Source of the DNA: Puniceicoccaceae bacterium
Lineage (GTDB): Bacteria > Verrucomicrobiota > Verrucomicrobiia > Opitutales > Coraliomargaritaceae
Length of the DNA: 64,000 nucleotides
Reading direction: 5' to 3'
Assembly (NCBI GenBank): GCA_018402305.1
Contig: JAGYJE010000001.1
Span: 1 to 64,000 of the forward strand
Translations under genes and position numbers: made by a program
The notes under the pieces: generated by a model
Told to the model about the DNA's origin: nothing
What the model saw: the letters and a program-made list of their open reading frames with translations, nothing else
The model's database searches: none
In this document: positions 1 through 64,000 of the stretch, in pieces
Numbering within the stretch: the first letter of the stretch is position 1
Layout of the letters: every line of letters starts with the position of its first letter

Positions 1-139
1 GGCGGCCAGGGCGAAAGCGAAGGACGTCCTCGGGGCGGGTAAAGACGCCGCGTCTGCGAAACGGGTCGGGTGCGTGGACGAGGCTATCCGACCAAAGGGG
101 GGGATAATCATACCAGGCTTTGCTCGCCGTTCATCACCT

Positions 140-1462
140 TTAGCTTTCCGAATCGAGCATCCAGCGCCACACGGGCAGGATTTCGATGGGGTGGGGCACC
201 TGAGGTGAAGGCAGTGCCGATTCGGCGGTTAGCAAAAGCAGGCGGTCGGAGGGCATTTCGCGTGCGGCGGCGAGCAAAGCGCGGCACTCCCGGTCGAGCG
301 TCTTCGCATCGCTCAGGTCGGCGCAGACTTGGACCAGCCATTGGCTCCCGTCAGCATTGCGGCTGAGGAAGTCGACCTCGAAGTCCTCCCGTGTTTTTAC
401 ATAGGCGGTTTCCGCGCCTTGCCGAATGAGTTCGTTATGCACGGCGACTTCGAGCGTGTGGCCGATGTTTGATTTCGGGCTCCGATCAAAGACCGGGCCG
501 ATGGCGTGGTCGATGGGGTAGATCTTTCGCGGATTGACCTGACGGCGTTTCTCCGAATCGGTGGCGACTGGGATCGCGCGCAACAGAAAGGCATCTTCCA
601 TGTAAGCCAGGAAGTGGTAAAGCGTTTCGCGACTGACGGGTATCCCCTGCGATTTGAGGTCCGCGTCAAATTGAGTGATGCTGAACAAACAGCCGGGATT
701 GGCCAAGAGGCGGCGGGTCATCCAGCGCAATGCGGTCACATTGGACACTTTGTGTCGCTCGATAATATCGCGCAAAAGCAGCATATCCACGTATCCTTGT
801 AAAAGCTGACGCCGATTCGTCAGGTTCAAGCTCTGGGCTTCCGGGAATCCGCCGGTTTCGAGATAGCCGGTGAAGCTGCGGTCCATCAATGCCTGCTTCC
901 TTCCCGTCAGCCGGTCCGTGGATTCCGTCAACTCGATTTCGTGATGCCGGAGGTACTCCCGGAAACTGAAGGGGTGGATGGGCAGTTCCCAGCCACGCCC
1001 CCGCATGGAACTGGCGATTTCGCGACTCAGCAACTTGGCCGAGGAACCCGATAGAAACAATTCGCCAACGCCCTCGTCGAGGAGTCGTCGGGCGAAACGC
1101 TCCCAGCCGGGAATGAGTTGGATCTCATCCAGAAAGTAAGCCAGGCTTCCCTCGGCGAACTCAGGGTAGAGCCGCTGATGGATGGACTGAACTAAGCCAA
1201 GATCGGCACCCGTCAGACCAGCGAGGCGCTCGTCTTCGAAGTTCAGGTAAAGCAGCTGCTCGGGAGCCTTTCCTGCGGCGATCCGATCGGCCCTTTGCTG
1301 ATGAAGGAAGCAAGTCTTACCTGCCCGACGCATCCCAATGACGCTAATTGCTTTGTTCGTGAGCTTAGGCAGGCTGGCATCACGCCGCGTCAGCTTCGGT
1401 AGAAGAGCTTCCGCCGACAATAAAATCTTTTCCTTAAGGACTTCTTTAAATTGGACTTCCAT
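140..1462 (-). CDS. AAA+ family ATPase with DUF4143 domain
   Basis: A 440-residue protein of the widespread prokaryotic ATPase family that pairs an N-terminal AAA+ domain with a C-terminal DUF4143 domain. The Walker A loop is GMRRAGKT (about residue 43) and the Walker B stretch is YFLDEIQLIPGWE (about residue 108), followed by a sensor-like LFLSGSSAKLL. The C-terminal half carries the acidic E-VDF-L pattern (about residue 360) typical of the nuclease-like DUF4143 fold. The family's function is unsettled; members are often near mobile or toxin-antitoxin genes, as here. The ATG at 1462 puts Met directly before the conserved N-terminal region. Length is normal and the frame is intact. Bases 1-139 hold nothing I can assign. 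Confidence 0.9.
   Translation of the reverse strand: MEVQFKEVLKEKILLSAEALLPKLTRRDASLPKLTNKAISVIGMRRAGKTCFLHQQRADRIAAGKAPEQLLYLNFEDERLAGLTGADLGLVQSIHQRLYPEFAEGSLAYFLDEIQLIPGWERFARRLLDEGVGELFLSGSSAKLLSREIASSMRGRGWELPIHPFSFREYLRHHEIELTESTDRLTGRKQALMDRSFTGYLETGGFPEAQSLNLTNRRQLLQGYVDMLLLRDIIERHKVSNVTALRWMTRRLLANPGCLFSITQFDADLKSQGIPVSRETLYHFLAYMEDAFLLRAIPVATDSEKRRQVNPRKIYPIDHAIGPVFDRSPKSNIGHTLEVAVHNELIRQGAETAYVKTREDFEVDFLSRNADGSQWLVQVCADLSDAKTLDRECRALLAAAREMPSDRLLLLTAESALPSPQVPHPIEILPVWRWMLDSES
384..434. repeat. 51-bp segment duplicated at 1551-1601 (copy inside the ATPase gene)
   Basis: This segment of the ATPase coding sequence (C-terminal part, encoding RQGAETAYVKTRE on the minus strand) recurs at 1551-1601 with a single mismatch. 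Here it is part of an intact reading frame. Confidence 0.9.
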
Positions 1463-1484
1463 TAAGTCTAAAAATGTATTTATA

Positions 1485-1503
1485 AAGACTTATGTAAAGT
1501 CTT
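1485..1503. promoter_or_regulatory. Inverted repeat upstream of the DUF4143 ATPase gene
   Basis: AAGACTT and AAGTCTT form a perfect 7-bp inverted repeat with a 5-bp spacer, 22 bp upstream of the ATPase start. A further related AAGTCT lies at 1464-1469. The surrounding 50 bp is AT-rich, so this is a plausible promoter/operator. The binding protein is unknown. Confidence 0.35.
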
Positions 1504-1550
1504 AATTTTTCGTCGTCCATAGTTCAGGCAAGTCCCTCAATGCCCTTGGC

Positions 1551-1601
1551 TCCTCCCGTGTTTTTACATAGGCGGTTTCCGCGCCTTGCCGAAGGAGTTC
1601 G
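1551..1601. repeat. Orphan copy of the 51-bp DUF4143 gene segment
   Basis: Matches 384-434 at 50 of 51 positions in the same orientation, but stands alone with no ATPase frame around it. It is probably the remnant of a second DUF4143 gene or of a local duplication. The sequence between it and the toxin gene (1602-1750) is otherwise the inverted repeat at 1630-1714. Confidence 0.85.
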
Positions 1602-1629
1602 ATGTAGGAAGAAAAAAAGGGAATTCAGG

Positions 1630-1714
1630 AACCACGGATGAACACGGATGCACACGGATAAAAGTATGAATGAAAGCAAATCCATCCGTGTCCATCTGTG
1701 TGCATCCGTGGTTA
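1630..1714. repeat. Long imperfect hairpin repeat of the CCACGGAT-CACGGAT type
   Basis: The left arm (1630-1658) is built of CACGGAT units separated by 2-3 bases. The right arm (1682-1714) is its near reverse complement (ATCCGTG, ATCTGTG and ATCCGTG units), leaving a loop of about 23 bases. This style of intergenic hairpin is familiar from Verrucomicrobia and Planctomycetes genomes; whether it is a MITE or a REP-like element cannot be told from one copy. Confidence 0.75.
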
Positions 1715-1750
1715 AGAATGAACCCAGCACGACGTGAGTAAAGCACTCGA

Positions 1751-2179
1751 CTAAGCGATCCCCATCGACCAGTCTTCCCAATCAAGTCCCTCAATTAGCT
1801 GAAAATGGCGTGCGTTCAAGGTGGCTAGGGTCAGATTGTGCGTTACTGTCATTGCGGCAATGGCCAGGTCAAAATCATCGACGGGTTTCCCTATTTGCGT
1901 TTGCTTCGACTTCATCTCTCCGAAAACCGAGGCAACCGGGGCTGTAAAATCGAAACCGGTCAAACGACCCTTTAGGATCGTGCGATAAGCCGACCAGAGC
2001 TTATCCGAGTTCTTGAGGAAAAGTCCGTATTCGATTTCGGCGATGACGATAGAGGGCACGGCAAGCCGCGAATCACCCTGTCGCTGCCATCTGGCTTGGC
2101 AGGCTGGCAGGGGGCGAGGGCGAATCGGCTGCGAAAAAACCGAGGTGTCCAGCAGATAGCGCAGGTAGCGTTTAGGCAT
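1751..2179 (-). CDS. VapC-like PIN-domain toxin
   Basis: A 142-residue PIN-domain ribonuclease of the VapC type. The acidic metal-binding residues are visible: Asp11 in LLDTSVFS, Glu in IAEIEYGL and Asp pairs in PVDDFDLAIAAM, followed by the usual LTLATLNARHF motif near the C-terminus. VapC toxins cleave RNA and are neutralised by the antitoxin encoded just upstream. The start ATG overlaps the antitoxin stop by one base (TGATG), so translation is probably coupled. Length is normal for the family. Confidence 0.9.
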   Translation of the reverse strand: MPKRYLRYLLDTSVFSQPIRPRPLPACQARWQRQGDSRLAVPSIVIAEIEYGLFLKNSDKLWSAYRTILKGRLTGFDFTAPVASVFGEMKSKQTQIGKPVDDFDLAIAAMTVTHNLTLATLNARHFQLIEGLDWEDWSMGIA

Positions 2180-2442
2180 CAGTCGAGCGGATTTTCTTGT
2201 TTGGTCTGTGCCGTGCGGCGCGGAGGCAATTCAAAGTCCTCCTCCAGAGGTCCGGATTCTCTTTCGAGGCGCGCCCGTCGGTCCCATATATCCGATGGGC
2301 TGTCTTCTGGTGTCCCGCTATAGGGTCGGATTTCCGCGACCGGGACATCGCGGTCGAATACAATGATCGTGTCGCCTGTTTGTCGCACCCGCTTTAGGTA
2401 GCGGCTGAGTTGATCGCGAAGCACTCCGGTTTTAACTTCCAT
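2179..2442 (-). CDS. Phd/YefM-type antitoxin
   Basis: An 87-residue protein. Its N-terminus (MEVKTGVLRDQLSRYLKRV, then GDTIIVFDRDVPVAEIRP) has the Phd/YefM pattern of a short DNA-binding domain in which an L-R-L-S-like helix precedes a 'I-V-t-d-r-g-p-V-A-i-I-p' strand. The C-terminal 40 residues are charged and likely bind the toxin. I chose the internal ATG at 2442 because the antitoxin domain begins exactly there; the longer open frame upstream overlaps the SDR gene and has no homology. The product would repress its own operon and block the PIN toxin. The spacer 2443-2600 holds no gene that I recognise. Confidence 0.85.
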   Translation of the reverse strand: MEVKTGVLRDQLSRYLKRVRQTGDTIIVFDRDVPVAEIRPYSGTPEDSPSDIWDRRARLERESGPLEEDFELPPRRTAQTKQENPLD

Positions 2443-2600
2443 GTTGCCAAGTTCTTGTAAAAACTTGGCTAAGTCAAGTCGCTTTACCTCAAAGCGACAG
2501 CCGCCAGTCTTTCCATTCGGGGGTAATTTCAATGGGCACATTTCATGGGTGACGAGGTTCCGGACTGGATCAGTTGACCAGCTCTGCAAGAAATAGTCCG

Positions 2601-3392
2601 CTACAAATCTTGAAGCACAGCGGAGCGCCCTCCATCTATGCAGAGTGTAGTGCCGGATGTGAATCCTGACATTGGAGACGCTAGGAAGGCACATAGGCAG
2701 GCGATCTCTTCGGCGCTTCCAATTCGCCCCACCGGATGGAGCGACTCAGTCCGTGCGCGTTCGGCCGCTGGATCATCGAAGCTATCAAACCAGGTCTGGT
2801 TGCCTGCAGTTTCGATAAAGCCAGGGGCGATGCCGACGGTTCGGATATTAGGCCCCCATTCGATGGCAAAAGACTGCACCATGGCTTTTAATCCCGCTTT
2901 AGCCACGTTATAAGGAAAGCATCCAGGCATCGTAGTCCAGCCGTGATTCGATCCGATAATTACGATAACTCCCGGAGTGGCTTCGATTAAATGTGGGTAT
3001 GCGGCTTGGGACAGCCGCCAGTGTGCCGCAAGATCAAGATTCATGCACTCTTCCCAGTCGCTATTGGAGCAGGCTTTCGCTCCCCTGAAAATGTTACGTC
3101 CAGCATTGGAGACCAAGATGTCAATGCCTTGAAATACTTGAATGGTTTCGGAAATCAATGCTTTTGGAGTCTCTTCATTAGACAAGTCTCCCTTTAAATA
3201 TAAGGCCTGGCTGCCGTAAATTTCGACTGACTGAATAAAGTTCGCAGCACCCGCTTGGTCTGCGGCACCGCGACCACAGCCAGCGACATCGCATCCGGCT
3301 TGGGCTAAAGTTTTTGCGATGGCCGCGCCGATCCCGGAGGTAACCCCGCTGACAAATGCGCGTTTTCCCGACAAATCAATTTCAAGGCCCAT
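2601..3392 (-). CDS. SDR family NAD(P)-dependent oxidoreductase
   Basis: A 263-residue classical short-chain dehydrogenase. The nucleotide-binding motif is SGVTSGIG (residues 15-22), the structural NAG is at 96-98, and the catalytic triad is Ser148, Tyr161 and Lys165 in YNVAK. The C-terminal IDGG motif is present. Such enzymes oxidise a sugar, sugar acid or keto-acid. It is the last gene of a tight minus-strand operon behind an enolase-superfamily dehydratase (5-bp gap) and an RraA-like protein, so the likely substrate is an aldonate-derived intermediate such as a 2-keto-3-deoxy sugar acid. The exact substrate cannot be read from the sequence. Confidence 0.93.
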   Translation of the reverse strand: MGLEIDLSGKRAFVSGVTSGIGAAIAKTLAQAGCDVAGCGRGAADQAGAANFIQSVEIYGSQALYLKGDLSNEETPKALISETIQVFQGIDILVSNAGRNIFRGAKACSNSDWEECMNLDLAAHWRLSQAAYPHLIEATPGVIVIIGSNHGWTTMPGCFPYNVAKAGLKAMVQSFAIEWGPNIRTVGIAPGFIETAGNQTWFDSFDDPAAERARTESLHPVGRIGSAEEIACLCAFLASPMSGFTSGTTLCIDGGRSAVLQDL

Positions 3393-3397
3393 AGGAT

Positions 3398-4564
3398 TTA
3401 GACGTAGAAGTTGTCCTTTGCCTTAAGCTCGCGGACACCGGGGTGTTTTTCCAGCTCTTCCACTACCAAGTCGACGCCTAATCCAGGGCGATCGGATAGA
3501 TGGAGGTATCCATCGCGAACGTCAAGCGGGGAAGAAATGCAAGCGTCGCGCCAAGGCACATCATTGAACATGAACTCACAGCGAAAGAAATTCGGAACTG
3601 AAGCACAGACATGCGCACTGGCGAGCGTGCTTAGAGGGCCATTCGGATTGTGGGGAGCAAGCAGCACACCGTAGATTTCGGCCATCGTTGCAATACGCTT
3701 CATTTCGCTGGGTCCACCACAGCGGGTAATGTCCGGCATGATCATATCGCAAATGTGCTTCTCCAAAATCGGCCGGAAGCCGTGTCGTGTGTAATGGCGC
3801 TCCCCGACACAAATCGGGACGTTTGAAGGCAGACGATCGCGAAGTGCCTTAAGTGTATCAGCACTCTCAGGCCCAGCGGGTTCTTCATACCAAGTGATTC
3901 CGAGGGGTGCCAGGCGCTCAGCCATTTTCACCGCGATCTCGAAATTCAGCATCGCGTGGGTCTCTATCATCATGTCGAAGTCCGGCCCCACCGCTTCACG
4001 GACGGCTTTAGTGATCTCGTAAGCATGATCTTGCTCTGCTGGGGACAGTGTTAGATCCGTGTGAAGATCTTCACCGTATAAATAGTTTGTGTGCGCGAAT
4101 GGATCAAACTTCAGGCCAGTAAAGCCGAGCTCTTTAACCCGTTTGGCCTGTCTCGCATAATCCCCGCCGCAGTGATCCCCGCCGGTAAACCAATAGTTTG
4201 CATACAGCCGCACACTTTTTCGAAAGGCTCCGCCCAGGAGTTCGTAACAAGGCACACCCAGCACCTTTCCCTTTAAGTCCAACAGCGCCATATCCAGCCC
4301 GCTGATCGCACACATTGAGGCTCCATAGGGGCCGATCCAATTCAGGTCGCGATAAAGCTTCTGCCAAATGAAATCGATGCGCATCGGATCGAGGCCGATC
4401 ACACGTTCACCGACATGTCGTGCCGCCGCCTCAATGATTGGACTGCCAGGCCAGTTGGTGGCTTCACCAACGCCCGTGTGTCCCGTATCCGTGAAGACTT
4501 TAATCATCGTCCAGTTATATTTCACGCCCTCGACGAGCCAGACTTTTACTTTATCAATTTTCAT
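3398..4564 (-). CDS. Mandelate racemase/muconate lactonizing enzyme family protein, probable sugar-acid dehydratase
   Basis: A 388-residue enolase-superfamily enzyme. The N-terminal capping domain is followed by the barrel, with a Lys in LKFDPF (Lys152), metal ligands in IETHAML (Glu201, with His203 two residues on as in D-x-H sugar-acid dehydratases), YEEP (Glu227/228) and VGERH (Glu255), and the general base His305 in APHNPNGP. This arrangement fits galactonate/rhamnonate-type acid-sugar dehydratases that give 2-keto-3-deoxy acids. The neighbours (SDR downstream, RraA-like aldolase upstream, divergent IclR regulator) support a sugar-acid pathway. Asp is replaced by Glu at the first ligand position, so specificity is uncertain. 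Confidence 0.9.
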   Translation of the reverse strand: MKIDKVKVWLVEGVKYNWTMIKVFTDTGHTGVGEATNWPGSPIIEAAARHVGERVIGLDPMRIDFIWQKLYRDLNWIGPYGASMCAISGLDMALLDLKGKVLGVPCYELLGGAFRKSVRLYANYWFTGGDHCGGDYARQAKRVKELGFTGLKFDPFAHTNYLYGEDLHTDLTLSPAEQDHAYEITKAVREAVGPDFDMMIETHAMLNFEIAVKMAERLAPLGITWYEEPAGPESADTLKALRDRLPSNVPICVGERHYTRHGFRPILEKHICDMIMPDITRCGGPSEMKRIATMAEIYGVLLAPHNPNGPLSTLASAHVCASVPNFFRCEFMFNDVPWRDACISSPLDVRDGYLHLSDRPGLGVDLVVEELEKHPGVRELKAKDNFYV

Positions 4565-4567
4565 CGC

Positions 4568-5263
4568 TTACATGATACCGAATTTATCCCAGGCTTCCTG
4601 TGCGCCCATACCTTTCTTGATTGCTCCGAACACTTCCTTTTCGCCCTCTGCTTTCTCCAATGACTTCCACAAGACATCATCTTCTATTTCACGGGGAATC
4701 ACACAAACGCCATCCAAGTCTCCGAAGATGAGGTCTCCTGGCTTTACGCGGACGCCTTCGATCTCAAGAGCGCATCGGAAGTCAATGACTTTTCCGCGTG
4801 GACGTTGATCTTGTGCGTATGGCCCATAAGAAAAAGTTGGGAAGTTAAGCGCAAATATACCGCGGGTGTCCCGGGAGAAGCCGTTAACCACAGCACCGAC
4901 TGCACCGCGGTTGCGGGCAGCGATGCTCATTAGCTCCCCCCAAAGTGCATAGCTTGGCGATGCGCCGCTACAGATATAGACCTCGTTCTCTTTTAAATCA
5001 TCAAGGGCTCTCAGCATCAGGCCAAACGGCTGATTTAAATCGCCTCCTGCACGCCCCGGACCTTCGTTGGCACTAAAATCATCGGCTTCAAGAACGGGCA
5101 TTGCACGCCCGACCACGATCATATCGTCCCGCAAGGGATGAATTTTCGGAGTGAGAAACTGGTGCGTGTAGCCCAGTGCGTCCATGACGTCGCCGATGAC
5201 TGCCGAAAACAGCTTCTGCCGACAAAGAGTGAAGCGATCAGTGTCTGTCTTTGAGAGTTTCAT
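4568..5263 (-). CDS. RraA-like protein (HMG/CHA-aldolase fold)
   Basis: A 231-residue RraA-family protein. Hallmarks are GDVMDALG near the N-terminus, the AVVNGFSRDTRGI motif holding the active-site Arg-Asp pair, and DLIFGDLDGVCVIP near the C-terminus. In this family these residues bind a divalent metal and catalyse retro-aldol cleavage or decarboxylation of 4-hydroxy-2-oxo acids; other members inhibit RNase E. With a sugar-acid dehydratase 3 bp downstream and an SDR beyond, an aldolase role on a keto-acid is more likely. I take ATG 5263; a TTG four codons upstream is the alternative. It is the first gene of the operon divergent from the IclR gene. Confidence 0.88.
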   Translation of the reverse strand: MKLSKTDTDRFTLCRQKLFSAVIGDVMDALGYTHQFLTPKIHPLRDDMIVVGRAMPVLEADDFSANEGPGRAGGDLNQPFGLMLRALDDLKENEVYICSGASPSYALWGELMSIAARNRGAVGAVVNGFSRDTRGIFALNFPTFSYGPYAQDQRPRGKVIDFRCALEIEGVRVKPGDLIFGDLDGVCVIPREIEDDVLWKSLEKAEGEKEVFGAIKKGMGAQEAWDKFGIM

Positions 5264-5312
5264 TGTTGAATACAATTAGTCCCGAGAAGGTGGTTGACAA
5301 GATCAACATACG

Positions 5313-5324
5313 GTCGAAATTAAC
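5313..5324. promoter_or_regulatory. Candidate IclR-type operator GTCGAAATTAAC (copy 1)
   Basis: GTCGAAATTAAC lies in the 76-bp divergent promoter region between the RraA-like gene and the IclR regulator, 16 bp before the regulator's start. The identical 12-mer occurs at 8863-8874, and a one-mismatch inverted copy at 6228-6239. All three are intergenic, which makes a shared operator plausible. Confidence 0.5.
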
Positions 5325-5339
5325 GCTATTCCTGCCATT

Positions 5340-6044
5340 ATGGATAGAAATACCAGCCTCGTGAAATCACTCGACCTACTGACACTGCTGGGGGCCAGTC
5401 AGTCTGGTTATACTGTCCAGACTCTGGCGGATGCTATGAATCAGCCGCGCTCCACGATCGTGCGCGTGCTCAATACATTGGTCGAATATGGTTTAGTGAA
5501 GAAAGAGGGTCGCACATACCAGTGTACTGAGACTTTCCAAATTTGGGCGAATAAGGATCGCCACAGTTTGTTTCGGCTACGATATCGCAAGGTATTGGAA
5601 CATCTATCGTCGGTCACCGGTGAGTTGGTTCTGCTCGGCGTTCAGGACGGGGTCGGTATCGTGCATATTGACTACATCGAATCGGATCAAGCCGTGAGGG
5701 TTGCTCCGGCACCAACGACGCGGCATAACATCCGCCGAAACGCTATAGGAAAGTTGTGTATAGCGCAACGCCCAGACCTGAGGGATAAGTGGCTACGTGA
5801 GGAACCAGGCTTTGCATCTGAAATTGGGAAGATTCTGGAGAGTGGAATAGCCTGGAACCGCGAGGAGAGTGTCTCGGGTATGATTGCGATGGCGGTTTAT
5901 GGATTTTCGCGAAATCCCACCGAGCCAAAGGTTGCGGTGGCATGGCCTGTGCACCGATTCAGCGTGACAGCAGAACGTTTAGCAATCGCGGCAGTGCGCG
6001 AGTGCTTTGCTGATTCATTCGCTGGCCAGGCTAATGTCCCGTGA
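5340..6044 (+). CDS. IclR family transcriptional regulator
   Basis: A 234-residue IclR-type regulator. The N-terminal winged helix (residues 5-65) contains YTVQTLADAMNQPRSTIVRVLNTL, and the C-terminal effector domain includes LVLLGVQDGVGIVHIDYIES and ends in a typical IclR C-terminal helix (ERLAIAAVREC). It is divergent from the RraA/dehydratase/SDR operon and precedes the LamG and dehydrogenase genes, so it is the natural local regulator for both, probably sensing a sugar acid. Slightly short but otherwise complete. Confidence 0.93.
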   Translation: MDRNTSLVKSLDLLTLLGASQSGYTVQTLADAMNQPRSTIVRVLNTLVEYGLVKKEGRTYQCTETFQIWANKDRHSLFRLRYRKVLEHLSSVTGELVLLGVQDGVGIVHIDYIESDQAVRVAPAPTTRHNIRRNAIGKLCIAQRPDLRDKWLREEPGFASEIGKILESGIAWNREESVSGMIAMAVYGFSRNPTEPKVAVAWPVHRFSVTAERLAIAAVRECFADSFAGQANVP

Positions 6045-6197
6045 TTTTCAAGATCAGGGTCGGGTATCCAGAGGCTCGCGTTATCCTTTGCTACGTCATG
6101 CCGGGTTGATTCATAACCTGACATTCTGTTATTAGTCGCTTTTGGGCAGAGGTGCTCTGGGATATCCTGGAAAATATGCAAATCGAACTTGCATTAA

Positions 6198-6210
6198 TGG
6201 TAAAATATCA
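6198..6210. promoter_or_regulatory. LacI-type operator TGGTAAAATATCA upstream of the LamG gene
   Basis: A quasi-palindrome TGGTAA-A-ATATCA. The 17 bp from 6196 to 6212 are identical to 16740-16756 in front of the PEP-CTERM gene, and the core is related to the perfect palindrome TGGTAAATTACCA at 15422-15434 beside the LacI gene. It is 61 bp upstream of the LamG start. Confidence 0.6.
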
Positions 6211-6227
6211 TTTTGGTGGGTGTTGTT

Positions 6228-6239
6228 GTCAATTTCGAC
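6228..6239. promoter_or_regulatory. Candidate IclR-type operator, inverted copy 2
   Basis: GTCAATTTCGAC, the reverse complement of GTCGAAATTGAC, differs by one base from the copies at 5313 and 8863. It lies 32 bp before the LamG start and 18 bp after the LacI-type operator, so this promoter may be read by two regulators. Confidence 0.4.
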
Positions 6240-6270
6240 GATATTATGCCTAACTAAATAATAATCTAAA

Positions 6271-7023
6271 ATGAACTTATTAATACGCAGCTACCTTCTC
6301 TCCTTCGGTTTTCTGGCACTGGCGCTCACACCGCTCCATACGTTCGCAGAAGAGCCCTTATTTAATCTAGCGGTCGAACTGGGCGACAAGGGGCACACGA
6401 TTAGGGACTCAGGGCAGTGGGGGGCTTCTATCATTGAGCGATTTACCGAATCCGCGCCGCTTGAGATCACGAAAGAGCAGGAGCGAACTTTTATCCGCTT
6501 TCCCGAGGGCACCACCTCAGGCCTTGCGCTGAATGATAATTTGAAAGTCGAGTCGCTGGGCGGTAGCTACACCCTGATGCTCTGGATTAAGCCTGAAGTG
6601 GAAAAACGCTTTGCAGAACTGATCTCGGCGGCCGGCGACTCTGGAGCCAGCGAAAGTATCCGATTGCGCTACAATGGGTGGACAGCGTCAGTTGATTTTC
6701 AGACCGGGGGTTTAAACCCTGCTGTCAAAGTATCCGCACCCGATCGCTCGATCCCCGTTGGCAAATGGGCACACATTGCGATCGTGAGTGATCCGGAGGA
6801 AGTGTCGCTATACGTTAACGGGGACTGGGTTGATTCCGCAGAAGTAGGAGAACAGGACATGACTCCGAAACTGGGTGCCTCGCAAATGATGACGATCGGC
6901 AACTACATTGGCCGCGGGGACGCCTATCCTTACGTGGGCTTGCTGGGGGAGGTGAAATTTTTCGCGGCACCAATGCGCTCGCAGGAGATCAAAGATGAAA
7001 TGGGTGGCGTCCCCGCCGAATAA
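6271..7023 (+). CDS. Secreted LamG/concanavalin-A-like domain protein
   Basis: A 250-residue protein with a signal peptide (MNLLIRSYLLSFGFLALALT, cleavage after THAFAEE-like residues near 26). The rest is one LamG-like jelly-roll domain (about residues 60-245): GSYTLMLWIKPE, KWAHIAIVSDPEEVSLYVNGDWVDS and the closing LLGEVKFFAAPMRSQEI are the usual strand signatures. Such domains bind glycans or act as accessory modules; there is no catalytic domain. It lies 4 bp ahead of a 2-hydroxyacid dehydrogenase gene, so the two are probably co-transcribed from the promoter with the two operator motifs. Confidence 0.85.
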   Translation: MNLLIRSYLLSFGFLALALTPLHTFAEEPLFNLAVELGDKGHTIRDSGQWGASIIERFTESAPLEITKEQERTFIRFPEGTTSGLALNDNLKVESLGGSYTLMLWIKPEVEKRFAELISAAGDSGASESIRLRYNGWTASVDFQTGGLNPAVKVSAPDRSIPVGKWAHIAIVSDPEEVSLYVNGDWVDSAEVGEQDMTPKLGASQMMTIGNYIGRGDAYPYVGLLGEVKFFAAPMRSQEIKDEMGGVPAE

Positions 7024-7026
7024 CCC

Positions 7027-8031
7027 ATGATGCGCGCCCTGTTGGTCTCTCCGCCAGATCCTCTCTTTTCCGAGGTTTTTGGCTCCGAACAACTATCCGC
7101 GTTGCGGAAGCGGTTGGCCTTCAATCATGGACCAATAACACCCGACCACTTGTGTGCCGAACCGTCATTGCTCCGGGAAGTAGATGTGCTGTTCACCACG
7201 TGGTCCATGCCACGCTTGGATGACGTGTTTCTCAATGAGGCGATGGATCTGAAAGCAGTCTTTTACTGTGCTGGTAGCATTCGCAATGTAAAGACGGAGG
7301 CTTGTTATGATCGCGGTATCCGTTTCTTTAGCGCATGGGGTGCCAATGCGATTCCTGTTGCCGAGTTCACTTTCGCCCAGATCATTCTTTCACTGAAGTC
7401 CTTCTTCACGTCCGCCGTAGTTGCCGAGGCACCCATAATTACGGGTTCTTTGAGCTCGGATACAACGCCGACCGGGGGCTATGGTTCGACCGTAGGTTTG
7501 ATCTCCATTGGGCAAATCGGACGTTTGGTGGCGAAGCACCTGAGGTCTATGGATCTCCGGGTGTTGGCGTATGATCCCTATGTTGAGGCTCATCAGGCTG
7601 AGTCGCTGGGGATCGAACTGGTGGAACTGGAAGAGCTTTTCGAGCGGAGCGACGTGGTCTCCTGTCATACGCCCTGGCTGCCGGAGACGGAAAACTTACT
7701 CGGTGGGTCTTTGTTTGAAAGAATGAAGGTTGGAGCGACTTTCATCAACACCGCGCGTGGCGCTGTGGTCGACGAAGCGGGCCTAGCGGAAGTCTTTGCT
7801 TTGCGTCCGGATTTGACGGCCTTGCTCGACGTGACCTATCCGGAGCCGCCGCTGGTGGATTCTCCTTTACGGAAGTTGCCCAACGTGCTAAGGACGCCGC
7901 ATATCGCCGGAGCCATGGGTAACGAGCGTCGACGTCTGACCGATTTCATGATCGAGGAGTTCGATCGTTATCAAAACGGCGAAACGCCGCGCTGGGAAGT
8001 GACCCGCGGGCTTGCGGACTTGCTAGCTTGA
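7027..8031 (+). CDS. D-isomer-specific 2-hydroxyacid dehydrogenase family protein
   Basis: A 334-residue NAD-dependent 2-hydroxyacid dehydrogenase. The cofactor-binding motif is the GLISIGQIGRLV stretch (about residue 156), followed by the acidic LAYDPY that favours NAD. The catalytic Arg is in NTARGAVVDE and the catalytic His in TPHIAGAMGNERRR. The family interconverts 2-hydroxy and 2-keto acids such as glycerate/hydroxypyruvate or aldonates. The start region has two adjacent ATGs; either gives a normal protein. Its place behind the IclR gene suggests reduction or oxidation of a keto-acid made by the divergent operon. Bases 8032-8153 hold nothing I recognise. Confidence 0.92.
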   Translation: MMRALLVSPPDPLFSEVFGSEQLSALRKRLAFNHGPITPDHLCAEPSLLREVDVLFTTWSMPRLDDVFLNEAMDLKAVFYCAGSIRNVKTEACYDRGIRFFSAWGANAIPVAEFTFAQIILSLKSFFTSAVVAEAPIITGSLSSDTTPTGGYGSTVGLISIGQIGRLVAKHLRSMDLRVLAYDPYVEAHQAESLGIELVELEELFERSDVVSCHTPWLPETENLLGGSLFERMKVGATFINTARGAVVDEAGLAEVFALRPDLTALLDVTYPEPPLVDSPLRKLPNVLRTPHIAGAMGNERRRLTDFMIEEFDRYQNGETPRWEVTRGLADLLA

Positions 8032-8153
8032 TAGGCTTCTCTTTTTCGTTTTTTCCCTCACATATAATACGCTCTAAGGGCAAAGCGCCTTTGTGGGCAT
8101 GTCGGGGTCATTTGTCGGCGAGATAGCAGATACAAAAGCTTTCTCCCTCCAAC

Positions 8154-8783
8154 TCAATGACTGTTTGATCCTGTTCTCTTGTCTGGGTAGAATCTCCGAG
8201 TAGCGGTATTAGGGAGTATGGTGGGTTTTCCACTCTCGGTTGCACACTTGCATTTTACCGCTGTTGTCAATCCTCTCGCCACAGTACTTGGGTAAGCGAT
8301 GATAGCGTCGGGTCGTTTTCTTGAAGCCCACAGTTTAGCAAACTGAATGAAGCCTAGTTCCTCCAATTCGGTTGGGGTGTGGTCACGTCCAGTGATTTCA
8401 GAACCTTCATAGGGTGTTCTGATCATTTCGATTCCCGCCTTGTCGCATGCTGCTGGCACTGTGTCCGAAAGTGATCGTTCGAAAGAACCCGGGCGCGCTT
8501 TTGGATTGGGGCGGACATGGGTGACGATGGCGAGGCGTTTGGCCCGTGTGCCGGCCATACGGCGAACTGCATCCAAGAGCAAGGCTTCAATTCTTACGTC
8601 CACGGTATTTGGGTGACGACAATCGCTGAAGAAGGCAGACGGTAGTTTAGTGCCGGGCGGCAGGTGCCCTCGTTGTATCTCACGTCTCAAGCCGTCGCAT
8701 ACCTGTCTGTAAAGCACATCTTGATCCGTGAATTCAAGTTCTCTCAGTATTTCTTTGTCTAAAGATGGCGAGGTTTCCACCAA
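8154..8783 (-). pseudogene. Internally deleted GntR-type regulator
   Basis: The 209 residues begin like a GntR winged helix (VLYRQVCDGLRREIQRGHLPPGTKLPSA), then jump directly into the LacI-like sensor domain (ALLLDAVRRMAGTRAKRLAIVTHV). Compared with the full-length regulator at 59938-61098, the second half of the DNA-binding domain and much of the first sensor lobe, roughly 160 residues, are missing. The C-terminal tail after RGLTTAV also leaves the family pattern, consistent with a frameshift. It cannot bind DNA normally. The start is a TTG in the best reading. It lies alone between the dehydrogenase and the 982-residue gene. Confidence 0.8.
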
Positions 8784-8862
8784 TTAAACATCTCGGCATC
8801 TTTCCGTAGCGTAAAGCTTTAATGGCGTGAATTCAGAAACGACTTAACTGGCTTGTTCGTGA

Positions 8863-8874
8863 GTCGAAATTAAC
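8863..8874. promoter_or_regulatory. Candidate operator GTCGAAATTAAC (copy 3)
   Basis: Identical to the 12-mer at 5313-5324 and embedded in the short inverted repeat GAGTCGAAATTAACTC (8861-8876; GAGT/ACTC ends). It is 80 bp upstream of the broken GntR gene and 52 bp downstream of the stop of the following minus-strand gene, so its present target is unclear. Confidence 0.4.
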
Positions 8875-8935
8875 TCCCTACCACCCGCCAAGAGAGTGGA
8901 GGACGATATCCGATCTTGAACGAACGCCGAAAGTG

Positions 8936-11884
8936 TTAATCTTTTAAGATTGGGCGAAGGATGTATTTTAGAGAGACTGTATCGCCGTCGCGCCACACCG
9001 TGGGCAGATGTATTTCGGCTCGGTTATATTGAATACCCTCGCGGCCTCGGGGGCCACTCAAGCAGAAGACAACCGGATGAATCTGATCCAGCTCTACCTG
9101 CAAGCCGTTTCCCTTAGAATCTTTCAAGCCGAAAGCGGCTGTTGCATATTTTTTGAGTTTGAGAGCCGAATGTGTTTCGGGAGGGAAGGCGTCGAGGGAC
9201 ATTGGAATGGGTTCACCTTGGACGAATAATTCGGATCCGGATGGCTTGAAAGATCCCATCGCAAGCGGGATATTTTCAACGAATGAATCAACCGAGAAAT
9301 CGCTGCGCCCTCGGAGCTGCAGGTCCACATGAACCATATCGTCCTCGAATGTATAGGTCCGGGTATAGGTTAATGGAAGGGAGTCGAGGCGACCACTCAC
9401 AACGAGTTGGTTTTGTTCCTTGTCGAGCTGCGCGTCGGTCGAAAAATAGGCCTCGGCATGCCGCACGCCACTCTCGGTTTGCGCGACGAGGCCGTGATGC
9501 GTGTATGCGGTCTTACCCGCGAGAATGGCATTGCCGTATGCGGGCGTCCAGAAGGTTGTCATGCCTCCATTATTGAACGGGCGCATGGTTCCTTTTTGTT
9601 TGTAGTAGAGGTTCCAAAGATCGCCGCCCGTGTGCTCTTCATAATTTTCCGGGGGCAACAAGCCATCGGCTCCTTGGCCAAGGTAAAAAGCGCCTTTGGC
9701 TGGCTTACCTACATAGATAGCGGTGTAGTATGCGGGACGTCTGATAGCGATAAGCTCATCCCCGAACATTCGTGTGAAGGATGCCTGGGACTCGGCCGGC
9801 CAAATAAGTTCGTCGATCTCGAAGGCGGAAATACTATTATCGATTTTCGATAGATCTTCCGGTAAGAGTGCCGTCAGGCTGATAATCGGTTCAGGCAAAG
9901 GCTGCTGGAGGTTCGACCTAAGCTTTTGTCGTTCGATTGCTTCTTGAGCGGGAGTAGGGGAAGTTTGCCATAGAGCGACCTCTGGAAGAACATGCTTGAG
10001 CCAATTTCGGGCACCAAAAAACTGTTCGGCATGAAAACCATCGGGGGTCCGGTGGCTATAGTTGAAGCCGCCGTAAGCACTTCCGTTTGCTTCCGGAGCG
10101 ACGGTGTGATTGTAAAAATTATAACTCTGGCGGATGGCTTCCAACATCAACGGGTCTCCGGAAAGAGCGTAGTATTGGCCCATAAAGAAATGCTGCATTC
10201 CGGCGTAGGTGGAGCAGGGCCCCGTGGCTTCCTCGTGGTAGCCTGCTGATGAAGCGCCCTCGACATAGCGACGCGCGTAGGCTTTCGCGAGGGCGGCGTC
10301 ATCTGGATCACCCGTCCCAATGGCGAACCATTGAAACGCGGTTAAATAGTGGGCGCTTTGATTCCGGGTCGAGACCAAGCCCTCTGCCCAATAGCGATCA
10401 AAGAGACGGCGCATGCCCTCTGTCCAAGGCGCGCGCACCTCCGCAGGCACATGAGGGGCGAGCATGCCAAACTCGGGGAAATAGCGCTTGCCGAAAACAA
10501 ATGCAGGAATTCCCGGGTAAGTGTTCCGGTCGGATCCCGAGCCGGGAATGATTTCGTCTTCGGTGATCGCCATCATGTCACGGAGTGCACCGGCGACCGC
10601 CCGATGAAGAACTGCCTTGTCATTATAGTAAGGATTCAAGGGATGTTTCAAACGATAAGCATAGGCCAGGGGAGTGGCGGCAGGCGATTCGTTAATACCC
10701 CCTTTACCTTCTCCCCGATGTCCCGGAATTGAGCGTAGGTAGTCCCATCGATTTTCCGGTTCGCTGGCATCAATGCGTTGGGTCCAGACATTATTTCCAA
10801 TCACCCCTGACCAATGACTGTCGGGATCCAGATTTTGTTCAGCCAGCGCGAAACGAATGGACGGGAGCAAGCCGTAGCGCTGGCGCATCGCCAGTGCCAT
10901 CTTCGGATCCTGCTCCATCCAGACGCATTCTGGGATCGCATCGAGTCGGGCAAGTAGTTCTTCGGTGTTGCCAGTATCGTGTGCCGACAACCAGTCTGAA
11001 ATAATTGCTTCGAGTTTGACCTGGAAGTTGTGGTTTACATAGCTGCCCTGCGGAGTTTTGAGCGTCACTTGGGCAAATCGCTTGGCGGCTTCCGGATTCT
11101 CTGTTAAGATTATTGAAAACCCTGCGGCGGAGAAAGTCCATTCCGAGTCCGCGTGGAAATCGATCTGCCAGACAGCTCCGGGGCGTTCAATCGGAATGAG
11201 CGCAGCGGTTCCAGCACTACTGTTCTTCAGTGGATAGACGATGTTCCCGTTTTCATCGCGGAGGGTGATACCTGTTCCGGCGATATCGAGTGTCAGGGCA
11301 TGCTCTGGGACGTAGAACCAGGCTTTGGATAACTTTTCCCGCCAAGCGGAGAAACGGCCGTTTTGGAAGGAAACCCCCCATTCGCTGATCGCTCCGTTCT
11401 CAAGTTGCAGGGCAGTATTCTTCAGTCCGGACACCATGCGGACGGCATGAAGGCCCGGCTCCTCTAGTGAGACAGAGTATGACTGTAGGCTGCGGTTCCA
11501 TGTGGGAGACTTCAAGTCGAAGGGTGGGTGCACTTCGCCACTGTCTATTTTGGATTCCTCAGTAGATCCTAGGACACTCAGAGAGCCGTCACCCGGCCGC
11601 TCGATCAGGCGACGGAGAAGATAACTTTCCTGCGGGTCGAATACGCGCAATGTGAGATAGTCGCGCCTTTCTTGGGTTCCACCAAGTAGCGTGAGCGTCA
11701 AGGTCTCGATCTTTGGTGTGTCATTCCAGAGATAGACCGTGACAACTGAGTCAGGACGAAAAATTGCCTCGGAGAGCGGGGCATTCACGCTTTCGAGGGC
11801 GTCGTTTTCGAGGGCTGATGCAGTATCCGCTGCTGAAAAAATAACAAAAAAAAGAAAAGAAAAAATAAATTTAAAGTGTGACAT
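8936..11884 (-). CDS. Large secreted protein, probable polysaccharide-active enzyme of unassigned family
   Basis: A 982-residue protein with a signal peptide (MSHFKFIFSFLFFVIFSAADTASA). Residues about 30-270 look like a beta-rich N-terminal domain. The middle (about 300-650) is rich in helical and aromatic segments (FDRYWAEGLVSTRNQSAHYLTAFQW, FMGQYYALSGDP, PDGFHAEQFFGARNW), as in (alpha/alpha)6-toroid lyases, and the C-terminal third is a beta-sandwich (NNGGMTTFWTPAYGNAILAGK, THHGLVA). This architecture resembles polysaccharide lyases of the heparinase/chondroitinase type, but I cannot name a family. A decayed paralogue lies at 40957-43690. It is the last gene of a four-gene operon starting at the SGNH hydrolase, 76 bp behind the prepilin-like gene. 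Confidence 0.75.
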   Translation of the reverse strand: MSHFKFIFSFLFFVIFSAADTASALENDALESVNAPLSEAIFRPDSVVTVYLWNDTPKIETLTLTLLGGTQERRDYLTLRVFDPQESYLLRRLIERPGDGSLSVLGSTEESKIDSGEVHPPFDLKSPTWNRSLQSYSVSLEEPGLHAVRMVSGLKNTALQLENGAISEWGVSFQNGRFSAWREKLSKAWFYVPEHALTLDIAGTGITLRDENGNIVYPLKNSSAGTAALIPIERPGAVWQIDFHADSEWTFSAAGFSIILTENPEAAKRFAQVTLKTPQGSYVNHNFQVKLEAIISDWLSAHDTGNTEELLARLDAIPECVWMEQDPKMALAMRQRYGLLPSIRFALAEQNLDPDSHWSGVIGNNVWTQRIDASEPENRWDYLRSIPGHRGEGKGGINESPAATPLAYAYRLKHPLNPYYNDKAVLHRAVAGALRDMMAITEDEIIPGSGSDRNTYPGIPAFVFGKRYFPEFGMLAPHVPAEVRAPWTEGMRRLFDRYWAEGLVSTRNQSAHYLTAFQWFAIGTGDPDDAALAKAYARRYVEGASSAGYHEEATGPCSTYAGMQHFFMGQYYALSGDPLMLEAIRQSYNFYNHTVAPEANGSAYGGFNYSHRTPDGFHAEQFFGARNWLKHVLPEVALWQTSPTPAQEAIERQKLRSNLQQPLPEPIISLTALLPEDLSKIDNSISAFEIDELIWPAESQASFTRMFGDELIAIRRPAYYTAIYVGKPAKGAFYLGQGADGLLPPENYEEHTGGDLWNLYYKQKGTMRPFNNGGMTTFWTPAYGNAILAGKTAYTHHGLVAQTESGVRHAEAYFSTDAQLDKEQNQLVVSGRLDSLPLTYTRTYTFEDDMVHVDLQLRGRSDFSVDSFVENIPLAMGSFKPSGSELFVQGEPIPMSLDAFPPETHSALKLKKYATAAFGLKDSKGNGLQVELDQIHPVVFCLSGPRGREGIQYNRAEIHLPTVWRDGDTVSLKYILRPILKD

Positions 11885-11960
11885 GAAGATAAGTAACTAT
11901 GTGAAAATGGAGTTGAAAATGGGTGATAAATATTTGGTTTTTATGCTATGAAGGCAGGAG

Positions 11961-12605
11961 TTAGTATTCTGGGTACCAAGGAGCCGTACGCCAACTGGAG
12001 GCACCCGGTACTTCATCCGGTGCAAACGATCCGATATGGCCATCAAGATAGACGACTTGCGCTCGGTCATTGTGACGGAAGCCCATGTTATGTCCTTCAG
12101 GAAAGGGCGATACATCGCGAGCGCCAGCAAGGCTGTCGGCGAAAAAGAGGATCTTAGCTGGTTCGAGTATCCGGCTTTGAGGCATCGGGGGATAGGCTGG
12201 ATTCCCAGATCTCCATGCAAAGACTGCGTTCTTTCCGTAGTCGCTTGGCCAGCTCCCGTTGGTTGGAAGTGTATAGTCGGAAGCAGGGCAGGCAAATACT
12301 CCGGGGGGGCGCTTCCCTTGAAGCTGGTTGAATGAGTTGGCGGGCATATCGAGGTAGGGGAGTAGTTGGCGCGCCCAGTCCCTTCCCTCTTCGTTGAAAG
12401 TGTTCGGCAGATAACCGTTGTTTTCGCTGGAGAAGAGGTTGGCCGCGGTCATTAGACTCCGTAGGTTGGCAGCGGATTGGGCTGTGTGCGCTTTGCTTCG
12501 AACTTTAGATACAGCGGGAAGCAGGATTGCAGTAAGAATGCCGATGACCGCGATAACCGCCAAGAGCTCAATCAGGGTGACAGCTTTTTGTTTGTCTGAC
12601 TTCAT
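11961..12605 (-). CDS. Prepilin-type N-terminal cleavage/methylation protein with H-X9-DG motif
   Basis: A 214-residue type IV pilin-like protein. The start at 12605 gives a short basic leader, then the prepilin-peptidase site KA-VTLIELLAVIAVIGIL with the conserved Glu at +5 and a hydrophobic helix. The C-terminal part has HNDRAQVVYLDGH, which is exactly the H-X9-DG motif of the Verrucomicrobia/Planctomycetes/Lentisphaerae pseudopilin family. Its ATG overlaps the upstream stop (ATGA), so it is translationally coupled to the glycosidase-like gene. These proteins probably form surface or secretion pseudopili; in this operon one may help display or bind glycans, which is an inference. Confidence 0.9.
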   Translation of the reverse strand: MKSDKQKAVTLIELLAVIAVIGILTAILLPAVSKVRSKAHTAQSAANLRSLMTAANLFSSENNGYLPNTFNEEGRDWARQLLPYLDMPANSFNQLQGKRPPGVFACPASDYTLPTNGSWPSDYGKNAVFAWRSGNPAYPPMPQSRILEPAKILFFADSLAGARDVSPFPEGHNMGFRHNDRAQVVYLDGHIGSFAPDEVPGASSWRTAPWYPEY

Positions 12606-14734
12606 CCTTCGAATAGACTGTTTTTTGAAATTTTGGCGGGATCGAAAAGCTCGAAAGTTCCGGAAAGGCCGGGCCAAGGGTGGATGCTTCCATCGGTCTC
12701 GTTCCATTCGAGTAGAGCCTCGAGGACAACGTGGGCATAATAGGCACCGCTGGAGATCATCCAGTGGTTGCCTTGAGGGAATTCATCAAAGGCTTTGGCC
12801 GCAGCACCGAGTTCGGGTTCGACTACGTCCTCCGCGAAGTAGGCCTGGGCGAACGGGCCCTGGGCGGTGACTTTAGCCAGACCCTCCACCCAGTTCGCGA
12901 CCCACTCGGGACGAAAGTCGGCGCGGGCCAAACCGAGTATGAACTGGCCCGGCCAGGCGGCGAAGCATCCCGCCCACTGGTGATCGCAGCGTAATCCGCT
13001 GGCCGAATCGGGGTCGGTCGCACGCAGGCAGCGCGCCCAGGTGGGGGTGGCCAGTTCGGCTTCCACGAAAGCACTGATTTCATGTATCATCTCGCGCGGA
13101 AGGTCGCTGCCCATTGAGGTGAGAACCAGCCCAAGGTCGTATAAGTTACCAGTGGGGTGGCGGAGTCTGTCGCTGTGCAGGCAGTCGAAATAACCTTCGC
13201 CGGGCCTGTAGAGGTCGATGATGGCGTCGCGCAATTTCCGGAGCTCATCAGGCAAGGCTTGAAAGCCCGTTTTGCCGAGCCTTTGCGCATCCAACACTGC
13301 GCGGTATTGGACGGCGGTGTGCCCTGCGGTTCCGTGGGCATAGGTGGTGCAGCATTCGAGATAGCTGCCGCGGTCTCCGTAATTCACCAAGGCACTGCCC
13401 GGGAGCGGAAATTGACGATGCGCGGTGGCTGCTTCAAGAAAAGCGGATTCACCGCTCAGCTTCTCCATTCGATCAGCACCGTGTACCTCGGTGCCATCGC
13501 GTTCAAATCGCTCGATGGGCGGACCGTTTCGCTCAATCTCTTTCGACAGAAGCTGGGAAATGTCGCGGTGGCGGGCCAACTCGGTGACCGGCGTGATACG
13601 GGCAAGCGGATCCCCGACGCAGGGGAAGGCTGTATGCTCGCCCTTGAACAGATTGACCACCATGTGGCCAAACAGAGGAGCCGAATTGAGTAACTGCCAG
13701 TGGGCTTCCAAGGCATCCGGATCCAATCTGGCCATCACCTGGGCTGTGTATGGTAGATCCCATGCCAGATAGATCGAGCCCTCGCCCCGTCTCGGGCCGA
13801 GAGTTAAATAGGCGGTCTCCAGTCGGCTTCCCTCATAGCGCCGCCGCAGGCAGAGCAAAGTCAGAATGCCCATGTAATAGAGTCGTGATACGCAATCGTT
13901 GTCCGTTTTCAGGATCGGCATATGCCCGCTGAAATGGGTGGATCCGGGAGTGAAGGCAGCTTGCCAGAGCGCCTCCCACCATTCCCGTGACGCGCGGAAG
14001 GCCGCCTCGGCCCGACCGTTCCATTCCTTGCTTAGCTGCCTCACCGCAGCGGTAGAATCGCCGTAGGTAGATAACAAGGATCCTTCCCACTCCCCACCGG
14101 GTTCCAAATCGATCTGCCAGCGGGCATGTTCGATCGTCGCACTGTTGTCGTTTTCGGCAGGCTGGACGCTTTGCTGTGAAAAGGCGGGTTCATCCCGACT
14201 TTCGAAGAGCCGCGCCCCCGGCGCATCCCCTGCAGTTACATTGACTGCGAGACCTTTGCGTGCCCGCATCTGGAAGACGTCGGTGGGCACCTCGGGCACC
14301 GACCAAGCATAGCCTTCGGGACCCGTATCTCGACCACGTCCCGAAAGGAGAAGCCCGAAGTCAATCTTTCGGCGGCGCTCGTCGCCATTGCGGATCGTCC
14401 AGCGCACCACGCAGCCCGATTGGCACGGAAGGAGGGTGGTTTCGCTGCGGAATTCCCAGTCGTCCCAACGGCAGCGTCGTTCAATGCGGTAGGCGCTCCA
14501 GCGTGTTTCGATCCAGGGCGCGAGCTGACAGAGAAGCCGCTTGCCCACAGTAGCCTGAGCGGTGGTTTCGCCGCTTCCGCTGTAAGGGGGAAATACGGGG
14601 TGCTTGATCGCGCAGAGATCGGCTTCGACCTGAACGGAACCGGTCTCATGGGTGAGCCCGGGGAGTGCGGCGAGCACGCCACGACGACGGCGTAACCAAC
14701 CGGTGGAGAGAGAGTCAAGTGAAGCGGGATTCAT
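12602..14734 (-). CDS. Six-hairpin glycosidase-like protein
   Basis: A 710-residue protein without a signal peptide. Residues 1-240 form a beta-sandwich-like domain (WETRWSAYRIERRCRWDD, CVVRWTIRNGDERRRKIDFGLLLSG). Residues 260-690 have the pattern of an (alpha/alpha)6 glycosidase: NDCVSRLYYMGILTLL, then YLAWDLPYTAQVMARLDPD, which resembles the acid-containing WD loop of GH63/GH78-type enzymes, and HQWAGCFAAWPGQFILG near the end. I cannot fix the family or substrate. The gene starts 7 bp behind the SGNH hydrolase stop and overlaps the prepilin-like gene by four bases, so the operon is tight. Lack of a leader suggests cytoplasmic action on an imported oligosaccharide. Confidence 0.75.
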   Translation of the reverse strand: MNPASLDSLSTGWLRRRRGVLAALPGLTHETGSVQVEADLCAIKHPVFPPYSGSGETTAQATVGKRLLCQLAPWIETRWSAYRIERRCRWDDWEFRSETTLLPCQSGCVVRWTIRNGDERRRKIDFGLLLSGRGRDTGPEGYAWSVPEVPTDVFQMRARKGLAVNVTAGDAPGARLFESRDEPAFSQQSVQPAENDNSATIEHARWQIDLEPGGEWEGSLLSTYGDSTAAVRQLSKEWNGRAEAAFRASREWWEALWQAAFTPGSTHFSGHMPILKTDNDCVSRLYYMGILTLLCLRRRYEGSRLETAYLTLGPRRGEGSIYLAWDLPYTAQVMARLDPDALEAHWQLLNSAPLFGHMVVNLFKGEHTAFPCVGDPLARITPVTELARHRDISQLLSKEIERNGPPIERFERDGTEVHGADRMEKLSGESAFLEAATAHRQFPLPGSALVNYGDRGSYLECCTTYAHGTAGHTAVQYRAVLDAQRLGKTGFQALPDELRKLRDAIIDLYRPGEGYFDCLHSDRLRHPTGNLYDLGLVLTSMGSDLPREMIHEISAFVEAELATPTWARCLRATDPDSASGLRCDHQWAGCFAAWPGQFILGLARADFRPEWVANWVEGLAKVTAQGPFAQAYFAEDVVEPELGAAAKAFDEFPQGNHWMISSGAYYAHVVLEALLEWNETDGSIHPWPGLSGTFELFDPAKISKNSLFEG

Positions 14735-14741
14735 AATAGGT

Positions 14742-15395
14742 TTATTTTATGGAAAGGAGAGCTGTCTGGGCGCAGAGGCACTGCAGGCTTTGCAGGCCCT
14801 GGTAGACCGCCTCGCCATAAAGCCGGCTGGATTCCGGGGTGAGGTGCACGCCGTCTGCGTGCAAAGTATCCAGGAATTCATGCCCCAAGAGCGCTGCCAG
14901 GTCAATGAGGTCGAGTTCCAGGCGAGCGGCCAACTCAATGATGGCTGAGCGATAGGCTTCCATGTTGTCCGCTAGAAGCCGTCCGTTCCCTTGCCGGTGT
15001 GCTTCCGTGCGTCTGGCGATCGGGTGGTTGTTGATTAAGACCGGATGCCCGCCTTGCTTGAGGACGTAGGCAACCATGGACTCCATTTGAATCCGGTAGT
15101 TCTCCACCGTGCTGCGTGGGCTCTCGGACCACGGGTTGACGTAGGCATCATTAATCCCGAACTCCAGAAGGACGGTTGCTGGCAGTACAGATCTGAGGTC
15201 GTTTTCAATTCGATCCATTCCCATCGAGGCGGTGTTGCCGCCCACACCTCTGACGAAGATCTCTAACCTGTCGGTAGACGATTCAGCGAGCAGCTCGCAC
15301 AAAATTGCTGGCCAATGGAGATTTGCAGGCAGATCGTAGCCTTGTGTAATCGAATCGCCGTAACAAACGAGGCGGTGGTGAAGTACTGTTCCCAT
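14742..15395 (-). CDS. SGNH/GDSL hydrolase family protein
   Basis: A 217-residue SGNH hydrolase, most likely an esterase removing acyl groups from a glycan. All four blocks are visible: block I VCYGDSITQGYD with the nucleophile Ser, block II GVGGNTA with the oxyanion Gly, block III FGINDAY with Asn, and block V DGVHLT with the catalytic Asp and His. No signal peptide is apparent. I take the ATG at 15395; a TTG two codons upstream would also read. It is the first gene of the operon controlled from the operator at 15422. Confidence 0.9.
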   Translation of the reverse strand: MGTVLHHRLVCYGDSITQGYDLPANLHWPAILCELLAESSTDRLEIFVRGVGGNTASMGMDRIENDLRSVLPATVLLEFGINDAYVNPWSESPRSTVENYRIQMESMVAYVLKQGGHPVLINNHPIARRTEAHRQGNGRLLADNMEAYRSAIIELAARLELDLIDLAALLGHEFLDTLHADGVHLTPESSRLYGEAVYQGLQSLQCLCAQTALLSIK

Positions 15396-15421
15396 AAGCA
15401 ATAGACGGCGTTGTAGTTTTG

Positions 15422-15434
15422 TGGTAAATTACCA
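15422..15434. promoter_or_regulatory. Perfect palindromic LacI-type operator TGGTAAATTACCA
   Basis: A perfect 13-bp palindrome (TGGTAA-A-TTACCA) 27 bp upstream of the SGNH hydrolase start and 131 bp upstream of the divergent LacI-type regulator. Related sites with one TGGTAA half lie at 6198 and 16742. Typical for the LacI family: an odd-length palindrome with a central base and autoregulation. Confidence 0.7.
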
Positions 15435-15564
15435 TTTTTGAGTTGAGTGTCTGAGTCAAGGTGATTTTTCCTTATTTTTTTATACGCATTCGCGCCGAAG
15501 TTGGTGAGCGTGGGCATATCAAATGACTTGCTCCATGGTAGCCTACCAATTAATGACTTCCCTG

Positions 15565-16665
15565 ATGAAGGACAAAAAAACAACTAACATCACAATGATT
15601 GCGGAGCGGACTGGCTTCAGCCCGATGACGGTGTCGCGTGCGCTCCGCGGGCTCGGCAGCGTTCGTGCGGAGACCCGAGCCAAAATATTGGAGACGGCTC
15701 GGCGGCTGGGCTACCGTGATTTCGAGGGGGTCGTGTTTCGCCCGACAAAGCGGAACCGCGATCTAGACCACCGCTTGAACGTATGCACCATCGGCCGGAT
15801 GGAGCCGGAGGGCGGCGTCATGCAAGAGCTTGAGTCCCGTTTTCAAGGCGGTCTGCGTGGAAGGCTTCAGGATTACGGCGGCAGCGTGACGCGGCTCGAT
15901 CTTTCCTTGTCTTTGGATCAGATCCTGGAATCCATCAAGACGTCCAAGGCGCACGCATTGGTCCTGCGGTGTCACCTGCCGGAGTCATGGACAGAGCGCA
16001 TCCGTCGACAGGTGCCGGTTGTTTCCGCCGTGTCACTCGATTTTTCCATCGGTGTCGACTGTATCTTCATGAATGAGGCGCGTGCGGCCACTCTTATTTC
16101 GAACCGATTGCGGGAAAAGGGGCACCGGCACGTGGCATGGTTTGGTTTACTCGATCTGAACGATGATGTCCCCTACGGGCTGAAGTCCCTTTCGGAACAG
16201 ATCACATTCTTTGATGTCGGCGCCGTGCGCTATGCGCATTGGAATTTGTTGGTCAATTATTTGCCGGGTCCCAAGGACGCTTCGCTGGTTCTGATCGAAC
16301 GCGATCATCGCAGCCAGTCCCTGCAAGAGGTCCTCAATGAAGGGGTGGACCGTATTCTTACGATGCAGCCGCTCCCCACCGCAGTCGTAGTGGCTTCCGA
16401 CATCATGGGGCGCCAGTTGGTCGAGCTTCTGGAGTCTCGGAAAATTCCGGTACCCGAACGGATTAGTGTGATCTCCTACGGCGCGACTAAGGTGGCTACT
16501 CACGAAAAGCCGGGACTGGCTGGTATACGTGTGCCACTGGATGAAGTTGGGCGTACCATCCCGGAGATCATTGAACGACGCCTGGCGCGTCCGGACGCTC
16601 CCGCCATCTCCATTATGCTGGAACCGACTTTTGTCGAGGGGGCTTCACTCGCCCATTGCCGGTAG
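15565..16665 (+). CDS. LacI family transcriptional regulator
   Basis: A 366-residue LacI-type repressor. The helix-turn-helix and hinge are NITMIAERTGFSPMTVSRALRG followed by LETARRLGYRD (residues 8-60), and the periplasmic-binding-protein-like sensor covers the rest (VVSAVSLDFSIGVDCIFMNE, PTAVVVASDIMGRQLVELL). The ATG at 15565 places MKDKKTTNI directly before the HTH; ATGs at 15523 and 15553 are in frame but add non-conserved residues. It is divergent from the SGNH/glycosidase operon and immediately precedes the PEP-CTERM gene; both flanking promoters carry TGGTAA-type palindromes, so it probably represses both and itself. Confidence 0.92.
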   Translation: MKDKKTTNITMIAERTGFSPMTVSRALRGLGSVRAETRAKILETARRLGYRDFEGVVFRPTKRNRDLDHRLNVCTIGRMEPEGGVMQELESRFQGGLRGRLQDYGGSVTRLDLSLSLDQILESIKTSKAHALVLRCHLPESWTERIRRQVPVVSAVSLDFSIGVDCIFMNEARAATLISNRLREKGHRHVAWFGLLDLNDDVPYGLKSLSEQITFFDVGAVRYAHWNLLVNYLPGPKDASLVLIERDHRSQSLQEVLNEGVDRILTMQPLPTAVVVASDIMGRQLVELLESRKIPVPERISVISYGATKVATHEKPGLAGIRVPLDEVGRTIPEIIERRLARPDAPAISIMLEPTFVEGASLAHCR

Positions 16666-16741
16666 TCTTCCGGCAGGTAGGATTTTAACATTCTCTGTGT
16701 TAGAGTTTTTTCTGTATTTGCGCTTGACGCACCCAGATAAA

Positions 16742-16754
16742 TGGTAAAATATCA
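16742..16754. promoter_or_regulatory. LacI-type operator TGGTAAAATATCA upstream of the PEP-CTERM gene
   Basis: Same quasi-palindrome as at 6198-6210, with identity over the 17 bp 16740-16756. It is 51 bp before the chosen start of the PEP-CTERM gene and 76 bp behind the LacI stop, giving this gene its own promoter under the same regulator. Confidence 0.65.
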
Positions 16755-16805
16755 TTCGTGAGAGTAGGCTGTCTGTCCCTATGTAACTACAAACTCACTA
16801 AAATC

Positions 16806-18353
16806 ATGAATACAAAATCTCAAAGCTGCATCGCTTGCCGGTTGATCTCTTGGCTCTCCGCTTCGCTAGTGTTAATATCTGTTTCCATCTCTAATGCCGC
16901 TGATGTTACCTTTACTTGGGAACCCGGCACTGACGGCAACTGGAGTGACACTACCAAGTGGAGTCAGTCTTTTTATCCTGACAACACGACGGGCGTGGGC
17001 ACGAACGACACTTTTTCGTGGGTTCAAAGCGATCTAGGCACGGCAACCCTGACCATCGACGTGGCTGACGCTGGCCTCACTCGACTCCAGATGTCGGGAT
17101 TTAATGCGACGGCTCTGACGATTAACAGCTCTGACCAAGCTAACAATAAGCTGACATTCAATTCTCAGTTTAACGGTTCTCGCGCGATTTGGGCGACTTC
17201 GTTCAATCACTCAATTACGATCAATGCGGACATCGTGAATACCGCTTCTCCAAACGTTTTCAACTTTTTGAGTCTTGGCGGCGGCTGGGAGAATGCGAGT
17301 CGCGTCTTCTTGAATGGCGTTATTTCCGGAGAGGGGTCGGTTACCTATAAAAATGTAGGAGGCAACGACAGCTACAGCGGGAGCGTTGTCATGAATGCAG
17401 CCAACACCTACACGGGCAAGACTTCCTGGTATGATAACCAGTTCACAACGAGACGCTTCGGGGACTTGAATCTGGAAAACACCCACGCGCTTCAAAACAG
17501 TACTTTGGATGTTGGCGCGGTCGATGTCGGTTCGACGACAGCAGAGAATGGCGCCGTCCGCTTCAACGCCACTGGCACACATGTTGTTGGTGGACTCGAA
17601 GGAGGCCGTGCTCTCGACCTGAATGGGAAGACTGTAAATTTTGGTAACAACAACGCGAACACCAGCTATAGTGGCATTCTCAGTAATGGATCTTTGGGCA
17701 AAATCGGCGCAGGCACACTAACTCTGACCGGTGCCAGCACGTATAACGGTGCGACCTCGATCGAGGCGGGTAGCTTGGCGTTATCGGGCTCTGCATCGAT
17801 CAATAACACATCCGGGATCGCCGTCGCTTCGGGTGCGGTCTTCGATGTCTCCGCATTGGGTTCGGCGTTTACATTGCAGTCAGGCCAAGTCCTCTCCGGC
17901 AACGGAAATGTAACCGGAGACATGGTGATCGCCAGCGGGGCGGAACTTTCCCCTGGAAATAGCATAGGAGCGCTGACGATCGGGAACACGACTCTTCTTG
18001 ACGGAGCGATTATCAACTTCGAATTCGAAAACGTAGGCTCTTTCGATCAGTTACTGGCGGCTACCGGAACGTCGCTGACGCTCGATCTTGGAGCCCTCAT
18101 TACGATCAACGTCTCCAACCTCGGAACCGGTACGATCTCTTTGGGCGATAGCTTCGTTCTCTACGATGGAGAGGTGACCGGATTCGCTGGGGCGAGCTTC
18201 AATATCGTCAATAATTCGAATTGGGCCGGAGGATTTGAAGTCACAGAAGGTAGCCTAATTCTCACGGCCATTCCCGAGCCTTCCTCCATGGCGCTTCTCG
18301 CCGGATTGGCAGCAAGCTTGTTTCTTGGCCTGCGTAGATGCGGAAATCGTTAA
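16806..18353 (+). CDS. Autotransporter-type beta-strand repeat protein with PEP-CTERM anchor
   Basis: A 515-residue secreted protein. After the leader (MNTKSQSCIACRLISWLSAS, ending near SNAAD) comes a beta-helix-like body. The stretch GKIGAGTLTLTGASTYNG followed by TSIEAGSLALSG is the autotransporter-associated beta-strand repeat, and SGAELSPGNSIGALTIGN follows. The C-terminus is IPEPSSMALLAGLAASLFLG then RRCGNR: a PEP-CTERM sorting signal with hydrophobic helix and basic tail, read by an exosortase/archaeosortase system. Likely an extracellular matrix or glycan-associated protein. I chose ATG 16806 because it starts the leader. A strong terminator follows the stop. Confidence 0.9.
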   Translation: MNTKSQSCIACRLISWLSASLVLISVSISNAADVTFTWEPGTDGNWSDTTKWSQSFYPDNTTGVGTNDTFSWVQSDLGTATLTIDVADAGLTRLQMSGFNATALTINSSDQANNKLTFNSQFNGSRAIWATSFNHSITINADIVNTASPNVFNFLSLGGGWENASRVFLNGVISGEGSVTYKNVGGNDSYSGSVVMNAANTYTGKTSWYDNQFTTRRFGDLNLENTHALQNSTLDVGAVDVGSTTAENGAVRFNATGTHVVGGLEGGRALDLNGKTVNFGNNNANTSYSGILSNGSLGKIGAGTLTLTGASTYNGATSIEAGSLALSGSASINNTSGIAVASGAVFDVSALGSAFTLQSGQVLSGNGNVTGDMVIASGAELSPGNSIGALTIGNTTLLDGAIINFEFENVGSFDQLLAATGTSLTLDLGALITINVSNLGTGTISLGDSFVLYDGEVTGFAGASFNIVNNSNWAGGFEVTEGSLILTAIPEPSSMALLAGLAASLFLGLRRCGNR

Positions 18354-18387
18354 TAGAGAGATAAAACTCATGATTTAGCCACATGAC

Positions 18388-18420
18388 GGGGGAGGATGCT
18401 ATATCCTCCCCCCTTTTTTT
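18388..18420 (+). terminator. Rho-independent terminator after the PEP-CTERM gene
   Basis: A perfect 10-bp stem GGGGGAGGAT / ATCCTCCCCC with a 5-base loop, followed by a run of seven T (18414-18420). It lies 35 bp behind the PEP-CTERM stop. The stretch 18421-18562 up to the P450 stop holds nothing else that I recognise. Confidence 0.92.
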
Positions 18421-18562
18421 CTTTCATATCAGGATCCCCAGCGTTTTCCATTTGCCTCGTCGAGTAACCGTCGGGCGAATCTCGGCCAACGTACTGACTC
18501 GAGAGCTATTGGAATGATTACTCGAGCACTGTTAGATCCAAACTTGTTTGATCCCAGGCCCT

Positions 18563-19711
18563 TTACTTTGCCATGGGCGTCAAGGTGATAACCAGACGTT
18601 CATAAGCGACTGTTCGTGTGTAGGCGGCTGTTTTTTCGAGGTATTCCTGAGCTTCAACAACATGCAGACACTCGATCCGTTCGGCCAGCTTTTTCAGCAA
18701 GGTTCGCAGGAGCACACGGGCGTGGGTGGCACCGATACAATTATGGGGACCAAAGCCGAAGCCGAGGTGGGGGTTGGGTTTGCGGTCCAGCCGAATCTCG
18801 TTGGGCTGCTCGAAGACATCGGGATCACGATTCGCGGCGGCCCACCCGAGAGAAATCCGCTCACCGGACTTCAGCTGCGTTCCGTGCACCTGCGTGTCCT
18901 GCGGGCATACCCGCCCGATGTGAGTGAGCGGGCTCGTATGGCGGATGATTTCCTCGCAGGCGGCAGGGATGCGTTTTACATCCTCCCGGAGATACGCGAG
19001 CGCATTTTTGTTGAAGGCGAAATACGCCATTGCCGCGGTCAGAGTTTTGATTACGGTGTCACGACCGCCTGCGAAGGTCAGGTTGGCGAAGCCCATCGCT
19101 TCGTCCCGACTCAGTGGCCGTCCGTCCATCCTGACCCGGGCGAGTAAGCTGAAAAAGTCATCGCCGCCCGGGTTCATGTAAGCGCGGTCAAGTTGTCGGT
19201 TGAGATAATTTTCGAGTCGGTCTCCAGTCGGGCGGCCTTCGCTATCGATTAAAGAGTGAAAGCCCCAGGTTATCCACTCGTCGGCCTCTTGCTCGGGCAC
19301 ATTGAGCAGGTAGGTCAGGGCTTTGGACTGGAGAACGGTGGCGAAGTCCTGAACGACCTCGATCGAGCGGCGTTCGATGGCGGTGGTGAGCAGCTCATCG
19401 ATTAAGTCGCCGATTCGGGCTTGGATCTCCGGTTGAGAGGTGCGCTTAAAAAAGGGTTCCACCAGTTTGCGGTAGGCGGTGTGTTCCGGAGGATCGGTCT
19501 CGATCGGCAATTGACGCACCGAGCGGAGGTCTTCCTCCGAAGGGACCGGCACTCTGAAAGGGGCGTCAGAACTGTATGTCTGCCAGTCCCTGGCCGCTTC
19601 GCGGACGTCTTTGTGCCGGAGCAGCATATGGACGGTTTCGCCGGCAAAAGGGCAAGGCAACACGCCCTTATCTTTACGTGCTCTCTCGAAGGGGTCTACT
19701 TGCTCGGACAT
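18563..19711 (-). CDS. Cytochrome P450
   Basis: A 382-residue soluble bacterial P450. The I-helix oxygen-activation motif AGGRDT is at 214-219, the ExxR pair is E254-R257 in EEIIRH, and the heme loop FGFGPHNCIG has the axial Cys325. PPEHTAYRKLVEPFF matches the C-helix region. It lies 21 bp behind a 2Fe-2S ferredoxin gene, which would supply electrons; no ferredoxin reductase is in the window. In algal-polysaccharide degraders a P450/ferredoxin/reductase set (CYP236 type) demethylates 6-O-methyl-D-galactose from porphyran. The gene pairing and the surrounding glycan genes make that role plausible here, but it is an inference. Confidence 0.95.
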   Translation of the reverse strand: MSEQVDPFERARKDKGVLPCPFAGETVHMLLRHKDVREAARDWQTYSSDAPFRVPVPSEEDLRSVRQLPIETDPPEHTAYRKLVEPFFKRTSQPEIQARIGDLIDELLTTAIERRSIEVVQDFATVLQSKALTYLLNVPEQEADEWITWGFHSLIDSEGRPTGDRLENYLNRQLDRAYMNPGGDDFFSLLARVRMDGRPLSRDEAMGFANLTFAGGRDTVIKTLTAAMAYFAFNKNALAYLREDVKRIPAACEEIIRHTSPLTHIGRVCPQDTQVHGTQLKSGERISLGWAAANRDPDVFEQPNEIRLDRKPNPHLGFGFGPHNCIGATHARVLLRTLLKKLAERIECLHVVEAQEYLEKTAAYTRTVAYERLVITLTPMAK

Positions 19712-19732
19712 CAGGCGGATTCCTTTTGAGGT

Positions 19733-20050
19733 TTAATCGGGTTGTCCAGGCACATAAACAGTCAGTCCGTCGAGTGACTCGTCCAGATCGATCTGGCAAC
19801 TCAGGCGGCTGGTTTCGTCCACATCGTCCATAAAACTCATCGTATCGGTTTCCGCTTCGTTCGGCGGTCCCACGCGGTCACGCCACTCGACGGGTATTTT
19901 TACGTGGCAGGTGGCGCAGGAGCAGACGCCCCCGCAGGCACCCTCGATGCCCTGTATGTCGTGATCGACCGCGACCTCCATCAGGGATCCGTGGGAATGA
20001 TCGATGGTTTGGCTCGTTCCGTCGGCAGTAATGAAGGTAACTTTTGGCAT
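19733..20050 (-). CDS. 2Fe-2S ferredoxin (adrenodoxin/putidaredoxin type)
   Basis: A 105-residue ferredoxin. Cluster ligands follow the C-x5-C-x2-C...C pattern in ACGGVCSCATCHV and LSCQI, with one extra Cys (GGVC) inside the loop. MPKVTFITADGTSQTIDH is the usual N-terminus and the C-terminus ends in TVYVPGQPD. It would carry electrons to the P450 encoded 21 bp downstream. I chose ATG 20050 because it begins the family N-terminus; an in-frame ATG at 20080 adds ten residues and has an AGGG upstream, so it remains possible. Confidence 0.92.
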   Translation of the reverse strand: MPKVTFITADGTSQTIDHSHGSLMEVAVDHDIQGIEGACGGVCSCATCHVKIPVEWRDRVGPPNEAETDTMSFMDDVDETSRLSCQIDLDESLDGLTVYVPGQPD

Positions 20051-20147
20051 AATATTATAAGGATAACAATCGACATGCACCCTACACCCTTCGCCGATGT
20101 CCCGCCTCTTCTTTCATTGCCGGAATGCATCCGCTTTTTGCACACGA

Positions 20148-20987
20148 TCAAAAATTCCGGTATTGAGTCGGTGTGCAGTGGTAGCGGATGCGGAATTGGC
20201 GGTTAAAATGAGCTAGACTGGAGAACCCGCTGGCATAGGCAGCCTCGGTCACCCCGCACTCGGTTTCCCGTAGCAGTCGGCAGACGGCGCCCAGCCGGAC
20301 TTCGGTGAGAAACTCGGTGAAGCTTTTTTGGGTCAACTTGCGGAAGAGGCGGCTGAAAGAGGCCGGTGCCATATGGACGTAACGGGCGACTTCAGCTTGG
20401 GGAAGTGCTTCGGAGTAGTGATCCAGCAAATATTGGCAGGCCTTATGAATACGCTCCGAAGGGGCGTGCCCGTCGATAAGCTGGTAGCCCGGACTGGCCA
20501 GTGAAGCGGGTTCGGGATCGGCCAAAAGGTGTTGTGCCAGTTCGAGAAACAAGCGCCATTTTTCCAATCTTTTTTCCGTCGAGATCGCAGTTATTAGTGG
20601 TGCCACCTTCGCGGCCGTTGTCGCGGAGAAGCGTAAGCCCAATGCGGCACGGTCGAAGAGCCGGACAATGTCTACAAATTCACCACACTGATCCCAGATA
20701 CCGCCGGGGTTGCGTTGAAATTGGAGCACGCGGGCTTTTGAAACTTGCTCCGCCGCCTCCTGCTGGTGGTAGCAATGGGGTAGATTCGAGCCAAGCAGGC
20801 AAAGATCACCAGGACCGAAGGTGCCGACATGATCTCCCACGAGCCGCGTCCCGCTGCCGGACTCGATATAGGTGAGTTCGATCTGGGGATGATAGTGGAG
20901 TGGGTGCCTGAACCGCTTCTCACGGATGTGGCTGCAAATAAAGGTTTCTCCGTGAGGTGCGACCAAGGGTTCGAATTGTGCCTTCAT
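20148..20987 (-). CDS. AraC family transcriptional regulator with cupin sensor
   Basis: A 279-residue AraC-type activator. The N-terminal cupin (residues 15-100: HPLHYHPQIELTYIESGSG, GDLCLLGSNLPHCYH) is a typical sugar-binding sensor. The C-terminal double HTH (about 180-278) includes QAEVARYVHMAPASFSRLFRKLT and VTEAAYASGFSSLAHFNRQFR. It precedes the ferredoxin and P450 genes on the same strand (97-bp spacer 20051-20147 if the shorter ferredoxin start is used), so it most likely activates them in response to a glycan-derived sugar. Confidence 0.93.
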   Translation of the reverse strand: MKAQFEPLVAPHGETFICSHIREKRFRHPLHYHPQIELTYIESGSGTRLVGDHVGTFGPGDLCLLGSNLPHCYHQQEAAEQVSKARVLQFQRNPGGIWDQCGEFVDIVRLFDRAALGLRFSATTAAKVAPLITAISTEKRLEKWRLFLELAQHLLADPEPASLASPGYQLIDGHAPSERIHKACQYLLDHYSEALPQAEVARYVHMAPASFSRLFRKLTQKSFTEFLTEVRLGAVCRLLRETECGVTEAAYASGFSSLAHFNRQFRIRYHCTPTQYRNF

Positions 20988-21017
20988 TGATCCATAGAGG
21001 CTCCAGGCTTCTCAAAA

Positions 21018-21628
21018 ATGTCAACAAAAGATGCAATCCGGGAAACGGGGCGGAAGCTGCAGAGAGCTGAATTTGCTAGAATGAATAGTCTAATGAATGG
21101 ACTAAAACGCACCTTAGATTTCATAGCCGGACTCCCGGTGGATCGCCCCCCTTTCCATCCTATTGTGATGCAATGGGCGGCTCGTTACGCGGGGGTAACT
21201 TACCGGGACTTCTGCTTAAAACCAGAGGTGAAGGCGGCGGCTATGGTGCGTGTGGCCGAGGATTTTGCCATCGATTGGGCTACGGTCATGTCGGATCCTT
21301 ACTGTGAGGCGGAAGCCTTTGGCATAAAAGTGGATTACCCCGAGGATAGTTTGTTCAACAAGAGGAACAACGTCTGATCCAAGCCATCCATGACGCCGGT
21401 GCACTGGTCAAATTGCACATATGCGCTAATACAGCCTCAATCCTGCCGGACATGATCGCAACGGGTGCCGATATCATTGATGTGGATCACCTCGTTCCCG
21501 ACATTAGTGCCTTTGTCTCAGATTTGAGTGCCGGCCAAGTGTTTTCTGGAAAATGCGATCCAGTAACTGTGATTCAAGATAGCGATGCCGACTATATTCA
21601 AAATCGCTTCCTCATCGGCCAATTGTAA
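21018..21628 (+). pseudogene. Uroporphyrinogen decarboxylase (URO-D) superfamily remnant
   Basis: Two pieces of one family are visible. 21018-21377 encodes the N-terminal part (RTLDFIAGLPVDRPPFHPIVMQ, then VRVAEDFAIDWATVMSDPYCEAEAFGIKVDYP). 21390-21628 encodes, in another frame, a later part (VKLHICANTASILPDMIATGADIIDVDHLVP). About 120 residues between them and the C-terminus are missing, and the junction changes frame. Intact members of this branch are cobalamin-linked methyltransferases or URO-D-like proteins of about 340-360 residues. The remnant opens a decayed region. Confidence 0.8.
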
Positions 21629-21709
21629 AGTTTCAATCCATCGGTCTTCTATTTGCAGCATAAATAGCTGTTGCGGAAAATATTGAAGGCATCATCCTGA
21701 CAACAGACT

Positions 21710-24700
21710 ATGAGAAACGTATCAAAGCTATTTTGCGCGTTTATGGACGGCACCCATAGGGTTTCTTTTCCTGAGAACTCTTCAGATTCGGTCACAGTTT
21801 TGGAATCGCCGCTCAGGCGGAATGAAGTGGGCAAGTCGGGCTTCGCACTTGTTATTGCCTTGGGCTGATGGCGTTCATCCTGCTGCTCCTGGTCAGCCTG
21901 ACTCTTTTTCCAGGTGGAGACGGAGTCGGCAGCCGTCTCAGCGGAAATCAATTAGCCCGTCAGGAATGCGCTTCTGGGAGTCGGTGTGGCCCTCCTGGGC
22001 GAGTTGCAGCGGCACACGGGGCCGGATCGGAGCATCACGGCGCGGGCCGCCATTCTTGAGACCGGCGATCCGGCGGATGCCCCGGTCTCCCATCCGAGTG
22101 GACACAGGTGTCTGGACGGGGGCGAGAACGGTCCGGCGATCAGCTGGCTGGTCAGTGGCAACGCGGGTCGGCTTGCCTCGGCTCCGATTATCTGCGACCG
22201 GATTCCGCCGTGCTGGCGGATCCGATCCGATTTCGACGCTGGACCCTCGATCCTGCTCCGGTGGAGGCGGCACTCGTCCCGGTGGACGGGGGCGGCGGAT
22301 CCGGCTATGCCTACTGGGTATCGGGGCTGCAGTCTGCGGCGAAGCCGGATGTGCCTGCGAATCCCGGGGTGCTCTTATCGGCCTTGAACCCCCTTCAATC
22401 AGGTTATGATTTATCTGCGGTGGACGCGGCGCTGACTTTGGTTTCAGGCCTCCCCGGCGCGGCTGCCAGGCTGGCCGGGTTGGAGCAGTATCCGCTTCTT
22501 CTGGACGGATCGGCCGATGCGCAGGCCGCCTTTGAGCGCTTGCGCTTCGATCTGGGGTTGGGGGCGCAGGGGCTGCTGACGAACGCTCGCTCCGGCGGGC
22601 TCAAGCGTGAGCTGTCGAGCTTTCTGGAAACGATGCCGACCGCCCAGTTGGAGGAGACAATTCTGGAGCTGCCGACTGCGGTCGAGGCAGACCGCTTCGC
22701 CTCGAAAGGGCCGACCTGGGGCCGGCTGAAGTCGTTCTACGATTTGCGGAACGAGTTTATTGCGAACGGGAGCGTGGAACCCCGCCCGGGCACTGCGACG
22801 GAGCATCCGATTTCGCCGGTCATGGCGATGTTTAGTTTCGGGGCTTCTTTCGGTCTCAAGCCCGTCGGAGTTGACGGCGAGCAACCGATTGAATACCTGC
22901 TGCATCCTCAACTGGTATTGCATAATCCTTACAACGTGCCGCTGGCCGCCCGCGAATACGGACTGATCCTTTTTCCCACTTCTGTGACGAATGATGAGGT
23001 CGGCCGCGGAGGCAGCTCTGTCGATCGTAATGAATTTTATCCAATCATCAGAGCGGGTTTTAATGCAGAGTATAGTTCTTTGGGATATCGACCCTTCGCG
23101 GGGTTTATCTCTTCCAACTTTATTTGGCAAAACGACCCAGCCACACCTTCGATTGTGGATGGCCTTTATGCGGATGCCTGGGAAGGAGGCAATTACGAGC
23201 TTTCCCGGCGTCGTCACCATCCCGACGACCGCGACGACCGGGGCAGCGTTTTCCAGCCCACTTATTCTCCGGGGCCGCCCCGCTTCGTGGTTGAGGTGCC
23301 CGAAATGGCACCGGGCGAAGCGCTCGTCTTCACCCCGGATTCGGTGCGCATGGAATTCTTCCGGATGGAGCCCTACACCGGCAGGATGACCCCCGGGCTG
23401 CGCGACACTTCCTTCGAATACGGCAATGTCATATCGCTTGTGCCGGCCACGCACCCGGATCTGGATGCACCGCCAGCGAGCCCCGATTCGGTGCAGCTGA
23501 CCCGTTCGGGCTCTAATACAAGCATTCCCCGCTTTATTGACGCTGCGCTGACCACCCTGGACACGGTAAACGACCGATACGGGGAGCCGGCGAACCCTTT
23601 GTTTACTCAGCCCGGCGATGGACGCCGGCCGAGTGCTTATTATTCCGATGCGCCGGAATTTATGGAGCGTGTCTTCCATTACTCCGGGCGTGTGGCCATC
23701 GACTACCAAGAGTTCACGACCTCTGGAGTGAATACGACCTTGACCTATGGCAGCCAGATCAGCGGTCCGGCCGCCGGTATCCTGCACTGGGCGGCCTACG
23801 CCTACGGCGGGATGGACCAGCGCGACGATGGCCGCGCCTTAAACCAGTATCAATATTTCAACCCGCGGGCCAAGATCAACGAATCGCTGGCACTGAACTC
23901 CCGTCAGGATCCCTCCAATTCGGAGATCACCAATTTCTCGCAGAACTATTTTTACGAACCCTTCATGGGCTTGACGCTGCCGCCGCTCCAGACCAGCGGT
24001 CCGGACAACCGCTCGGTCGCCATTGCCGGAGGTTTGTTCAATCCGCAGGGGCAGCGGATGATCCTCTACGACATTCCCCGCGACCCGGTCGGGCTGTATT
24101 CGCTCGGCCAGCTCCAGCACTTGCAAGCCTCGGATTTTGCCGACGAACCCGCCTATGCGATCGGCAACTCGCTGGCCTCGCCCCATATCCCGCGCGACCA
24201 GATCTATTCCGCCGGGCTCGGCGTGCTCTCACAGCCCTCGCTGACCACGCCCGAGCAATGGGGCCGTGTCGACCGCAGCGTGCTCGACCTGTCCTACCTT
24301 TTAAACGAGGCGCTCTGGGACGGCTATTTCCTTTCGACGCTCGGTGATTTCGTGCAGGCCGATTTGGACAACGAACGGCCTCTGCCGAATTTTCACCTGC
24401 GCTACCGCGACAATACTTTGATCGAGGATTTGCGCGAGCCGGAATCCGCCGCGGCGGAACTCGTCGTTTCGGGCGCTTTCAATGTCAACTCGACCTCGGA
24501 GGCGGCCTGGAAGTCCTTCCTCGCGGGGAACGACGGGCGACTGCTCAACGGCAGCCCCCTCGAGAATCCGTTTTTCCGGCTTTTTGAAAACCGTTCCAAC
24601 CCGCCCGGAAATCCCTGGGTCGGCCTGAGCGAAGTAGAGGATGCGCGGCTCGACGCTTTCGCCGAAGCCATCGTCCGACAAGTCAAGGAACGCGGCCCCT

Positions 24701-25212
24701 TTCGTTCGATGGCTGATTTCGTCAACCGGCGTTTGATCGCTGAGGCGGACGACAGCCTGGGCCACGGGCTGCACGGTGCTTTGCAGGCGGCGATCGAGGA
24801 AGCCGACCTGAATGCGGTGGGGATTGGCAACGCCGCTCCGGGCGTCGCGGCTTCCGCGCTCGAAGTGGACCTTGACAATCTCGAGTTCGCCGAGCCCGAA
24901 CATATGGCCGGAACCACGATTGCGGGCATCCCCGGACTGATCACCCAGGCCGATCTGCTGACCGCCCTGGGGCCGCTGATGACGGCGCGCGACGACACTT
25001 TTGTCATCCGCGCGACTGGAGTTTCGGAGGGGCTGGCCGGCAACGGCAGGGTCGAAGCGCATTGTGAGGTCACCGTCCAGCGCATCTACGAGTATGTCGA
25101 TCCAATCGACGCAGTCACGCTCACCCCCGGCGAGCTGAGCAGCCAGGTGAACCGTGACTTTGGGCGCCGCTACGAGATCGTGGCCTTTCGCTGGTTGAGC
25201 CCCGAGGGCTGA
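21710..25212 (+). pseudogene. Verru_Chthon cassette protein A-like gene with clustered N-terminal frameshifts
   Basis: The gene starts at ATG 21710 (MRNVSKLFCAFMDGTHRV) and reads RRNEVGKSGFALVIALG, the pilin-like start of the Verru_Chthon cassette A family, before hitting TGA at 21865. The expected continuation is found by changing frame: MAFILLLLVSLTLF (21868), QVETESAAVSAEIN, then NALLGVGVALLGELQRHTGPD (about 21965), and finally a third frame from about 22190 that runs intact for roughly 1000 residues to 25212. At least four one-base indels fall in about 350 bp. The long remainder is aligned with the family in its general features (beta-rich, many DNRL/PNPL segments). Base composition is clearly GC-richer than the flanking 20-22 and 26-28 kb. 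Confidence 0.7.
21713..21801. repeat. 89-bp segment also present at 40841-40929 (copy A)
   Basis: Collinear without gaps with 40841-40929. The first 60 bases are almost identical (one mismatch up to CATAGGGTTTC), then similarity fades. Here it codes for the N-terminus of the Verru_Chthon-A-like gene (RNVSKLFCAFMDGTHRV). The spacer 21629-21709 holds nothing else that I recognise. Confidence 0.9.
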
Positions 25213-25268
25213 ACCCCTAAACTTAGGAATACCAATACCCGCAAAACAACGCCACCTCCTTCTTGCTC

Positions 25269-26018
25269 ATGAAACGACTTTTCAAGCTCCTCATCCTTTG
25301 CACCGTGTTGGCTCAGGCCGGCAGTGCTCAGGTCAGTTTCAAGATCCTTCCCTGGGATGACCCGCTGCCCGGGCTCTATTACGAGGTGGGCGAAGCGTCG
25401 CAACCACTGGCTCTGTCCCTGCAAAAGATCAGCCGGAGCTACCCGCTCCCGGTCGGCGCATCGTTGCGGATCTTCGATCAAACGCCTTCGGTGCCTTTGC
25501 CGGGCGAGGAAGCGCCGAAACCGGTCATCGCCACCGAACTGGCTCCGGGAAGCGGCGAAAGTCTCGTCATCGTTTCGAAGCGGGGCGATACGTATAAGGC
25601 CGCCGTCCTGCCTTTCGACCCAAAAACGATGCCTTTTAATGCGCTCACTTTGCTCAACCTGACCCGCTACGACGTTCGGTTGCGGGTGGACGACAAGCTC
25701 CACCGGATGAAGCCCGGACAACGGCTCTCACTTCCTTTCGAGTATGTTTACGGTGAAAAAGAATCCTTTAAAACCGAAATGGCGGCGGAAATCGAAGGGG
25801 AGACCCAACTCATCTTCAACGGCTTCATCCCCTTGATGAAGGACGCCCGCGTGCTCTTCTTCCTCTCGGCCGACTTACAAAGCGAGAAAGAACGCAAGCG
25901 GCTTCCTGTCCGATTCACACATGTCTATGAGGCGCAACTGGCGGACGAAGTCCGCGCGTCCATCGACCAAATCGAATACGAAGCCAGTGACATCGACCTG
26001 AGCGGCATCGATTTTTAG
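25269..26018 (+). CDS. Secreted hypothetical protein following the Verru_Chthon A gene
   Basis: A 249-residue protein that I cannot assign to a family. It has a signal peptide (MKRLFKLLILCTVLAQAGSA, cut before QVSF) and two similar beta-rich halves: LPVGASLRIFDQTPSVPLPG with SGESLVIVSKRGDTYKAAVLP, then FNALTLLNLTRYDVRLRVDDKLHRMKPG. The second motif resembles the pattern seen in periplasmic proteins that package a short 'uptake' domain. It lies 56 bp behind the Verru_Chthon A frame with similar high GC, so the two probably formed one unit. I take the ATG at 25269; a TTG two codons upstream is in frame. The spacer 26019-26284 shows no gene. Confidence 0.7.
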   Translation: MKRLFKLLILCTVLAQAGSAQVSFKILPWDDPLPGLYYEVGEASQPLALSLQKISRSYPLPVGASLRIFDQTPSVPLPGEEAPKPVIATELAPGSGESLVIVSKRGDTYKAAVLPFDPKTMPFNALTLLNLTRYDVRLRVDDKLHRMKPGQRLSLPFEYVYGEKESFKTEMAAEIEGETQLIFNGFIPLMKDARVLFFLSADLQSEKERKRLPVRFTHVYEAQLADEVRASIDQIEYEASDIDLSGIDF

Positions 26019-26284
26019 GCTCCCCAGTCGGACGAATGAATTCCGAGGTGTGCGCTGGCTCGGGTGCCCGCAGGAGGCTCGCTGCATACCGTGTCGCGGT
26101 TTGCTTTGGCAGAAATAAGGTCGTTTCGAAAAGGAGAATTCGTTTTTTCTTAAGAAAATGAAAGAATCTTGTTTTCGGTAAAAACGCAGAGCGAGTTGTA
26201 TCCGTCATCTTAATAGCCGACAAATACTCTCGATGCTATAATGAAGTAGCTGCTATAATCCAAACATCCAAACTCTACTATATT

Positions 26285-26525
26285 ATGAATAAATCAAAGA
26301 AATCGGTATTAATCTTAGGCATCTCCTCGGTCATGTTCATGGCGAAAACTTCAGCGGAAGTTGTCCAGTTTCAGGATGGAAAAACGAACGCGTTTAATCT
26401 TATAGCTTACGACGGTACCCAAGATGTATCCGTTTCTGGTGGAACACAGAGCAACAGCACATCTGTCATTATCAAACACGATATTCAGCCTGGATTGCTT
26501 TCATTCGATCTGTCGAGTTTGCAAG
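26285..26525 (+). pseudogene. Truncated secreted protein, fused tail-to-tail with the LacI chimera
   Basis: The first about 80 residues are a secreted protein start (MNKSKKSVLILGISSVMFMA, then AEVVQFQDGKTNAFN and LLSFDLSSLQG, as in DNRLRE/PEP-CTERM proteins that open with 'rFDLSsl'). From about 26525 the frame runs antisense through the 3' end of the regulator gene on the other strand and stops at 26707; that part is not real protein. A deletion or recombination has cut this gene and the regulator at the same point. Confidence 0.7.
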
Positions 26526-27766
26526 GCAAGTTCGATCGCTCGTGTCCATACGAGGGATTCTCCAGAGAAGGTCATGATGGGAAGCCTATTCTCTGGTTGG
26601 ATGTTTGCCTGATAAGCCATGTAGGCGGCGAATTGCGCGTGGCACAGGCGCTGATTCCAGTCTGGTGGATGGATAAAGCCGATCCTCTGGTATCCCAAAT
26701 TAATTAGATTGTTTAAAGTCAGCTGCATATTGCGGAAATGATTAACGTGAATTCGAGGGAATCCATGGAAATCCACGGAATCATATGCTTGAACCGTCGC
26801 AAATGAACTCCAGTCCAATTTTGGGAGCAGATCCGGGTGTTTTGAGCTAGAGCCTAAGACAATCAGACCCTGGATGTTCTTTGCGACAAGAATCCTGTTG
26901 ATGCGGTGGTGCGTGTATAGTGGATCGTCGACCCAGATTTCCTCCAGGGTGTAGCCACGTTCCTGCGCCCGTAATCGCATGCCCTTAAGATGCTCCAACA
27001 TACTAAAAAGCCTGGGGTCGTTGGCAGAGGCCAGGAGGTTATCGGAGCCTCGCGAGAGAACAGCCAGAACCGGGGAATACTGCTTTTTATGATTTGAATG
27101 TATTTGCGCCATGAGCTTGGAGAGGAGCGGATCGCTCCGGTAGCCCAATTTGTGGATCGAGTCCCAAACCTTCTGCGCAGTCTCACCCGTGATCCTTGAG
27201 TCATTGCGCAAGACAAGGGATACGGTTTGCTGAGAGACGCCGGCATCGGCTGCAATGTCGCGTTGGAAAACGACTCGTCTCGGGTCCTTACTTGGCTGGT
27301 ATTCGGGCTCGGGCGACGCCTTTTCCTTATAATCAAGTCTCAATTTCTGAGTGTTATTTTTGAGGTCATATTTCTTCCATATCCTGGCCATTTCACGGGG
27401 ACTACCGCCGTAACGCAGGATCAGGTCTTTGCAGGTCCACTTTCTTCCGTTTGGTGGTTGAGCAGAGAGTATGGCATGCAGGACCCTCAACTCTAATCGA
27501 GTGCGATCTTCGATCAGCCGGGGATTCTTCGAGGAAAGCCCTCCCAAGCTGTCAATCCCCAGTTCCCGATAGCGCTTGGCCCATAAATAAATTGTAGACG
27601 GATGAATTTTCAAACGTGCGGCTACCTCAGCCGCGCTCAAGCCACTCGCCAATAATAGAATGATTTTACAGTGTTTCCACTTTCTGGTATCCGGTTTGTG
27701 ATGCTCGACAATTTTTGAAAGTCGATTTTTCTCTTCATTCGAAAGGATGAGATCGGTTGACTTCAC
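26501..27766 (-). CDS. Chimeric regulator: IS630-type transposase HTH fused to a LacI-type repressor, C-terminally truncated
   Basis: A 421-residue protein with two unrelated parts. Residues 1-145 are the DNA-binding half of an IS630/Tc1-type transposase: LSNEEKNRLSKIVEHHKPDT, then SAAEVAARLKIHPSTIYLWAKRY and GRKWTCKDLILRYGGSPREMARIWKKY. No DDE catalytic domain follows. From about residue 163 a LacI-type HTH (VFQRDIAADAGVSQQTVSLVL) and sensor domain (ARGYTLEEIWVDDPL, NIQGLIVLGSS, QRIGFIHPPDWNQR) continue. The sensor ends about 80-100 residues early at MTFSGESLVWTRAIEL; the last codons come from the antisense strand of the truncated gene at 26285. The start is GTG at 27766. Whether it still functions is doubtful, but the fused order of the domains is intact. 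Confidence 0.8.
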   Translation of the reverse strand: MKSTDLILSNEEKNRLSKIVEHHKPDTRKWKHCKIILLLASGLSAAEVAARLKIHPSTIYLWAKRYRELGIDSLGGLSSKNPRLIEDRTRLELRVLHAILSAQPPNGRKWTCKDLILRYGGSPREMARIWKKYDLKNNTQKLRLDYKEKASPEPEYQPSKDPRRVVFQRDIAADAGVSQQTVSLVLRNDSRITGETAQKVWDSIHKLGYRSDPLLSKLMAQIHSNHKKQYSPVLAVLSRGSDNLLASANDPRLFSMLEHLKGMRLRAQERGYTLEEIWVDDPLYTHHRINRILVAKNIQGLIVLGSSSKHPDLLPKLDWSSFATVQAYDSVDFHGFPRIHVNHFRNMQLTLNNLINLGYQRIGFIHPPDWNQRLCHAQFAAYMAYQANIQPENRLPIMTFSGESLVWTRAIELALQTRQIE

Positions 27767-27848
27767 TTCTTAGCCGAAGGGGGCTTAATTTTTATTGTGC
27801 TAACCCTGGTCATATCCATTTTCAACTGACCTTTCCTGAAAGATGATA

Positions 27849-30398
27849 TTATTGTAACGCTTCCGTGGTTTCAGCTAAATATTCAGCACGTGCGGCCATC
27901 ATTCGATCCCAGACGCCGACCTTATACTGTTGGACACGTTCCCCGTAGACGCCAGAGGTAGAGGCCACCGCCTCGTCCATAAGCTTGTTCCAGCGCTCCG
28001 CACGCTCCGTTGTGACTAAGTAACCGTATGCGATTTTAGGGCTGATAATATTGTATTTGTTGCCGCGGCGAACTTCTTCCGGATAGTTGGAGATGTCAAA
28101 TTTCACTGCCTCCATCTCTGAATAGAGTTGCTTCATCATCGGCCCTGCCTCGCCATAGTATCGGGTGAAGAATTCATCGATCAAGGTGGTTCCATTAAGT
28201 GTCGGGTCGACCGCCAATTTGAGGGTCAGATAGAGTTCAAGTTGGCTCATCAGGAAGCTGAAGCCAACGTTTTCGGCCTGCTGGACGTAGAGCCCACGCA
28301 CGCCGGCGTCATGCAGGGTCTTCATATAAGCGGGCACCTGAAAGACGCAGGCATCCGGGTAAATGGCATCAGTTTGCCCCATCATGCCTCCCAGATAGTA
28401 GAGCCAGCCATACAGTTGGAAAGAATGATCTTTTCCTTGGAGTGCCCAGCCGTTGTCAAAGGCGCGACGGTCGCGTTCGCGACGGGCCGGATCCCACCAC
28501 ATCGACGGGCCGAGAGGACAGAACGTGACGGAGACGTTCGGTTCCAGGACGATTCCTTCGGGCGGATCGGCATAATTGTGGTAGGCCAGAATTGGCAGAA
28601 CCTTATCAGGATGGGTTTTGCGCAGTTCTTTGGCGATGCGATTGACAAAACCGTACCAGTAATTACTGGCATAACCCCGATCAATGGTATCCGCAGGCTT
28701 GCGCATGGCCTTCTGGCAGTCGACGCATTGACAGTAGGGCGACATGTCCATGGGGCCCAGGGCGAAGTAATCCCCCCGGGCAGCGCCACCCGGTTTTAAG
28801 CCTTTACCGTCGAAATAGTCGCGTGCGTCCTGCACGACCTGTGCCACCAGTTCCGGACTAGAGTAGCAGAGGTTCGGCATACCACCGGGCACGGGAGCCG
28901 CCATCATTTGCGCCTCCGTCAAACCCTTGGCAAAGAACTCAGGACGGTCCGTCTCGAAGTTAATGGGATTCGTCCCATAGCATTCTGAGAAACGATCGCG
29001 GAAGCCCATGAACGAATGCATTCCCTGCATAATGCTTTCGCCACCCGCCCTCATTCGCAGAGACCAGAGAGCCTTTTCGTACGTCGTGTACTCGGGCACT
29101 TTGTTGTGGAGCGTCCCGCCGGACCAGGATATCTCCCGGTAAGACATGACAGGTGTTTGCCGACGTTCTCCCGGTTTGATTGTCAGGAAGGGCTGCTGCT
29201 CGACCACCAGACCAAGTTGACTCGGCGCATACCATCGCACACCGCAGTCATTCTCAAGAAAATCATAAACGGCGTGCAGGCTACCATTATTACCGAAGGC
29301 ATTGGGTAAAAAGGATAATAAAAAACCATCGCGGTTAATGACGGCACCGACGGGAGCACCGTGACCCTCGTCGCAGCTCAGGAGCAGGGTGGTGTTTGCA
29401 TCGTGTATAAAGGGTGCGGTGGCAGCAAGTTTCGGACGGACGTTACGCGAGATACGGATCTCATCGACCGTGCCACGTAGCGGCGTCCAGATTGCATTTT
29501 TGAAAGCGACAAAAAATCCCCCAATATGTAGCTTGGCCTGACTCACTTTCGTCTGGTGGTAGACACCACTATCTCGGCTGATGCCATTGACAATTAACTC
29601 AACCTTACCGGATGCAGTGCTGTGAGTGGCCATGACATGATGCCAGCCTGGTTTTAGGTTATTGGCATGCAACGTGGTTTCACGACCCACACTAATGGAA
29701 CGGTAGCGGACGGCGTTGCCTTCGAGCAGCAGGATGACGTGATCACTACCTGTCGTCAATCGCAGGATAGTGCCGGAATTCGGCTTGTTGGCGTCAATCC
29801 GCACCCAGCACTCCAAAGTCCCTTCGCGATCATCGAAACCATGTTTTTCGACAGTCAAAACGTTATCCGCATTGAAACGCAGTGCGTTGCCCCATTTGCC
29901 GATAGTCCAAAGATTGGCTTCACCGGCCTGCTCAACCGGAGGCTCGAAATCATCCTTGCCCATGAGTACCAGAGTGTCCGGAGTAGCGCGAACCATGGAT
30001 TCATGGTCCTTGAAATCAGCGATCTTCAAGCCCAGCGCTTTCGTCGCCGCACTCTCACCGACCAGCACGCGTGGGCCAGTGACCGCTAGCTCGTCGGTTA
30101 CCACAGGCAACTGCGTGCCGGTAATTATCTCAAGGTGTTCATTGAGTTCCTTGACTGCAAAATGTGTGGACTTCGACGCTTCCCTGGCGATCACAATGGT
30201 CGCCTGCGCTTTGCCATCCGCAACCAAGCTAAGGGCTGGCTCCGATTTTCCCGCAGTATTTTCATGGGAGCTCTTAAGAAGGCTGGCCTGCTCTTGAGCC
30301 ATCGCAGGAGCGCTTGCTGCCAGGCTCAAGCAAAGGGGGAGCGAAAGGAAATACAAAGCCATGGTGCCTGTAAAAGGCCGGATGGAATGCGTAATCAT
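27849..30398 (-). CDS. Secreted DUF4838 protein with an inserted LamG domain
   Basis: An 849-residue protein with a signal peptide (ending near APAMAQEQ). The order is: an alpha-glucuronidase/GH20-like N-terminal domain (KSTHFAVKELNEHLEIITGTQLPVV, residues 70-160), then a LamG insertion (about 165-335: FNADNVLTVEKHGFDDREGTLECWVRID, GWHHVMATHSTASGKVELIVNG), the rest of the GH67-like domain (HAVYDFLENDCGVRWYAPS), then DUF4838 (about 390-840: FALGPMDMSPYCQCVDCQ, VLPILAYHNYADPP). This family is thought to act on uronic-acid or sulfated glycans, without a confirmed reaction. ATG 30398 is used; a TTG is one codon earlier. The operator at 30476-30509 precedes it. Confidence 0.85.
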   Translation of the reverse strand: MITHSIRPFTGTMALYFLSLPLCLSLAASAPAMAQEQASLLKSSHENTAGKSEPALSLVADGKAQATIVIAREASKSTHFAVKELNEHLEIITGTQLPVVTDELAVTGPRVLVGESAATKALGLKIADFKDHESMVRATPDTLVLMGKDDFEPPVEQAGEANLWTIGKWGNALRFNADNVLTVEKHGFDDREGTLECWVRIDANKPNSGTILRLTTGSDHVILLLEGNAVRYRSISVGRETTLHANNLKPGWHHVMATHSTASGKVELIVNGISRDSGVYHQTKVSQAKLHIGGFFVAFKNAIWTPLRGTVDEIRISRNVRPKLAATAPFIHDANTTLLLSCDEGHGAPVGAVINRDGFLLSFLPNAFGNNGSLHAVYDFLENDCGVRWYAPSQLGLVVEQQPFLTIKPGERRQTPVMSYREISWSGGTLHNKVPEYTTYEKALWSLRMRAGGESIMQGMHSFMGFRDRFSECYGTNPINFETDRPEFFAKGLTEAQMMAAPVPGGMPNLCYSSPELVAQVVQDARDYFDGKGLKPGGAARGDYFALGPMDMSPYCQCVDCQKAMRKPADTIDRGYASNYWYGFVNRIAKELRKTHPDKVLPILAYHNYADPPEGIVLEPNVSVTFCPLGPSMWWDPARRERDRRAFDNGWALQGKDHSFQLYGWLYYLGGMMGQTDAIYPDACVFQVPAYMKTLHDAGVRGLYVQQAENVGFSFLMSQLELYLTLKLAVDPTLNGTTLIDEFFTRYYGEAGPMMKQLYSEMEAVKFDISNYPEEVRRGNKYNIISPKIAYGYLVTTERAERWNKLMDEAVASTSGVYGERVQQYKVGVWDRMMAARAEYLAETTEALQ

Positions 30399-30475
30399 CA
30401 ATTATGTCGGTTGAGGGTTAAATGTCGTATGTTTTATAGAACACGCTTTACTAAAACACATGACAGTGTAAATAA

Positions 30476-30509
30476 GTTATAAGAATGTTGATTTTATTTT
30501 ATAATAATA
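30476..30509. promoter_or_regulatory. 34-bp operator (copy 1) of the PocR/AraC regulon
   Basis: Read on the minus strand toward the DUF4838 gene, this site begins with 22 bases identical to 31720-31741, followed after a 5-base variable stretch by the conserved TTATAAC. Overall 31 of 34 positions agree with copy 2. It lies 78 bp upstream of the DUF4838 start. The rest of the 290-bp spacer 30402-30692 shows no gene. Confidence 0.75.
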
Positions 30510-30692
30510 CCGACAGGTGTCGGCCGAAAATTCCCGTGAAGAGTTCAAGCGTCGTGTTTTTGATCCTGATAGGCGTCGAATCGCTTACTAGGGCGCTAAG
30601 CAATAGCTGTGGTATGCCATCAGCGACTTTCGCAAATGGGAAGCGATGATTTCTGCCGCTACCTTTTTGCGCCTTATTATAATCCTAAAATG

Positions 30693-31661
30693 CTAAACAG
30701 TGTGATCCTCTGGAAGTAAGTAAGAGTTATTTCGGAATTTTCCCGGGCTGCATCCGAACGTTTCTCTGAAGATTTTCGTGAAGTAACTTTGATCACCGAA
30801 ACCGACCAAAAAACTTATTTCACCGACGCTGTGACGTCCAATCCGCAAGAGCTTGACTGCATGATCCAAGCGTATTCTTCGCAAATATCCAAAGATGCCT
30901 TCGGGGTAGTGGCGGCTGAAACATCGACTGGCATAGTCCGGGTTGCAGTGAAAGTGCTTTGCCAGATCATTAAGGGTGATCGAGCACGAATGGTTCCGAT
31001 CTATATATCGAGCGATGGCTTGTACGAGGTTCGGGATTTGTTTCGAGGGAATTCGGTGGGCTCCTTCTACTGCTTTGTAGTTTTCAGTCGGGAGACCGGA
31101 TTGGGCGACAATCATAGAAGCGATTTCCAGGAGAAGATCGATGTTCTCCTGCAATTTTTGAAATTCAACTTTTGTGAGTTTTTTGGCCGTTGCAAAGGCC
31201 TTTCGGAAATGGATGTAGTCTAAATCACGTCGCTTGCAGTAGTTCTTAATTCGATTTCTTGATTCTCGGATACTTTCAGTCACTAAAACCGAACCGAAAT
31301 AAAAAATTCCGAGTACGTTACCGTTGTAGATGAAGGGCACGACCCATTCATTCAGCCCCAGATGACACATTCCCGAGAAATGACGGCGACGTCGAAGGGC
31401 AATACGGTTGACCGCGATTTTATTCTGAAGGCAGTCGAGATGGGTTTCTTTCGTGCTTTTAGCGAACATGCAGGCGGAGCAGGAGTGGATTTTTAAGCGC
31501 TCAGGCAGATTGAGTTCCGGGCAGTGATAGGTGACCCCTGTAAGATCTTCAAAATTGAGTTCACAGCCCGTAGCTTTGCGTATCATTTCCACAATCTGCT
31601 CAAAGAGAGGAGGTTGCGATGCTTGATTTTTGCCACTGAACTGAGCCGATTTTTCATTCAT
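30693..31661 (-). CDS. AraC family regulator with PocR sensor domain
   Basis: A 322-residue regulator. The N-terminal PocR ligand-binding domain (residues 20-180) has its typical Cys-rich stretch (LKIHSCSACMFAKSTKETHLDCLQ) and HFSGMCHLGLNEWVVPF, and the C-terminal AraC double HTH (about 215-310) includes LNDLAKHFHCNPDYASRCFSRHYPEG and VGEISFLVGFGDQSYFTKIF. PocR domains bind small hydrocarbon or diol-like ligands. It sits between the DUF4838 gene and the divergent GH38-like gene; the matching operators at 30476 and 31720 in front of those two genes are its probable targets. Confidence 0.93.
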   Translation of the reverse strand: MNEKSAQFSGKNQASQPPLFEQIVEMIRKATGCELNFEDLTGVTYHCPELNLPERLKIHSCSACMFAKSTKETHLDCLQNKIAVNRIALRRRRHFSGMCHLGLNEWVVPFIYNGNVLGIFYFGSVLVTESIRESRNRIKNYCKRRDLDYIHFRKAFATAKKLTKVEFQKLQENIDLLLEIASMIVAQSGLPTENYKAVEGAHRIPSKQIPNLVQAIARYIDRNHSCSITLNDLAKHFHCNPDYASRCFSRHYPEGIFGYLRRIRLDHAVKLLRIGRHSVGEISFLVGFGDQSYFTKIFRETFGCSPGKFRNNSYLLPEDHTV

Positions 31662-31719
31662 GCCGTAAAATTAATGGCCAGCAGTATAGGCACAAGTTAT
31701 TTCATGTTTGATGGATCGA

Positions 31720-31753
31720 TATTATTATAAAATAAAATCAATATGTTTATAAC
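31720..31753. promoter_or_regulatory. 34-bp operator (copy 2) of the PocR/AraC regulon
   Basis: Starts with TATTATTATAAAATAAAATC and extends to TTATAAC at 31747-31753. It matches the site at 30476-30509 (in opposite genomic orientation, hence the same direction relative to the structural gene it serves). It is 59 bp upstream of the AraC gene and 131 bp upstream of the GH38-like gene. Confidence 0.75.
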
Positions 31754-31820
31754 GATTTCATGAAGTTATATGTTGTAATGGGAGCGTGTTCAATCGCGAG
31801 GCTCTGAACTGGCGACAAAT

Positions 31821-31853
31821 CTCTATTCACAGCTATTTCCTGCGTGAATAGAG
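31821..31853. promoter_or_regulatory. Perfect 10-bp inverted repeat in the leader of the GH38-like gene
   Basis: CTCTATTCAC and GTGAATAGAG are exact reverse complements separated by 13 bases, ending 31 bp before the ATG. This may be an RNA hairpin in the 5' leader or a protein-binding site. No T run follows, so it is not a simple terminator. The rest of the spacer 31662-31883 holds only the operator at 31720. Confidence 0.6.
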
Positions 31854-31883
31854 GCAATTTCAAGGAAACAGGATTTTACAAAT

Positions 31884-34800
31884 ATGAAGATAGAGATACG
31901 GCAGGTGTTTGCTACGCAACTCTTCCCCCGACAAAAGGGAGATGTCTTGAAGCAGCGTGCGTGGATGGATGTGTTAAATTATGGAACTGACCGACTGATT
32001 AAAATCACTCATCACTTTGATGGAGAGAAGGGTGACAGTTTCGAACAATTGATCCCAAAGGGGGAGACGAGGGTCGAACTTCTGTTAATGGATATTGCTT
32101 CCCCGAGAGCGCTTTCAGTTACTTGTGAAGCCACCGGACAGATTGTCGCCACCTGGAAAGGTGTTTGGAAACCGGCAAGAAAATGGAAGGTCTACCAAGT
32201 TAAGTCGTCTCACTATGATCTGGGGTACGATGGAAGGATTGATGCGATGCAGAGAGATGCCGCGAACTATCTGGAGCAAGCCGAGCGTCTTTGTACGGAT
32301 AAAGACCAGCATCATTCGTGGCATTACCACATTGAACATCTTCGATTTCTTCGCGCCTACGGTAGAGAGAAGGGTGAGCTGGCGCTTAAGGGGTTCGTTC
32401 AGCGCAATATTCTTGGAGAGAGCATGACGCTTTCGGGAAATATCGGGGGACCCCATTTTCACTGGATGGATACGGAGCAGCTTATCCGATCGACTTATCC
32501 CGCGCGGCGAGAGCTCAAAGACCGGTTTGATCTGGATGTGAACAGTATATCGGTCGTGGACAACCCGAGTGCTTCCTGGTCGAGCTTTCAGATATTTGCC
32601 GAAGCAGGCTTCCGCACTTTGTTTCGTTTCGCGCAGGGCTTTCGTTCTCCGGGCGATTCCTTTGAGAATGGCCTGCCTCCAATCGCGTGGATGGTCGGAC
32701 CGAACGGTCGGGGGCGTATTCTTACTTCATTCCATAACAGCTACGGTGAACCGCTGTTTCTAGGATTTGCAGGTATCTACGGCGCAACACACATTAAGGA
32801 GGCCGCCGAAATATTATCTGACCATTTGGCTAAGGTGGAGCGGGGCGAGGTGCGGGGGGATTATCCCTACGATACGCTCATTGTGTCGAATTATCTTGAT
32901 TTTGAACCGCCTCACGAGGAGGAGCGGGTTCTTCGGCGATGGAAGGAAGAATATGTATATCCAGAGGTTCACCTTGAAAATGCGCCTGCCGCACTGGAGT
33001 CAATCGGCGAACGATACGCTGATGTGATCCCGGTGCTACAGGGGGATACCAACAATAACTCTGGCGATTACACAAGTATCGATCCGGAAGTGCAGGGAAT
33101 CAAAAGGAAGGTCTTGCAATGTCTGTATCGCGCCGAGGCCTGGCATGTTCTTGCCCGACTGGCTTATCCATCCCGCTGGGCGGGGATTACGCAAAGTTTT
33201 CGCGATATCTACATGTCTCTAGCCGAGTTCGATGAACATTGCTGGCCGACGATGTTATCTGTAAATGAGCAGAATATTTTTAACACGGTTCTGACGAAGC
33301 GTCATGCGATCGGCCGGTCTTTGCATGACATCCGAAAAATCTGCGGGGATCTCTCAAAACAGCTGTCCGAGCCGGACAAGGAGGGAGATGAGTCGCATTT
33401 AGTATGGAATTCGCTGGCGCATCCCCGCAAAGATGTGGTGGTTTTGCCGGATTTTCCGATTCAGAACAATTTGAAACTGTGCATGCATGATTCGGGATCC
33501 GATAGTAAAGTGCCCATTCAGCAGCTCGCAGATGGCTCTTGTGTTTTTGTGCCTTCTGTCCCGGCTTATGGGTTCTCGGCCCACCGTCTAGAGGCTATGG
33601 AGGCCCGGACTGAATCAACATCTGTTCTCTCGATCTCACAATCCGGGGATCAGATAATTTTGATGAACCGGTGGATTCGGGTGAAAGCCGAGTGCTCTAC
33701 CGGTGCAGTCTTAAGTATCGTTCATAGAGAGCGGAACGTAGAACTGCTGGATCCTTCATGCGAATGGGGTTTCAACGAATTTATTCGATGTCATGCGCAA
33801 CCATTTTCTTACTCCGAAGTATCATCAGATCTGGAGTTAACCAGGATTGGGGTATCAAAGGCGACGGTTTTCGAAGAAGGTCCCGTCCGGGCCAGTTTGA
33901 TGATTCACACCATCGATAAGGTCCTGGACGCGGAGATTTCGACACGGCTAACTCTGTACGCTGATTTGGACTATCTTGAAGTCGAGAATACGGTGCAACG
34001 CATGGGCTTCCTTCACACGCAAGCGAAAGAGCGTTATCAGGAAAACGTCTTTATTGCTTTCCCCTTTGCGATTAAAACCCCGTCGTTTGCGGTGGACTAC
34101 GCTGTCGGTGTCATCGATCCTTCGCGCGATTTTATCCCCTCCTCAAATACCGACTTTGTGGTTGCCAACCGATGGATTGACGTGAGCAACGAATGCGGGG
34201 GCGTCACGGTAGCCCCTGTGGAAGCACAAACTTTTCATTGTGGGGCATTAAAATATAATGAATTTGGCCAAAGTTGGGAGCGGGACGAGGGGCATCTCTA
34301 CTCCTATGCATGGTCGAATCGGATGTCTGGACTCAGCCACCAGCAGGCAAAGGAATATAAGACCACATTGACCTACCGCATTCGTCCCTACAGCAATCAT
34401 TTTAATGCTTCCAATGCCGCCTCCTTTGGTTGGCGGATGGGATCACCGCCAGTGGCTTTTCCCGGCCAGCTTACTCCTGGCACCGCGAAGAATCTGCTGA
34501 GCTTGAATGCGTCCAATGTTCAGGTCGCGGCAATGAAAGTTTCGGAAGCACCGGGCCGGGGAACTGTACTGCGACTAATTGAAACGGGTGGGCTACCGGC
34601 CACGGATGCAAGGCTTTCCATTTGCGGAATCCCGTGTGATCGGGTCACCCTCTGTGATCTTGTTGAGAATGACCTCGAGCCTGTTGCTGTTGAAAACGGT
34701 ATGCTCTCCCTGAAATTCGGCCCCTATTCAGTCGTTACAATTCGGCTTGAGGCAGCTCCAGTGGCTTTTGACGCTCCGTCGGCACCAACTACTGAGGTGA

Positions 34801-35372
34801 TTAACGATAGCTCTGTGCTACTGAAATTGAAAGGTAAAAAGGGCTCTCATATCTTCCGCAGCGAAGTGAGCGATGAACCCGCGACGGCGCACTCGCTGGT
34901 TGGATATGCAAGTGGTGATTCTTTTTTGGATGCCGACCTCAAGCCGGGGACTTGCTATACCTATCGTGTCGCAGACGCAACTCCGCTGAATCAGCAAGGA
35001 CCTGTGGGGCCTCCTGTTACCACGCTCACCAGGAGTCCGGCGACGACGCCACCCGCCATGTTGAAGGAGGTGGGTGTTGTCCCGATGGCCAGCGGATGCC
35101 GGTGGGTATATTGGGCGAAAGCTCCTGAGCCTGACACAGCATTTTATCGTCTCTATCGAGGCAAGTCTCCGGATTTTTCTGCAGAGGCAGGGAGTTTACT
35201 CCATGAGGTGGCACCGCAGCCTCTGTGGTATCAGACCTATGAGGATCATGAGATTCCACCGCCAGGTGGGTTCTTTTATCGGGTTCAGCCGGTTGATTTT
35301 TGTGGAAATGAACAGGCGAACTCCATCTGTTTCGGGCGATTCACTCTTGAGAATGGTGGTATCTATGAATGA
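31884..35372 (+). CDS. GH38-like glycoside hydrolase superfamily protein with FN3-like C-terminus
   Basis: An 1162-residue protein with no signal peptide. The region around residue 110 (VYQVKSSHYDLGYDGRIDAM) resembles the GH38 N-terminal 'SH-D-GY' metal-binding motif, and SISVVDNPSASWSSFQIFAEAGF (about 213-235) occupies the place of the nucleophile loop WDTFG. Central and C-terminal parts (about 560-950) are beta-rich, as in the mannosidase mid and C-terminal domains, and residues about 975-1060 resemble an FN3 domain (GSHIFRSEVSDEP, GTCYTYRVADATP). The substrate is unknown; alpha-mannosidase-type activity is only the family default. It is the first gene of a plus-strand operon behind operator copy 2. 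Confidence 0.7.
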   Translation: MKIEIRQVFATQLFPRQKGDVLKQRAWMDVLNYGTDRLIKITHHFDGEKGDSFEQLIPKGETRVELLLMDIASPRALSVTCEATGQIVATWKGVWKPARKWKVYQVKSSHYDLGYDGRIDAMQRDAANYLEQAERLCTDKDQHHSWHYHIEHLRFLRAYGREKGELALKGFVQRNILGESMTLSGNIGGPHFHWMDTEQLIRSTYPARRELKDRFDLDVNSISVVDNPSASWSSFQIFAEAGFRTLFRFAQGFRSPGDSFENGLPPIAWMVGPNGRGRILTSFHNSYGEPLFLGFAGIYGATHIKEAAEILSDHLAKVERGEVRGDYPYDTLIVSNYLDFEPPHEEERVLRRWKEEYVYPEVHLENAPAALESIGERYADVIPVLQGDTNNNSGDYTSIDPEVQGIKRKVLQCLYRAEAWHVLARLAYPSRWAGITQSFRDIYMSLAEFDEHCWPTMLSVNEQNIFNTVLTKRHAIGRSLHDIRKICGDLSKQLSEPDKEGDESHLVWNSLAHPRKDVVVLPDFPIQNNLKLCMHDSGSDSKVPIQQLADGSCVFVPSVPAYGFSAHRLEAMEARTESTSVLSISQSGDQIILMNRWIRVKAECSTGAVLSIVHRERNVELLDPSCEWGFNEFIRCHAQPFSYSEVSSDLELTRIGVSKATVFEEGPVRASLMIHTIDKVLDAEISTRLTLYADLDYLEVENTVQRMGFLHTQAKERYQENVFIAFPFAIKTPSFAVDYAVGVIDPSRDFIPSSNTDFVVANRWIDVSNECGGVTVAPVEAQTFHCGALKYNEFGQSWERDEGHLYSYAWSNRMSGLSHQQAKEYKTTLTYRIRPYSNHFNASNAASFGWRMGSPPVAFPGQLTPGTAKNLLSLNASNVQVAAMKVSEAPGRGTVLRLIETGGLPATDARLSICGIPCDRVTLCDLVENDLEPVAVENGMLSLKFGPYSVVTIRLEAAPVAFDAPSAPTTEVINDSSVLLKLKGKKGSHIFRSEVSDEPATAHSLVGYASGDSFLDADLKPGTCYTYRVADATPLNQQGPVGPPVTTLTRSPATTPPAMLKEVGVVPMASGCRWVYWAKAPEPDTAFYRLYRGKSPDFSAEAGSLLHEVAPQPLWYQTYEDHEIPPPGGFFYRVQPVDFCGNEQANSICFGRFTLENGGIYE

Positions 35373-35475
35373 GTCTTCTTCCAACATCGAAGCCTCGCCG
35401 AAACGGGAGACTTCTACGGATCAGATGAATCGAGACCATCTTGCCGATCTACCACACGATTTGCCTCCTTCTTGA
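35365..35475 (+). CDS. Small ORF overlapping the end of the GH38-like gene
   Basis: A 36-residue frame (MNESSSNIEASPKRETSTDQ and so on, ending LPHDLPPS) starts with ATG 35365 and overlaps the GH38-like stop by eight bases. It is hydrophilic and has no recognisable domain. It could be a translationally coupled small protein or the stub of a lost gene, for example the cytoplasmic N-terminus of a transporter. The spacer 35476-35538 holds nothing else. Confidence 0.25.
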   Translation: MNESSSNIEASPKRETSTDQMNRDHLADLPHDLPPS

Positions 35476-35538
35476 GGATGCATTATTTAATTCAAAAGCT
35501 CAGTAAGAGCAAAACTTAATCCAGTAATCCAGAAAATC

Positions 35539-36234
35539 ATGAATCTCTTTCTCGCTCCAACCCAAATCGAATTGAGTCAGCAGGCACTCCGGACGGGCCT
35601 CTTTTCCCGGATCGTCACCAATCCGGATTGTATTGCAGGATTCCAAAAAAAGCCTATGGAGGTAATGCAGGATCTTGTTTCGCTTGGTGTTAGCACCGCT
35701 TACTACATGATCAGGGAAGATAGTGTCGATGCTATGAAATCAGAGGTCGAAGGCCTGCTTGAAATCGACAAGGTCAAAGTAGGAGTCAAGATTGCCTTAA
35801 CTCCGAACGGCATGGAAGTTGTAGAATGGCTTCGGCATGAACAACCGGACGCTGAAATCATGGCAACCTGCATTGCAACGCCGTCGCACGTCTGCCTTGC
35901 CAGCGCATTGGGCGTTCGCTGGATAACTCCCTGGGGCAGTCTCCAGCAAAAATCGGGAGGTCCCGGACGCGACCAGGTAATCAAGGATATGCAGAACTGC
36001 CTGACGGGAATCAAAAGCAATACTCAACTGGTTGTTGGTATTACTTCCGGTCCGGAACTCGCGGCATTGGCAATGATGGGAATCAACTCCGCGTTTGTTT
36101 GGGACAAAGACGTTCCAAATCTTATCGAAAGCCCATGGACCCGGAAAGCGCTCGCGACTTTCGAGACTGCATGGGCAAAGTTGGATGATGCAACCGGAAC
36201 CGGTGACACTGCAAATCGTGAGAGTAGTTATTAA
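35539..36234 (+). CDS. Transaldolase/fructose-6-phosphate aldolase-like protein
   Basis: A 231-residue TIM-barrel protein of the transaldolase superfamily (Fsa/TalC type by length). The Schiff-base lysine is Lys84 in VGVKIALTPNGM, which corresponds to the K-I-P-T strand of the family. The strands LVSLGVSTAYYMI, ASALGVRWITPWGS and LAALAMMGINSAFVW follow the barrel order. It would cleave or form a keto-sugar (dihydroxyacetone or phosphate donor); the exact substrate is unknown. It lies 63 bp behind the small ORF and 13 bp ahead of the FAD oxidoreductase gene, in the PocR/AraC operon. Confidence 0.8.
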   Translation: MNLFLAPTQIELSQQALRTGLFSRIVTNPDCIAGFQKKPMEVMQDLVSLGVSTAYYMIREDSVDAMKSEVEGLLEIDKVKVGVKIALTPNGMEVVEWLRHEQPDAEIMATCIATPSHVCLASALGVRWITPWGSLQQKSGGPGRDQVIKDMQNCLTGIKSNTQLVVGITSGPELAALAMMGINSAFVWDKDVPNLIESPWTRKALATFETAWAKLDDATGTGDTANRESSY

Positions 36235-36247
36235 ACCTTATATCCCT

Positions 36248-37810
36248 ATGGAAGAATCCAATTCAACCCGCCTCCCATTCACCGACGCTAGCTACGATGT
36301 GATTGTCTATGGTGCCACACCGGGGGGTATCGCCGGAGCTCTCTCTGCAGCTCGTGGCGGTGCACGCACACTTCTGCTCTCGACTGATCGGTGGATCGGT
36401 GGAATGAGTGCATCGGGGCTTTGCACGACGGACGCTGTCAGACGCGAGGCATTCGGTGGGGTGTTACTCGAATTTGTTGGCAAGGTACGCAGTCACTATG
36501 CATCTGTTTACGGTGAGGACAGTGAGGAATACAAACTATGTCGCGAAGGCTGGTGGTATGAACCACATGTGGCGTCCCGGGTGTTCGAAGACATGACGGA
36601 ATCCCAGGAAAGGCTGGATGTTTGGAAATCGGCGCTTGTGCATTCGGTTAATGTAGAAGAGCGCAACTTGAATTATATCGAGGTGGGAAAGGATGGTCAC
36701 TCCGATACTTACCGCATCACCGGGCGTACTTTTATTGATGCTACCTATGAAGGTGACCTCGCCGCACTGGCAGGCGTTCCGTTTCGGGTGGCCCGTGAAG
36801 CGCGCCTGGATTTTGGTGAATCATTGGCTGGTGTGGTTTACTTTGATTGGAAGACCGGGCGTCTCCTGACTGAAAGCACGGGCGAATCCCACTCGGGAAT
36901 CCAGGCTTACTGCTATCGCCACACTCTCACCGATAATCCTGAAAACCAGGTCCTCGTTCCAAAGCCGGAGTATTACGAGGACCTACTGCCCGCTTATTTG
37001 CCATTGCTGGATGATATCGCCGAAGGTCGTGTCAAATCCATGGAGGACGTGACAATGACAAATGTCTTACCAAACAGAAAGCTGGATGCCAATGGTCAGA
37101 TTGAAGGGCTCACAAGTTTCAATCTGCCCGGCGAAAATTGGGCTTACCCCGAGGCCACATCACATCAACGAGGCATCATCCGGCAACGACATCGCTTACA
37201 CTCGCACGGCATGATATACTTTATGCAGAACGACAAGCGGGTTCCGGAATTTATCCGGGGACAATTCAATCGCTGGCATTTCTGCGCGGACGAATACCCC
37301 GACAACGCGAACCAACCCCACCAGCTGTATATTCGGCAAGCTCGTCGAATCGTTGGCCGAATAACTCTAAGCCAGCACGATTACACCATTGCGTCGGGTT
37401 GTCTCAGTACTCCAAAACACATCGATGCGATTGCTGTGGCGGAACATAGTTTCGATATTCACCCCTGTCAGTCGCGGGCTGCGGCAGTCAATGGTTTTGC
37501 CGAGGGCGTACTTTGGTATCCAAACAAGGCCGATGGTCCAGCTCAGCCCGGGCAAGTGCCCTATCGTGCCATGCTGCCGGAGCATTTGGACAACTTGCTC
37601 GTACCGGTGGCCCTTAGCGCCACGCATGTGGCGTTTAGTGTGCTTCGGATGGAGCCGGTTTGGATGGCGACCGGTCAGGCCGCCGGGCTGGCGGCAGCGA
37701 TGGCCCTTCAGACCAGAACTCAGGCTGCCAATATTATCGTCGCTGATCTGCAGAAGGAGCTATTAAGCAAAGGACAGATTATTGATTTTTCGGATCAGCT
37801 TGAGAGTTAA
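36248..37810 (+). CDS. FAD-dependent oxidoreductase (FAD_oxidored family)
   Basis: A 520-residue flavoprotein. The N-terminal Rossmann motif DVIVYGATPGGIAGALSAAR (residues about 16-35) is followed by LLLSTDRWIGGMSASGLCTTD, the pattern of secreted or cytoplasmic FAD_oxidored proteins found in planctomycete and verrucomicrobial glycan loci. The C-terminal MATGQAAGLAAAMAL is the second FAD-contact segment. No leader peptide is evident. I use ATG 36248, since upstream codons of the open frame lie inside the preceding gene. It presumably oxidises a sugar-derived alcohol or amine; not determinable. It overlaps nothing and is followed 8 bp later by the six-hairpin gene. Confidence 0.88.
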   Translation: MEESNSTRLPFTDASYDVIVYGATPGGIAGALSAARGGARTLLLSTDRWIGGMSASGLCTTDAVRREAFGGVLLEFVGKVRSHYASVYGEDSEEYKLCREGWWYEPHVASRVFEDMTESQERLDVWKSALVHSVNVEERNLNYIEVGKDGHSDTYRITGRTFIDATYEGDLAALAGVPFRVAREARLDFGESLAGVVYFDWKTGRLLTESTGESHSGIQAYCYRHTLTDNPENQVLVPKPEYYEDLLPAYLPLLDDIAEGRVKSMEDVTMTNVLPNRKLDANGQIEGLTSFNLPGENWAYPEATSHQRGIIRQRHRLHSHGMIYFMQNDKRVPEFIRGQFNRWHFCADEYPDNANQPHQLYIRQARRIVGRITLSQHDYTIASGCLSTPKHIDAIAVAEHSFDIHPCQSRAAAVNGFAEGVLWYPNKADGPAQPGQVPYRAMLPEHLDNLLVPVALSATHVAFSVLRMEPVWMATGQAAGLAAAMALQTRTQAANIIVADLQKELLSKGQIIDFSDQLES

Positions 37811-37817
37811 AAATACC

Positions 37818-39824
37818 ATGCACCATTATAAAACCATGCATTCTTCACTAGTATCTCCCCTTGCCACCAGCATTTTTCACAGGCACTCCGTTCTCGAGAT
37901 CAATCAGCCCAATCCTTTGGGGGAGTGGTCGACACCCTCCGGGTACTTGGCCGGCAGTATAGCCGAAGAGCAGGCGCCGGATCGCTCAACTTATAAGCTC
38001 GAGATTAGGGCAGAAAAGGAGCTAAGTGATGTTCAAATTCGCCAAAGCTTCAGCATCGATCTCGATTGGAAAAGCTATGTGATTGCTCCGGGAGCGATGT
38101 ATGATGGCAATCGATTTGTGGTTTCGCCCCAGCCCTACTGCCCTTATCTGCTCACCGAGGGAGTATCGCCGGAGGGTCCCATCGTTCAGGCGGACATCCC
38201 CCGCCTTTCATCGGATACCTCGTATTATGTGGAGTATGCCGCCAATGCACTTACGATTCCAGCCATTGGGATCTATGACCCATTGAAGCAGCTCGGATGC
38301 ACGATCCGCTTGCCGATCTATGGCGATTGGGGCGTGACGGGAGTGAACATAAAGACCTTGCCTGGCCGCTCTATTGAGATTGAAATCACGTTACCCGTCC
38401 GGCGTGAAAAAAGGTATCGATTCTGTGACTGGATTTCAGCAGAAGATACTGAATCGGGTGTTAGCCTCCTCGCTGGCCAGCGATTGGTTTGTCCGCTTAC
38501 GTTTGAGGTCTTCGCGGCACCAAATGTTTCCAGTCTGGTGAAAAGATTAGCGGATATTGGCTTTGCCTCTCTCGGAAGTCAGCCACGAGTAAATTGCATC
38601 ACCTTTGAAGCAGCTGCAGAGTCTATTGAGCGAAAATATGACGATAATAACTGGGACGAAGCGCACGGATTTTATTGGTCCGGCCTTAAAAGTCAGACAC
38701 CGTACCCCTTGCAAACCGGCTGGGTCGGTGGTGGCGCCGCATTTTATGCAATGACCTTGTCGTCTGACAGTAAAAGACGCGCCCGGGCCAGAAGAATGAT
38801 CGATTTTATATGCCGCGGGGGAATTTCTCCCAGTGGATACTTTCATGGAATGTTCGACGGAAAGGAATGGAGGAGTTTCGGAGTTAAGCGCTCCGGCTGC
38901 CGTGCCTTCTCCTTGATTCGACGCCCGATGGATTGCACGCTGGGGCTTTTAAAATCATTTGCAGTTTTTCGGGAAAGAGACGAATCCATCGAAGAAGTCT
39001 GGCATCAGGCTGCCAGATCCAATCTGAATGCTGCGGTTGCGACCGTTGAGAAGTTTGGTCACCTCGGCTACACGGTTGATTTTGATACGGGTGACATTCT
39101 CTGGGGGGACAGTACCTGCGGCGCTTTTGGAATTGAGCCATTGGTCCGCGGATACAGCTATTTTGGCGATGCAAAGTACTTGCAAGCGGCTCGGAAGCTG
39201 GCTGAGTTTTACGTCGGTCGTTTTCTCCACAAGGGGTATACATGCGGTGGTGTGGGCGATGCACTGATGGCCGTCGACTCTGAAAGCTGCTACGCACTGC
39301 TTTCGGGCTTAGTGCATTTGCATGAGATCACGCATGAGGATCAACATCTTGAGTGGGCACGTGAGGCCGGGTATTTATTTGCTACATGGGTTCTATGGTA
39401 TGATGCCGACTTGCCTGCCTCCTCACCTCTCGGAAGTCTCGGAATCCAAGCTCGGGGCGCGGTTTTTGCCAACACTCAAAATTCTCACGGCGCTCCTGGA
39501 ATTTGCGTAGCATCGGGAGCCGCATTGCTGATGCTGTTTGAGCAGACAGGGGAGGAAATTTTCCTTAGAATGGTGGAAAATATCGCTCAGTGTATTCCTC
39601 AAATGATAGTAAAGGAGGGGCAGGAGCACGTATGGGGAGAACTGCCGCCAGGCAGTATCAGCGAAAGACTGATGTCTATGGATGGTATGGAGCGATGTGG
39701 AGCGACTGCAAGGTTGAGCACATTTGCGGAGTTGAGTCTTCTTCTGACCGTGCGAGAATTACCCAAAGTCTACCGGAGCGCTGACAAAGGGATGGAGGCC
39801 TTTTTTGATGCAAGCCCAGATTAA
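37818..39824 (+). CDS. Six-hairpin glycosidase-like protein of the PocR/AraC operon
   Basis: A 668-residue protein with no signal peptide. The N-terminal part (residues about 20-230) is beta-rich. The (alpha/alpha)6 part starts about residue 265 (AESIERKYDDNNWDEAHGFYWSG) and includes TPYPLQTGWVGGGAAFYAMTL, DILWGDSTCGAFGIEPLVRG and CASGAALLMLFEQTGEE, typical for unsaturated-glucuronyl-hydrolase or GH-family barrels. I cannot fix the family. Start choices are 37818 (MHHYKTM) or 37836 (MHSSL). The stop lies inside the ROK gene start (17-bp overlap), so the genes are coupled. Confidence 0.7.
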   Translation: MHHYKTMHSSLVSPLATSIFHRHSVLEINQPNPLGEWSTPSGYLAGSIAEEQAPDRSTYKLEIRAEKELSDVQIRQSFSIDLDWKSYVIAPGAMYDGNRFVVSPQPYCPYLLTEGVSPEGPIVQADIPRLSSDTSYYVEYAANALTIPAIGIYDPLKQLGCTIRLPIYGDWGVTGVNIKTLPGRSIEIEITLPVRREKRYRFCDWISAEDTESGVSLLAGQRLVCPLTFEVFAAPNVSSLVKRLADIGFASLGSQPRVNCITFEAAAESIERKYDDNNWDEAHGFYWSGLKSQTPYPLQTGWVGGGAAFYAMTLSSDSKRRARARRMIDFICRGGISPSGYFHGMFDGKEWRSFGVKRSGCRAFSLIRRPMDCTLGLLKSFAVFRERDESIEEVWHQAARSNLNAAVATVEKFGHLGYTVDFDTGDILWGDSTCGAFGIEPLVRGYSYFGDAKYLQAARKLAEFYVGRFLHKGYTCGGVGDALMAVDSESCYALLSGLVHLHEITHEDQHLEWAREAGYLFATWVLWYDADLPASSPLGSLGIQARGAVFANTQNSHGAPGICVASGAALLMLFEQTGEEIFLRMVENIAQCIPQMIVKEGQEHVWGELPPGSISERLMSMDGMERCGATARLSTFAELSLLLTVRELPKVYRSADKGMEAFFDASPD

Positions 39825-40797
39825 ATCATCAGTCGTGCAGGGGAAACTGAGTTCATCACACACAATTGTGGGTGTTGATATTGGTGGAACCAAGACTGCG
39901 GTCAGCGTTCTTGAGAGGAATGAGCCAGTGCGCGAAGTAGAGCGATTTACCACAAGGGGATCGTCGGAAACCCTCGCAAGGATTATCGCCCTGATCAAGG
40001 GGATCGATATACAGCCTCCCTTTAGTATCGGGATATCCTGTGGCACATTGGGGGCCAATCGCGGACTCATTACAAAAGCCCCGAATCTTCCCGGATGGGA
40101 TGATGTTCCGATTGTGGATCTTCTCTCCTCTGAGTTTGGCGCAGAAGCATTTTTGTTGAATGATGCGAAGGCATGTGCACTGGCAGAATGGATCTTTGGA
40201 GCAGGGCAGGGCTGCCAGCACATGGCTTTTTTGACTGCCGGGACGGGCATGGGAGCTGGGTTGATTCTTAATGGAGAACTCTATCTGGGCACGGGCAACG
40301 CAGGCGAGGTGGGGCATATCCGACTTGCTGAGTCAGGCCCGTGGGGGCATGGGAAGTTAGGCTCATTTGAGGGTTTTTGCAGTGGTGGGGGCATCGGTCG
40401 ATTGGCAGACTTACGTATTAGAGACATCGTCAGACAGGGAGGCAAGATGCCGCTTCGAGCCGAGACGGCTGAGCTAACAGCGAAGGATGTGATTGCCGCG
40501 GCCAGGAAGGGAAACAACTTTGCGATCAATATCCTCGGCGAGTCGGGTACCTACCTTGGTCAGGCTCTTTCGATTTTAGTGGACGTTTTGGGTCTTGAAA
40601 GAATCGTGCTGGGGAGCATCTACCTGCGGGCTCAGGATTGGCTGGAGCCAGCTATGCGCAAGGCGCTGCATGCGGAGGCTCTGCCGGATTCACTCCGTGT
40701 ATGCGAGATCCTCCCTGCTGCTTTGGGTGAGGGTATTGGCAATTATGGCGCGATTGCCGTTGCGCAATATGGGTTGCGAGGCCAGATCGCGACTTAG
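39808..40797 (+). CDS. ROK family sugar kinase-like protein without the zinc-binding Cys motif
   Basis: A 329-residue ROK-family protein. The phosphate-1 motif VGVDIGGTKTAVSV is at about residues 20-35, the catalytic Asp is in LNDAKACALAEW, and phosphate-2 is AGTGMGAGL. The canonical zinc-binding stretch GH-x10-C-x-C-G-x2-G-C-x-E is replaced by GHIRLAESGPWGHGKLGSFEG, so the three cysteines are gone while His and Glu remain. Intact ROK sugar kinases normally need this zinc site; this member may use another fold solution or have lost kinase activity. No HTH is present, so it is not a ROK repressor. ATG 39808 is used; TTG is one codon earlier. Confidence 0.85.
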   Translation: MQAQIKSSVVQGKLSSSHTIVGVDIGGTKTAVSVLERNEPVREVERFTTRGSSETLARIIALIKGIDIQPPFSIGISCGTLGANRGLITKAPNLPGWDDVPIVDLLSSEFGAEAFLLNDAKACALAEWIFGAGQGCQHMAFLTAGTGMGAGLILNGELYLGTGNAGEVGHIRLAESGPWGHGKLGSFEGFCSGGGIGRLADLRIRDIVRQGGKMPLRAETAELTAKDVIAAARKGNNFAINILGESGTYLGQALSILVDVLGLERIVLGSIYLRAQDWLEPAMRKALHAEALPDSLRVCEILPAALGEGIGNYGAIAVAQYGLRGQIAT

Positions 40798-40840
40798 TAG
40801 GTGCGAAGGCATTCAGGTGAATATTCAACAGGCATCCTCT

Positions 40841-40929
40841 AGAAACGTATCGAAGCTATTTTGCGCGTTTATGGACGGCACCCATAGGGTTTCCCTTCCA
40901 AGGAATCATGCAGATTTGGTCACAGTTTT
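40841..40929. repeat. Orphan 89-bp copy B of the Verru_Chthon A gene start
   Basis: Collinear with 21713-21801, but the ATG seen there is CTAG here, so the copy cannot start a gene. It is followed at 40957 by an unrelated leader-like sequence. It marks a past rearrangement or a second, lost Verru_Chthon A gene. No terminal repeats are visible. Confidence 0.85.
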
Positions 40930-40956
40930 TCACATCGACACGAGCGAATGAATTTT

Positions 40957-43690
40957 ATGATCCCGAATAAAAAGACTCTCATTATCCTATTCTTATTTGC
41001 TCTTGCGGCGTCATTATAAAACGCCCGCCCGGGGGGAATCGTTGACGCGTCTCGGGGGCAAGGAGATCGATGCCGGGGTGGCTTTGCCGGCGGAAACTGA
41101 GATGACCGCGTCCTTGCCTACGGGGAGCGACCCGGTGACGGAAATATCCCCCGCCATGCCGGACATCTACGACTTCAGCTTTCCGCATTCCGAGAAACTT
41201 GAATTGAGCGAGCGGGGCATTCATGAACTGCGTTTGGCTACCGGGATGGGAAACACCACGCTTCGGCTCGAGGGTGAGAATCTAGGCGACTACTGTGTGA
41301 CTTTCCAGAATGGGCCCTTCACTGCCTGGTGCCGCAACTTGAAGGAAGCGTGGTTCTACATTCCACCCAACGCTCTGGAATTAACCTTTTCCGGAGAGGG
41401 GATCTTGGTTCGCGATGATCGCGGAGTGCAGGTCTATCCCGAGAGCGAGACGGCACCGCTCAAGTCGGTCTCAACGATCGGGATCGAACGCCGCGAGGTG
41501 TTGTGGAAAGTGGAATTTATCCAAAAAAACTGGAGCTTTCAGGCGGACGGCATTCCGGTCATCCTGACGGAGAGCCCGGACTTCGCCCGGCGGCTGGAGG
41601 CGGGGATTGTCCGCATGGCGGACGGCACTGTCGTCGCCCATCGGTTTCAGGAGCGGGCGCTTGCCTGGATTACCTGGGCACTCGCCCCCGGGCGCGTGGG
41701 GGACACGGCCGAGCTTTTGGCCTTGCTTTATTATGAGCCCGAAAACTTCACCTTTCAGGATGTTCGTGATTACCAGCGTCCCCGCGGAGCTTACGGAATG
41801 TATCCGCATTTGAAGTTCGCCCTCTAAGAGCAGCTGCTCGACCCGAACAATCACTGGGGCGGTACGATTGGCAAGGTGATCTGGGAGCCGCGATTGGCGG
41901 CACAGACACCGCTTGAGCGCTTGGGATTATCTGCGGCATACCCCCGGCGTGAGCGGGCAGGGGCACGGCGGGATTTCTCTGCAAGCCTATGCCCCGTCGC
42001 TGGCCCAGGCCTATCATTTGAAGGCAGGCTACAATGCCTTCGAGGGCAAGGAGGCCTTGCTCTATCGGGCCGCCGCGGCGGCGCTGCGCGATCTCATGGC
42101 GATCACCGAATAGGACATTCTGCCGAATTCGGGCGCGGCGATGAGCACTTACTCGGGCTTTCCCTCGTTCGTCTTCGGAGCGCGCCATTTCGAGGAGTTC
42201 GCCCTCGTTGCGCCGCACATGCCCGAGGCGCTCCGCACTGTGTGGACGGACGGTCTGCGGCATCTGGCCGACCGCTACTGGGCTGAAGGACTGGTCAGCA
42301 CCCGCAACCAAAGCGCCCATTTCATCAAAGTCTTCCAACAGTTGGCCGACGGGAGCGGAGATCCGGTGGATGCCGCCATCGCTCGGGCCTACGCGCATCG
42401 TTTTATCCGTGGCATGGCCGGGGCCGGCTACCCGCCGGAAGCCGGTGGGGTGCCGGGGACCTACAGCGGGATCTCCCATTTCTACATGGGCATCTATTAT
42501 CGACTTACGGGCGACCCGGCCATGCGGGATGCGCTCGCCCGCTCCTATCGGTTCTACAACCACGCCAGTGCCCCCGAACCGGACGGTCAGGCTTACACCG
42601 GCTTCAACTATTCCAGCCGGGTGGCTATCGGCATTTCATGCCGAGCAATACCAGGGTGCCCGCGCCTTTGCCGGCGATGACGTACCGGAAGTCGCCCTCT
42701 GGGCGGGGGCATTCCAGCCTGCCGCCGGAGAAGCGCCCCGGGACTGGCCCGAGACCGGACTGGCATCGCCGAGGTGGCCGCAACTGGCCCCCAAGCAGAT
42801 TCAATATGGCGTTCGCCCGGATGTTGGAAAGGCAGTCTGGCCAGCGGAGGAAGAGGGCTCCTTTATCCGCGATCTGGCGGGGGAGTTGATCGCGGTGAAG
42901 CGTCCCGGCTACTATGCCGCTTTCTATGTCGGACGTCCGGTCACCAGCCGTTTTTATCTCTATGGCGCGGATCGCGGATTGGATCCCATTGCCGAAAACG
43001 GCGAGGACCGTCCGGTTGATCTCTATAAGTCGGTATTGAAAGGCAAGCGAGGGAAGCGCCCAATGAATAACGGAGGCATCACCTTGTTCCAGACTCCGGG
43101 ATTCGGAAATGCCATTCTGGGAGGCCCGACCGCTTTTACCCATCACGGTCTGGTGGCGATTGGCGCGGACGCAAAGCGACATGTCGAAGATTATTTTGAA
43201 ACCAGTTATCAGCTGCAGACAGAGGAGGGCAGCCTGACCACGCGGGGTCCGATGGATGCTTTGCCCCTTCGCTACGAACGCCGCTATACCTTTCATGCTG
43301 ACGCCATCGAAGTCACGTCGGATCTGAAGGCAACGGAGGCCTTTGTGGTCGAGCGGGTTGTGGAGAACATCCCGCTGGTCGGGGGCGTCTTCAAGTTGAA
43401 AGGTGCAAACATTTCTGTCTATGGAGTGGAAGCTGTGATCGAACGCGAGGATCCCGCCATACGCCAGACCGAAGCTCGATCCAGCCTTCTACTGCTTAAC
43501 GACCAAAATGGACATGGCGTCCGACTGGTCTTTACTAAGCCGCAAAGTCTACGCATCTGCCGTAGCGGTCCGATCAGCGAAGGTGGCATTCAGCACAACC
43601 GCGTGGAAGTCGAACTTCCGGCTGAATGGTCGGCGGGTGAGCGATTTCGGTTGCGTTACTTTCTACAAGTGGCTGGAGGTAACCGGTGGC
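40957..43690 (+). pseudogene. Decayed paralogue of the 982-residue secreted protein
   Basis: Lesions are spread along a sequence closely similar to the gene at 8936-11884. The leader MIPNKKTLIILFLFALAASL ends at a TAA (41017). The next part (from about 41050, ERGIHELRLATGMGNTTLRLEG) is interrupted by TAA 41825 inside KFAL-EQLLDP. A frameshift follows near 41915 (WDYLRHTPG in a new frame). A TAG at 42112 sits in AITE-DI, where the intact gene reads AITEDEI, and another frameshift lies near 42635 (FHAEQYQGARAFAG). From there the reading is intact to about 43685 (LRYFLQVAGGN). Nothing here can be translated as one protein. It is a good calibration of how far such paralogues have drifted. Confidence 0.93.
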
Positions 43691-43734
43691 CGCCGAGCCT
43701 GAGCCCGAGTCTCCTAATCTTTCTCCGGATACGG

Positions 43735-43878
43735 GTGCGCTGCGAGCATGTCTTCGGGCGGATGAGCCAGATGGCGATGGACCGCTTGCGAACCATCGGT
43801 CTGCTGCGAGCCGAACAGCACAACGGCCTCTGCAATCTCGTTTACAATACGGACCGCTATGCCTTCCTGTGCCGGTGA
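43735..43878 (+). mobile_element. C-terminal remnant of an IS5-type transposase
   Basis: The last 47 codons before TGA 43876 read VRCEHVFGRMSQMAMDRLRT, then GLLRAEQHNGLCNLVYNTDR. This matches the conserved C-terminus of IS4/IS5-type transposases (R-x-VEH-FG ... N-x-L...N-L). Upstream the frame belongs to the decayed paralogue, so most of the element is gone. A GC-rich hairpin GGCCG-CCAAAAG-CGGCC just behind (about 43888-43906) may be an end of the element. Confidence 0.7.
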
Positions 43879-43984
43879 GAGGCGAAAAGGCCGCCAAAAG
43901 CGGCCAGAACGCCAATATCGACCATCCGAAGGTCGAAGAAAAGTGGCACCCACCAGAAATCCCTAAGCTTTATTTTTTGGTGTT

Positions 43985-44431
43985 TTATGCTTCGAATCCC
44001 TTCCGCTCGACCAGCAGTAGATGGTCGCAGACCAGGACGACCTCGCCGTGCTGGTTGTTGACCGTCAACCGCTCGTTGACGATGCCGTGGCTGGGTCGCT
44101 TGTGGTCGTGTTTGTCCACGATCTCGATATGACTGGTGATCGTGTCCCCGATGAAGACGGGTTTGATAAATCGCAGGCGATCGTAGCCGTAGGACATGGC
44201 GCGGGGGTTGATCTCGGCGGCCGTCATGCCGACGGCAACGCTGAAGATGAGGGTGCCGTGGGCGATGCGCTGGCCAAAGGATTGGGTGGCGCACCACTCG
44301 GCATCGAAATGGTGGGGATAGAGATCGCCGGTCTGGCCACCGTGCAGCACGATGTCGGCCTCGGTGATGGTCCGTCCGGTGGTTTTTCGGCTCTCGCCGA
44401 GGGTGTAATCTTCGTAGTGACGTTCTTTCAT
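43985..44431 (-). CDS. MaoC family (R)-specific enoyl-CoA hydratase-like protein
   Basis: A 148-residue hot-dog-fold protein. The hydratase-2 signature, normally D-x-N-P-x-H, reads Asp36-Leu-Tyr-Pro-His-His41 in [13 protein letters not shown], and [19 protein letters not shown] follows. These residues suggest a catalytically competent hydratase or dehydratase acting on a CoA thioester. It is on the minus strand 17 bp behind the IclR gene, so both are probably one transcript. A second MaoC gene (48727-49248) lies in the divergent operon and shares the C-terminal [17 protein letters not shown] block. Confidence 0.9.
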
Positions 44432-44448
44432 GATGGGATTGGGTGGGT

Positions 44449-45207
44449 TCAGAAGCCGAGGTCGGCTTGGAGTTTGCCTGCGGTTTGGCGGAGTGCCTGT
44501 TCGATGTTGGCGAGGGTCTTGGCCTTGGGGCGGCCGGGCAGGTGGGAGACGGCGAGGGTGGCCAGAACGACATCGGGGTGGCCGACGACCACGGCAAGGT
44601 CAGTCACGCCGGGGCGTAATTGACTCGGTTCCCGCAGGAGATCGCGGTCCTGGATATCCGCCAGTTCGGCCAATACTGACTTTTGCCTGGGGGCGGATAG
44701 CTCGTTCCAGAAAGTGCCTTCCAGTCTTCGCCGCAGGGCCTCGCCCCGGTAGCGGGAGAGCAAGAGCTTGCCGGAACAGGTCTCCAGCGGATCGAACTCG
44801 GCCCCGTAGTCGAAAAAGAGCCGTATGCGTTCGCCGCCCGAACGTTGGGCGATGACGGTGAGCGTGCCTCCGTCCAGCACGCAGGCGTGGCAGGACTCGC
44901 CGAGGACGGCGGCCAGCTCCCGGAGCTGCCGGTCGACGGCCGCACGGAGGCGCTCGACCGGTGGGTGATTGTGGGAGAGCCGGAAAAGTTTGAGAGAAAG
45001 CGCGTAGTGCTTGGTCTCGGGATCGCGCCGGACATAGCCCTGCTGCTCCAGGCAGGCCAGCATGCGGTAGATCTCGTTGCGGCTGCGCCCCTGCAGTTCG
45101 GCGAGTTCCACCAGCGAGAGTGGACGCTCGCTGGCCGACAAATCCTCCAGGATGCGAAGTCCTTTTTCGAGGGCCGGAACTGCGTAGCTGGTGTTTTTTG
45201 CTTGCAT
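44449..45207 (-). CDS. IclR family transcriptional regulator of the microcompartment-linked cluster
   Basis: A 252-residue IclR-type regulator with an N-terminal winged helix (residues 8-70: [43 protein letters not shown]) and an effector domain ([23 protein letters not shown], ending in a leucine-rich IclR tail). ATG 45207 is chosen because the palindrome at 45226-45238 would otherwise lie in coding sequence. It is divergent from the ten-gene plus-strand cluster and probably controls it, sensing a deoxysugar acid, as KdgR-like family members do. Confidence 0.92.
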
Positions 45208-45225
45208 CCCTCTAAGTTGAAGCAT

Positions 45226-45238
45226 GAAACAATGTTTC
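45226..45238. promoter_or_regulatory. KdgR-like IclR operator GAAACAATGTTTC
   Basis: GAAACA-A-TGTTTC is a perfect 13-bp palindrome, 19 bp upstream of the IclR start and 23 bp upstream of the first gene of the cluster (ATG 45261). The half-sites match the known KdgR-type operator pattern TGAAAC-n-GTTTCA of IclR regulators for sugar-acid degradation. Confidence 0.65.
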
Positions 45239-45260
45239 GTCAATAAACAAAAAATGTCGT

Positions 45261-46349
45261 ATGCACGCAGTCAGCTATACTCCTAAAATTCCGAAAAAGC
45301 CCTATCCTGTTTTGATCATTGGAACGGGGGGCATCGTAAAAGACGCTCATTTGCCCGCCTATCGGATGGCAGGGATCCCGGTGTGGGGCTTGTATAACCG
45401 GACGCGGGAAAAGGCCGATGCACTGGCGGCCGAATACGCGATCGACTCGGTTTTCGAAGATCTGGAAGCGGCCATCGCGGCGGCACCGGCGGCGACGATT
45501 TTCGACCTGGCTCTGCCCGCATCCCTTTTTGCCGATGCCCTGCGCAAGCTTCCGGAGGGGGCGCATGTGTTGATTCAAAAGCCGATGGGGGAAGACATCG
45601 GGCAGGCCCGTGAAATCCTCTCGGTTTGCCGGGAGCGGGGGCTTAAGGCGGCGATTAATTGTCAGTTGCGCTATGCCCCTTTCGTCGTGGCTGCAAGGCG
45701 ACTCATCGCGGACGGGGTGATTGGCGAGCTGTTGGACATGGAAATGCGGCTCAATGTCTATACGCCCTGGCATTTGTTCCCCTTCCTCGAAGGTATCCCC
45801 CGGGTGGAGATGCTGTATCACTCCGTTCACTACGTCGATTTGATCCGCTCCTTTCTCGGCGAGCCGCGCTCGGTCATGGCGCGCACGGTGGGGCATCCGG
45901 ACATGCCGAAGCTGGCCTCGGTCCGCAGCAGCCTTATTTTGGATTATGCCGATCCGGTGCGGGCGACCATCACGACCAATCACAGTCACAATTTTGGCTT
46001 CAAGCACCAGGAAAGCTATCTCAAATGGGAAGGCACCCGGGGGGCGATCCAAGCGCGTATTGGCTTGCTCATGGACTACCCAAAGGGAGTGGGGGATGTT
46101 TTCGAATACTGCGAGGGAACGGGAGAGGATGCGGAATGGAAGGCCATGGAGATCGAAGGCTCCTGGTTCCCCGAGGCCTTTATCGGGACGATGGGGGAAG
46201 TGCAGCGGCACAAGGCGGAGCTCGAGGCCGGGCGCGACCCGGCACCCATGCCCTGCGACGTCGAGGACGTCATCCGATCGATGGCCTGCCTGGAGGCGGC
46301 TTATGAGTCCGACCGCATTGGCGGCGTCCAACCTGGGGCTTTCCTATGA
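45261..46349 (+). CDS. Gfo/Idh/MocA family oxidoreductase
   Basis: A 362-residue NAD(P)-dependent sugar dehydrogenase. The N-terminal Rossmann motif is VLIIGTGGIVKDAHLPAYR (about residues 18-36), and IQKPMGEDI is the conserved E/K-K-P block that carries the catalytic lysine. A substrate-binding beta-sheet domain follows. As the first gene of the cluster, ahead of a lactonase and aldolase, it may oxidise the 6-deoxyhexose to its lactone; this is an inference. Its stop overlaps the next start by four bases (ATGA). Confidence 0.9.
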   Translation: MHAVSYTPKIPKKPYPVLIIGTGGIVKDAHLPAYRMAGIPVWGLYNRTREKADALAAEYAIDSVFEDLEAAIAAAPAATIFDLALPASLFADALRKLPEGAHVLIQKPMGEDIGQAREILSVCRERGLKAAINCQLRYAPFVVAARRLIADGVIGELLDMEMRLNVYTPWHLFPFLEGIPRVEMLYHSVHYVDLIRSFLGEPRSVMARTVGHPDMPKLASVRSSLILDYADPVRATITTNHSHNFGFKHQESYLKWEGTRGAIQARIGLLMDYPKGVGDVFEYCEGTGEDAEWKAMEIEGSWFPEAFIGTMGEVQRHKAELEAGRDPAPMPCDVEDVIRSMACLEAAYESDRIGGVQPGAFL

Positions 46350-47527
46350 TTGAACTCAAAGGTATCGCCTGGAACCACATGCGCGGCTTTGTCTCGGTGG
46401 TCGCCACCGCCCAACGCTACGAGGAACTGAACCCGGAGGTGCGCATCACCTGGGAGAAACGCTCCTTGCAGGCCTTTGCGGATGCCTCCATGGAGCAGCT
46501 AGCGGCGGACTACGACCTGATCGTGATGGACCATCCGCACACCGCTCTGGCGGCGGAGACGGGGGTCCTGCTCCCGCTCGACGAATACCTGCCGGCGGCT
46601 TTTCTGGCCGATCAGGCGGCGCATTCGGTGGGGCGGTCTCATGCCAGTTACAGTCATCTCGATCACCAGTGGACACTGGCGACCGACGCGGCCGCGCCCA
46701 TCGCGACCTGGCGGCCCGATTTGATGGCCGAGCGCGGTTTTGATCTGCCACAAACCTGGGAGGACGTAATGGCACTGGCCGAAACCGGACAGGTCGCGGT
46801 CTCGCTCTTTCCGGTCGATGTCCTCATGCACGTCTATATGTTTTGTGATGCGCTGGGCACGCCTGCTTTCGCGGAGTCTGGTCAACTGGCTCCGGAGAAC
46901 TCAATTGTCACCGCGCTGGAGGCGCTGCGGGCACTCGGGCGGCTCTGCGGCCCGGCCTCGTTCGAGCGGAATCCGATCCGCACGGCGGAGCATATGACGC
47001 AGACCGATGAGGCGGCCTACTGTCCCTTTGCCTATGGTTATTCCAATTACTCACGTCCGGGCTATGCGCGCAAGGTCTTGAAAGCCGGAGGGCTGGTTCG
47101 CTATAACGGTCGACAGCTGCGCTCCACACTCGGCGGGGCGGGGCTGGCCGTTTCCTCCAAAACGAAGCATCCCGACCTCGGCGCCGATTACGCGCGCTTC
47201 AGCGCTTTGCCGGAGACGCAGAAAGGTATCTATTTCGAAGCGGGCGGGCAACCCGGTCACCGGTCGGCCTGGACGGACGAGGCGGTCAATGCAGCCTGCA
47301 ACGACTTTTTCCGCGATACCCTGAGTACGCTCGACGAGGCCATCGTGCGTCCCCCCTATGCAGGCTACGTCTGGTTTCAGGATACGGCCTCCCCGGTGGC
47401 GCACGCCGCCGTGAGGGGCGACCTGGACTGCGCCGAGGCGGCGGATCAGCTGAACGAGTTGTGCCGGCAGAGCCGAAGGACACATGAACATGAAACATCC
47501 AAGGCCCGCAAACCACGCTCCGTTTAA
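46346..47527 (+). CDS. ABC-type solute-binding-like protein without a signal peptide
   Basis: A 393-residue protein of the extracellular-solute-binding family 1 type. The features are LVSVVATAQRYEELNPEVRITWEKRS near the start, ADYDLIVMDHPHTALA, PLDEYLPAAFLADQ and the later YAYGYSNYSRPGYARK and GLAVSSKTKHPDLGADYARF. The first residues (MIELKGIAWNHMRG) lack any leader, and no transporter genes are adjacent. Either a true start upstream was lost, or the protein works in the cytoplasm, for example as a sensor or carrier of a sugar-acid. It overlaps the upstream stop by four bases. Confidence 0.8.
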   Translation: MIELKGIAWNHMRGFVSVVATAQRYEELNPEVRITWEKRSLQAFADASMEQLAADYDLIVMDHPHTALAAETGVLLPLDEYLPAAFLADQAAHSVGRSHASYSHLDHQWTLATDAAAPIATWRPDLMAERGFDLPQTWEDVMALAETGQVAVSLFPVDVLMHVYMFCDALGTPAFAESGQLAPENSIVTALEALRALGRLCGPASFERNPIRTAEHMTQTDEAAYCPFAYGYSNYSRPGYARKVLKAGGLVRYNGRQLRSTLGGAGLAVSSKTKHPDLGADYARFSALPETQKGIYFEAGGQPGHRSAWTDEAVNAACNDFFRDTLSTLDEAIVRPPYAGYVWFQDTASPVAHAAVRGDLDCAEAADQLNELCRQSRRTHEHETSKARKPRSV

Positions 47528-47547
47528 AGTTTAACGTTTAATGTTGT

Positions 47548-48708
47548 ATGTTTAATATTCCAAGCTCACGCCCTCTGGCCGACCTCGTCGTCCTGGATTT
47601 TTCCCAATTTTTGGCCGGCCCCGCCGCTGCCATGCGCCTGGCCGATCTCGGTGCCCGGGTGATCAAGATTGAGCGGCCAAAGGGGGGCGATATCTGCCGC
47701 CAGCTTTATATCTCCAATCTCGGGGTGGAGGGCGACAGCACGCTTTTTCATTCCATCAACCGGAACAAGGAAGGCTTCGCGGCTGATCTCAAGAACCCCG
47801 ATGACCTGAAAGCCGTGCGTCAACTCATCGCGAAGGCGGATGTCCTCATTGAGAACTTTCGCCCGGGCGTGATGGAGAAACTCGGGCTTGATTTTGAAGC
47901 GGTCCATACGCTCAACCCCCGCCTGGTTTACGGCAGCGTCACCGGCTACGGTCGGAGCGGCCCCTGGAAGGGAAAGCCGGGGCAGGATCTACTCGCCCAG
48001 TCCATGTCGGGACTCTGCTGGTTGAGCGGCGACGGCGACGGCGCGCCCGTGGCGATGGGGCTGGCCGTGGCCGACCTGACCGCGAGCGCCCACCTCGTGG
48101 AAGGGATTCTCGCCTGTCTGGTGCGCCGGGGTGTCACTGGCGAAGGCGGGCGGGTCGAAGTCAGCCTGATGGAGTCGATCCTCGATTTGCAATTCGAGGT
48201 TATCACCACCCACCTGAACGACGGCGGGCAGGAACCTAAGCGTAGTTCGGAGGGCAATGCCCATGCCTATCTTGGCGCGCCTTATGGGATCTATCCGACG
48301 GCCGACGGCTACCTGGCATTGGCGATGGGCGCGGTCCCGATGCTCGGCGAACTGCTCGGCTGTCCGGCTCTACTGGAATACTCCGATCCGAAAAGCTGGT
48401 TCACCCAACGCGACACGATCAAGCGGATTTTGCAAGACCACTTGGCTGGACAAGGCACGGCGCATTGGCTCGGTATCCTCGAGCCCGCGGATATCTGGTG
48501 TGCGGAAGTCCTCTCCTGGGAAAAACTGCGGCAGACCGAAGGCTACCGCGCCCTCGACATGGAGCAGACCATCCGTTGCCCCGGCGGCACGCCGATGCCC
48601 ACGCTCCGCTGCCCCATCCGCATCGATGGAACGATCTATAAATCTGAAAAAGGCGCGCCGGCCATCGGACAGGACAACGATGTGATCCGTCAAGCCTTTG
48701 GACTTTAA
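47548..48708 (+). CDS. CaiB/BaiF family CoA-transferase
   Basis: A 386-residue class III CoA-transferase. The N-terminal [35 protein letters not shown]-type signature is complete, and the catalytic Asp is Asp176 in [15 protein letters not shown]. This family moves CoA between carboxylic acids through an Asp-CoA mixed anhydride. With two MaoC proteins in the cluster it would form and process an acyl-CoA, possibly of a hydroxy-acid such as lactate or a citramalate/mesaconate-like acid; the substrate is not determinable. Confidence 0.9.
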
Positions 48709-48726
48709 AGCGAAGCATTGAAAATT

Positions 48727-49248
48727 ATGAAAAATCCCAACCCTGACTTTGAAAAGCATAAGGAAATTCCGATTTGGAATGCGGAAGACTGGTATTACGA
48801 GGACATCGAGATCGGTCGCCGCATCCGCTCGATCCGGCGGACTTTGAGCGAGGGTGAGAGCATGCAATTCAATGCCCTCGTTCTGGACATGCATCCTTAT
48901 GTAGCCGACGAGCCCTTTGCTCGCGATGAGGGTCTGTTTGGCAAGCGGCTGATTGCCGGGGCGATGGTCTTCAGCGTCGGACTTGGGCTGGTGGCGACTA
49001 ATTGCCTGAACGCCTTCAGTTACGGCTACGACAAGCTTCGCTTCATCAAGCCCGTCTTTATTGGTGACACCATTTACACGATTAAAACGGATCTGGACAA
49101 AAGCCCAAAATACCCAGAGATGGGGCTTTACCGTGCGTCCTATGAAGTCTTCAAGGGGGACGGTGAATTGGTGCTTTATTGTGAGCACCTACAGACTGTA
49201 AAGTATCGGGATCCGTCCGCCTGCGGAGCGCCTCCGAAGAAGGACTGA
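48727..49248 (+). CDS. MaoC family protein with a degenerate hydratase motif
   Basis: A 173-residue hot-dog-fold protein similar to the MaoC protein at 43985, sharing [22 protein letters not shown]. The hydratase-2 signature is altered: Asp54-Met-His-Pro-Tyr-Val59 instead of D-x-N-P-x-H, and RLIAG instead of RIAHG. A different catalytic arrangement or a structural partner for the first MaoC is possible. ATG 48727 is used; a TTG three codons earlier is in frame. It starts 18 bp after the CoA-transferase stop. Confidence 0.88.
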
Positions 49249-49270
49249 TTTTAAATTCCCCGACCCGATC

Positions 49271-50326
49271 ATGCCCCCCAACCCTATTTTTGGAGTTTTC
49301 TTACACGCCATCGGCGCGACCTCGGCCGCCTTTTGCTACACGCCTCAAAAAGGTGCGCGCAGTTGGTCCTGGCAGACTTTCTGGCTGGCTCAGGCTTCCG
49401 TTTGCTGGCTTGCGCTGCTGCTCCTCGTGGCCTGGTTGACCATACCACAGCTCGGCACGGTGCTGGCGGAGGCACCCCGCACGGCGATGGTCAACGCCTT
49501 TTTGCTCGGTATGCTCTACGGGGTGGGCGGTACCGCCTTCGGGCTGGCAATCAAGTATCTTGGATTTTCGCTGACCTATGCGGTGGCTATCGGCATCTCC
49601 TGTGTCCTCGGCACACTGCTCCCGCCTATGATTTCGGGACAGTTGACGGAGGTTTTCGGGCGCACTGGATCCGGATGGGTCTTAGCCGGCATTGGGATCG
49701 GCACCGTGGGGATCATTTTTTCCGGTTTGGCCGGGCGCCTCAAGGAACTCGATCTGGGTGAAAGCGGCGGCAGTTTCAATTTGGCCAAGGGACTGCCACT
49801 GTGCATTCTCGCGGGGGTGCTTTCTGCGGTTTACGGCTTTTCTCTCGCCGCCGGGCAGCCTATCGCCGACACCGCTGCGAAATACGGTGCGGGTTACTTC
49901 GAGGGCAACGTCATTTACATTTTTTCCAACACAGGTGCCTTCCTGACCACCGCGCTCTATTGCGGCTGGCTGCACCTGCGGCACAAAACCATGGGCGAGT
50001 ATTTTGAATTGCCGGCCGGCATGCACCGCGCCCGCCTGCCGCTTAATTTCGGACTGGCCTTGCTCACCGGCTGCCTTTGGTACGGGCAGTTCTTTTTTTA
50101 TGGTCTCGGCCACGTGCGGATGGGTGACTATAAATTTTCCAGCTGGGGCATCCACATGATTATGTTGGTACTCTTTAGCGCCTGCGTCGGCCTGATCTTC
50201 CGCGAATGGAAGGGCTGCCGAAGCCGCACCTGGACGAGTCTGGCCGCCGCGCTGCTGATTCTCGTCGCCGCCGTTCTGGCTCTGGCCTATGGCAGTTACA
50301 TCGGCGAATCCGCGTCAGGGCACTGA
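49271..50326 (+). CDS. L-rhamnose/proton symporter RhaT-like membrane protein
   Basis: A 351-residue membrane protein with about ten hydrophobic helices, matching the RhaT family in length and in motifs such as FLLGMLYGVGGTAFGLAIKYLG and SLTYAVAIGISCVLGTLLPP. It would import a 6-deoxyhexose (rhamnose, or fucose) with protons. It lies 22 bp behind the second MaoC gene. Its presence next to a rhamnose mutarotase is the main evidence for the type of sugar used by the cluster. Confidence 0.88.
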   Translation: MPPNPIFGVFLHAIGATSAAFCYTPQKGARSWSWQTFWLAQASVCWLALLLLVAWLTIPQLGTVLAEAPRTAMVNAFLLGMLYGVGGTAFGLAIKYLGFSLTYAVAIGISCVLGTLLPPMISGQLTEVFGRTGSGWVLAGIGIGTVGIIFSGLAGRLKELDLGESGGSFNLAKGLPLCILAGVLSAVYGFSLAAGQPIADTAAKYGAGYFEGNVIYIFSNTGAFLTTALYCGWLHLRHKTMGEYFELPAGMHRARLPLNFGLALLTGCLWYGQFFFYGLGHVRMGDYKFSSWGIHMIMLVLFSACVGLIFREWKGCRSRTWTSLAAALLILVAAVLALAYGSYIGESASGH

Positions 50327-50412
50327 AAACCGTGTCGAATCGGAAGGCCGGCCAAGTTTACATCTGGCAAATCCACATAAATCCTCTTTGAATCAATCAA
50401 ATCTTAAACACT

Positions 50413-50751
50413 ATGAAACGATATGGAAGCATCATCGGCCTACGGGCCGGGAAAATAGACGAATACAAAAAGCTGCATGCTGCCGTTTGGCCGGACGTGC
50501 TGGAACAGATCCGGAACTCGAATATTCGTAATTATTCGATCTTCCTGCGCCAGCTGCCCGATGGGAAATACTACCTGTTCAGCTATTTTGAATACATCGG
50601 TGAGGACTTCGGGGCCGACATGGCAGCGATGGCCGAGGATCCGCGCACCCAGGAGTGGTGGGCGGTTTGTAAACCCTGTCAGGAGCCCCTGGTGAATCGC
50701 GCCGAAGGTGAATGGTGGAGTGATATGGAAGAAGTCTTCCATGTCGACTGA
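50413..50751 (+). CDS. rhaM: L-rhamnose mutarotase
   Basis: A 112-residue protein of the L-rhamnose mutarotase family (DUF718/RhaM). Tyr18 and His22 in DEYKKLHAAVWPDV occupy the positions of the catalytic Tyr/His of the E. coli enzyme, and the C-terminal PCQEPLVNRAEGEWWSDMEEVF with its conserved Trp pair is present. It converts alpha- and beta-L-rhamnopyranose. It lies between the RhaT-like symporter and the aldolase, so the imported sugar is probably anomerised before oxidation. Confidence 0.93.
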   Translation: MKRYGSIIGLRAGKIDEYKKLHAAVWPDVLEQIRNSNIRNYSIFLRQLPDGKYYLFSYFEYIGEDFGADMAAMAEDPRTQEWWAVCKPCQEPLVNRAEGEWWSDMEEVFHVD

Positions 50752-50788
50752 ATGAGCGGGCAGCCAACTGAACACAGATCAAGCAGAC

Positions 50789-51802
50789 GTGAATACACTC
50801 AAAGGCATTTTTGTTCCCAATATTGTTCCTTATACGCAAGAGGGCCGCATCAACGAGGATGAGTTGCGACGCATCATCCAGTGGCTGGGCCAGAAGGGGG
50901 TGACCGGATTTTATCCCAATGGCAGTATGGGCGAGTTTATTCGACTCTCCTATGAAGAGCGCAAGCAGGTAGTGCGGATCGTCTCCGAGGAAGCCGGGGG
51001 ACGTCCGATCCTGGCCGGCGCGGCGGAACCGAATGTCGACCTGGTTCTGGAAATGTGCGCCTACTGCGCCGATCTCGGTTGCCGGGCGGTTTCGATCACC
51101 GGCCCGTATTACTACAAGTTGACCCAGGAGAGTATCGAGCAGTACTTCCGCGACATCGCGGCCCAGTCGCCGATTGACATCGTGGTCTATAACATTCCGG
51201 CCTTCGCCAATGAGATCAGCGTGCCGGTGCTCAAGCGCCTGGCGCTGGATTGTCCGCGGATTATCGGGACGAAGGATACCTCCCGCGACATGCCCCGCTA
51301 CCAGCAGGTCTTGCACGAAATCAAAAGCCAGCGGCCGGACTTTTCCGTCCTCATCGGATGGGAGGAGCTGCTCTGTCCGGCACTTTTCATGGGCGGCGAT
51401 GGCGGCACGCTTTCCAGTGCCGGGGTGGTCCCGGAGGTCATCATGAAAATTTACGACAGCGCCCGCGCGGGGGATTGGGCGGCCTCCAAGCAGGCGCAAT
51501 TCAAATTGCTCGATCTATTCTCGCTCATGGTCAACGCCCCGAATTTTCCCGAGGGTTTTCGTCTGGGCTACCAGCTGCGCGGCTTTGAAACGGGCCGGGC
51601 ACGCTTTCCGCTCGCCCCCGTCGAAGTCGAGCGAATGGGGGAGATTCGCGGGCGCATGGCCTGTGTGCTGGCCGAATGCGGCTTTCCGGAAGCGGCGGCG
51701 GCCTGCCGCGCCGCCACCGCCACCGCAGCGACTGGCGACCAAGACAATCTTTCGCGGATCGACATCGAGTCCATCGTCCGTGATGTCATGCGCTCCTTTT
51801 AG
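50789..51802 (+). CDS. DHDPS-family aldolase with C-terminal microcompartment-targeting-like helix
   Basis: A 337-residue class I aldolase of the dihydrodipicolinate synthase/NanA family. Tyr134 in VVYNIP and the Schiff-base Lys162 in GTKDTS are in place, as is the pyruvate-binding Gly-Ser region YPNGSMGEF. The core ends about residue 300. Then come an Ala/Thr-rich linker (about 303-318) and an amphipathic tail DNLSRIDIESIVRDVMRSF. Such a linker-plus-helix resembles encapsulation peptides of microcompartment cargo, and the next gene, 15 bp on, encodes a shell protein. A plausible reaction is cleavage of 2-keto-3-deoxy-rhamnonate/fuconate to pyruvate and lactaldehyde. The start is GTG 50789. 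Confidence 0.85.
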   Translation: MNTLKGIFVPNIVPYTQEGRINEDELRRIIQWLGQKGVTGFYPNGSMGEFIRLSYEERKQVVRIVSEEAGGRPILAGAAEPNVDLVLEMCAYCADLGCRAVSITGPYYYKLTQESIEQYFRDIAAQSPIDIVVYNIPAFANEISVPVLKRLALDCPRIIGTKDTSRDMPRYQQVLHEIKSQRPDFSVLIGWEELLCPALFMGGDGGTLSSAGVVPEVIMKIYDSARAGDWAASKQAQFKLLDLFSLMVNAPNFPEGFRLGYQLRGFETGRARFPLAPVEVERMGEIRGRMACVLAECGFPEAAAACRAATATAATGDQDNLSRIDIESIVRDVMRSF

Positions 51803-51817
51803 TATTATCCTTCGGTC

Positions 51818-52456
51818 ATGTCCCGCCCTCCCTATCCCTGTCTCGGTTTCGTGGAAACGCAGTTCTTCAGCGTCACCGCAGTGGTGGCCGAGGCGATGAC
51901 CAAAGCTGCCGATGTGAAACTACTGGGACTGGAGCCGAACGGAAGCGAGGGAGTTTTAATTCGCATCGGCGGGCAGGATCCGGCCGCCGTTGGTCTGGCT
52001 CTGGAGCGGGCGGAAGCCCTGGCGACGGAGCTCGGCAGCCGCGTCGTCAGCCATGTCATGGCCGCTCCGTCCCCTGAAATTCATTCTTTGAACACCGGTC
52101 CGCTCGTGATCAACCCGCTCTACGGAGGACGGGAGGAATTCCAGCCGGGCGATTTTCCTGATAAAAAGCAATCCACTATGAACACCCAGAACCTAGCCAT
52201 CGGCATCCTCGAAACCCAGGGCCTCACCGCCAGTCTCGCCGCCAGCGACACCATGTTTAAGGCGGCGGACGTCCGCCTCGTCGGCAAAGAGAAAATCGGC
52301 GCGGCCTACGTCACCATCATCATCCGGGGCAATGTCTCCGCCGTCAAAGCCGCCATCGAAGCCGGCGCGGAGGCCGCCGCCCCGTTTGGCAAGGTCATCG
52401 CCGCCCACGTCATCGCCCGTCCGCACGAAGATCTCAAAGCCTTGCTCCCAAACTGA
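51818..52456 (+). CDS. Tandem BMC-domain microcompartment shell protein
   Basis: A 212-residue protein with two BMC domains. Domain 1 (residues 8-82) starts CLGFVETQFFSVTAVVAEAM and contains KAADVKLLGLEP; domain 2 (126-206) starts AIGILETQGLTASLAASDTM and contains KAADVRLVGKEK. A Pro/Gly-rich linker (about 86-120) joins them. Tandem BMC proteins form pseudohexameric trimers in the shell, often with a pore. Domain 1 is clearly more diverged from the BMC-H consensus than domain 2. No second shell gene, no pentamer (EutN/CcmL type) and no PduP-like aldehyde dehydrogenase is in the window. It lies 15 bp behind the aldolase gene and 15 bp ahead of the lactonase gene. Confidence 0.93.
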   Translation: MSRPPYPCLGFVETQFFSVTAVVAEAMTKAADVKLLGLEPNGSEGVLIRIGGQDPAAVGLALERAEALATELGSRVVSHVMAAPSPEIHSLNTGPLVINPLYGGREEFQPGDFPDKKQSTMNTQNLAIGILETQGLTASLAASDTMFKAADVRLVGKEKIGAAYVTIIIRGNVSAVKAAIEAGAEAAAPFGKVIAAHVIARPHEDLKALLPN

Positions 52457-52471
52457 ATACCCTAAAAGCGT

Positions 52472-53311
52472 ATGAAAAAAATCGATACCCATCTGCATCT
52501 GCTCTATCCGGACCGTGTATCCTACCCCTGGGTGGATGCCGTCCCGCCTCTGAAGGGCAACTTTCAATTGGAGGATTACAAGAAAGCGTCCGTGGACTGC
52601 GGGATCACCGGTGCTGTCTTTATGGAAGTCGACGTGGCGCCCGGGCAAATGGGTGAAGAAGCCCAATGGGTGCAAGAACTGGCCAACGCGGAGGGCAGCG
52701 GGATACTGGGCATCATCGCGGCGGCGCGTCCGGAAGCCGACGATTTTGAGGCCCGACTGGACGCCGTATCCGTGCCTTTGCTCCGAGGGGTGCGCCGGGT
52801 CTTGCACACGCAAGCGGATGCACTCTCGCAGAGCAGTCGATTCCGGGCGAACTTAAGGCGTCTGCCAGGGCGGGGTTTGAGCTTTGATCTCTGCGTGTTG
52901 GCCCGGCAGTTGCCCCTGGCCATCGAACTCGTCGATGCCTGTCCGGAAGTCACTTTCATCCTCGACCACTGCGGCGTGCCCGACATCGCGGGCGGCGCTT
53001 TTGAAAGCTGGTCGAACTCGATCGGTCACCTCGCCGGGCGGGACAACGTGCTCTGCAAAATTTCCGGTCTGCCCACCTACTGTGCGCCCGGAGAGACCGG
53101 AACCGAAGTCCTGCGCCCCTGGATCGAGCGTGTGATCCAGTGTTTCGGTTGGGACCGTGTGGTCTGGGGCGGCGACTGGCCGGTCTGCACCCTCAACGGC
53201 AGCTTGAAAGGCTGGGTGGAGGCACTCGATGCCCTTCTGGCTGAGGAAAGTGAGGCACACCGGGCAGCTCTGTATTCCGACAATACCCGTCGGGTGTATG
53301 GCTTGGGGTGA
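52472..53311 (+). CDS. Amidohydrolase_2/COG3618 family lactonase-like protein
   Basis: A 279-residue amidohydrolase-2 barrel protein. The motifs are DTHLHLLYP (metal-binding HxH), ARQLPLAIELVDACPEVTFILDHCGVPD (conserved HCG) and GWDRVVWGGDWPVC, with the catalytic Asp of COG3618 lactonases. Known members hydrolyse L-fuconolactone or L-rhamnono-lactone. It is the last gene of the cluster and would open the lactone made by the dehydrogenase. The dehydratase that should follow is not in the cluster; the enolase-superfamily protein at 3398 is a possible, unproven candidate. Confidence 0.9.
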   Translation: MKKIDTHLHLLYPDRVSYPWVDAVPPLKGNFQLEDYKKASVDCGITGAVFMEVDVAPGQMGEEAQWVQELANAEGSGILGIIAAARPEADDFEARLDAVSVPLLRGVRRVLHTQADALSQSSRFRANLRRLPGRGLSFDLCVLARQLPLAIELVDACPEVTFILDHCGVPDIAGGAFESWSNSIGHLAGRDNVLCKISGLPTYCAPGETGTEVLRPWIERVIQCFGWDRVVWGGDWPVCTLNGSLKGWVEALDALLAEESEAHRAALYSDNTRRVYGLG

Positions 53312-53456
53312 ACCCTGGCTTATGTCCGGTTTAAGGTAGTGATCCTTCGAGCCGGATGGGGCGCCTGCGGGCCGGTGACCCGCACTCCGGCGAGTTGACA
53401 CGGAGCGTGTGCCGCAGGCGCACGATTGCTGGCGGGCTTGGCATGGGTAGCTAAGG

Positions 53457-53522
53457 CTGCCCCTCCAAATCAGGCACAGTCAATCGGCAGGCCGGAGTCT
53501 GCCCCTCCAGATCACGCACAGT
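53457..53522. repeat. Two direct copies of CTGCCCCTCC...GCACAGT
   Basis: CTGCCCCTCCAAATCAGGCACAGT-like (53457-53480) and CTGCCCCTCCAGATCACGCACAGT-like (53499-53522) units repeat 42 bp apart, followed by GTGTGGAGGGGGC, the inverse of their start. This and the GC-rich stem pair GGCGCCTGCGG / CCGCAGGCGC (53361, 53412) suggest a cluster of degenerate small repeats between the lactonase and the heparinase remnant. Confidence 0.6.
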
Positions 53523-53619
53523 GTGGAGGGGGCAACTTCCGGCTTGCCCTTGGACTCTTTAGAACAATGGGATCGGTCAGGGAATCGGCGGCGAAGGGGC
53601 CGGGACTGTCCCCTTCGCG

Positions 53620-54076
53620 ACGTCATAAATTGCATCGGCAGAGTGTAGTTTGTCTGGCTGTTGCCGAAGGGTGCCTGGTTTCCGTTGGAAAACGCGTGCC
53701 AAAAGGGAACCGCATACATTGCCTCCAGGCTTCGCTCCCCGATCCTGTGGGCATAGAGCCCCACCCCGTTTTCCGCAAGCGCCGCAGCGGTAAGTGAAAC
53801 AGCCAGCATCGTAAAGTAATGATACACAATGGATTGAGAGTAGTAAATCCCGTCACGACCGAGGGTGTGCCGGAGCTGCCAGATCACCCCGCTGGGGCCG
53901 TCTATCGCAGGTTGCATGATTTTGCCGTCACCGAGGGTGATTCCAATTGCGACCAGCGCAGCGTTGTGCCAACTTTGCCAATTTACTGGCCCGCGGTCAT
54001 GCGACATCAAAAGATGGGCTGCGGGGCGCAGAAGGCCCTACTCAATCCGTGCCCGATCTGCCGGAGTGAGACTGCT
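53620..54076 (-). pseudogene. Heparinase II/III (alginate-lyase-like) fragment with an internal stop
   Basis: The minus strand reads SLTPADRARIE, a TGA stop at 54040, then GLLRPAAHLLMSHDRGPVNW, QSWHNAALVAIGITLGDGKI and DGPSGVIWQLRHTLGRDGIYY. This is the central helical part of a heparinase II/III-type lyase (S-NWQSWHNAA, then the W/Y-E-x-S region). The N-terminus and the C-terminal beta-sandwich are missing, and the in-frame stop confirms decay. It lies immediately downstream of the AraC gene on the same strand, which may once have controlled it. Confidence 0.85.
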
Positions 54077-54092
54077 GTGAGCGTGGCGGGAC

Positions 54093-54962
54093 TTAGCCCT
54101 TCGACCACTGCCCCTCTTTTGCGGCGAGATTATTTGATAGTTTACCAAAGTATTCCTGATTCTCGCCCCTGTAGCGACTAGGACTGATGCCGCTGACCTT
54201 GCGAAACTGCTTATTGAAATACTGGGCGTCAGGGATGCCCACGGCAGCACCCACTTCGTAAATGGTCAAGGTGGTGGTGGCCAGAAGTGACTTGGCCCGG
54301 TCGATACGCCGATGTAGGAGGTATTGGGTCAGCGTGCTGCCATGCGCCTTCTTGAACTTTCTCGCAATCGTGCTGGGCGAGCATTGGAACCGTTCCGTGA
54401 GGAGAGGAATGGAGATGGTCTGGTCGAGGTTTTCATCGACCCATCCGAGTAGTTCCTCCCAGGATACATCGACGCGGCTACGGCTCCCGGCAACTCCGCG
54501 GGTGGTTAGATTGTGCAAGGCGAGCAGGAGAGCCTTGAGCCTGAACCTTGCTTCCAACTTCAGGGGCTCGATCGCCTCACCCCGCGATTCATGGCAGCCC
54601 TGAAGACGACTGATATGCTGCATCTGTTCACGGTAGAACAGACTGTTGACGCCGAGTTGCAGGCGCCCGGGGAGCGCCAGCGAAGCCGCACCCGGCTCCG
54701 GAAGGTCATGATAGTGGATGCACCAATGTTTGCCCGGTTCGTCCGAGGCGATACTGTAAACCGTCCCGCTCTGGATACAGGTGATGTCACCGGGGCGGAT
54801 TGTGAACTCCTGGGAGTGAATCCGAAGGCGGGCGGGGTAATCATACAAATGCAGGGCATTCGTTGGATTCCGGTAAGTGAAATCGAAAACCGGATTGAGC
54901 AAGGGGTAGCAACCGGAGCGGTCGATAATCGGGAGGCCCGTAGCAGAAATTTCAACACTCAT
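54093..54962 (-). CDS. AraC family transcriptional regulator
   Basis: A 289-residue AraC-type regulator. The N-terminal cupin-like sensor (residues 10-110: LHLYDYPARLRIHSQEFTIRPGD, KHWCIHYHDLPE) is followed by a C-terminal double HTH (about 170-275: ISIPLLTERFQCSPSTIARKFKKAHG, IYEVGAAVGIPDAQYFNKQFRKVSGISPSRYR). It is divergent from the mannose-6-phosphate-isomerase-like gene and is the likely activator of that gene and the ROK kinase. The direct repeats at 54971 and 55005 overlap its promoter. Confidence 0.92.
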   Translation of the reverse strand: MSVEISATGLPIIDRSGCYPLLNPVFDFTYRNPTNALHLYDYPARLRIHSQEFTIRPGDITCIQSGTVYSIASDEPGKHWCIHYHDLPEPGAASLALPGRLQLGVNSLFYREQMQHISRLQGCHESRGEAIEPLKLEARFRLKALLLALHNLTTRGVAGSRSRVDVSWEELLGWVDENLDQTISIPLLTERFQCSPSTIARKFKKAHGSTLTQYLLHRRIDRAKSLLATTTLTIYEVGAAVGIPDAQYFNKQFRKVSGISPSRYRGENQEYFGKLSNNLAAKEGQWSKG

Positions 54963-54970
54963 TATGCCTG

Positions 54971-55017
54971 AATAATACCATTAGTGATCAATTTAAACCA
55001 ATTAAATAATACCACTA
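54971..55017. promoter_or_regulatory. Direct repeats AATAATACCAYTA, probable AraC binding sites
   Basis: AATAATACCATTA (54971-54983) and AATAATACCACTA (55005-55017) differ by one base and start 34 bp apart. Direct repeats are the usual form of AraC-family sites. They lie in the 109-bp divergent promoter region, from 9 bp upstream of the AraC start. Confidence 0.6.
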
Positions 55018-55071
55018 AAAATGAAAATATCTGGCTGCGTTTAAAAGGCAAACTGCACTATCTTGGACTGC

Positions 55072-56868
55072 ATGAAGAATACGTCAGGTTCAGATCGACT
55101 CGACAAGCTCAGCCCGAATTACGACAAGCGGCCTGTGGTCGAGGTAATCAATGGAGCCGGACGCTGCGTGACAGGTTGGCAGGCCGTTGAGAAACGCCTG
55201 AAAGATGCGGTTAAGTCAGCCTACTCGCCCACCAATCGGACTTTCGTGATGACGATTGAATGCTACACCGGAGTGTTTGAGGAAGAAATCACCGAAAAGC
55301 TGCGAGCGCTGAATCCGACCCGAATCATCCGGAGTGGCCAGGCCTTTTTACCCGCTAAAGCAATTGAGGAGAAAGTCGCCCCGTTCGATGGAGGAAAGGA
55401 TCCGGTCTTCGGTCGCATGAACGAGCTGACGATGGATGACTTCATGGATCCGGAGCGTGTGGAACAGCTCGCTGCAGAGGTCTGTCAGATTGAGGATGGC
55501 CTTATCATTGTGCTCGGCAACGGAGCGAGCCGTATCCACCCCGGAGACATTTTGGTCTATGCCGATCTTGCACGGTGGGAGGCGCAGCTTCGCATGCGCC
55601 GAGATGCAATTTCAAACCTTGGGGTGGAGAACCGAAGTCTAAAATGGAGTCTACAATACAAGCGTGCTTACTTTACGGACTGGCGGATTTGTGACCGACT
55701 CAAAAGCGAGCTGATGGCGCGATGGGATTTCGTATTGGACACGAACCAACCCGGCGAGCCCCGCTTAGCCGAAGGCAGTGCGGTGCGGACGGCTCTCCAA
55801 GGTGCCACTCGCCGCCCCTTCAGGGTGGTGCCTTTTTTCGATCCCGCGCCTTGGGGCGGACAATGGATGAAAGAGGTCTGTGACCTTGATCCGGAGGCGG
55901 TCAATTACGGCTGGTGTTTCGACTGCGTGCCGGAAGAGAACTCGATATTGCTGAAATTCGGGGAATCGATCATGGAACTGCCCTCGATCAACCTCGTCTT
56001 TCAAGAGCCATCCGGCCTCCTGGGCGAAAAGGTGCACGCACGCTTTGGTGCCGAATTTCCTATTCGTTTCGATCTACTCGACACAATGGGGGGCGGCAAC
56101 CTGTCGTTCCAAGTCCACCCGCTCACTGAATATATCCGCGAGCATTTCGGGATGGATTATACACAGGACGAGTCGTATTATCTACTCGATTCCGGAGAGA
56201 ATGGCATGGTTTATCTTGGAACCAGGGAAGGCGCCAACAAAGACGAAATGATCGCCGACCTCGAAGCCGCGCAGCGTGGGGAGAAGCTCTTTGACGACCA
56301 TCGATTCATCGAGCGCTGGCCTGCGAAAAAACATGATCATTTTCTCATTCCGGCGGGCACCTGTCATTGCGGTGGCGGTAACACGATGGTGCTAGAGATC
56401 AGCGCGACGCCCTATATCTTTACCTTCAAAATGTGGGATTGGGGACGGCTCGGTCTGGATGGTATGCCACGCCCGGTGAATCTCACCCGAGGCGCCGAAA
56501 ATATCAAATGGGAGCGTTCGTCCGGGTGGGTTCGGGACAACCTGGTCAACCGCATCGAGACGCTCTCCCAAGGCGAGGGCTGGCGCGAGGAGCGCACCGG
56601 TTTACACGAACTCGAATTTATCGAAACACGGCGCCATTGGTTCATTAAAACTGTGGCGCATCACACCGGCGGTGGCGTCAACGTGCTGAACCTGGTCGAA
56701 GGCCGTGAAGTGATCGTCGAAAGTCCGACCGGTGCCTTTGAGCCTTTCGTGGTTCACTACGCAGAAACCTTTATTGTCCCGGCGGCCGTAGGGGCCTACA
56801 CGATTCGTCCACACGGCGAATCACTGGGAAAAGAATGTGCAACCGTGAAAGCCTATGTCCGGACATGA
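55072..56868 (+). CDS. Class I mannose-6-phosphate isomerase-like protein with N-terminal extension
   Basis: A 598-residue protein. The C-terminal half (about 230-598) is a ManA-type cupin pair: GGNLSFQVHPLTEYIREHFG contains the metal-binding His of the QVHP motif, DHFLIPAGTCHCGGGNTMVLEIS has the second cupin His region and GLDGMPRPVNLTRG resembles the ManA tail. The N-terminal 220 residues (RPVVEVINGAGRCVTGWQAVEKRLKDAV, GDILVYADLARWEAQLRMRRD) have no catalytic motifs that I can name and resemble uridine-kinase/PRK-like sequence of long Bacteroidetes-type isomerases. It would interconvert mannose-6-P and fructose-6-P or a related sugar phosphate. ATG 55072 is used; a TTG is three codons earlier. 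It overlaps the ROK gene by 14 bp. Confidence 0.85.
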   Translation: MKNTSGSDRLDKLSPNYDKRPVVEVINGAGRCVTGWQAVEKRLKDAVKSAYSPTNRTFVMTIECYTGVFEEEITEKLRALNPTRIIRSGQAFLPAKAIEEKVAPFDGGKDPVFGRMNELTMDDFMDPERVEQLAAEVCQIEDGLIIVLGNGASRIHPGDILVYADLARWEAQLRMRRDAISNLGVENRSLKWSLQYKRAYFTDWRICDRLKSELMARWDFVLDTNQPGEPRLAEGSAVRTALQGATRRPFRVVPFFDPAPWGGQWMKEVCDLDPEAVNYGWCFDCVPEENSILLKFGESIMELPSINLVFQEPSGLLGEKVHARFGAEFPIRFDLLDTMGGGNLSFQVHPLTEYIREHFGMDYTQDESYYLLDSGENGMVYLGTREGANKDEMIADLEAAQRGEKLFDDHRFIERWPAKKHDHFLIPAGTCHCGGGNTMVLEISATPYIFTFKMWDWGRLGLDGMPRPVNLTRGAENIKWERSSGWVRDNLVNRIETLSQGEGWREERTGLHELEFIETRRHWFIKTVAHHTGGGVNVLNLVEGREVIVESPTGAFEPFVVHYAETFIVPAAVGAYTIRPHGESLGKECATVKAYVRT

Positions 56869-57829
56869 TGTGCTCGCCACCATCGATCTGGGTGGAACTC
56901 GCACCAAGTTCGGCCTTGTGCGGGATGGCGAGCTCCTGGCTGCCGCAGCGGTTGCGGCCAATGCGCAGGGATCACTTGAAGCACACCTATACAAGATCGT
57001 CGAACAGCTGCGGGTGATGTGCGCTCGCTTTGGAACGACACTCGAAGAGTGCCGGGGACTTGGTCTGCTCAGCACTGGTCTCGTGAACAACCGTGCAATG
57101 CGGGTGCTTACGACCAACGGCAAATACGATGATGCCATTAACTTTGATTTCCCCGGCTGGGCTCGGGCAAGAACCGGCCTTGAGCTGCGCATGGAAAACG
57201 ACGCCCGTGGTGCACTCATCGGCGAGTGGCGTTTCGGTGCCGGACGCGGCGCAAATAACATCGTCATGGTTACGATCGGCACGGGGATTGGCACGGCAGT
57301 TATTTCCGAGGGACGCCCCCTGACCGGGCCGCATTTCTCAGGCGGTAATCTTGGTGGTCATATTATTATTAACTCCGGTGGGCGGAGATGCACCTGTGGC
57401 GCAGTGGGTTGCCTGGAGAGCGAAGCGTCTGGATGGGTCCTGCCGTTACTCGTTAAAGAGCACGCGAGCCACGGCGAAAGCAGCCTCAACGGGATGGAGG
57501 CAATTGGTTTTACCGAACTCGTGGCGCACGCAGCCGACGGGGACACCTGCGCGGCTGACGTGTGGGCCCACTGCCTTAGAATCTGGGGCGAGGCCCTGGT
57601 CTCCTTCATTCATTGTTTCGACCCGGAGCGAATCATTGTCGGTGGCGGCGTCATGAATAATCCCCATCCGGTATTGCACGACTTACGCAAAAGCGTGGCA
57701 AATCTGGCCTGGACTGCCGAGGGTCAGGTCGAAATCGTTCAAGCCCAACACCCTGACGAGGCAGGATTGCTCGGGGCCTCAGCACTTTTTTACGCACCGA
57801 CCATTAAACCCGGCCTAATACACCCCTGA
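56855..57829 (+). CDS. ROK family sugar kinase
   Basis: A 324-residue ROK kinase. Phosphate-1 is ATIDLGGTRTKFGLV, the catalytic Asp is in ENDARGALIGEW, phosphate-2 is TIGTGIGTAV, and the zinc motif GGHIIINSGGRRCTCGAVGCLESEAS is complete, unlike in the ROK protein at 39808. No HTH is present, so it is a kinase rather than a repressor, probably for mannose or a related hexose, feeding the isomerase encoded just upstream (14-bp overlap). The spacer 57830-58015 has only short open frames without homology. Confidence 0.93.
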   Translation: MSGHDVLATIDLGGTRTKFGLVRDGELLAAAAVAANAQGSLEAHLYKIVEQLRVMCARFGTTLEECRGLGLLSTGLVNNRAMRVLTTNGKYDDAINFDFPGWARARTGLELRMENDARGALIGEWRFGAGRGANNIVMVTIGTGIGTAVISEGRPLTGPHFSGGNLGGHIIINSGGRRCTCGAVGCLESEASGWVLPLLVKEHASHGESSLNGMEAIGFTELVAHAADGDTCAADVWAHCLRIWGEALVSFIHCFDPERIIVGGGVMNNPHPVLHDLRKSVANLAWTAEGQVEIVQAQHPDEAGLLGASALFYAPTIKPGLIHP

Positions 57830-58015
57830 AATAATCCAGCTATGTCTCTTAAAACCCATAAAGCGGCCCTCCATAAGCCTTGGGATCTAGAACCACCCAA
57901 CCCCAAGCAAAAAGAGCCACCCTACATAAAATCATGAAACCTTGGGCTCCCACTCGTAACCGCCTTCTGGGAGCGTCTGAAAAAATGGTGGCCGGGGGGA
58001 GCTAAGGCTTAGGCT

Positions 58016-59053
58016 TCAGGCCAGAGGAATCAAAGTGTTCCAACTGCGGGTTGCGGAGGTAAAGCCGTCGGGGCCGTCGCTGACCGCGGCGCTCAAGTAA
58101 GTGGCCCGCCCGTCTTCGAACACCAGGGAGACGCGCTCGAGGGAGCCGAATTCCGTGTGACCCCCATCAACGGTCGGAACTGTTCTGGAGTAGGCTTTGA
58201 CCGGATCCGCCAGTTGCCAGTTCAAGCCGTCCTCGGATAAGGCGTGGATGCCAGCCCGCGGCTCGCCGCAGAGGCTGCCGGTCATATCTTTGGCGATGAC
58301 GTGGTAAATGCCGTCCTGTTTCCAGAGAAAGGGATCTTCCAGTTCGTAGGGTACCTTGGTTGCAAACTCGATCTTTCCGAGGACTTCGTAGGGGCCGCGC
58401 ACACTTCCTGCCCGCGCCGCGCCGAGCACCATGGGGCCGTGGCGGTTGCCTTCATAAGCCCGCGCTTTGAAGACGAGAAAGACCGATCCATCGGCTTCGA
58501 TCCAGGGCGCCGCGTTGGAGGTGAGAAAACTGTAAAACGTGCCGGGGCGGGTCGGCATCACGGGTTCCGACTGCCGTTCCCAGGGGCCGTCGAGGCTGGA
58601 GGCCAGCGCCACGCCGATCCGTTTGCCGGCTCGCCCGGCGATCACCCTTGGGTCGTCCAGGGCGAGTGCGGCGTCGTTCTCCGGGTGGGCGAAGGGAAAG
58701 GTGCTGCCCGTGTAAAACAGTGCGTAGCCGCCCGGACAGGCGACGATGCGGGAGTTATGGGTCATTCGCCCGTCCCACCATTCAGCCCCGCGCGAGGGCA
58801 GGATCACCTCGCGAAAATGGTAGGGGCCAGCGGCGGTCGTCGCTTGGGCCATGATGATTTCGGAATGGACGAGCCAACCGGGATGAAAGGGAACTGTTGC
58901 GGGCCAGCGCGAGGCGAACATGCGCCAGCTTCCGTCATCGGCCTGAATGATAGAAGGGCACCAGGTCCAATAATCGGGTTGTGAGAGTCCTGTGTGTGGA
59001 TTCCACGGCAGGTATTCAGCGGATTTGAAAGATGGCGAATCGGACGCGGTCAT
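58016..59053 (-). CDS. Five-bladed beta-propeller glycosidase-like protein (GH43/GH117 type)
   Basis: A 345-residue protein without a signal peptide. The repeated blades show as TWCPSIIQADDGSWRMFASRW, MTHNSRIVACPGGYALFYTG, TSNAAPWIEADGSVFLVFKAR and VPYELEDPFLWKQDGIYHVIAKDMTG, each with an acidic or aromatic core as in GH43/GH117/GH32 five-bladed propellers. The acids of the D-x-P and E-D-P turns are likely catalytic. The substrate is not determinable, though such proteins often act on arabinan or agar-type oligosaccharides. It follows the lipoprotein gene by 33 bp on the same strand, so the two may be an operon with the GntR regulator. Confidence 0.8.
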   Translation of the reverse strand: MTASDSPSFKSAEYLPWNPHTGLSQPDYWTWCPSIIQADDGSWRMFASRWPATVPFHPGWLVHSEIIMAQATTAAGPYHFREVILPSRGAEWWDGRMTHNSRIVACPGGYALFYTGSTFPFAHPENDAALALDDPRVIAGRAGKRIGVALASSLDGPWERQSEPVMPTRPGTFYSFLTSNAAPWIEADGSVFLVFKARAYEGNRHGPMVLGAARAGSVRGPYEVLGKIEFATKVPYELEDPFLWKQDGIYHVIAKDMTGSLCGEPRAGIHALSEDGLNWQLADPVKAYSRTVPTVDGGHTEFGSLERVSLVFEDGRATYLSAAVSDGPDGFTSATRSWNTLIPLA

Positions 59054-59086
59054 GGCGATGATAGTGCGGAAGGAGTGCCGATCGAT

Positions 59087-59791
59087 TTATTCCGGCAGCT
59101 GAAACTTGTGCCAGACCGAGCGGTTGTGGTAGCGTGCTTCCGGAAAGCTGGGAGTGGCGGAGAGGATCGGCTTTTCGGTGGAGCCAGTGTCGTAGCGGGC
59201 GAAAGCGACCTTCAGATCAGTCGGCTTTGCCCCAGGATCGACGCCCAGTTTGGCGTAGGGGATACGAGCGAGCACGGTCCAATAATTCTTTTCCGTGTGG
59301 ATATCGGTGGTGCTGTCGAGGAAGCTACGATCAGGAATGAGGGCCTCTTCGAATGCCCCATTCTTGATGGACTCGGACGTCCATTTCAAAAAGAGATGCT
59401 GGTTCTCCGGGGTGACGTGGCACTCGTAGTAGGTGTCCGGATCGGTCTGAATGAAGATCTCAAACACATCGCCGCTCTCCCAGGTTCTCTGGTTGAAACC
59501 GTCGGCCGAGTTGCTGATCGCGCGATCGCCCAGCACGGCGAGAACAAGAAAGCCGTCCGATTCGGCGTAGAGTGCGGCGTGGGCCGGCTCGAACCCGGGT
59601 TCGGGGGTCTCCCGCCAGCCCTGTTGAAATCCTTTTGAGACTAAGGCGACGCCGTTGGATGCGTGCTCGGCCTCCAGTTGCGCCATGATTGGATCGAGGC
59701 GGTCAGAACTTGTTTTCGTACGCAGCATAGGGTTACAAGCGGTGAATGAAAGGAGGACAACCGGTAAGATCAGTGCCAATCGTGAACTCAT
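59087..59791 (-). CDS. CBM9/DOMON-like lipoprotein
   Basis: A 234-residue protein. With the ATG at 59791 it begins MSSRLALILPVVLLSFTACNP, a lipobox ending in Cys that would be lipidated. The mature part looks like a CBM9-type carbohydrate-binding domain (AHAALYAESDGFLVLAVLGDRAISN, SGDVFEIFIQTDPDTYYECHVTP, NYWTVLARIPYAKLGVDPG). It is probably a surface glycan-binding protein. The in-frame ATG at 59836 is possible, but longer versions would enter the regulator gene upstream. Confidence 0.8.
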   Translation of the reverse strand: MSSRLALILPVVLLSFTACNPMLRTKTSSDRLDPIMAQLEAEHASNGVALVSKGFQQGWRETPEPGFEPAHAALYAESDGFLVLAVLGDRAISNSADGFNQRTWESGDVFEIFIQTDPDTYYECHVTPENQHLFLKWTSESIKNGAFEEALIPDRSFLDSTTDIHTEKNYWTVLARIPYAKLGVDPGAKPTDLKVAFARYDTGSTEKPILSATPSFPEARYHNRSVWHKFQLPE

Positions 59792-59937
59792 GCCAGAGAG
59801 AGTGACCTGTTTTGAATATTTTGCAATATAAGTCATTGTTGCAAATAGAATTTTTTTGAAATTTATATTTCCCATAAGTAAAAGCGGAATATCTACCAGG
59901 CGATTCTTTATCGCGATACGGGATCGCTTCGGTCGCT

Positions 59938-61098
59938 TTAAGAGACCGGCGGACTGCTGTCCGACCACGAGGATTTATGGGCAAGTGAGACCGGCTTGAC
60001 CGGGCTCCCGGCGAGCGCCCGCTGTATTTGTTGTAACATGGCCTCGACGATCAGGCGACTGCTGGAGGTGATCCAGTCAACGGGGTAGGGTGTTAGAATC
60101 GGAGTTTCGATATTGCCGTGGGACACGACTTTAAGCTCTGTTGGCACTGCCACGCCGAGTTCCATTAGTGCGGTCAGGCATCCTCGGGCCGCTGTATGTG
60201 GGAACATAAAAAGGCCGTCGGGGAGTTCCTTTTGTTGCCACAGGCGTTTCATTCGCTCATAGCCGAACAACTCCACATTCGCGACTTGTTTTGGCGAACT
60301 GGGGCGAATGCACCAACTGGAGCGCGTTTTCAGACCGGCACCCGCGACGGCTGCTTTAAAGATTTCGTAGAAGCGGGAGACGTCCTGCGGGTTTGCGGGC
60401 TCTGTGCTTGTCTCCGGGAGGATATTCGAGATCACGGCGATTCGTCGGGCACCCCGCTCTGCGAGTCGGGCGACGGCGCTTTCAACCAAGTCGCGGTATT
60501 TGAAGACGACTCGGCCGGGGCATGCGCCGAAGGAGGTGAGGGCAGATACCGGCACCGGTAACTTCAGGAGCGAACTGAGGATCTTTTCCGACGGATGGCT
60601 GGTCACCACGCCGTCAATTTCTCGTTTGTCGCAGGCATCCAGTAGATTCTTTGGCAGTGAGTCCGGGTTGGCACGGCTGTCGACCCAGACCTTCAGCTCC
60701 GCACCTGTCTTTTCAAGCAGATTCGCTAATTCGACCTGCAAGGAGACGAGGAAGTCCCGGTCGTTGGCAGCGATCGAACCAAAATTCTCGTAGATGCCGA
60801 TCCGCCGAATCGCAGTGCTCTGATCCAGAACATAAGTGCCCCGGTTCTGCCGCCGATCAATCAGCCCTTCCTTCACCAGTGGATCCAAGCCCAGCTTCAC
60901 GGTGTTCGGGAAGACCCCCCATGCCGTGGCCAGCGATTTTGTTGATGGGATTTTAGTGCCCGGAATCAACTGGCCGCTTTTGATCAGAGCACGCAAATGG
61001 GCTGAGATTTCTCTGGACGCCGGCATCTGCCCCGGAAGGCGCAGGTGGAGGAGTCGGTCGAGGGGAGCTGGCTCAGAGACTGGAGTTTTCTTTGGCAT
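59938..61098 (-). CDS. GntR-type regulator with LacI-like sensor
   Basis: A 386-residue regulator of the GntR/LacI hybrid type common in Verrucomicrobia. The winged helix (residues about 20-95) contains REISAHLRALIKSGQLIPGTKIPS, and WGVFPNTVKLGLDPLVKEGLI and RRQNRGTYVL end it. The sensor domain (about 100-380) includes DGVVTSHPSEKILSSLLK, GARRIAVISNILPETS and DGLFMFPHTAARGCLTALMELG. It is the intact counterpart of the deleted gene at 8154. It most likely controls the lipoprotein and propeller genes downstream and the divergent GH130-like gene. A small CCCCG-TTC-GGGG hairpin lies in its leader region (61149-61160). Confidence 0.9.
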   Translation of the reverse strand: MPKKTPVSEPAPLDRLLHLRLPGQMPASREISAHLRALIKSGQLIPGTKIPSTKSLATAWGVFPNTVKLGLDPLVKEGLIDRRQNRGTYVLDQSTAIRRIGIYENFGSIAANDRDFLVSLQVELANLLEKTGAELKVWVDSRANPDSLPKNLLDACDKREIDGVVTSHPSEKILSSLLKLPVPVSALTSFGACPGRVVFKYRDLVESAVARLAERGARRIAVISNILPETSTEPANPQDVSRFYEIFKAAVAGAGLKTRSSWCIRPSSPKQVANVELFGYERMKRLWQQKELPDGLFMFPHTAARGCLTALMELGVAVPTELKVVSHGNIETPILTPYPVDWITSSSRLIVEAMLQQIQRALAGSPVKPVSLAHKSSWSDSSPPVS

Positions 61099-61292
61099 AC
61101 GCGCTCAGGCTAGAAAGTGGAGAGGGGCTTACAAGCCAAACCTTTCGACCCCGTTCGGGGAGCTTTACCTTCGTGTGCATGAATCCACACCGGGGTTTTA
61201 AATGCTGAATCATTATTAAAAAACATAAAAAACAAATTATTGATTGACCCTGAAGAATGAGTCGCATCTTCTCGCTTTGGAAATCAAAACTT

Positions 61293-62222
61293 ATGTCAGT
61301 TAATCTGGATATTATTCAAAGGCACCCGCAGAATCCACTTCTATGTGCGTCGCAGCTGGCTCAACTTCCGGGGGGTTGTAACAGCGTCTTTAATTCATCC
61401 GTGTTCAAGTTTGGCGGTGCCTATAAGGCCCTACTTCGGGTGGAGCAGCGGAGCGGGTTGCAGAGTCTCCGACTGGCGGATTCGGCCGACGGGTTGAGCT
61501 TCACGGTCCACCCCGAGTTTTTATTGACACCGGAAACGGAGGAGCAGGCGCTTTACGAAGAGGCGATTTATGATCCCAGAGTGACCGAGATCGATGGGAA
61601 GCATTATATCTGTTATGCCTCCGAGTCTCGTTTCGGGTGCCAAGTCGGATTGGCGGCCACGCATGATTTCAAGAAATTCGAGCGCTTCGGCTGCATCGCG
61701 GAAACGCAGAATCGCAATTTGGTGCTCTTTCCTGAGAAGATAAACGGCAAATATTATCGCCTGGACCGCCCGTATCAAGACGGGGCGGGCAATATTTGGA
61801 TGTGCGAGTCGCCGGACTTGATCCACTGGGGGCGGCCCCGCTGTGTCATCGAGAGCCGCAAGTTCCATTGGGATCGGGGGAAGATCGGTGCCGGTGCGCC
61901 TCCCATCAAGACGAAGGAGGGTTGGCTCGTGTTGTATCACGGAACCGTCCATCTCTGTAATGGATTGATTTACCGGATAGGTGCCGCGTTGCTGGATCTT
62001 GAGAAACCCTGGATCGTGCGTTCGAGGGCCAAGGCTTGGCTCATGTCGCCGGAGGCACCTTATGAGCGGGTCGGCGACGTGCCCAACGTCTGCTTCCTCA
62101 ACAGCGCCATTCCTGATTTCGAGCGGGACGAGATGCGCCTTTATTATGGTGCTGCCGATCAGGTTCTGTGCCTCGCCACATGCCGCATCACTGAGTTGAT
62201 CGAGTTCGCAATGCATGCGTAG
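61293..62222 (+). CDS. GH130-like beta-mannoside phosphorylase
   Basis: A 309-residue five-bladed propeller protein of the GH130 type. DPRVTEIDGKHYICYASES (about residues 88-106) is the family hallmark, with SSVFKFGGAYKALLRVEQRSG before it, and HWGRPRCVIESRKFHWDRGKIGAGAPPIKTKEGWLVLYHG after it. GH130 enzymes phosphorolyse beta-1,4/1,2-mannosides to mannose-1-phosphate; some members are hydrolases. ATG 61293 is used because the upstream codons are not conserved. It is divergent from the GntR regulator. A role in mannan use would fit the mannose isomerase and ROK kinase nearby. Confidence 0.85.
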   Translation: MSVNLDIIQRHPQNPLLCASQLAQLPGGCNSVFNSSVFKFGGAYKALLRVEQRSGLQSLRLADSADGLSFTVHPEFLLTPETEEQALYEEAIYDPRVTEIDGKHYICYASESRFGCQVGLAATHDFKKFERFGCIAETQNRNLVLFPEKINGKYYRLDRPYQDGAGNIWMCESPDLIHWGRPRCVIESRKFHWDRGKIGAGAPPIKTKEGWLVLYHGTVHLCNGLIYRIGAALLDLEKPWIVRSRAKAWLMSPEAPYERVGDVPNVCFLNSAIPDFERDEMRLYYGAADQVLCLATCRITELIEFAMHA

Positions 62223-62395
62223 ATGGCTATGCTAAATCGAGTGAAATTTGAAGCTTCATCACCCTTTTTATGGATGGACACGTCGAATATTTGAAGCCTT
62301 TGGAGATGGCACCCGAAAGGTTCAGGTCGGTTTTTTATCAGAATCTGACCACTCATTGGAGCGCATCCAAATAAAACTATTAGAGCGTAAGCAAC

Positions 62396-64000
62396 ATGAT
62401 GATAAGAACTATAATTACTTTCCTGGCCCTCATTTGTGTCGCGCACTCGGCACCTTCGATACGGGTTGAATCGATCCTTGCGGAGACGAAGCCTGAGATT
62501 GATGGCGTCCTTGATGAGTCCGTATGGGCTTCTGCCCATTGGTATGGAGGGTTTCATGTTCTCGGATCTGAGAGCAAACCGGATGTTGCTACCGAGTTTG
62601 CGGTGAGCTATAATCAGGACTACCTGTTCATCGCGGTGCGTAGCAGCGAGCCGTCCGGTTTGATTAAAGCGCAGGCGATGGAACGCGATTCCCACGGCAT
62701 CTATCGTGACGACTCGGTGGAGGTCTTCATTGCTCCGGGTGCCCAGCGCGGCGAGTATTATCAATTTCAGGTAAATGCGGTAGGGGTGGTCGGCGACGCG
62801 GTCGCTCGGCAGTCCGGAACCGTCAGGGACTCCGCTTGGAGGAGTTATCTCGAGGCCGCAACGGTCCGGGGAGCAGCGGGGTGGGAACTGGAAATGGCGA
62901 TCCCACTCGCGGATTTGGAGTTGAGCGAGGTGGAAGGGACTGAATGGGGCATCAATATCGCCCGAATCCGTCGGGGTGGCGGGAATGAGCTCCAGACTTT
63001 CGTCCCATTGGTCAGTTCCTTTCATCAACCTTCCCAGTTCGCGACGCTGGAACTTCCGGGACTTGGCTTCGAGGAGCGTCGTTTTGAGCTGACGGAGATG
63101 TCTTCTTTTTCAGTCTATCGTGAGAACGAGAGGATGCAGGTTCAAAGCAAAGTCAACGTGGACAACCGGAGCACCCGGCTTCAGCCGGTGCTTTTGCAGG
63201 TTTACTTTCATGAACGACCGGATTTCAGCCCCGAGGAACGGAGCGATATATTAAATCCCGCATCGAGCCGCAATTATGACTTGAAGCTCGAACTGCCCCG
63301 CTTGGGTCGCCAGTACATCGTGCTCGAACTGACGGATCGTCGTGAGCCGGACCGCCCTTTGGTGCGGCGGATTCGAGAGGTGAATCTGACTTTCAATCCC
63401 CTGGAAGTCGTCTTGCATGAGCCTGCCTATATGGCATCGATTTTTCCCAGTCAGTCGATTGCCAGCATTGAAGGAATATTGAAGATCGCCTTTTCTGAAA
63501 CAGAGCTCTCCCGTTTTCAGGGGCGTGTGGCTCTGTGGTCCGATTCAGAAAGCGAAGAGCTTCTTTCAGAGATGACTCTCGATTCATTGACCCCGGAAAC
63601 GGCTTTCAATTTACCACTGCCCGAGATGGTTGAAGGTGCGTATTCTCTGCGAGTCGATCTTGTCGATGCAGCCAGTGGCGAGCGCTATCATGCCGCTCAA
63701 GTCATCCGCAAGTTGGGACCTCCCCCGAGTGGCATTGAATGGCGGATCAGCCGCGAGGGTATTTTACTGCGCGATGGGGAGCCGTTTTTGCCGGTAGGCT
63801 GGTTCAGCATCGGCGCTTCCGACATGGCCGCGAATGAGGGCATTTACAACCTTTCCTGGAACTATTGGGGACCGTGGGAGAGTGTGGCCGTTCTGCGTCA
63901 ACGCCTGGATCAAATACATGCCGCCGGCGGTTATGCGGTTATTTATCCGACTACGGGGAATCAAAGGCCCGAGGCTCTCACCAAGGGGGCGCTGTGGACG
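62396..64000 (+). CDS. Secreted CBM9-domain protein, partial (runs off the window)
   Basis: An open frame of 535 codons to the last base. It has a signal peptide (MMIRTIITFLALICVAHSAP), then a CBM9-like domain (about residues 25-230: TKPEIDGVLDESVWASAHWYGGF, DDSVEVFIAPGAQRGEYYQFQVN, GWELEMAIPLADLELS). Beta-rich regions (about 245-420) follow, then SREGILLRDGEPFLPVGWFSIGA (about 452-474), the start of a glycoside-hydrolase-like (beta/alpha)8 domain with 'r-G-k-P-f-p-v-G-w'. The C-terminus lies outside the window. It probably acts on the same glycan as the GH130-like enzyme, 173 bp upstream; that spacer (62223-62395) shows no gene. Confidence 0.85.
   Translation, partial: MMIRTIITFLALICVAHSAPSIRVESILAETKPEIDGVLDESVWASAHWYGGFHVLGSESKPDVATEFAVSYNQDYLFIAVRSSEPSGLIKAQAMERDSHGIYRDDSVEVFIAPGAQRGEYYQFQVNAVGVVGDAVARQSGTVRDSAWRSYLEAATVRGAAGWELEMAIPLADLELSEVEGTEWGINIARIRRGGGNELQTFVPLVSSFHQPSQFATLELPGLGFEERRFELTEMSSFSVYRENERMQVQSKVNVDNRSTRLQPVLLQVYFHERPDFSPEERSDILNPASSRNYDLKLELPRLGRQYIVLELTDRREPDRPLVRRIREVNLTFNPLEVVLHEPAYMASIFPSQSIASIEGILKIAFSETELSRFQGRVALWSDSESEELLSEMTLDSLTPETAFNLPLPEMVEGAYSLRVDLVDAASGERYHAAQVIRKLGPPPSGIEWRISREGILLRDGEPFLPVGWFSIGASDMAANEGIYNLSWNYWGPWESVAVLRQRLDQIHAAGGYAVIYPTTGNQRPEALTKGALWT

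Follow-up and report, generated by a model that had tools for sequence, protein, structure and literature searches.

Why does a gene for a tandem BMC shell protein directly follow the gene of a DHDPS-type aldolase in a rhamnose cluster? This question is raised by the window analyzed here, i.e. the whole stretch of 64,000 nucleotides that forms the first 64 kb of contig C1 of a Puniceicoccaceae bacterium assembly (76 contigs, 90% complete). The two genes and the two parts of the aldolase tail are as follows:

50789-51802, forward strand: class I aldolase of the DHDPS/NAL superfamily, predicted 2-keto-3-deoxy-L-rhamnonate (L-KDR) aldolase (PF00701, 3.5e-53; K162, Y134 and GSxGE invariant; fold matches to YagE, DHDPS and KDG aldolase)
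51713-51763, forward strand: disordered linker of the aldolase, residues 309-325 (pLDDT < 50 at 309-323; variable in length and sequence)
51764-51799, forward strand: C-terminal amphipathic helix, predicted encapsulation peptide IESIVRDVMRSF, residues 326-337 (helix 326-336 in the model; match to the PVM encapsulation-peptide profile above 277 of 277 control C-termini)
51818-52456, forward strand: tandem BMC shell protein (BMC-T) with canonical BMC domains at 51842-52066 and 52196-52423 (two PF00936 domains; model; best fold match to the engineered tandem BMC-H 6ner)

The aldolase ORF has a GTG start and encodes 337 aa, of which residues 4-284 match PF00701. Its AlphaFold2 model, based on an alignment of 25 homologues, has a confident barrel up to about residue 305, for which Foldseek gives a match to YagE (E 2.6e-24). 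The Schiff-base Lys162, Tyr134 and the G45-S46 and G48-E49 residues of the GSxGE motif are invariant in the 25 aligned homologue sequences. All the criteria of the DHDPS/NAL class I superfamily (PF00701, barrel fold, Schiff-base Lys, catalytic Tyr and GxxGE) are met. Since the window aldolase shares only about 26-31% identity with the nearest solved structures, its substrate cannot be read from homology. The cleavage of L-KDR or L-KDF to pyruvate and L-lactaldehyde is inferred, with support from genome context only.

Encapsulation peptides are defined as terminal amphipathic helices on a flexible linker that bind the shell and direct the enzyme to the lumen (PMC11157265). The window aldolase meets this structural criterion for BMC cargo: in the AlphaFold2 model, residues 309-323 have a pLDDT below 50 and are followed by an amphipathic helix of 11-12 residues (326-336), with a mean pLDDT of 87 over residues 331-337. 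In a class-wide survey, this linker-helix arrangement is kept in 21 of 25 close homologues (23 genomes), with a variable linker; the tail is absent from three of the others (L092 from G211, L094 from G127 and L099 from G169) and the end is altered in the last one (L091 from G138). Helix positions i, i+3, i+4, i+7, i+8 and i+11 (326, 329, 330, 333, 334 and 337) are hydrophobic in 95-100% of the 21 tailed homologues. The mean frequency of the top residue in the homologue alignment is 0.73 in core columns, 0.25 in the linker and 0.57 in the helix. Furthermore, we compared the tails with a 12-residue profile derived only from the N-terminal encapsulation peptides of PVM AldDH and the C-terminal ones of PVM FucA from the same genomes, the 12-mers being aligned by eye. 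The tail is the top-scoring 12-mer of the whole protein in 20 of the 25 homologues, and 16 homologue tails, including that of the window, outscore all 277 control C-termini. A tail shared by DHDPS proteins in general can be ruled out: the paralogous DHDPS proteins of the same genomes, as far as they are readable, have ordinary C-termini and no tail, the top profile score (5.8) being that of a paralogue from the window's own genome; a few paralogue loci read in the wrong orientation are left out of this comparison. We infer that the helix is an encapsulation peptide; its binding to the shell and the targeting to the lumen are deduced without localization data.

The aldolase stop codon ends at 51802 and the ATG of the BMC gene is at 51818, leaving a gap of 15 bp. 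The product of this second gene (212 aa) satisfies the BMC-T criterion of two fused PF00936 domains, and its model consists of two canonical, non-permuted BMC domains. Among solved structures, the engineered tandem BMC-H 6ner fits best (TM 0.72-0.85), the natural PduT being a poor match (TM 0.36-0.43). CcmO, PduT and other tandem BMC proteins likewise have two canonical BMC domains in one chain, but the match of the window protein to CcmO is far under the cut-off (119 vs 270 bits). The protein belongs to a family of its own, with a conserved NPLYGG(R/P) linker. A conserved Glu/Asp lies in the pore loop of the first domain, which is of no obvious advantage for the entry of an anionic keto acid. 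The formation of trimers in a shell facet is inferred. A contig scan with the tandem BMC protein gave a single match, in Methanoculleus, which overlaps an apparent ROK-family gene and was judged to be due to chance. Another tandem BMC protein of a distinct kind (about 190 aa) is encoded in or beside the PVM main locus in three cases, L101 (G162:C39), L110 (G058:C16) and L117 (G323:C69); the PVM main locus of the window genome has no tandem BMC protein.

These data bear out most of what the initial annotation had read from the letters alone: a class I aldolase, now supported by the invariant Lys162, Tyr134 and GSxGE motif; a linker and amphipathic helix after the aldolase core, confirmed by the AlphaFold2 model and by conservation in 21 of 25 homologues; and a two-domain BMC gene 15 bp downstream. 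It had proposed a structure prediction of the tail, which returned a helix (326-336) after an unstructured stretch (309-323), and a survey of DHDPS homologues beside BMC genes for a conserved C-terminal helix, in which the helix was kept and predicted to be helical. A tail that was missing or non-helical in close homologues near BMC genes would have refuted the proposal, and this outcome was not obtained.

Is the pair more than a chance neighborhood? The aldolase and tandem BMC genes are adjacent, with the aldolase first, in eight loci (the window, G145, G162, G147, G113, G323, G052 and G025). In G018 and G045, the tailed aldolase gene adjoins the DeoR-PduL end of the PVM locus in divergent orientation; BMC-H genes follow in G018 and the contig ends in G045. 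The tandem BMC gene is on a different contig from the aldolase in several genomes (G283, G258, G018 and G045). PF00936 genes are present in 22 of the 23 genomes carrying the aldolase, and PF03319 genes in 20. The sole one without BMC genes, G127, encodes an untailed aldolase (L094). As a class background, the BMC query matched in 66 of 188 genomes; within this sample, BMC genes were found in 13 of 14 aldolase-positive genomes vs 53 of 174 aldolase-negative ones (Fisher p = 5e-6). As the sampled genomes are related, it should be kept in mind that this value ignores shared ancestry. In the same 188 genomes, all seven carriers of the closer tandem BMC type also have the aldolase, vs 14 of 188 overall. 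A phylum-wide draw gave no further aldolase match outside the class.

The helix could also be an element of self-association or partner binding, with a shell gene located nearby for other reasons. Encapsulation peptides are known to drive condensation (PMC12339742), and the aldolases of three BMC-positive genomes lack a normal tail (untailed in G211 and G169, altered in G138). Furthermore, the tandem BMC gene is located beside genes for related membrane proteins, which cluster together, in G018 (L043:3972-6899) and G045 (L047:8998-11881). The L043 protein carries Cache, HAMP and SpoIIE phosphatase domains, and the link between a shell protein and a sensor/phosphatase is unexplained. Given this neighbor, the role of the tandem BMC protein may therefore not be tied solely to the aldolase. 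However, the match to the PVM encapsulation peptides, the repeated adjacency to the shell gene and the near-absence of the aldolase from BMC-negative genomes make this explanation improbable, and we retain that of a targeting peptide. A different BMC locus was also observed in genus g29 (L050-L052, from G005, G021 and G055): it has one BMC-domain match at the threshold used, BMC-P genes and an AldDH-like gene, the product of which starts with an encapsulation-peptide-like helix, SEQEIDLIAQRIVADL.

Which shell would the aldolase enter? Contig C67 of the same genome carries a full PVM locus: PduL, three BMC-H, AckA, three BMC-P, AldDH, a class II fuculose-phosphate-type aldolase (FucA) and MDH, with a divergent DeoR regulator and, beyond it, a rhamnulokinase (several of these C67 genes were named from sequence reading by eye). 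The tandem BMC gene, initially described as lone, is thus alone at its locus but not in its genome, since C67 harbors three BMC-H and three BMC-P genes. The search of the genome that had been suggested, for pentamer, BMC-H, PduP-like and PduL genes, recovered a full set of shell genes together with PduL and AldDH on C67, so that the outcome considered fatal to the proposal, a genome without other shell genes in which the BMC gene is isolated decay, did not materialize. An isolated decaying shell gene is ruled out by this PVM locus and by conservation in relatives. Because a complete PVM locus is located on another contig of the same genome, the shell gene of the window is considered as a satellite locus. 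According to Axen et al. 2014 (PMC4207490), satellite loci have an insufficient set of shell genes, contiguous shell genes and another full BMC locus in the genome. The window meets these criteria, with one PF00936 gene and the full locus on C67; owing to the enzyme gene alongside, the stricter label is "satellite-like". The criterion of a PVM main locus, a class II aldolase (pfam00596) beside shell genes, is not met in the window and is met on C67.

A separate, minimal assembly of the tandem BMC protein and the aldolase outside the PVM shell is conceivable, as the locus has neither its own BMC-P nor BMC-H and as the tandem protein forms its own family with the conserved linker. We give it only a slim chance, since nearly every carrier genome has a complete PVM locus or marker BMC-P genes and since, in G018 and G045, a tailed aldolase is encoded directly beside the PVM locus.

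What feeds the aldolase? The surrounding genes of the window are:

43985-44431, reverse strand: MaoC hydratase 1 with an intact GDxYPHH active-site motif (PF01575, 2.3e-24; alignment)
44449-45243, reverse strand: IclR-like regulator, divergent (also found at the start of the module in relatives; family named by eye from the sequence)
45261-46349, forward strand: GFO/IDH/MocA oxidoreductase, candidate sugar dehydrogenase (PF01408)
46346-47527, forward strand: protein with a solute-binding-protein fold, N-terminus unlike a signal peptide by eye (PF01547, PF13416)
47548-48708, forward strand: CaiB/BaiF family III CoA-transferase (PF02515, 1.6e-99)
48718-49248, forward strand: MaoC-like hydratase 2 (PF01575; 80-89% identical in relatives)
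49271-50326, forward strand: L-rhamnose/proton symporter of the RhaT family (PF06379, 7.2e-52; NCBIfam RhaT 6.6e-85, below cut-off)
50413-50751, forward strand: L-rhamnose mutarotase RhaM (PF05336, 2.6e-31)
52472-53311, forward strand: lactonase of the amidohydrolase family, L-fucono/L-rhamnono-lactonase-like (PF04909, Amidohydro_2; NF052480 L-fucono-1,5-lactonase below cut-off; adjoins the aldolase in relatives)

The RhaT, RhaM, lactonase and dehydrogenase neighbors support the assignment to a non-phosphorylative L-rhamnose module. This module is also found with the aldolase in G147, G162, G323, G283 and G262; in the last one, a single lactonase gene is apparently split over two contig ends (end of G262:C40 and start of C60, L080 and L115), and joining them would reunite module and aldolase. 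Fifteen further CaiB loci (13 genomes) lack the aldolase, and two of these genomes, G207 and G081, carry an SDR gene and a FAH-family gene, which we take to be a 4-dehydrogenase and a diketo-acid hydrolase leading to pyruvate and lactate. An SDR with a FAH hydrolase is the other known fate of 2-keto-3-deoxy methylpentonates. That the terminal enzymes are exchanged suggests one common intermediate, 2-keto-3-deoxy-L-rhamnonate. The non-phosphorylated keto-deoxy acid route proposed in the initial annotation is supported both by the RhaT, RhaM and lactonase neighbors and by these relatives with SDR and FAH in place of the aldolase.

The aldolase may nevertheless be a BMC cargo acting mainly on another 2-keto-3-deoxy sugar acid (derived from L-fuconate, or a pentonate) or on more than one of them, with several feeders that include the rhamnose genes. 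Tailed homologues are indeed encoded with a fuconate-dehydratase-like gene and a probable GH95 fucosidase in G344, with a rhamnonate-dehydratase-like gene in G258 and with a galactarate-dehydratase-family gene (UxaA/PF04295 type), an SDR and FucP in G145. Moreover, L-KDR and L-KDF differ only at C4, and the same products are expected from both. Since rhamnose-type neighbors (RhaT and/or RhaM) surround the aldolase in the window and in five relatives, we regard such a main substrate as unlikely and keep L-KDR as the predicted one.

The cluster contains candidates for all parts of the non-phosphorylative L-rhamnose pathway except the sugar-acid dehydratase, as no MR_MLE or UxaA gene is present in it. 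No PF04295 (UxaA) homologue was found in the six genomes with the CaiB-aldolase module, and tblastn detected neither MR_MLE nor UxaA homologues within the 15 further CaiB loci. Of 384 genomes, 19 have a CaiB homologue, in most cases accompanied by MaoC, GFO and SBP genes, and several copies carry rhamnose genes. MaoC1 keeps the GDxYPHH motif; in MaoC2, although it is 80-89% conserved, the second His of this motif is missing. It is possible, though we propose it only tentatively, that dehydration proceeds on a CoA thioester: CaiB would activate L-rhamnonate and the MaoC pair would remove the 3-hydroxyl in place of a dehydratase of the enolase or UxaA type, and the keto acid would then be cleaved by the encapsulated class I aldolase (IlvD/Edd are not excluded). 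From chemical reasoning, CoA activation would acidify C2 and allow the loss of the 3-hydroxyl. In some CaiB modules, the SDR and FAH enzymes are predicted to act on the same keto acid as the aldolase. This CoA route remains a hypothesis because MR_MLE genes occur elsewhere in these genomes, namely in all six that have the CaiB-aldolase module. For instance, G262 has a rhamnonate-dehydratase-like MR_MLE gene elsewhere, an MR_MLE gene adjoins the aldolase in G162 and a fuconate-dehydratase-like gene lies just upstream of the module in G323. The window itself has an MR_MLE gene at 3401-4564, closest to galactonate/mannonate dehydratases, and a window genome devoid of enolase-superfamily dehydratases is thus ruled out. 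Together with L120 and L121, it makes three similar galactonate/mannonate-dehydratase-like MR_MLE genes on three contigs of this genome.

Taken together, we consider it probable that the satellite locus provides a second lactaldehyde route into the PVM-type BMC, through an encapsulated L-KDR aldolase with its own shell protein. The fold, the catalytic residues, the structure and conservation of the tail, the gene adjacency, the presence of the PVM locus and the rhamnose-module context are what the analysis shows; the substrate, the encapsulation and the insertion of the tandem protein in the PVM shell are inferred, without biochemical or localization data. L-rhamnose would enter via RhaT and be epimerized by RhaM. 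Oxidation and delactonization would yield L-rhamnonate, the dehydration of which would give L-KDR. The aldolase would split L-KDR via a Schiff base on Lys162 into pyruvate and L-lactaldehyde. Through the C-terminal helix on its flexible linker, the enzyme may be docked to the inner side of the shell, where the aldehyde dehydrogenase, PduL and kinase from the main PVM locus would convert the toxic aldehyde to lactyl-CoA, lactyl-phosphate and lactate. The tandem BMC protein encoded beside the aldolase may be a shell facet made together with this cargo, fitting the pores or binding sites of the shell to the new branch.

A single phosphate-dependent class II aldolase serves as the defining enzyme of PVM microcompartments. 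If our proposal is true, and a tagged class I aldolase is conserved in addition, together with a shell protein of its own, one organelle takes lactaldehyde from two chemically different routes, and satellite modules are a portable means of adding BMC cargo. Some genomes classified as PVM by their main locus alone would also have a kinase-free rhamnose/fucose branch. Both the enzyme activity and the targeting peptide that the proposal predicts are specific and easily testable, and a new short native tag and a tandem shell protein would become available for engineering. The aldolase is a real, conserved and cargo-like class I enzyme paired with a tandem shell protein and most likely constitutes a second lactaldehyde-producing branch of the PVM organelle, its substrate, encapsulation and shell membership being inferences.

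The initial annotation was not aware of this aldolase type as a microcompartment cargo in a rhamnose cluster, and no report joining a DHDPS-type aldolase to BMCs was found in the searchable literature. The term "dihydrodipicolinate" is absent from the main texts of the BMC taxonomy, the BMC catalogue, the gut BMC survey and the Verrucomicrobiota methyl-pentose paper. Priority is provisional because supplements and subscription papers were outside this search.

The predicted reaction has known counterparts outside BMCs. In Route 1 of L-fucose degradation, KDF is cleaved to pyruvate and L-lactaldehyde (PMC11199699). This known cleavage of keto-deoxy methylpentonates is the reaction predicted for the window aldolase, but it has not been described as that of a BMC cargo. 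A DHDPS-family protein has been assigned in the Campylobacter jejuni fucose locus (PMC6946681). This locus (Cj0480c-Cj0490, with Cj0481/DapA) comprises a regulator, a DHDPS-family enzyme, a hydrolase, a mutarotase, an SDR and a dehydratase for a predicted non-phosphorylative fucose route, and the accessible part of the source mentions neither BMC nor tail. The G145 aldolase locus, with its galactarate-dehydratase-family gene, SDR and FucP, resembles the C. jejuni one (PMC6946681, PMC12566272).

In both the BMC taxonomy and the BMC catalogue, the class II aldolase is the PVM signature. The PVM BMC for fucose and rhamnose, with its class II fuculose-1-phosphate aldolase (pfam00596), is encoded in the same genome as the window pair, and the same lactaldehyde product is expected for both, the predicted encapsulation peptides being of the same kind. 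However, the window aldolase is of class I (PF00701), acts on a non-phosphorylated keto acid according to our prediction and belongs to a satellite locus with a tandem BMC protein, whereas no shell genes other than BMC-H and BMC-P are present in the main locus on C67. The EUT-module satellites of the BMC catalogue are the nearest conceptual precedent. The precedent of a signature enzyme encoded with its own BMC-T at a distant locus, and proposed to extend the main BMC, has a similar layout but differs in enzyme, BMC-T type and pathway.
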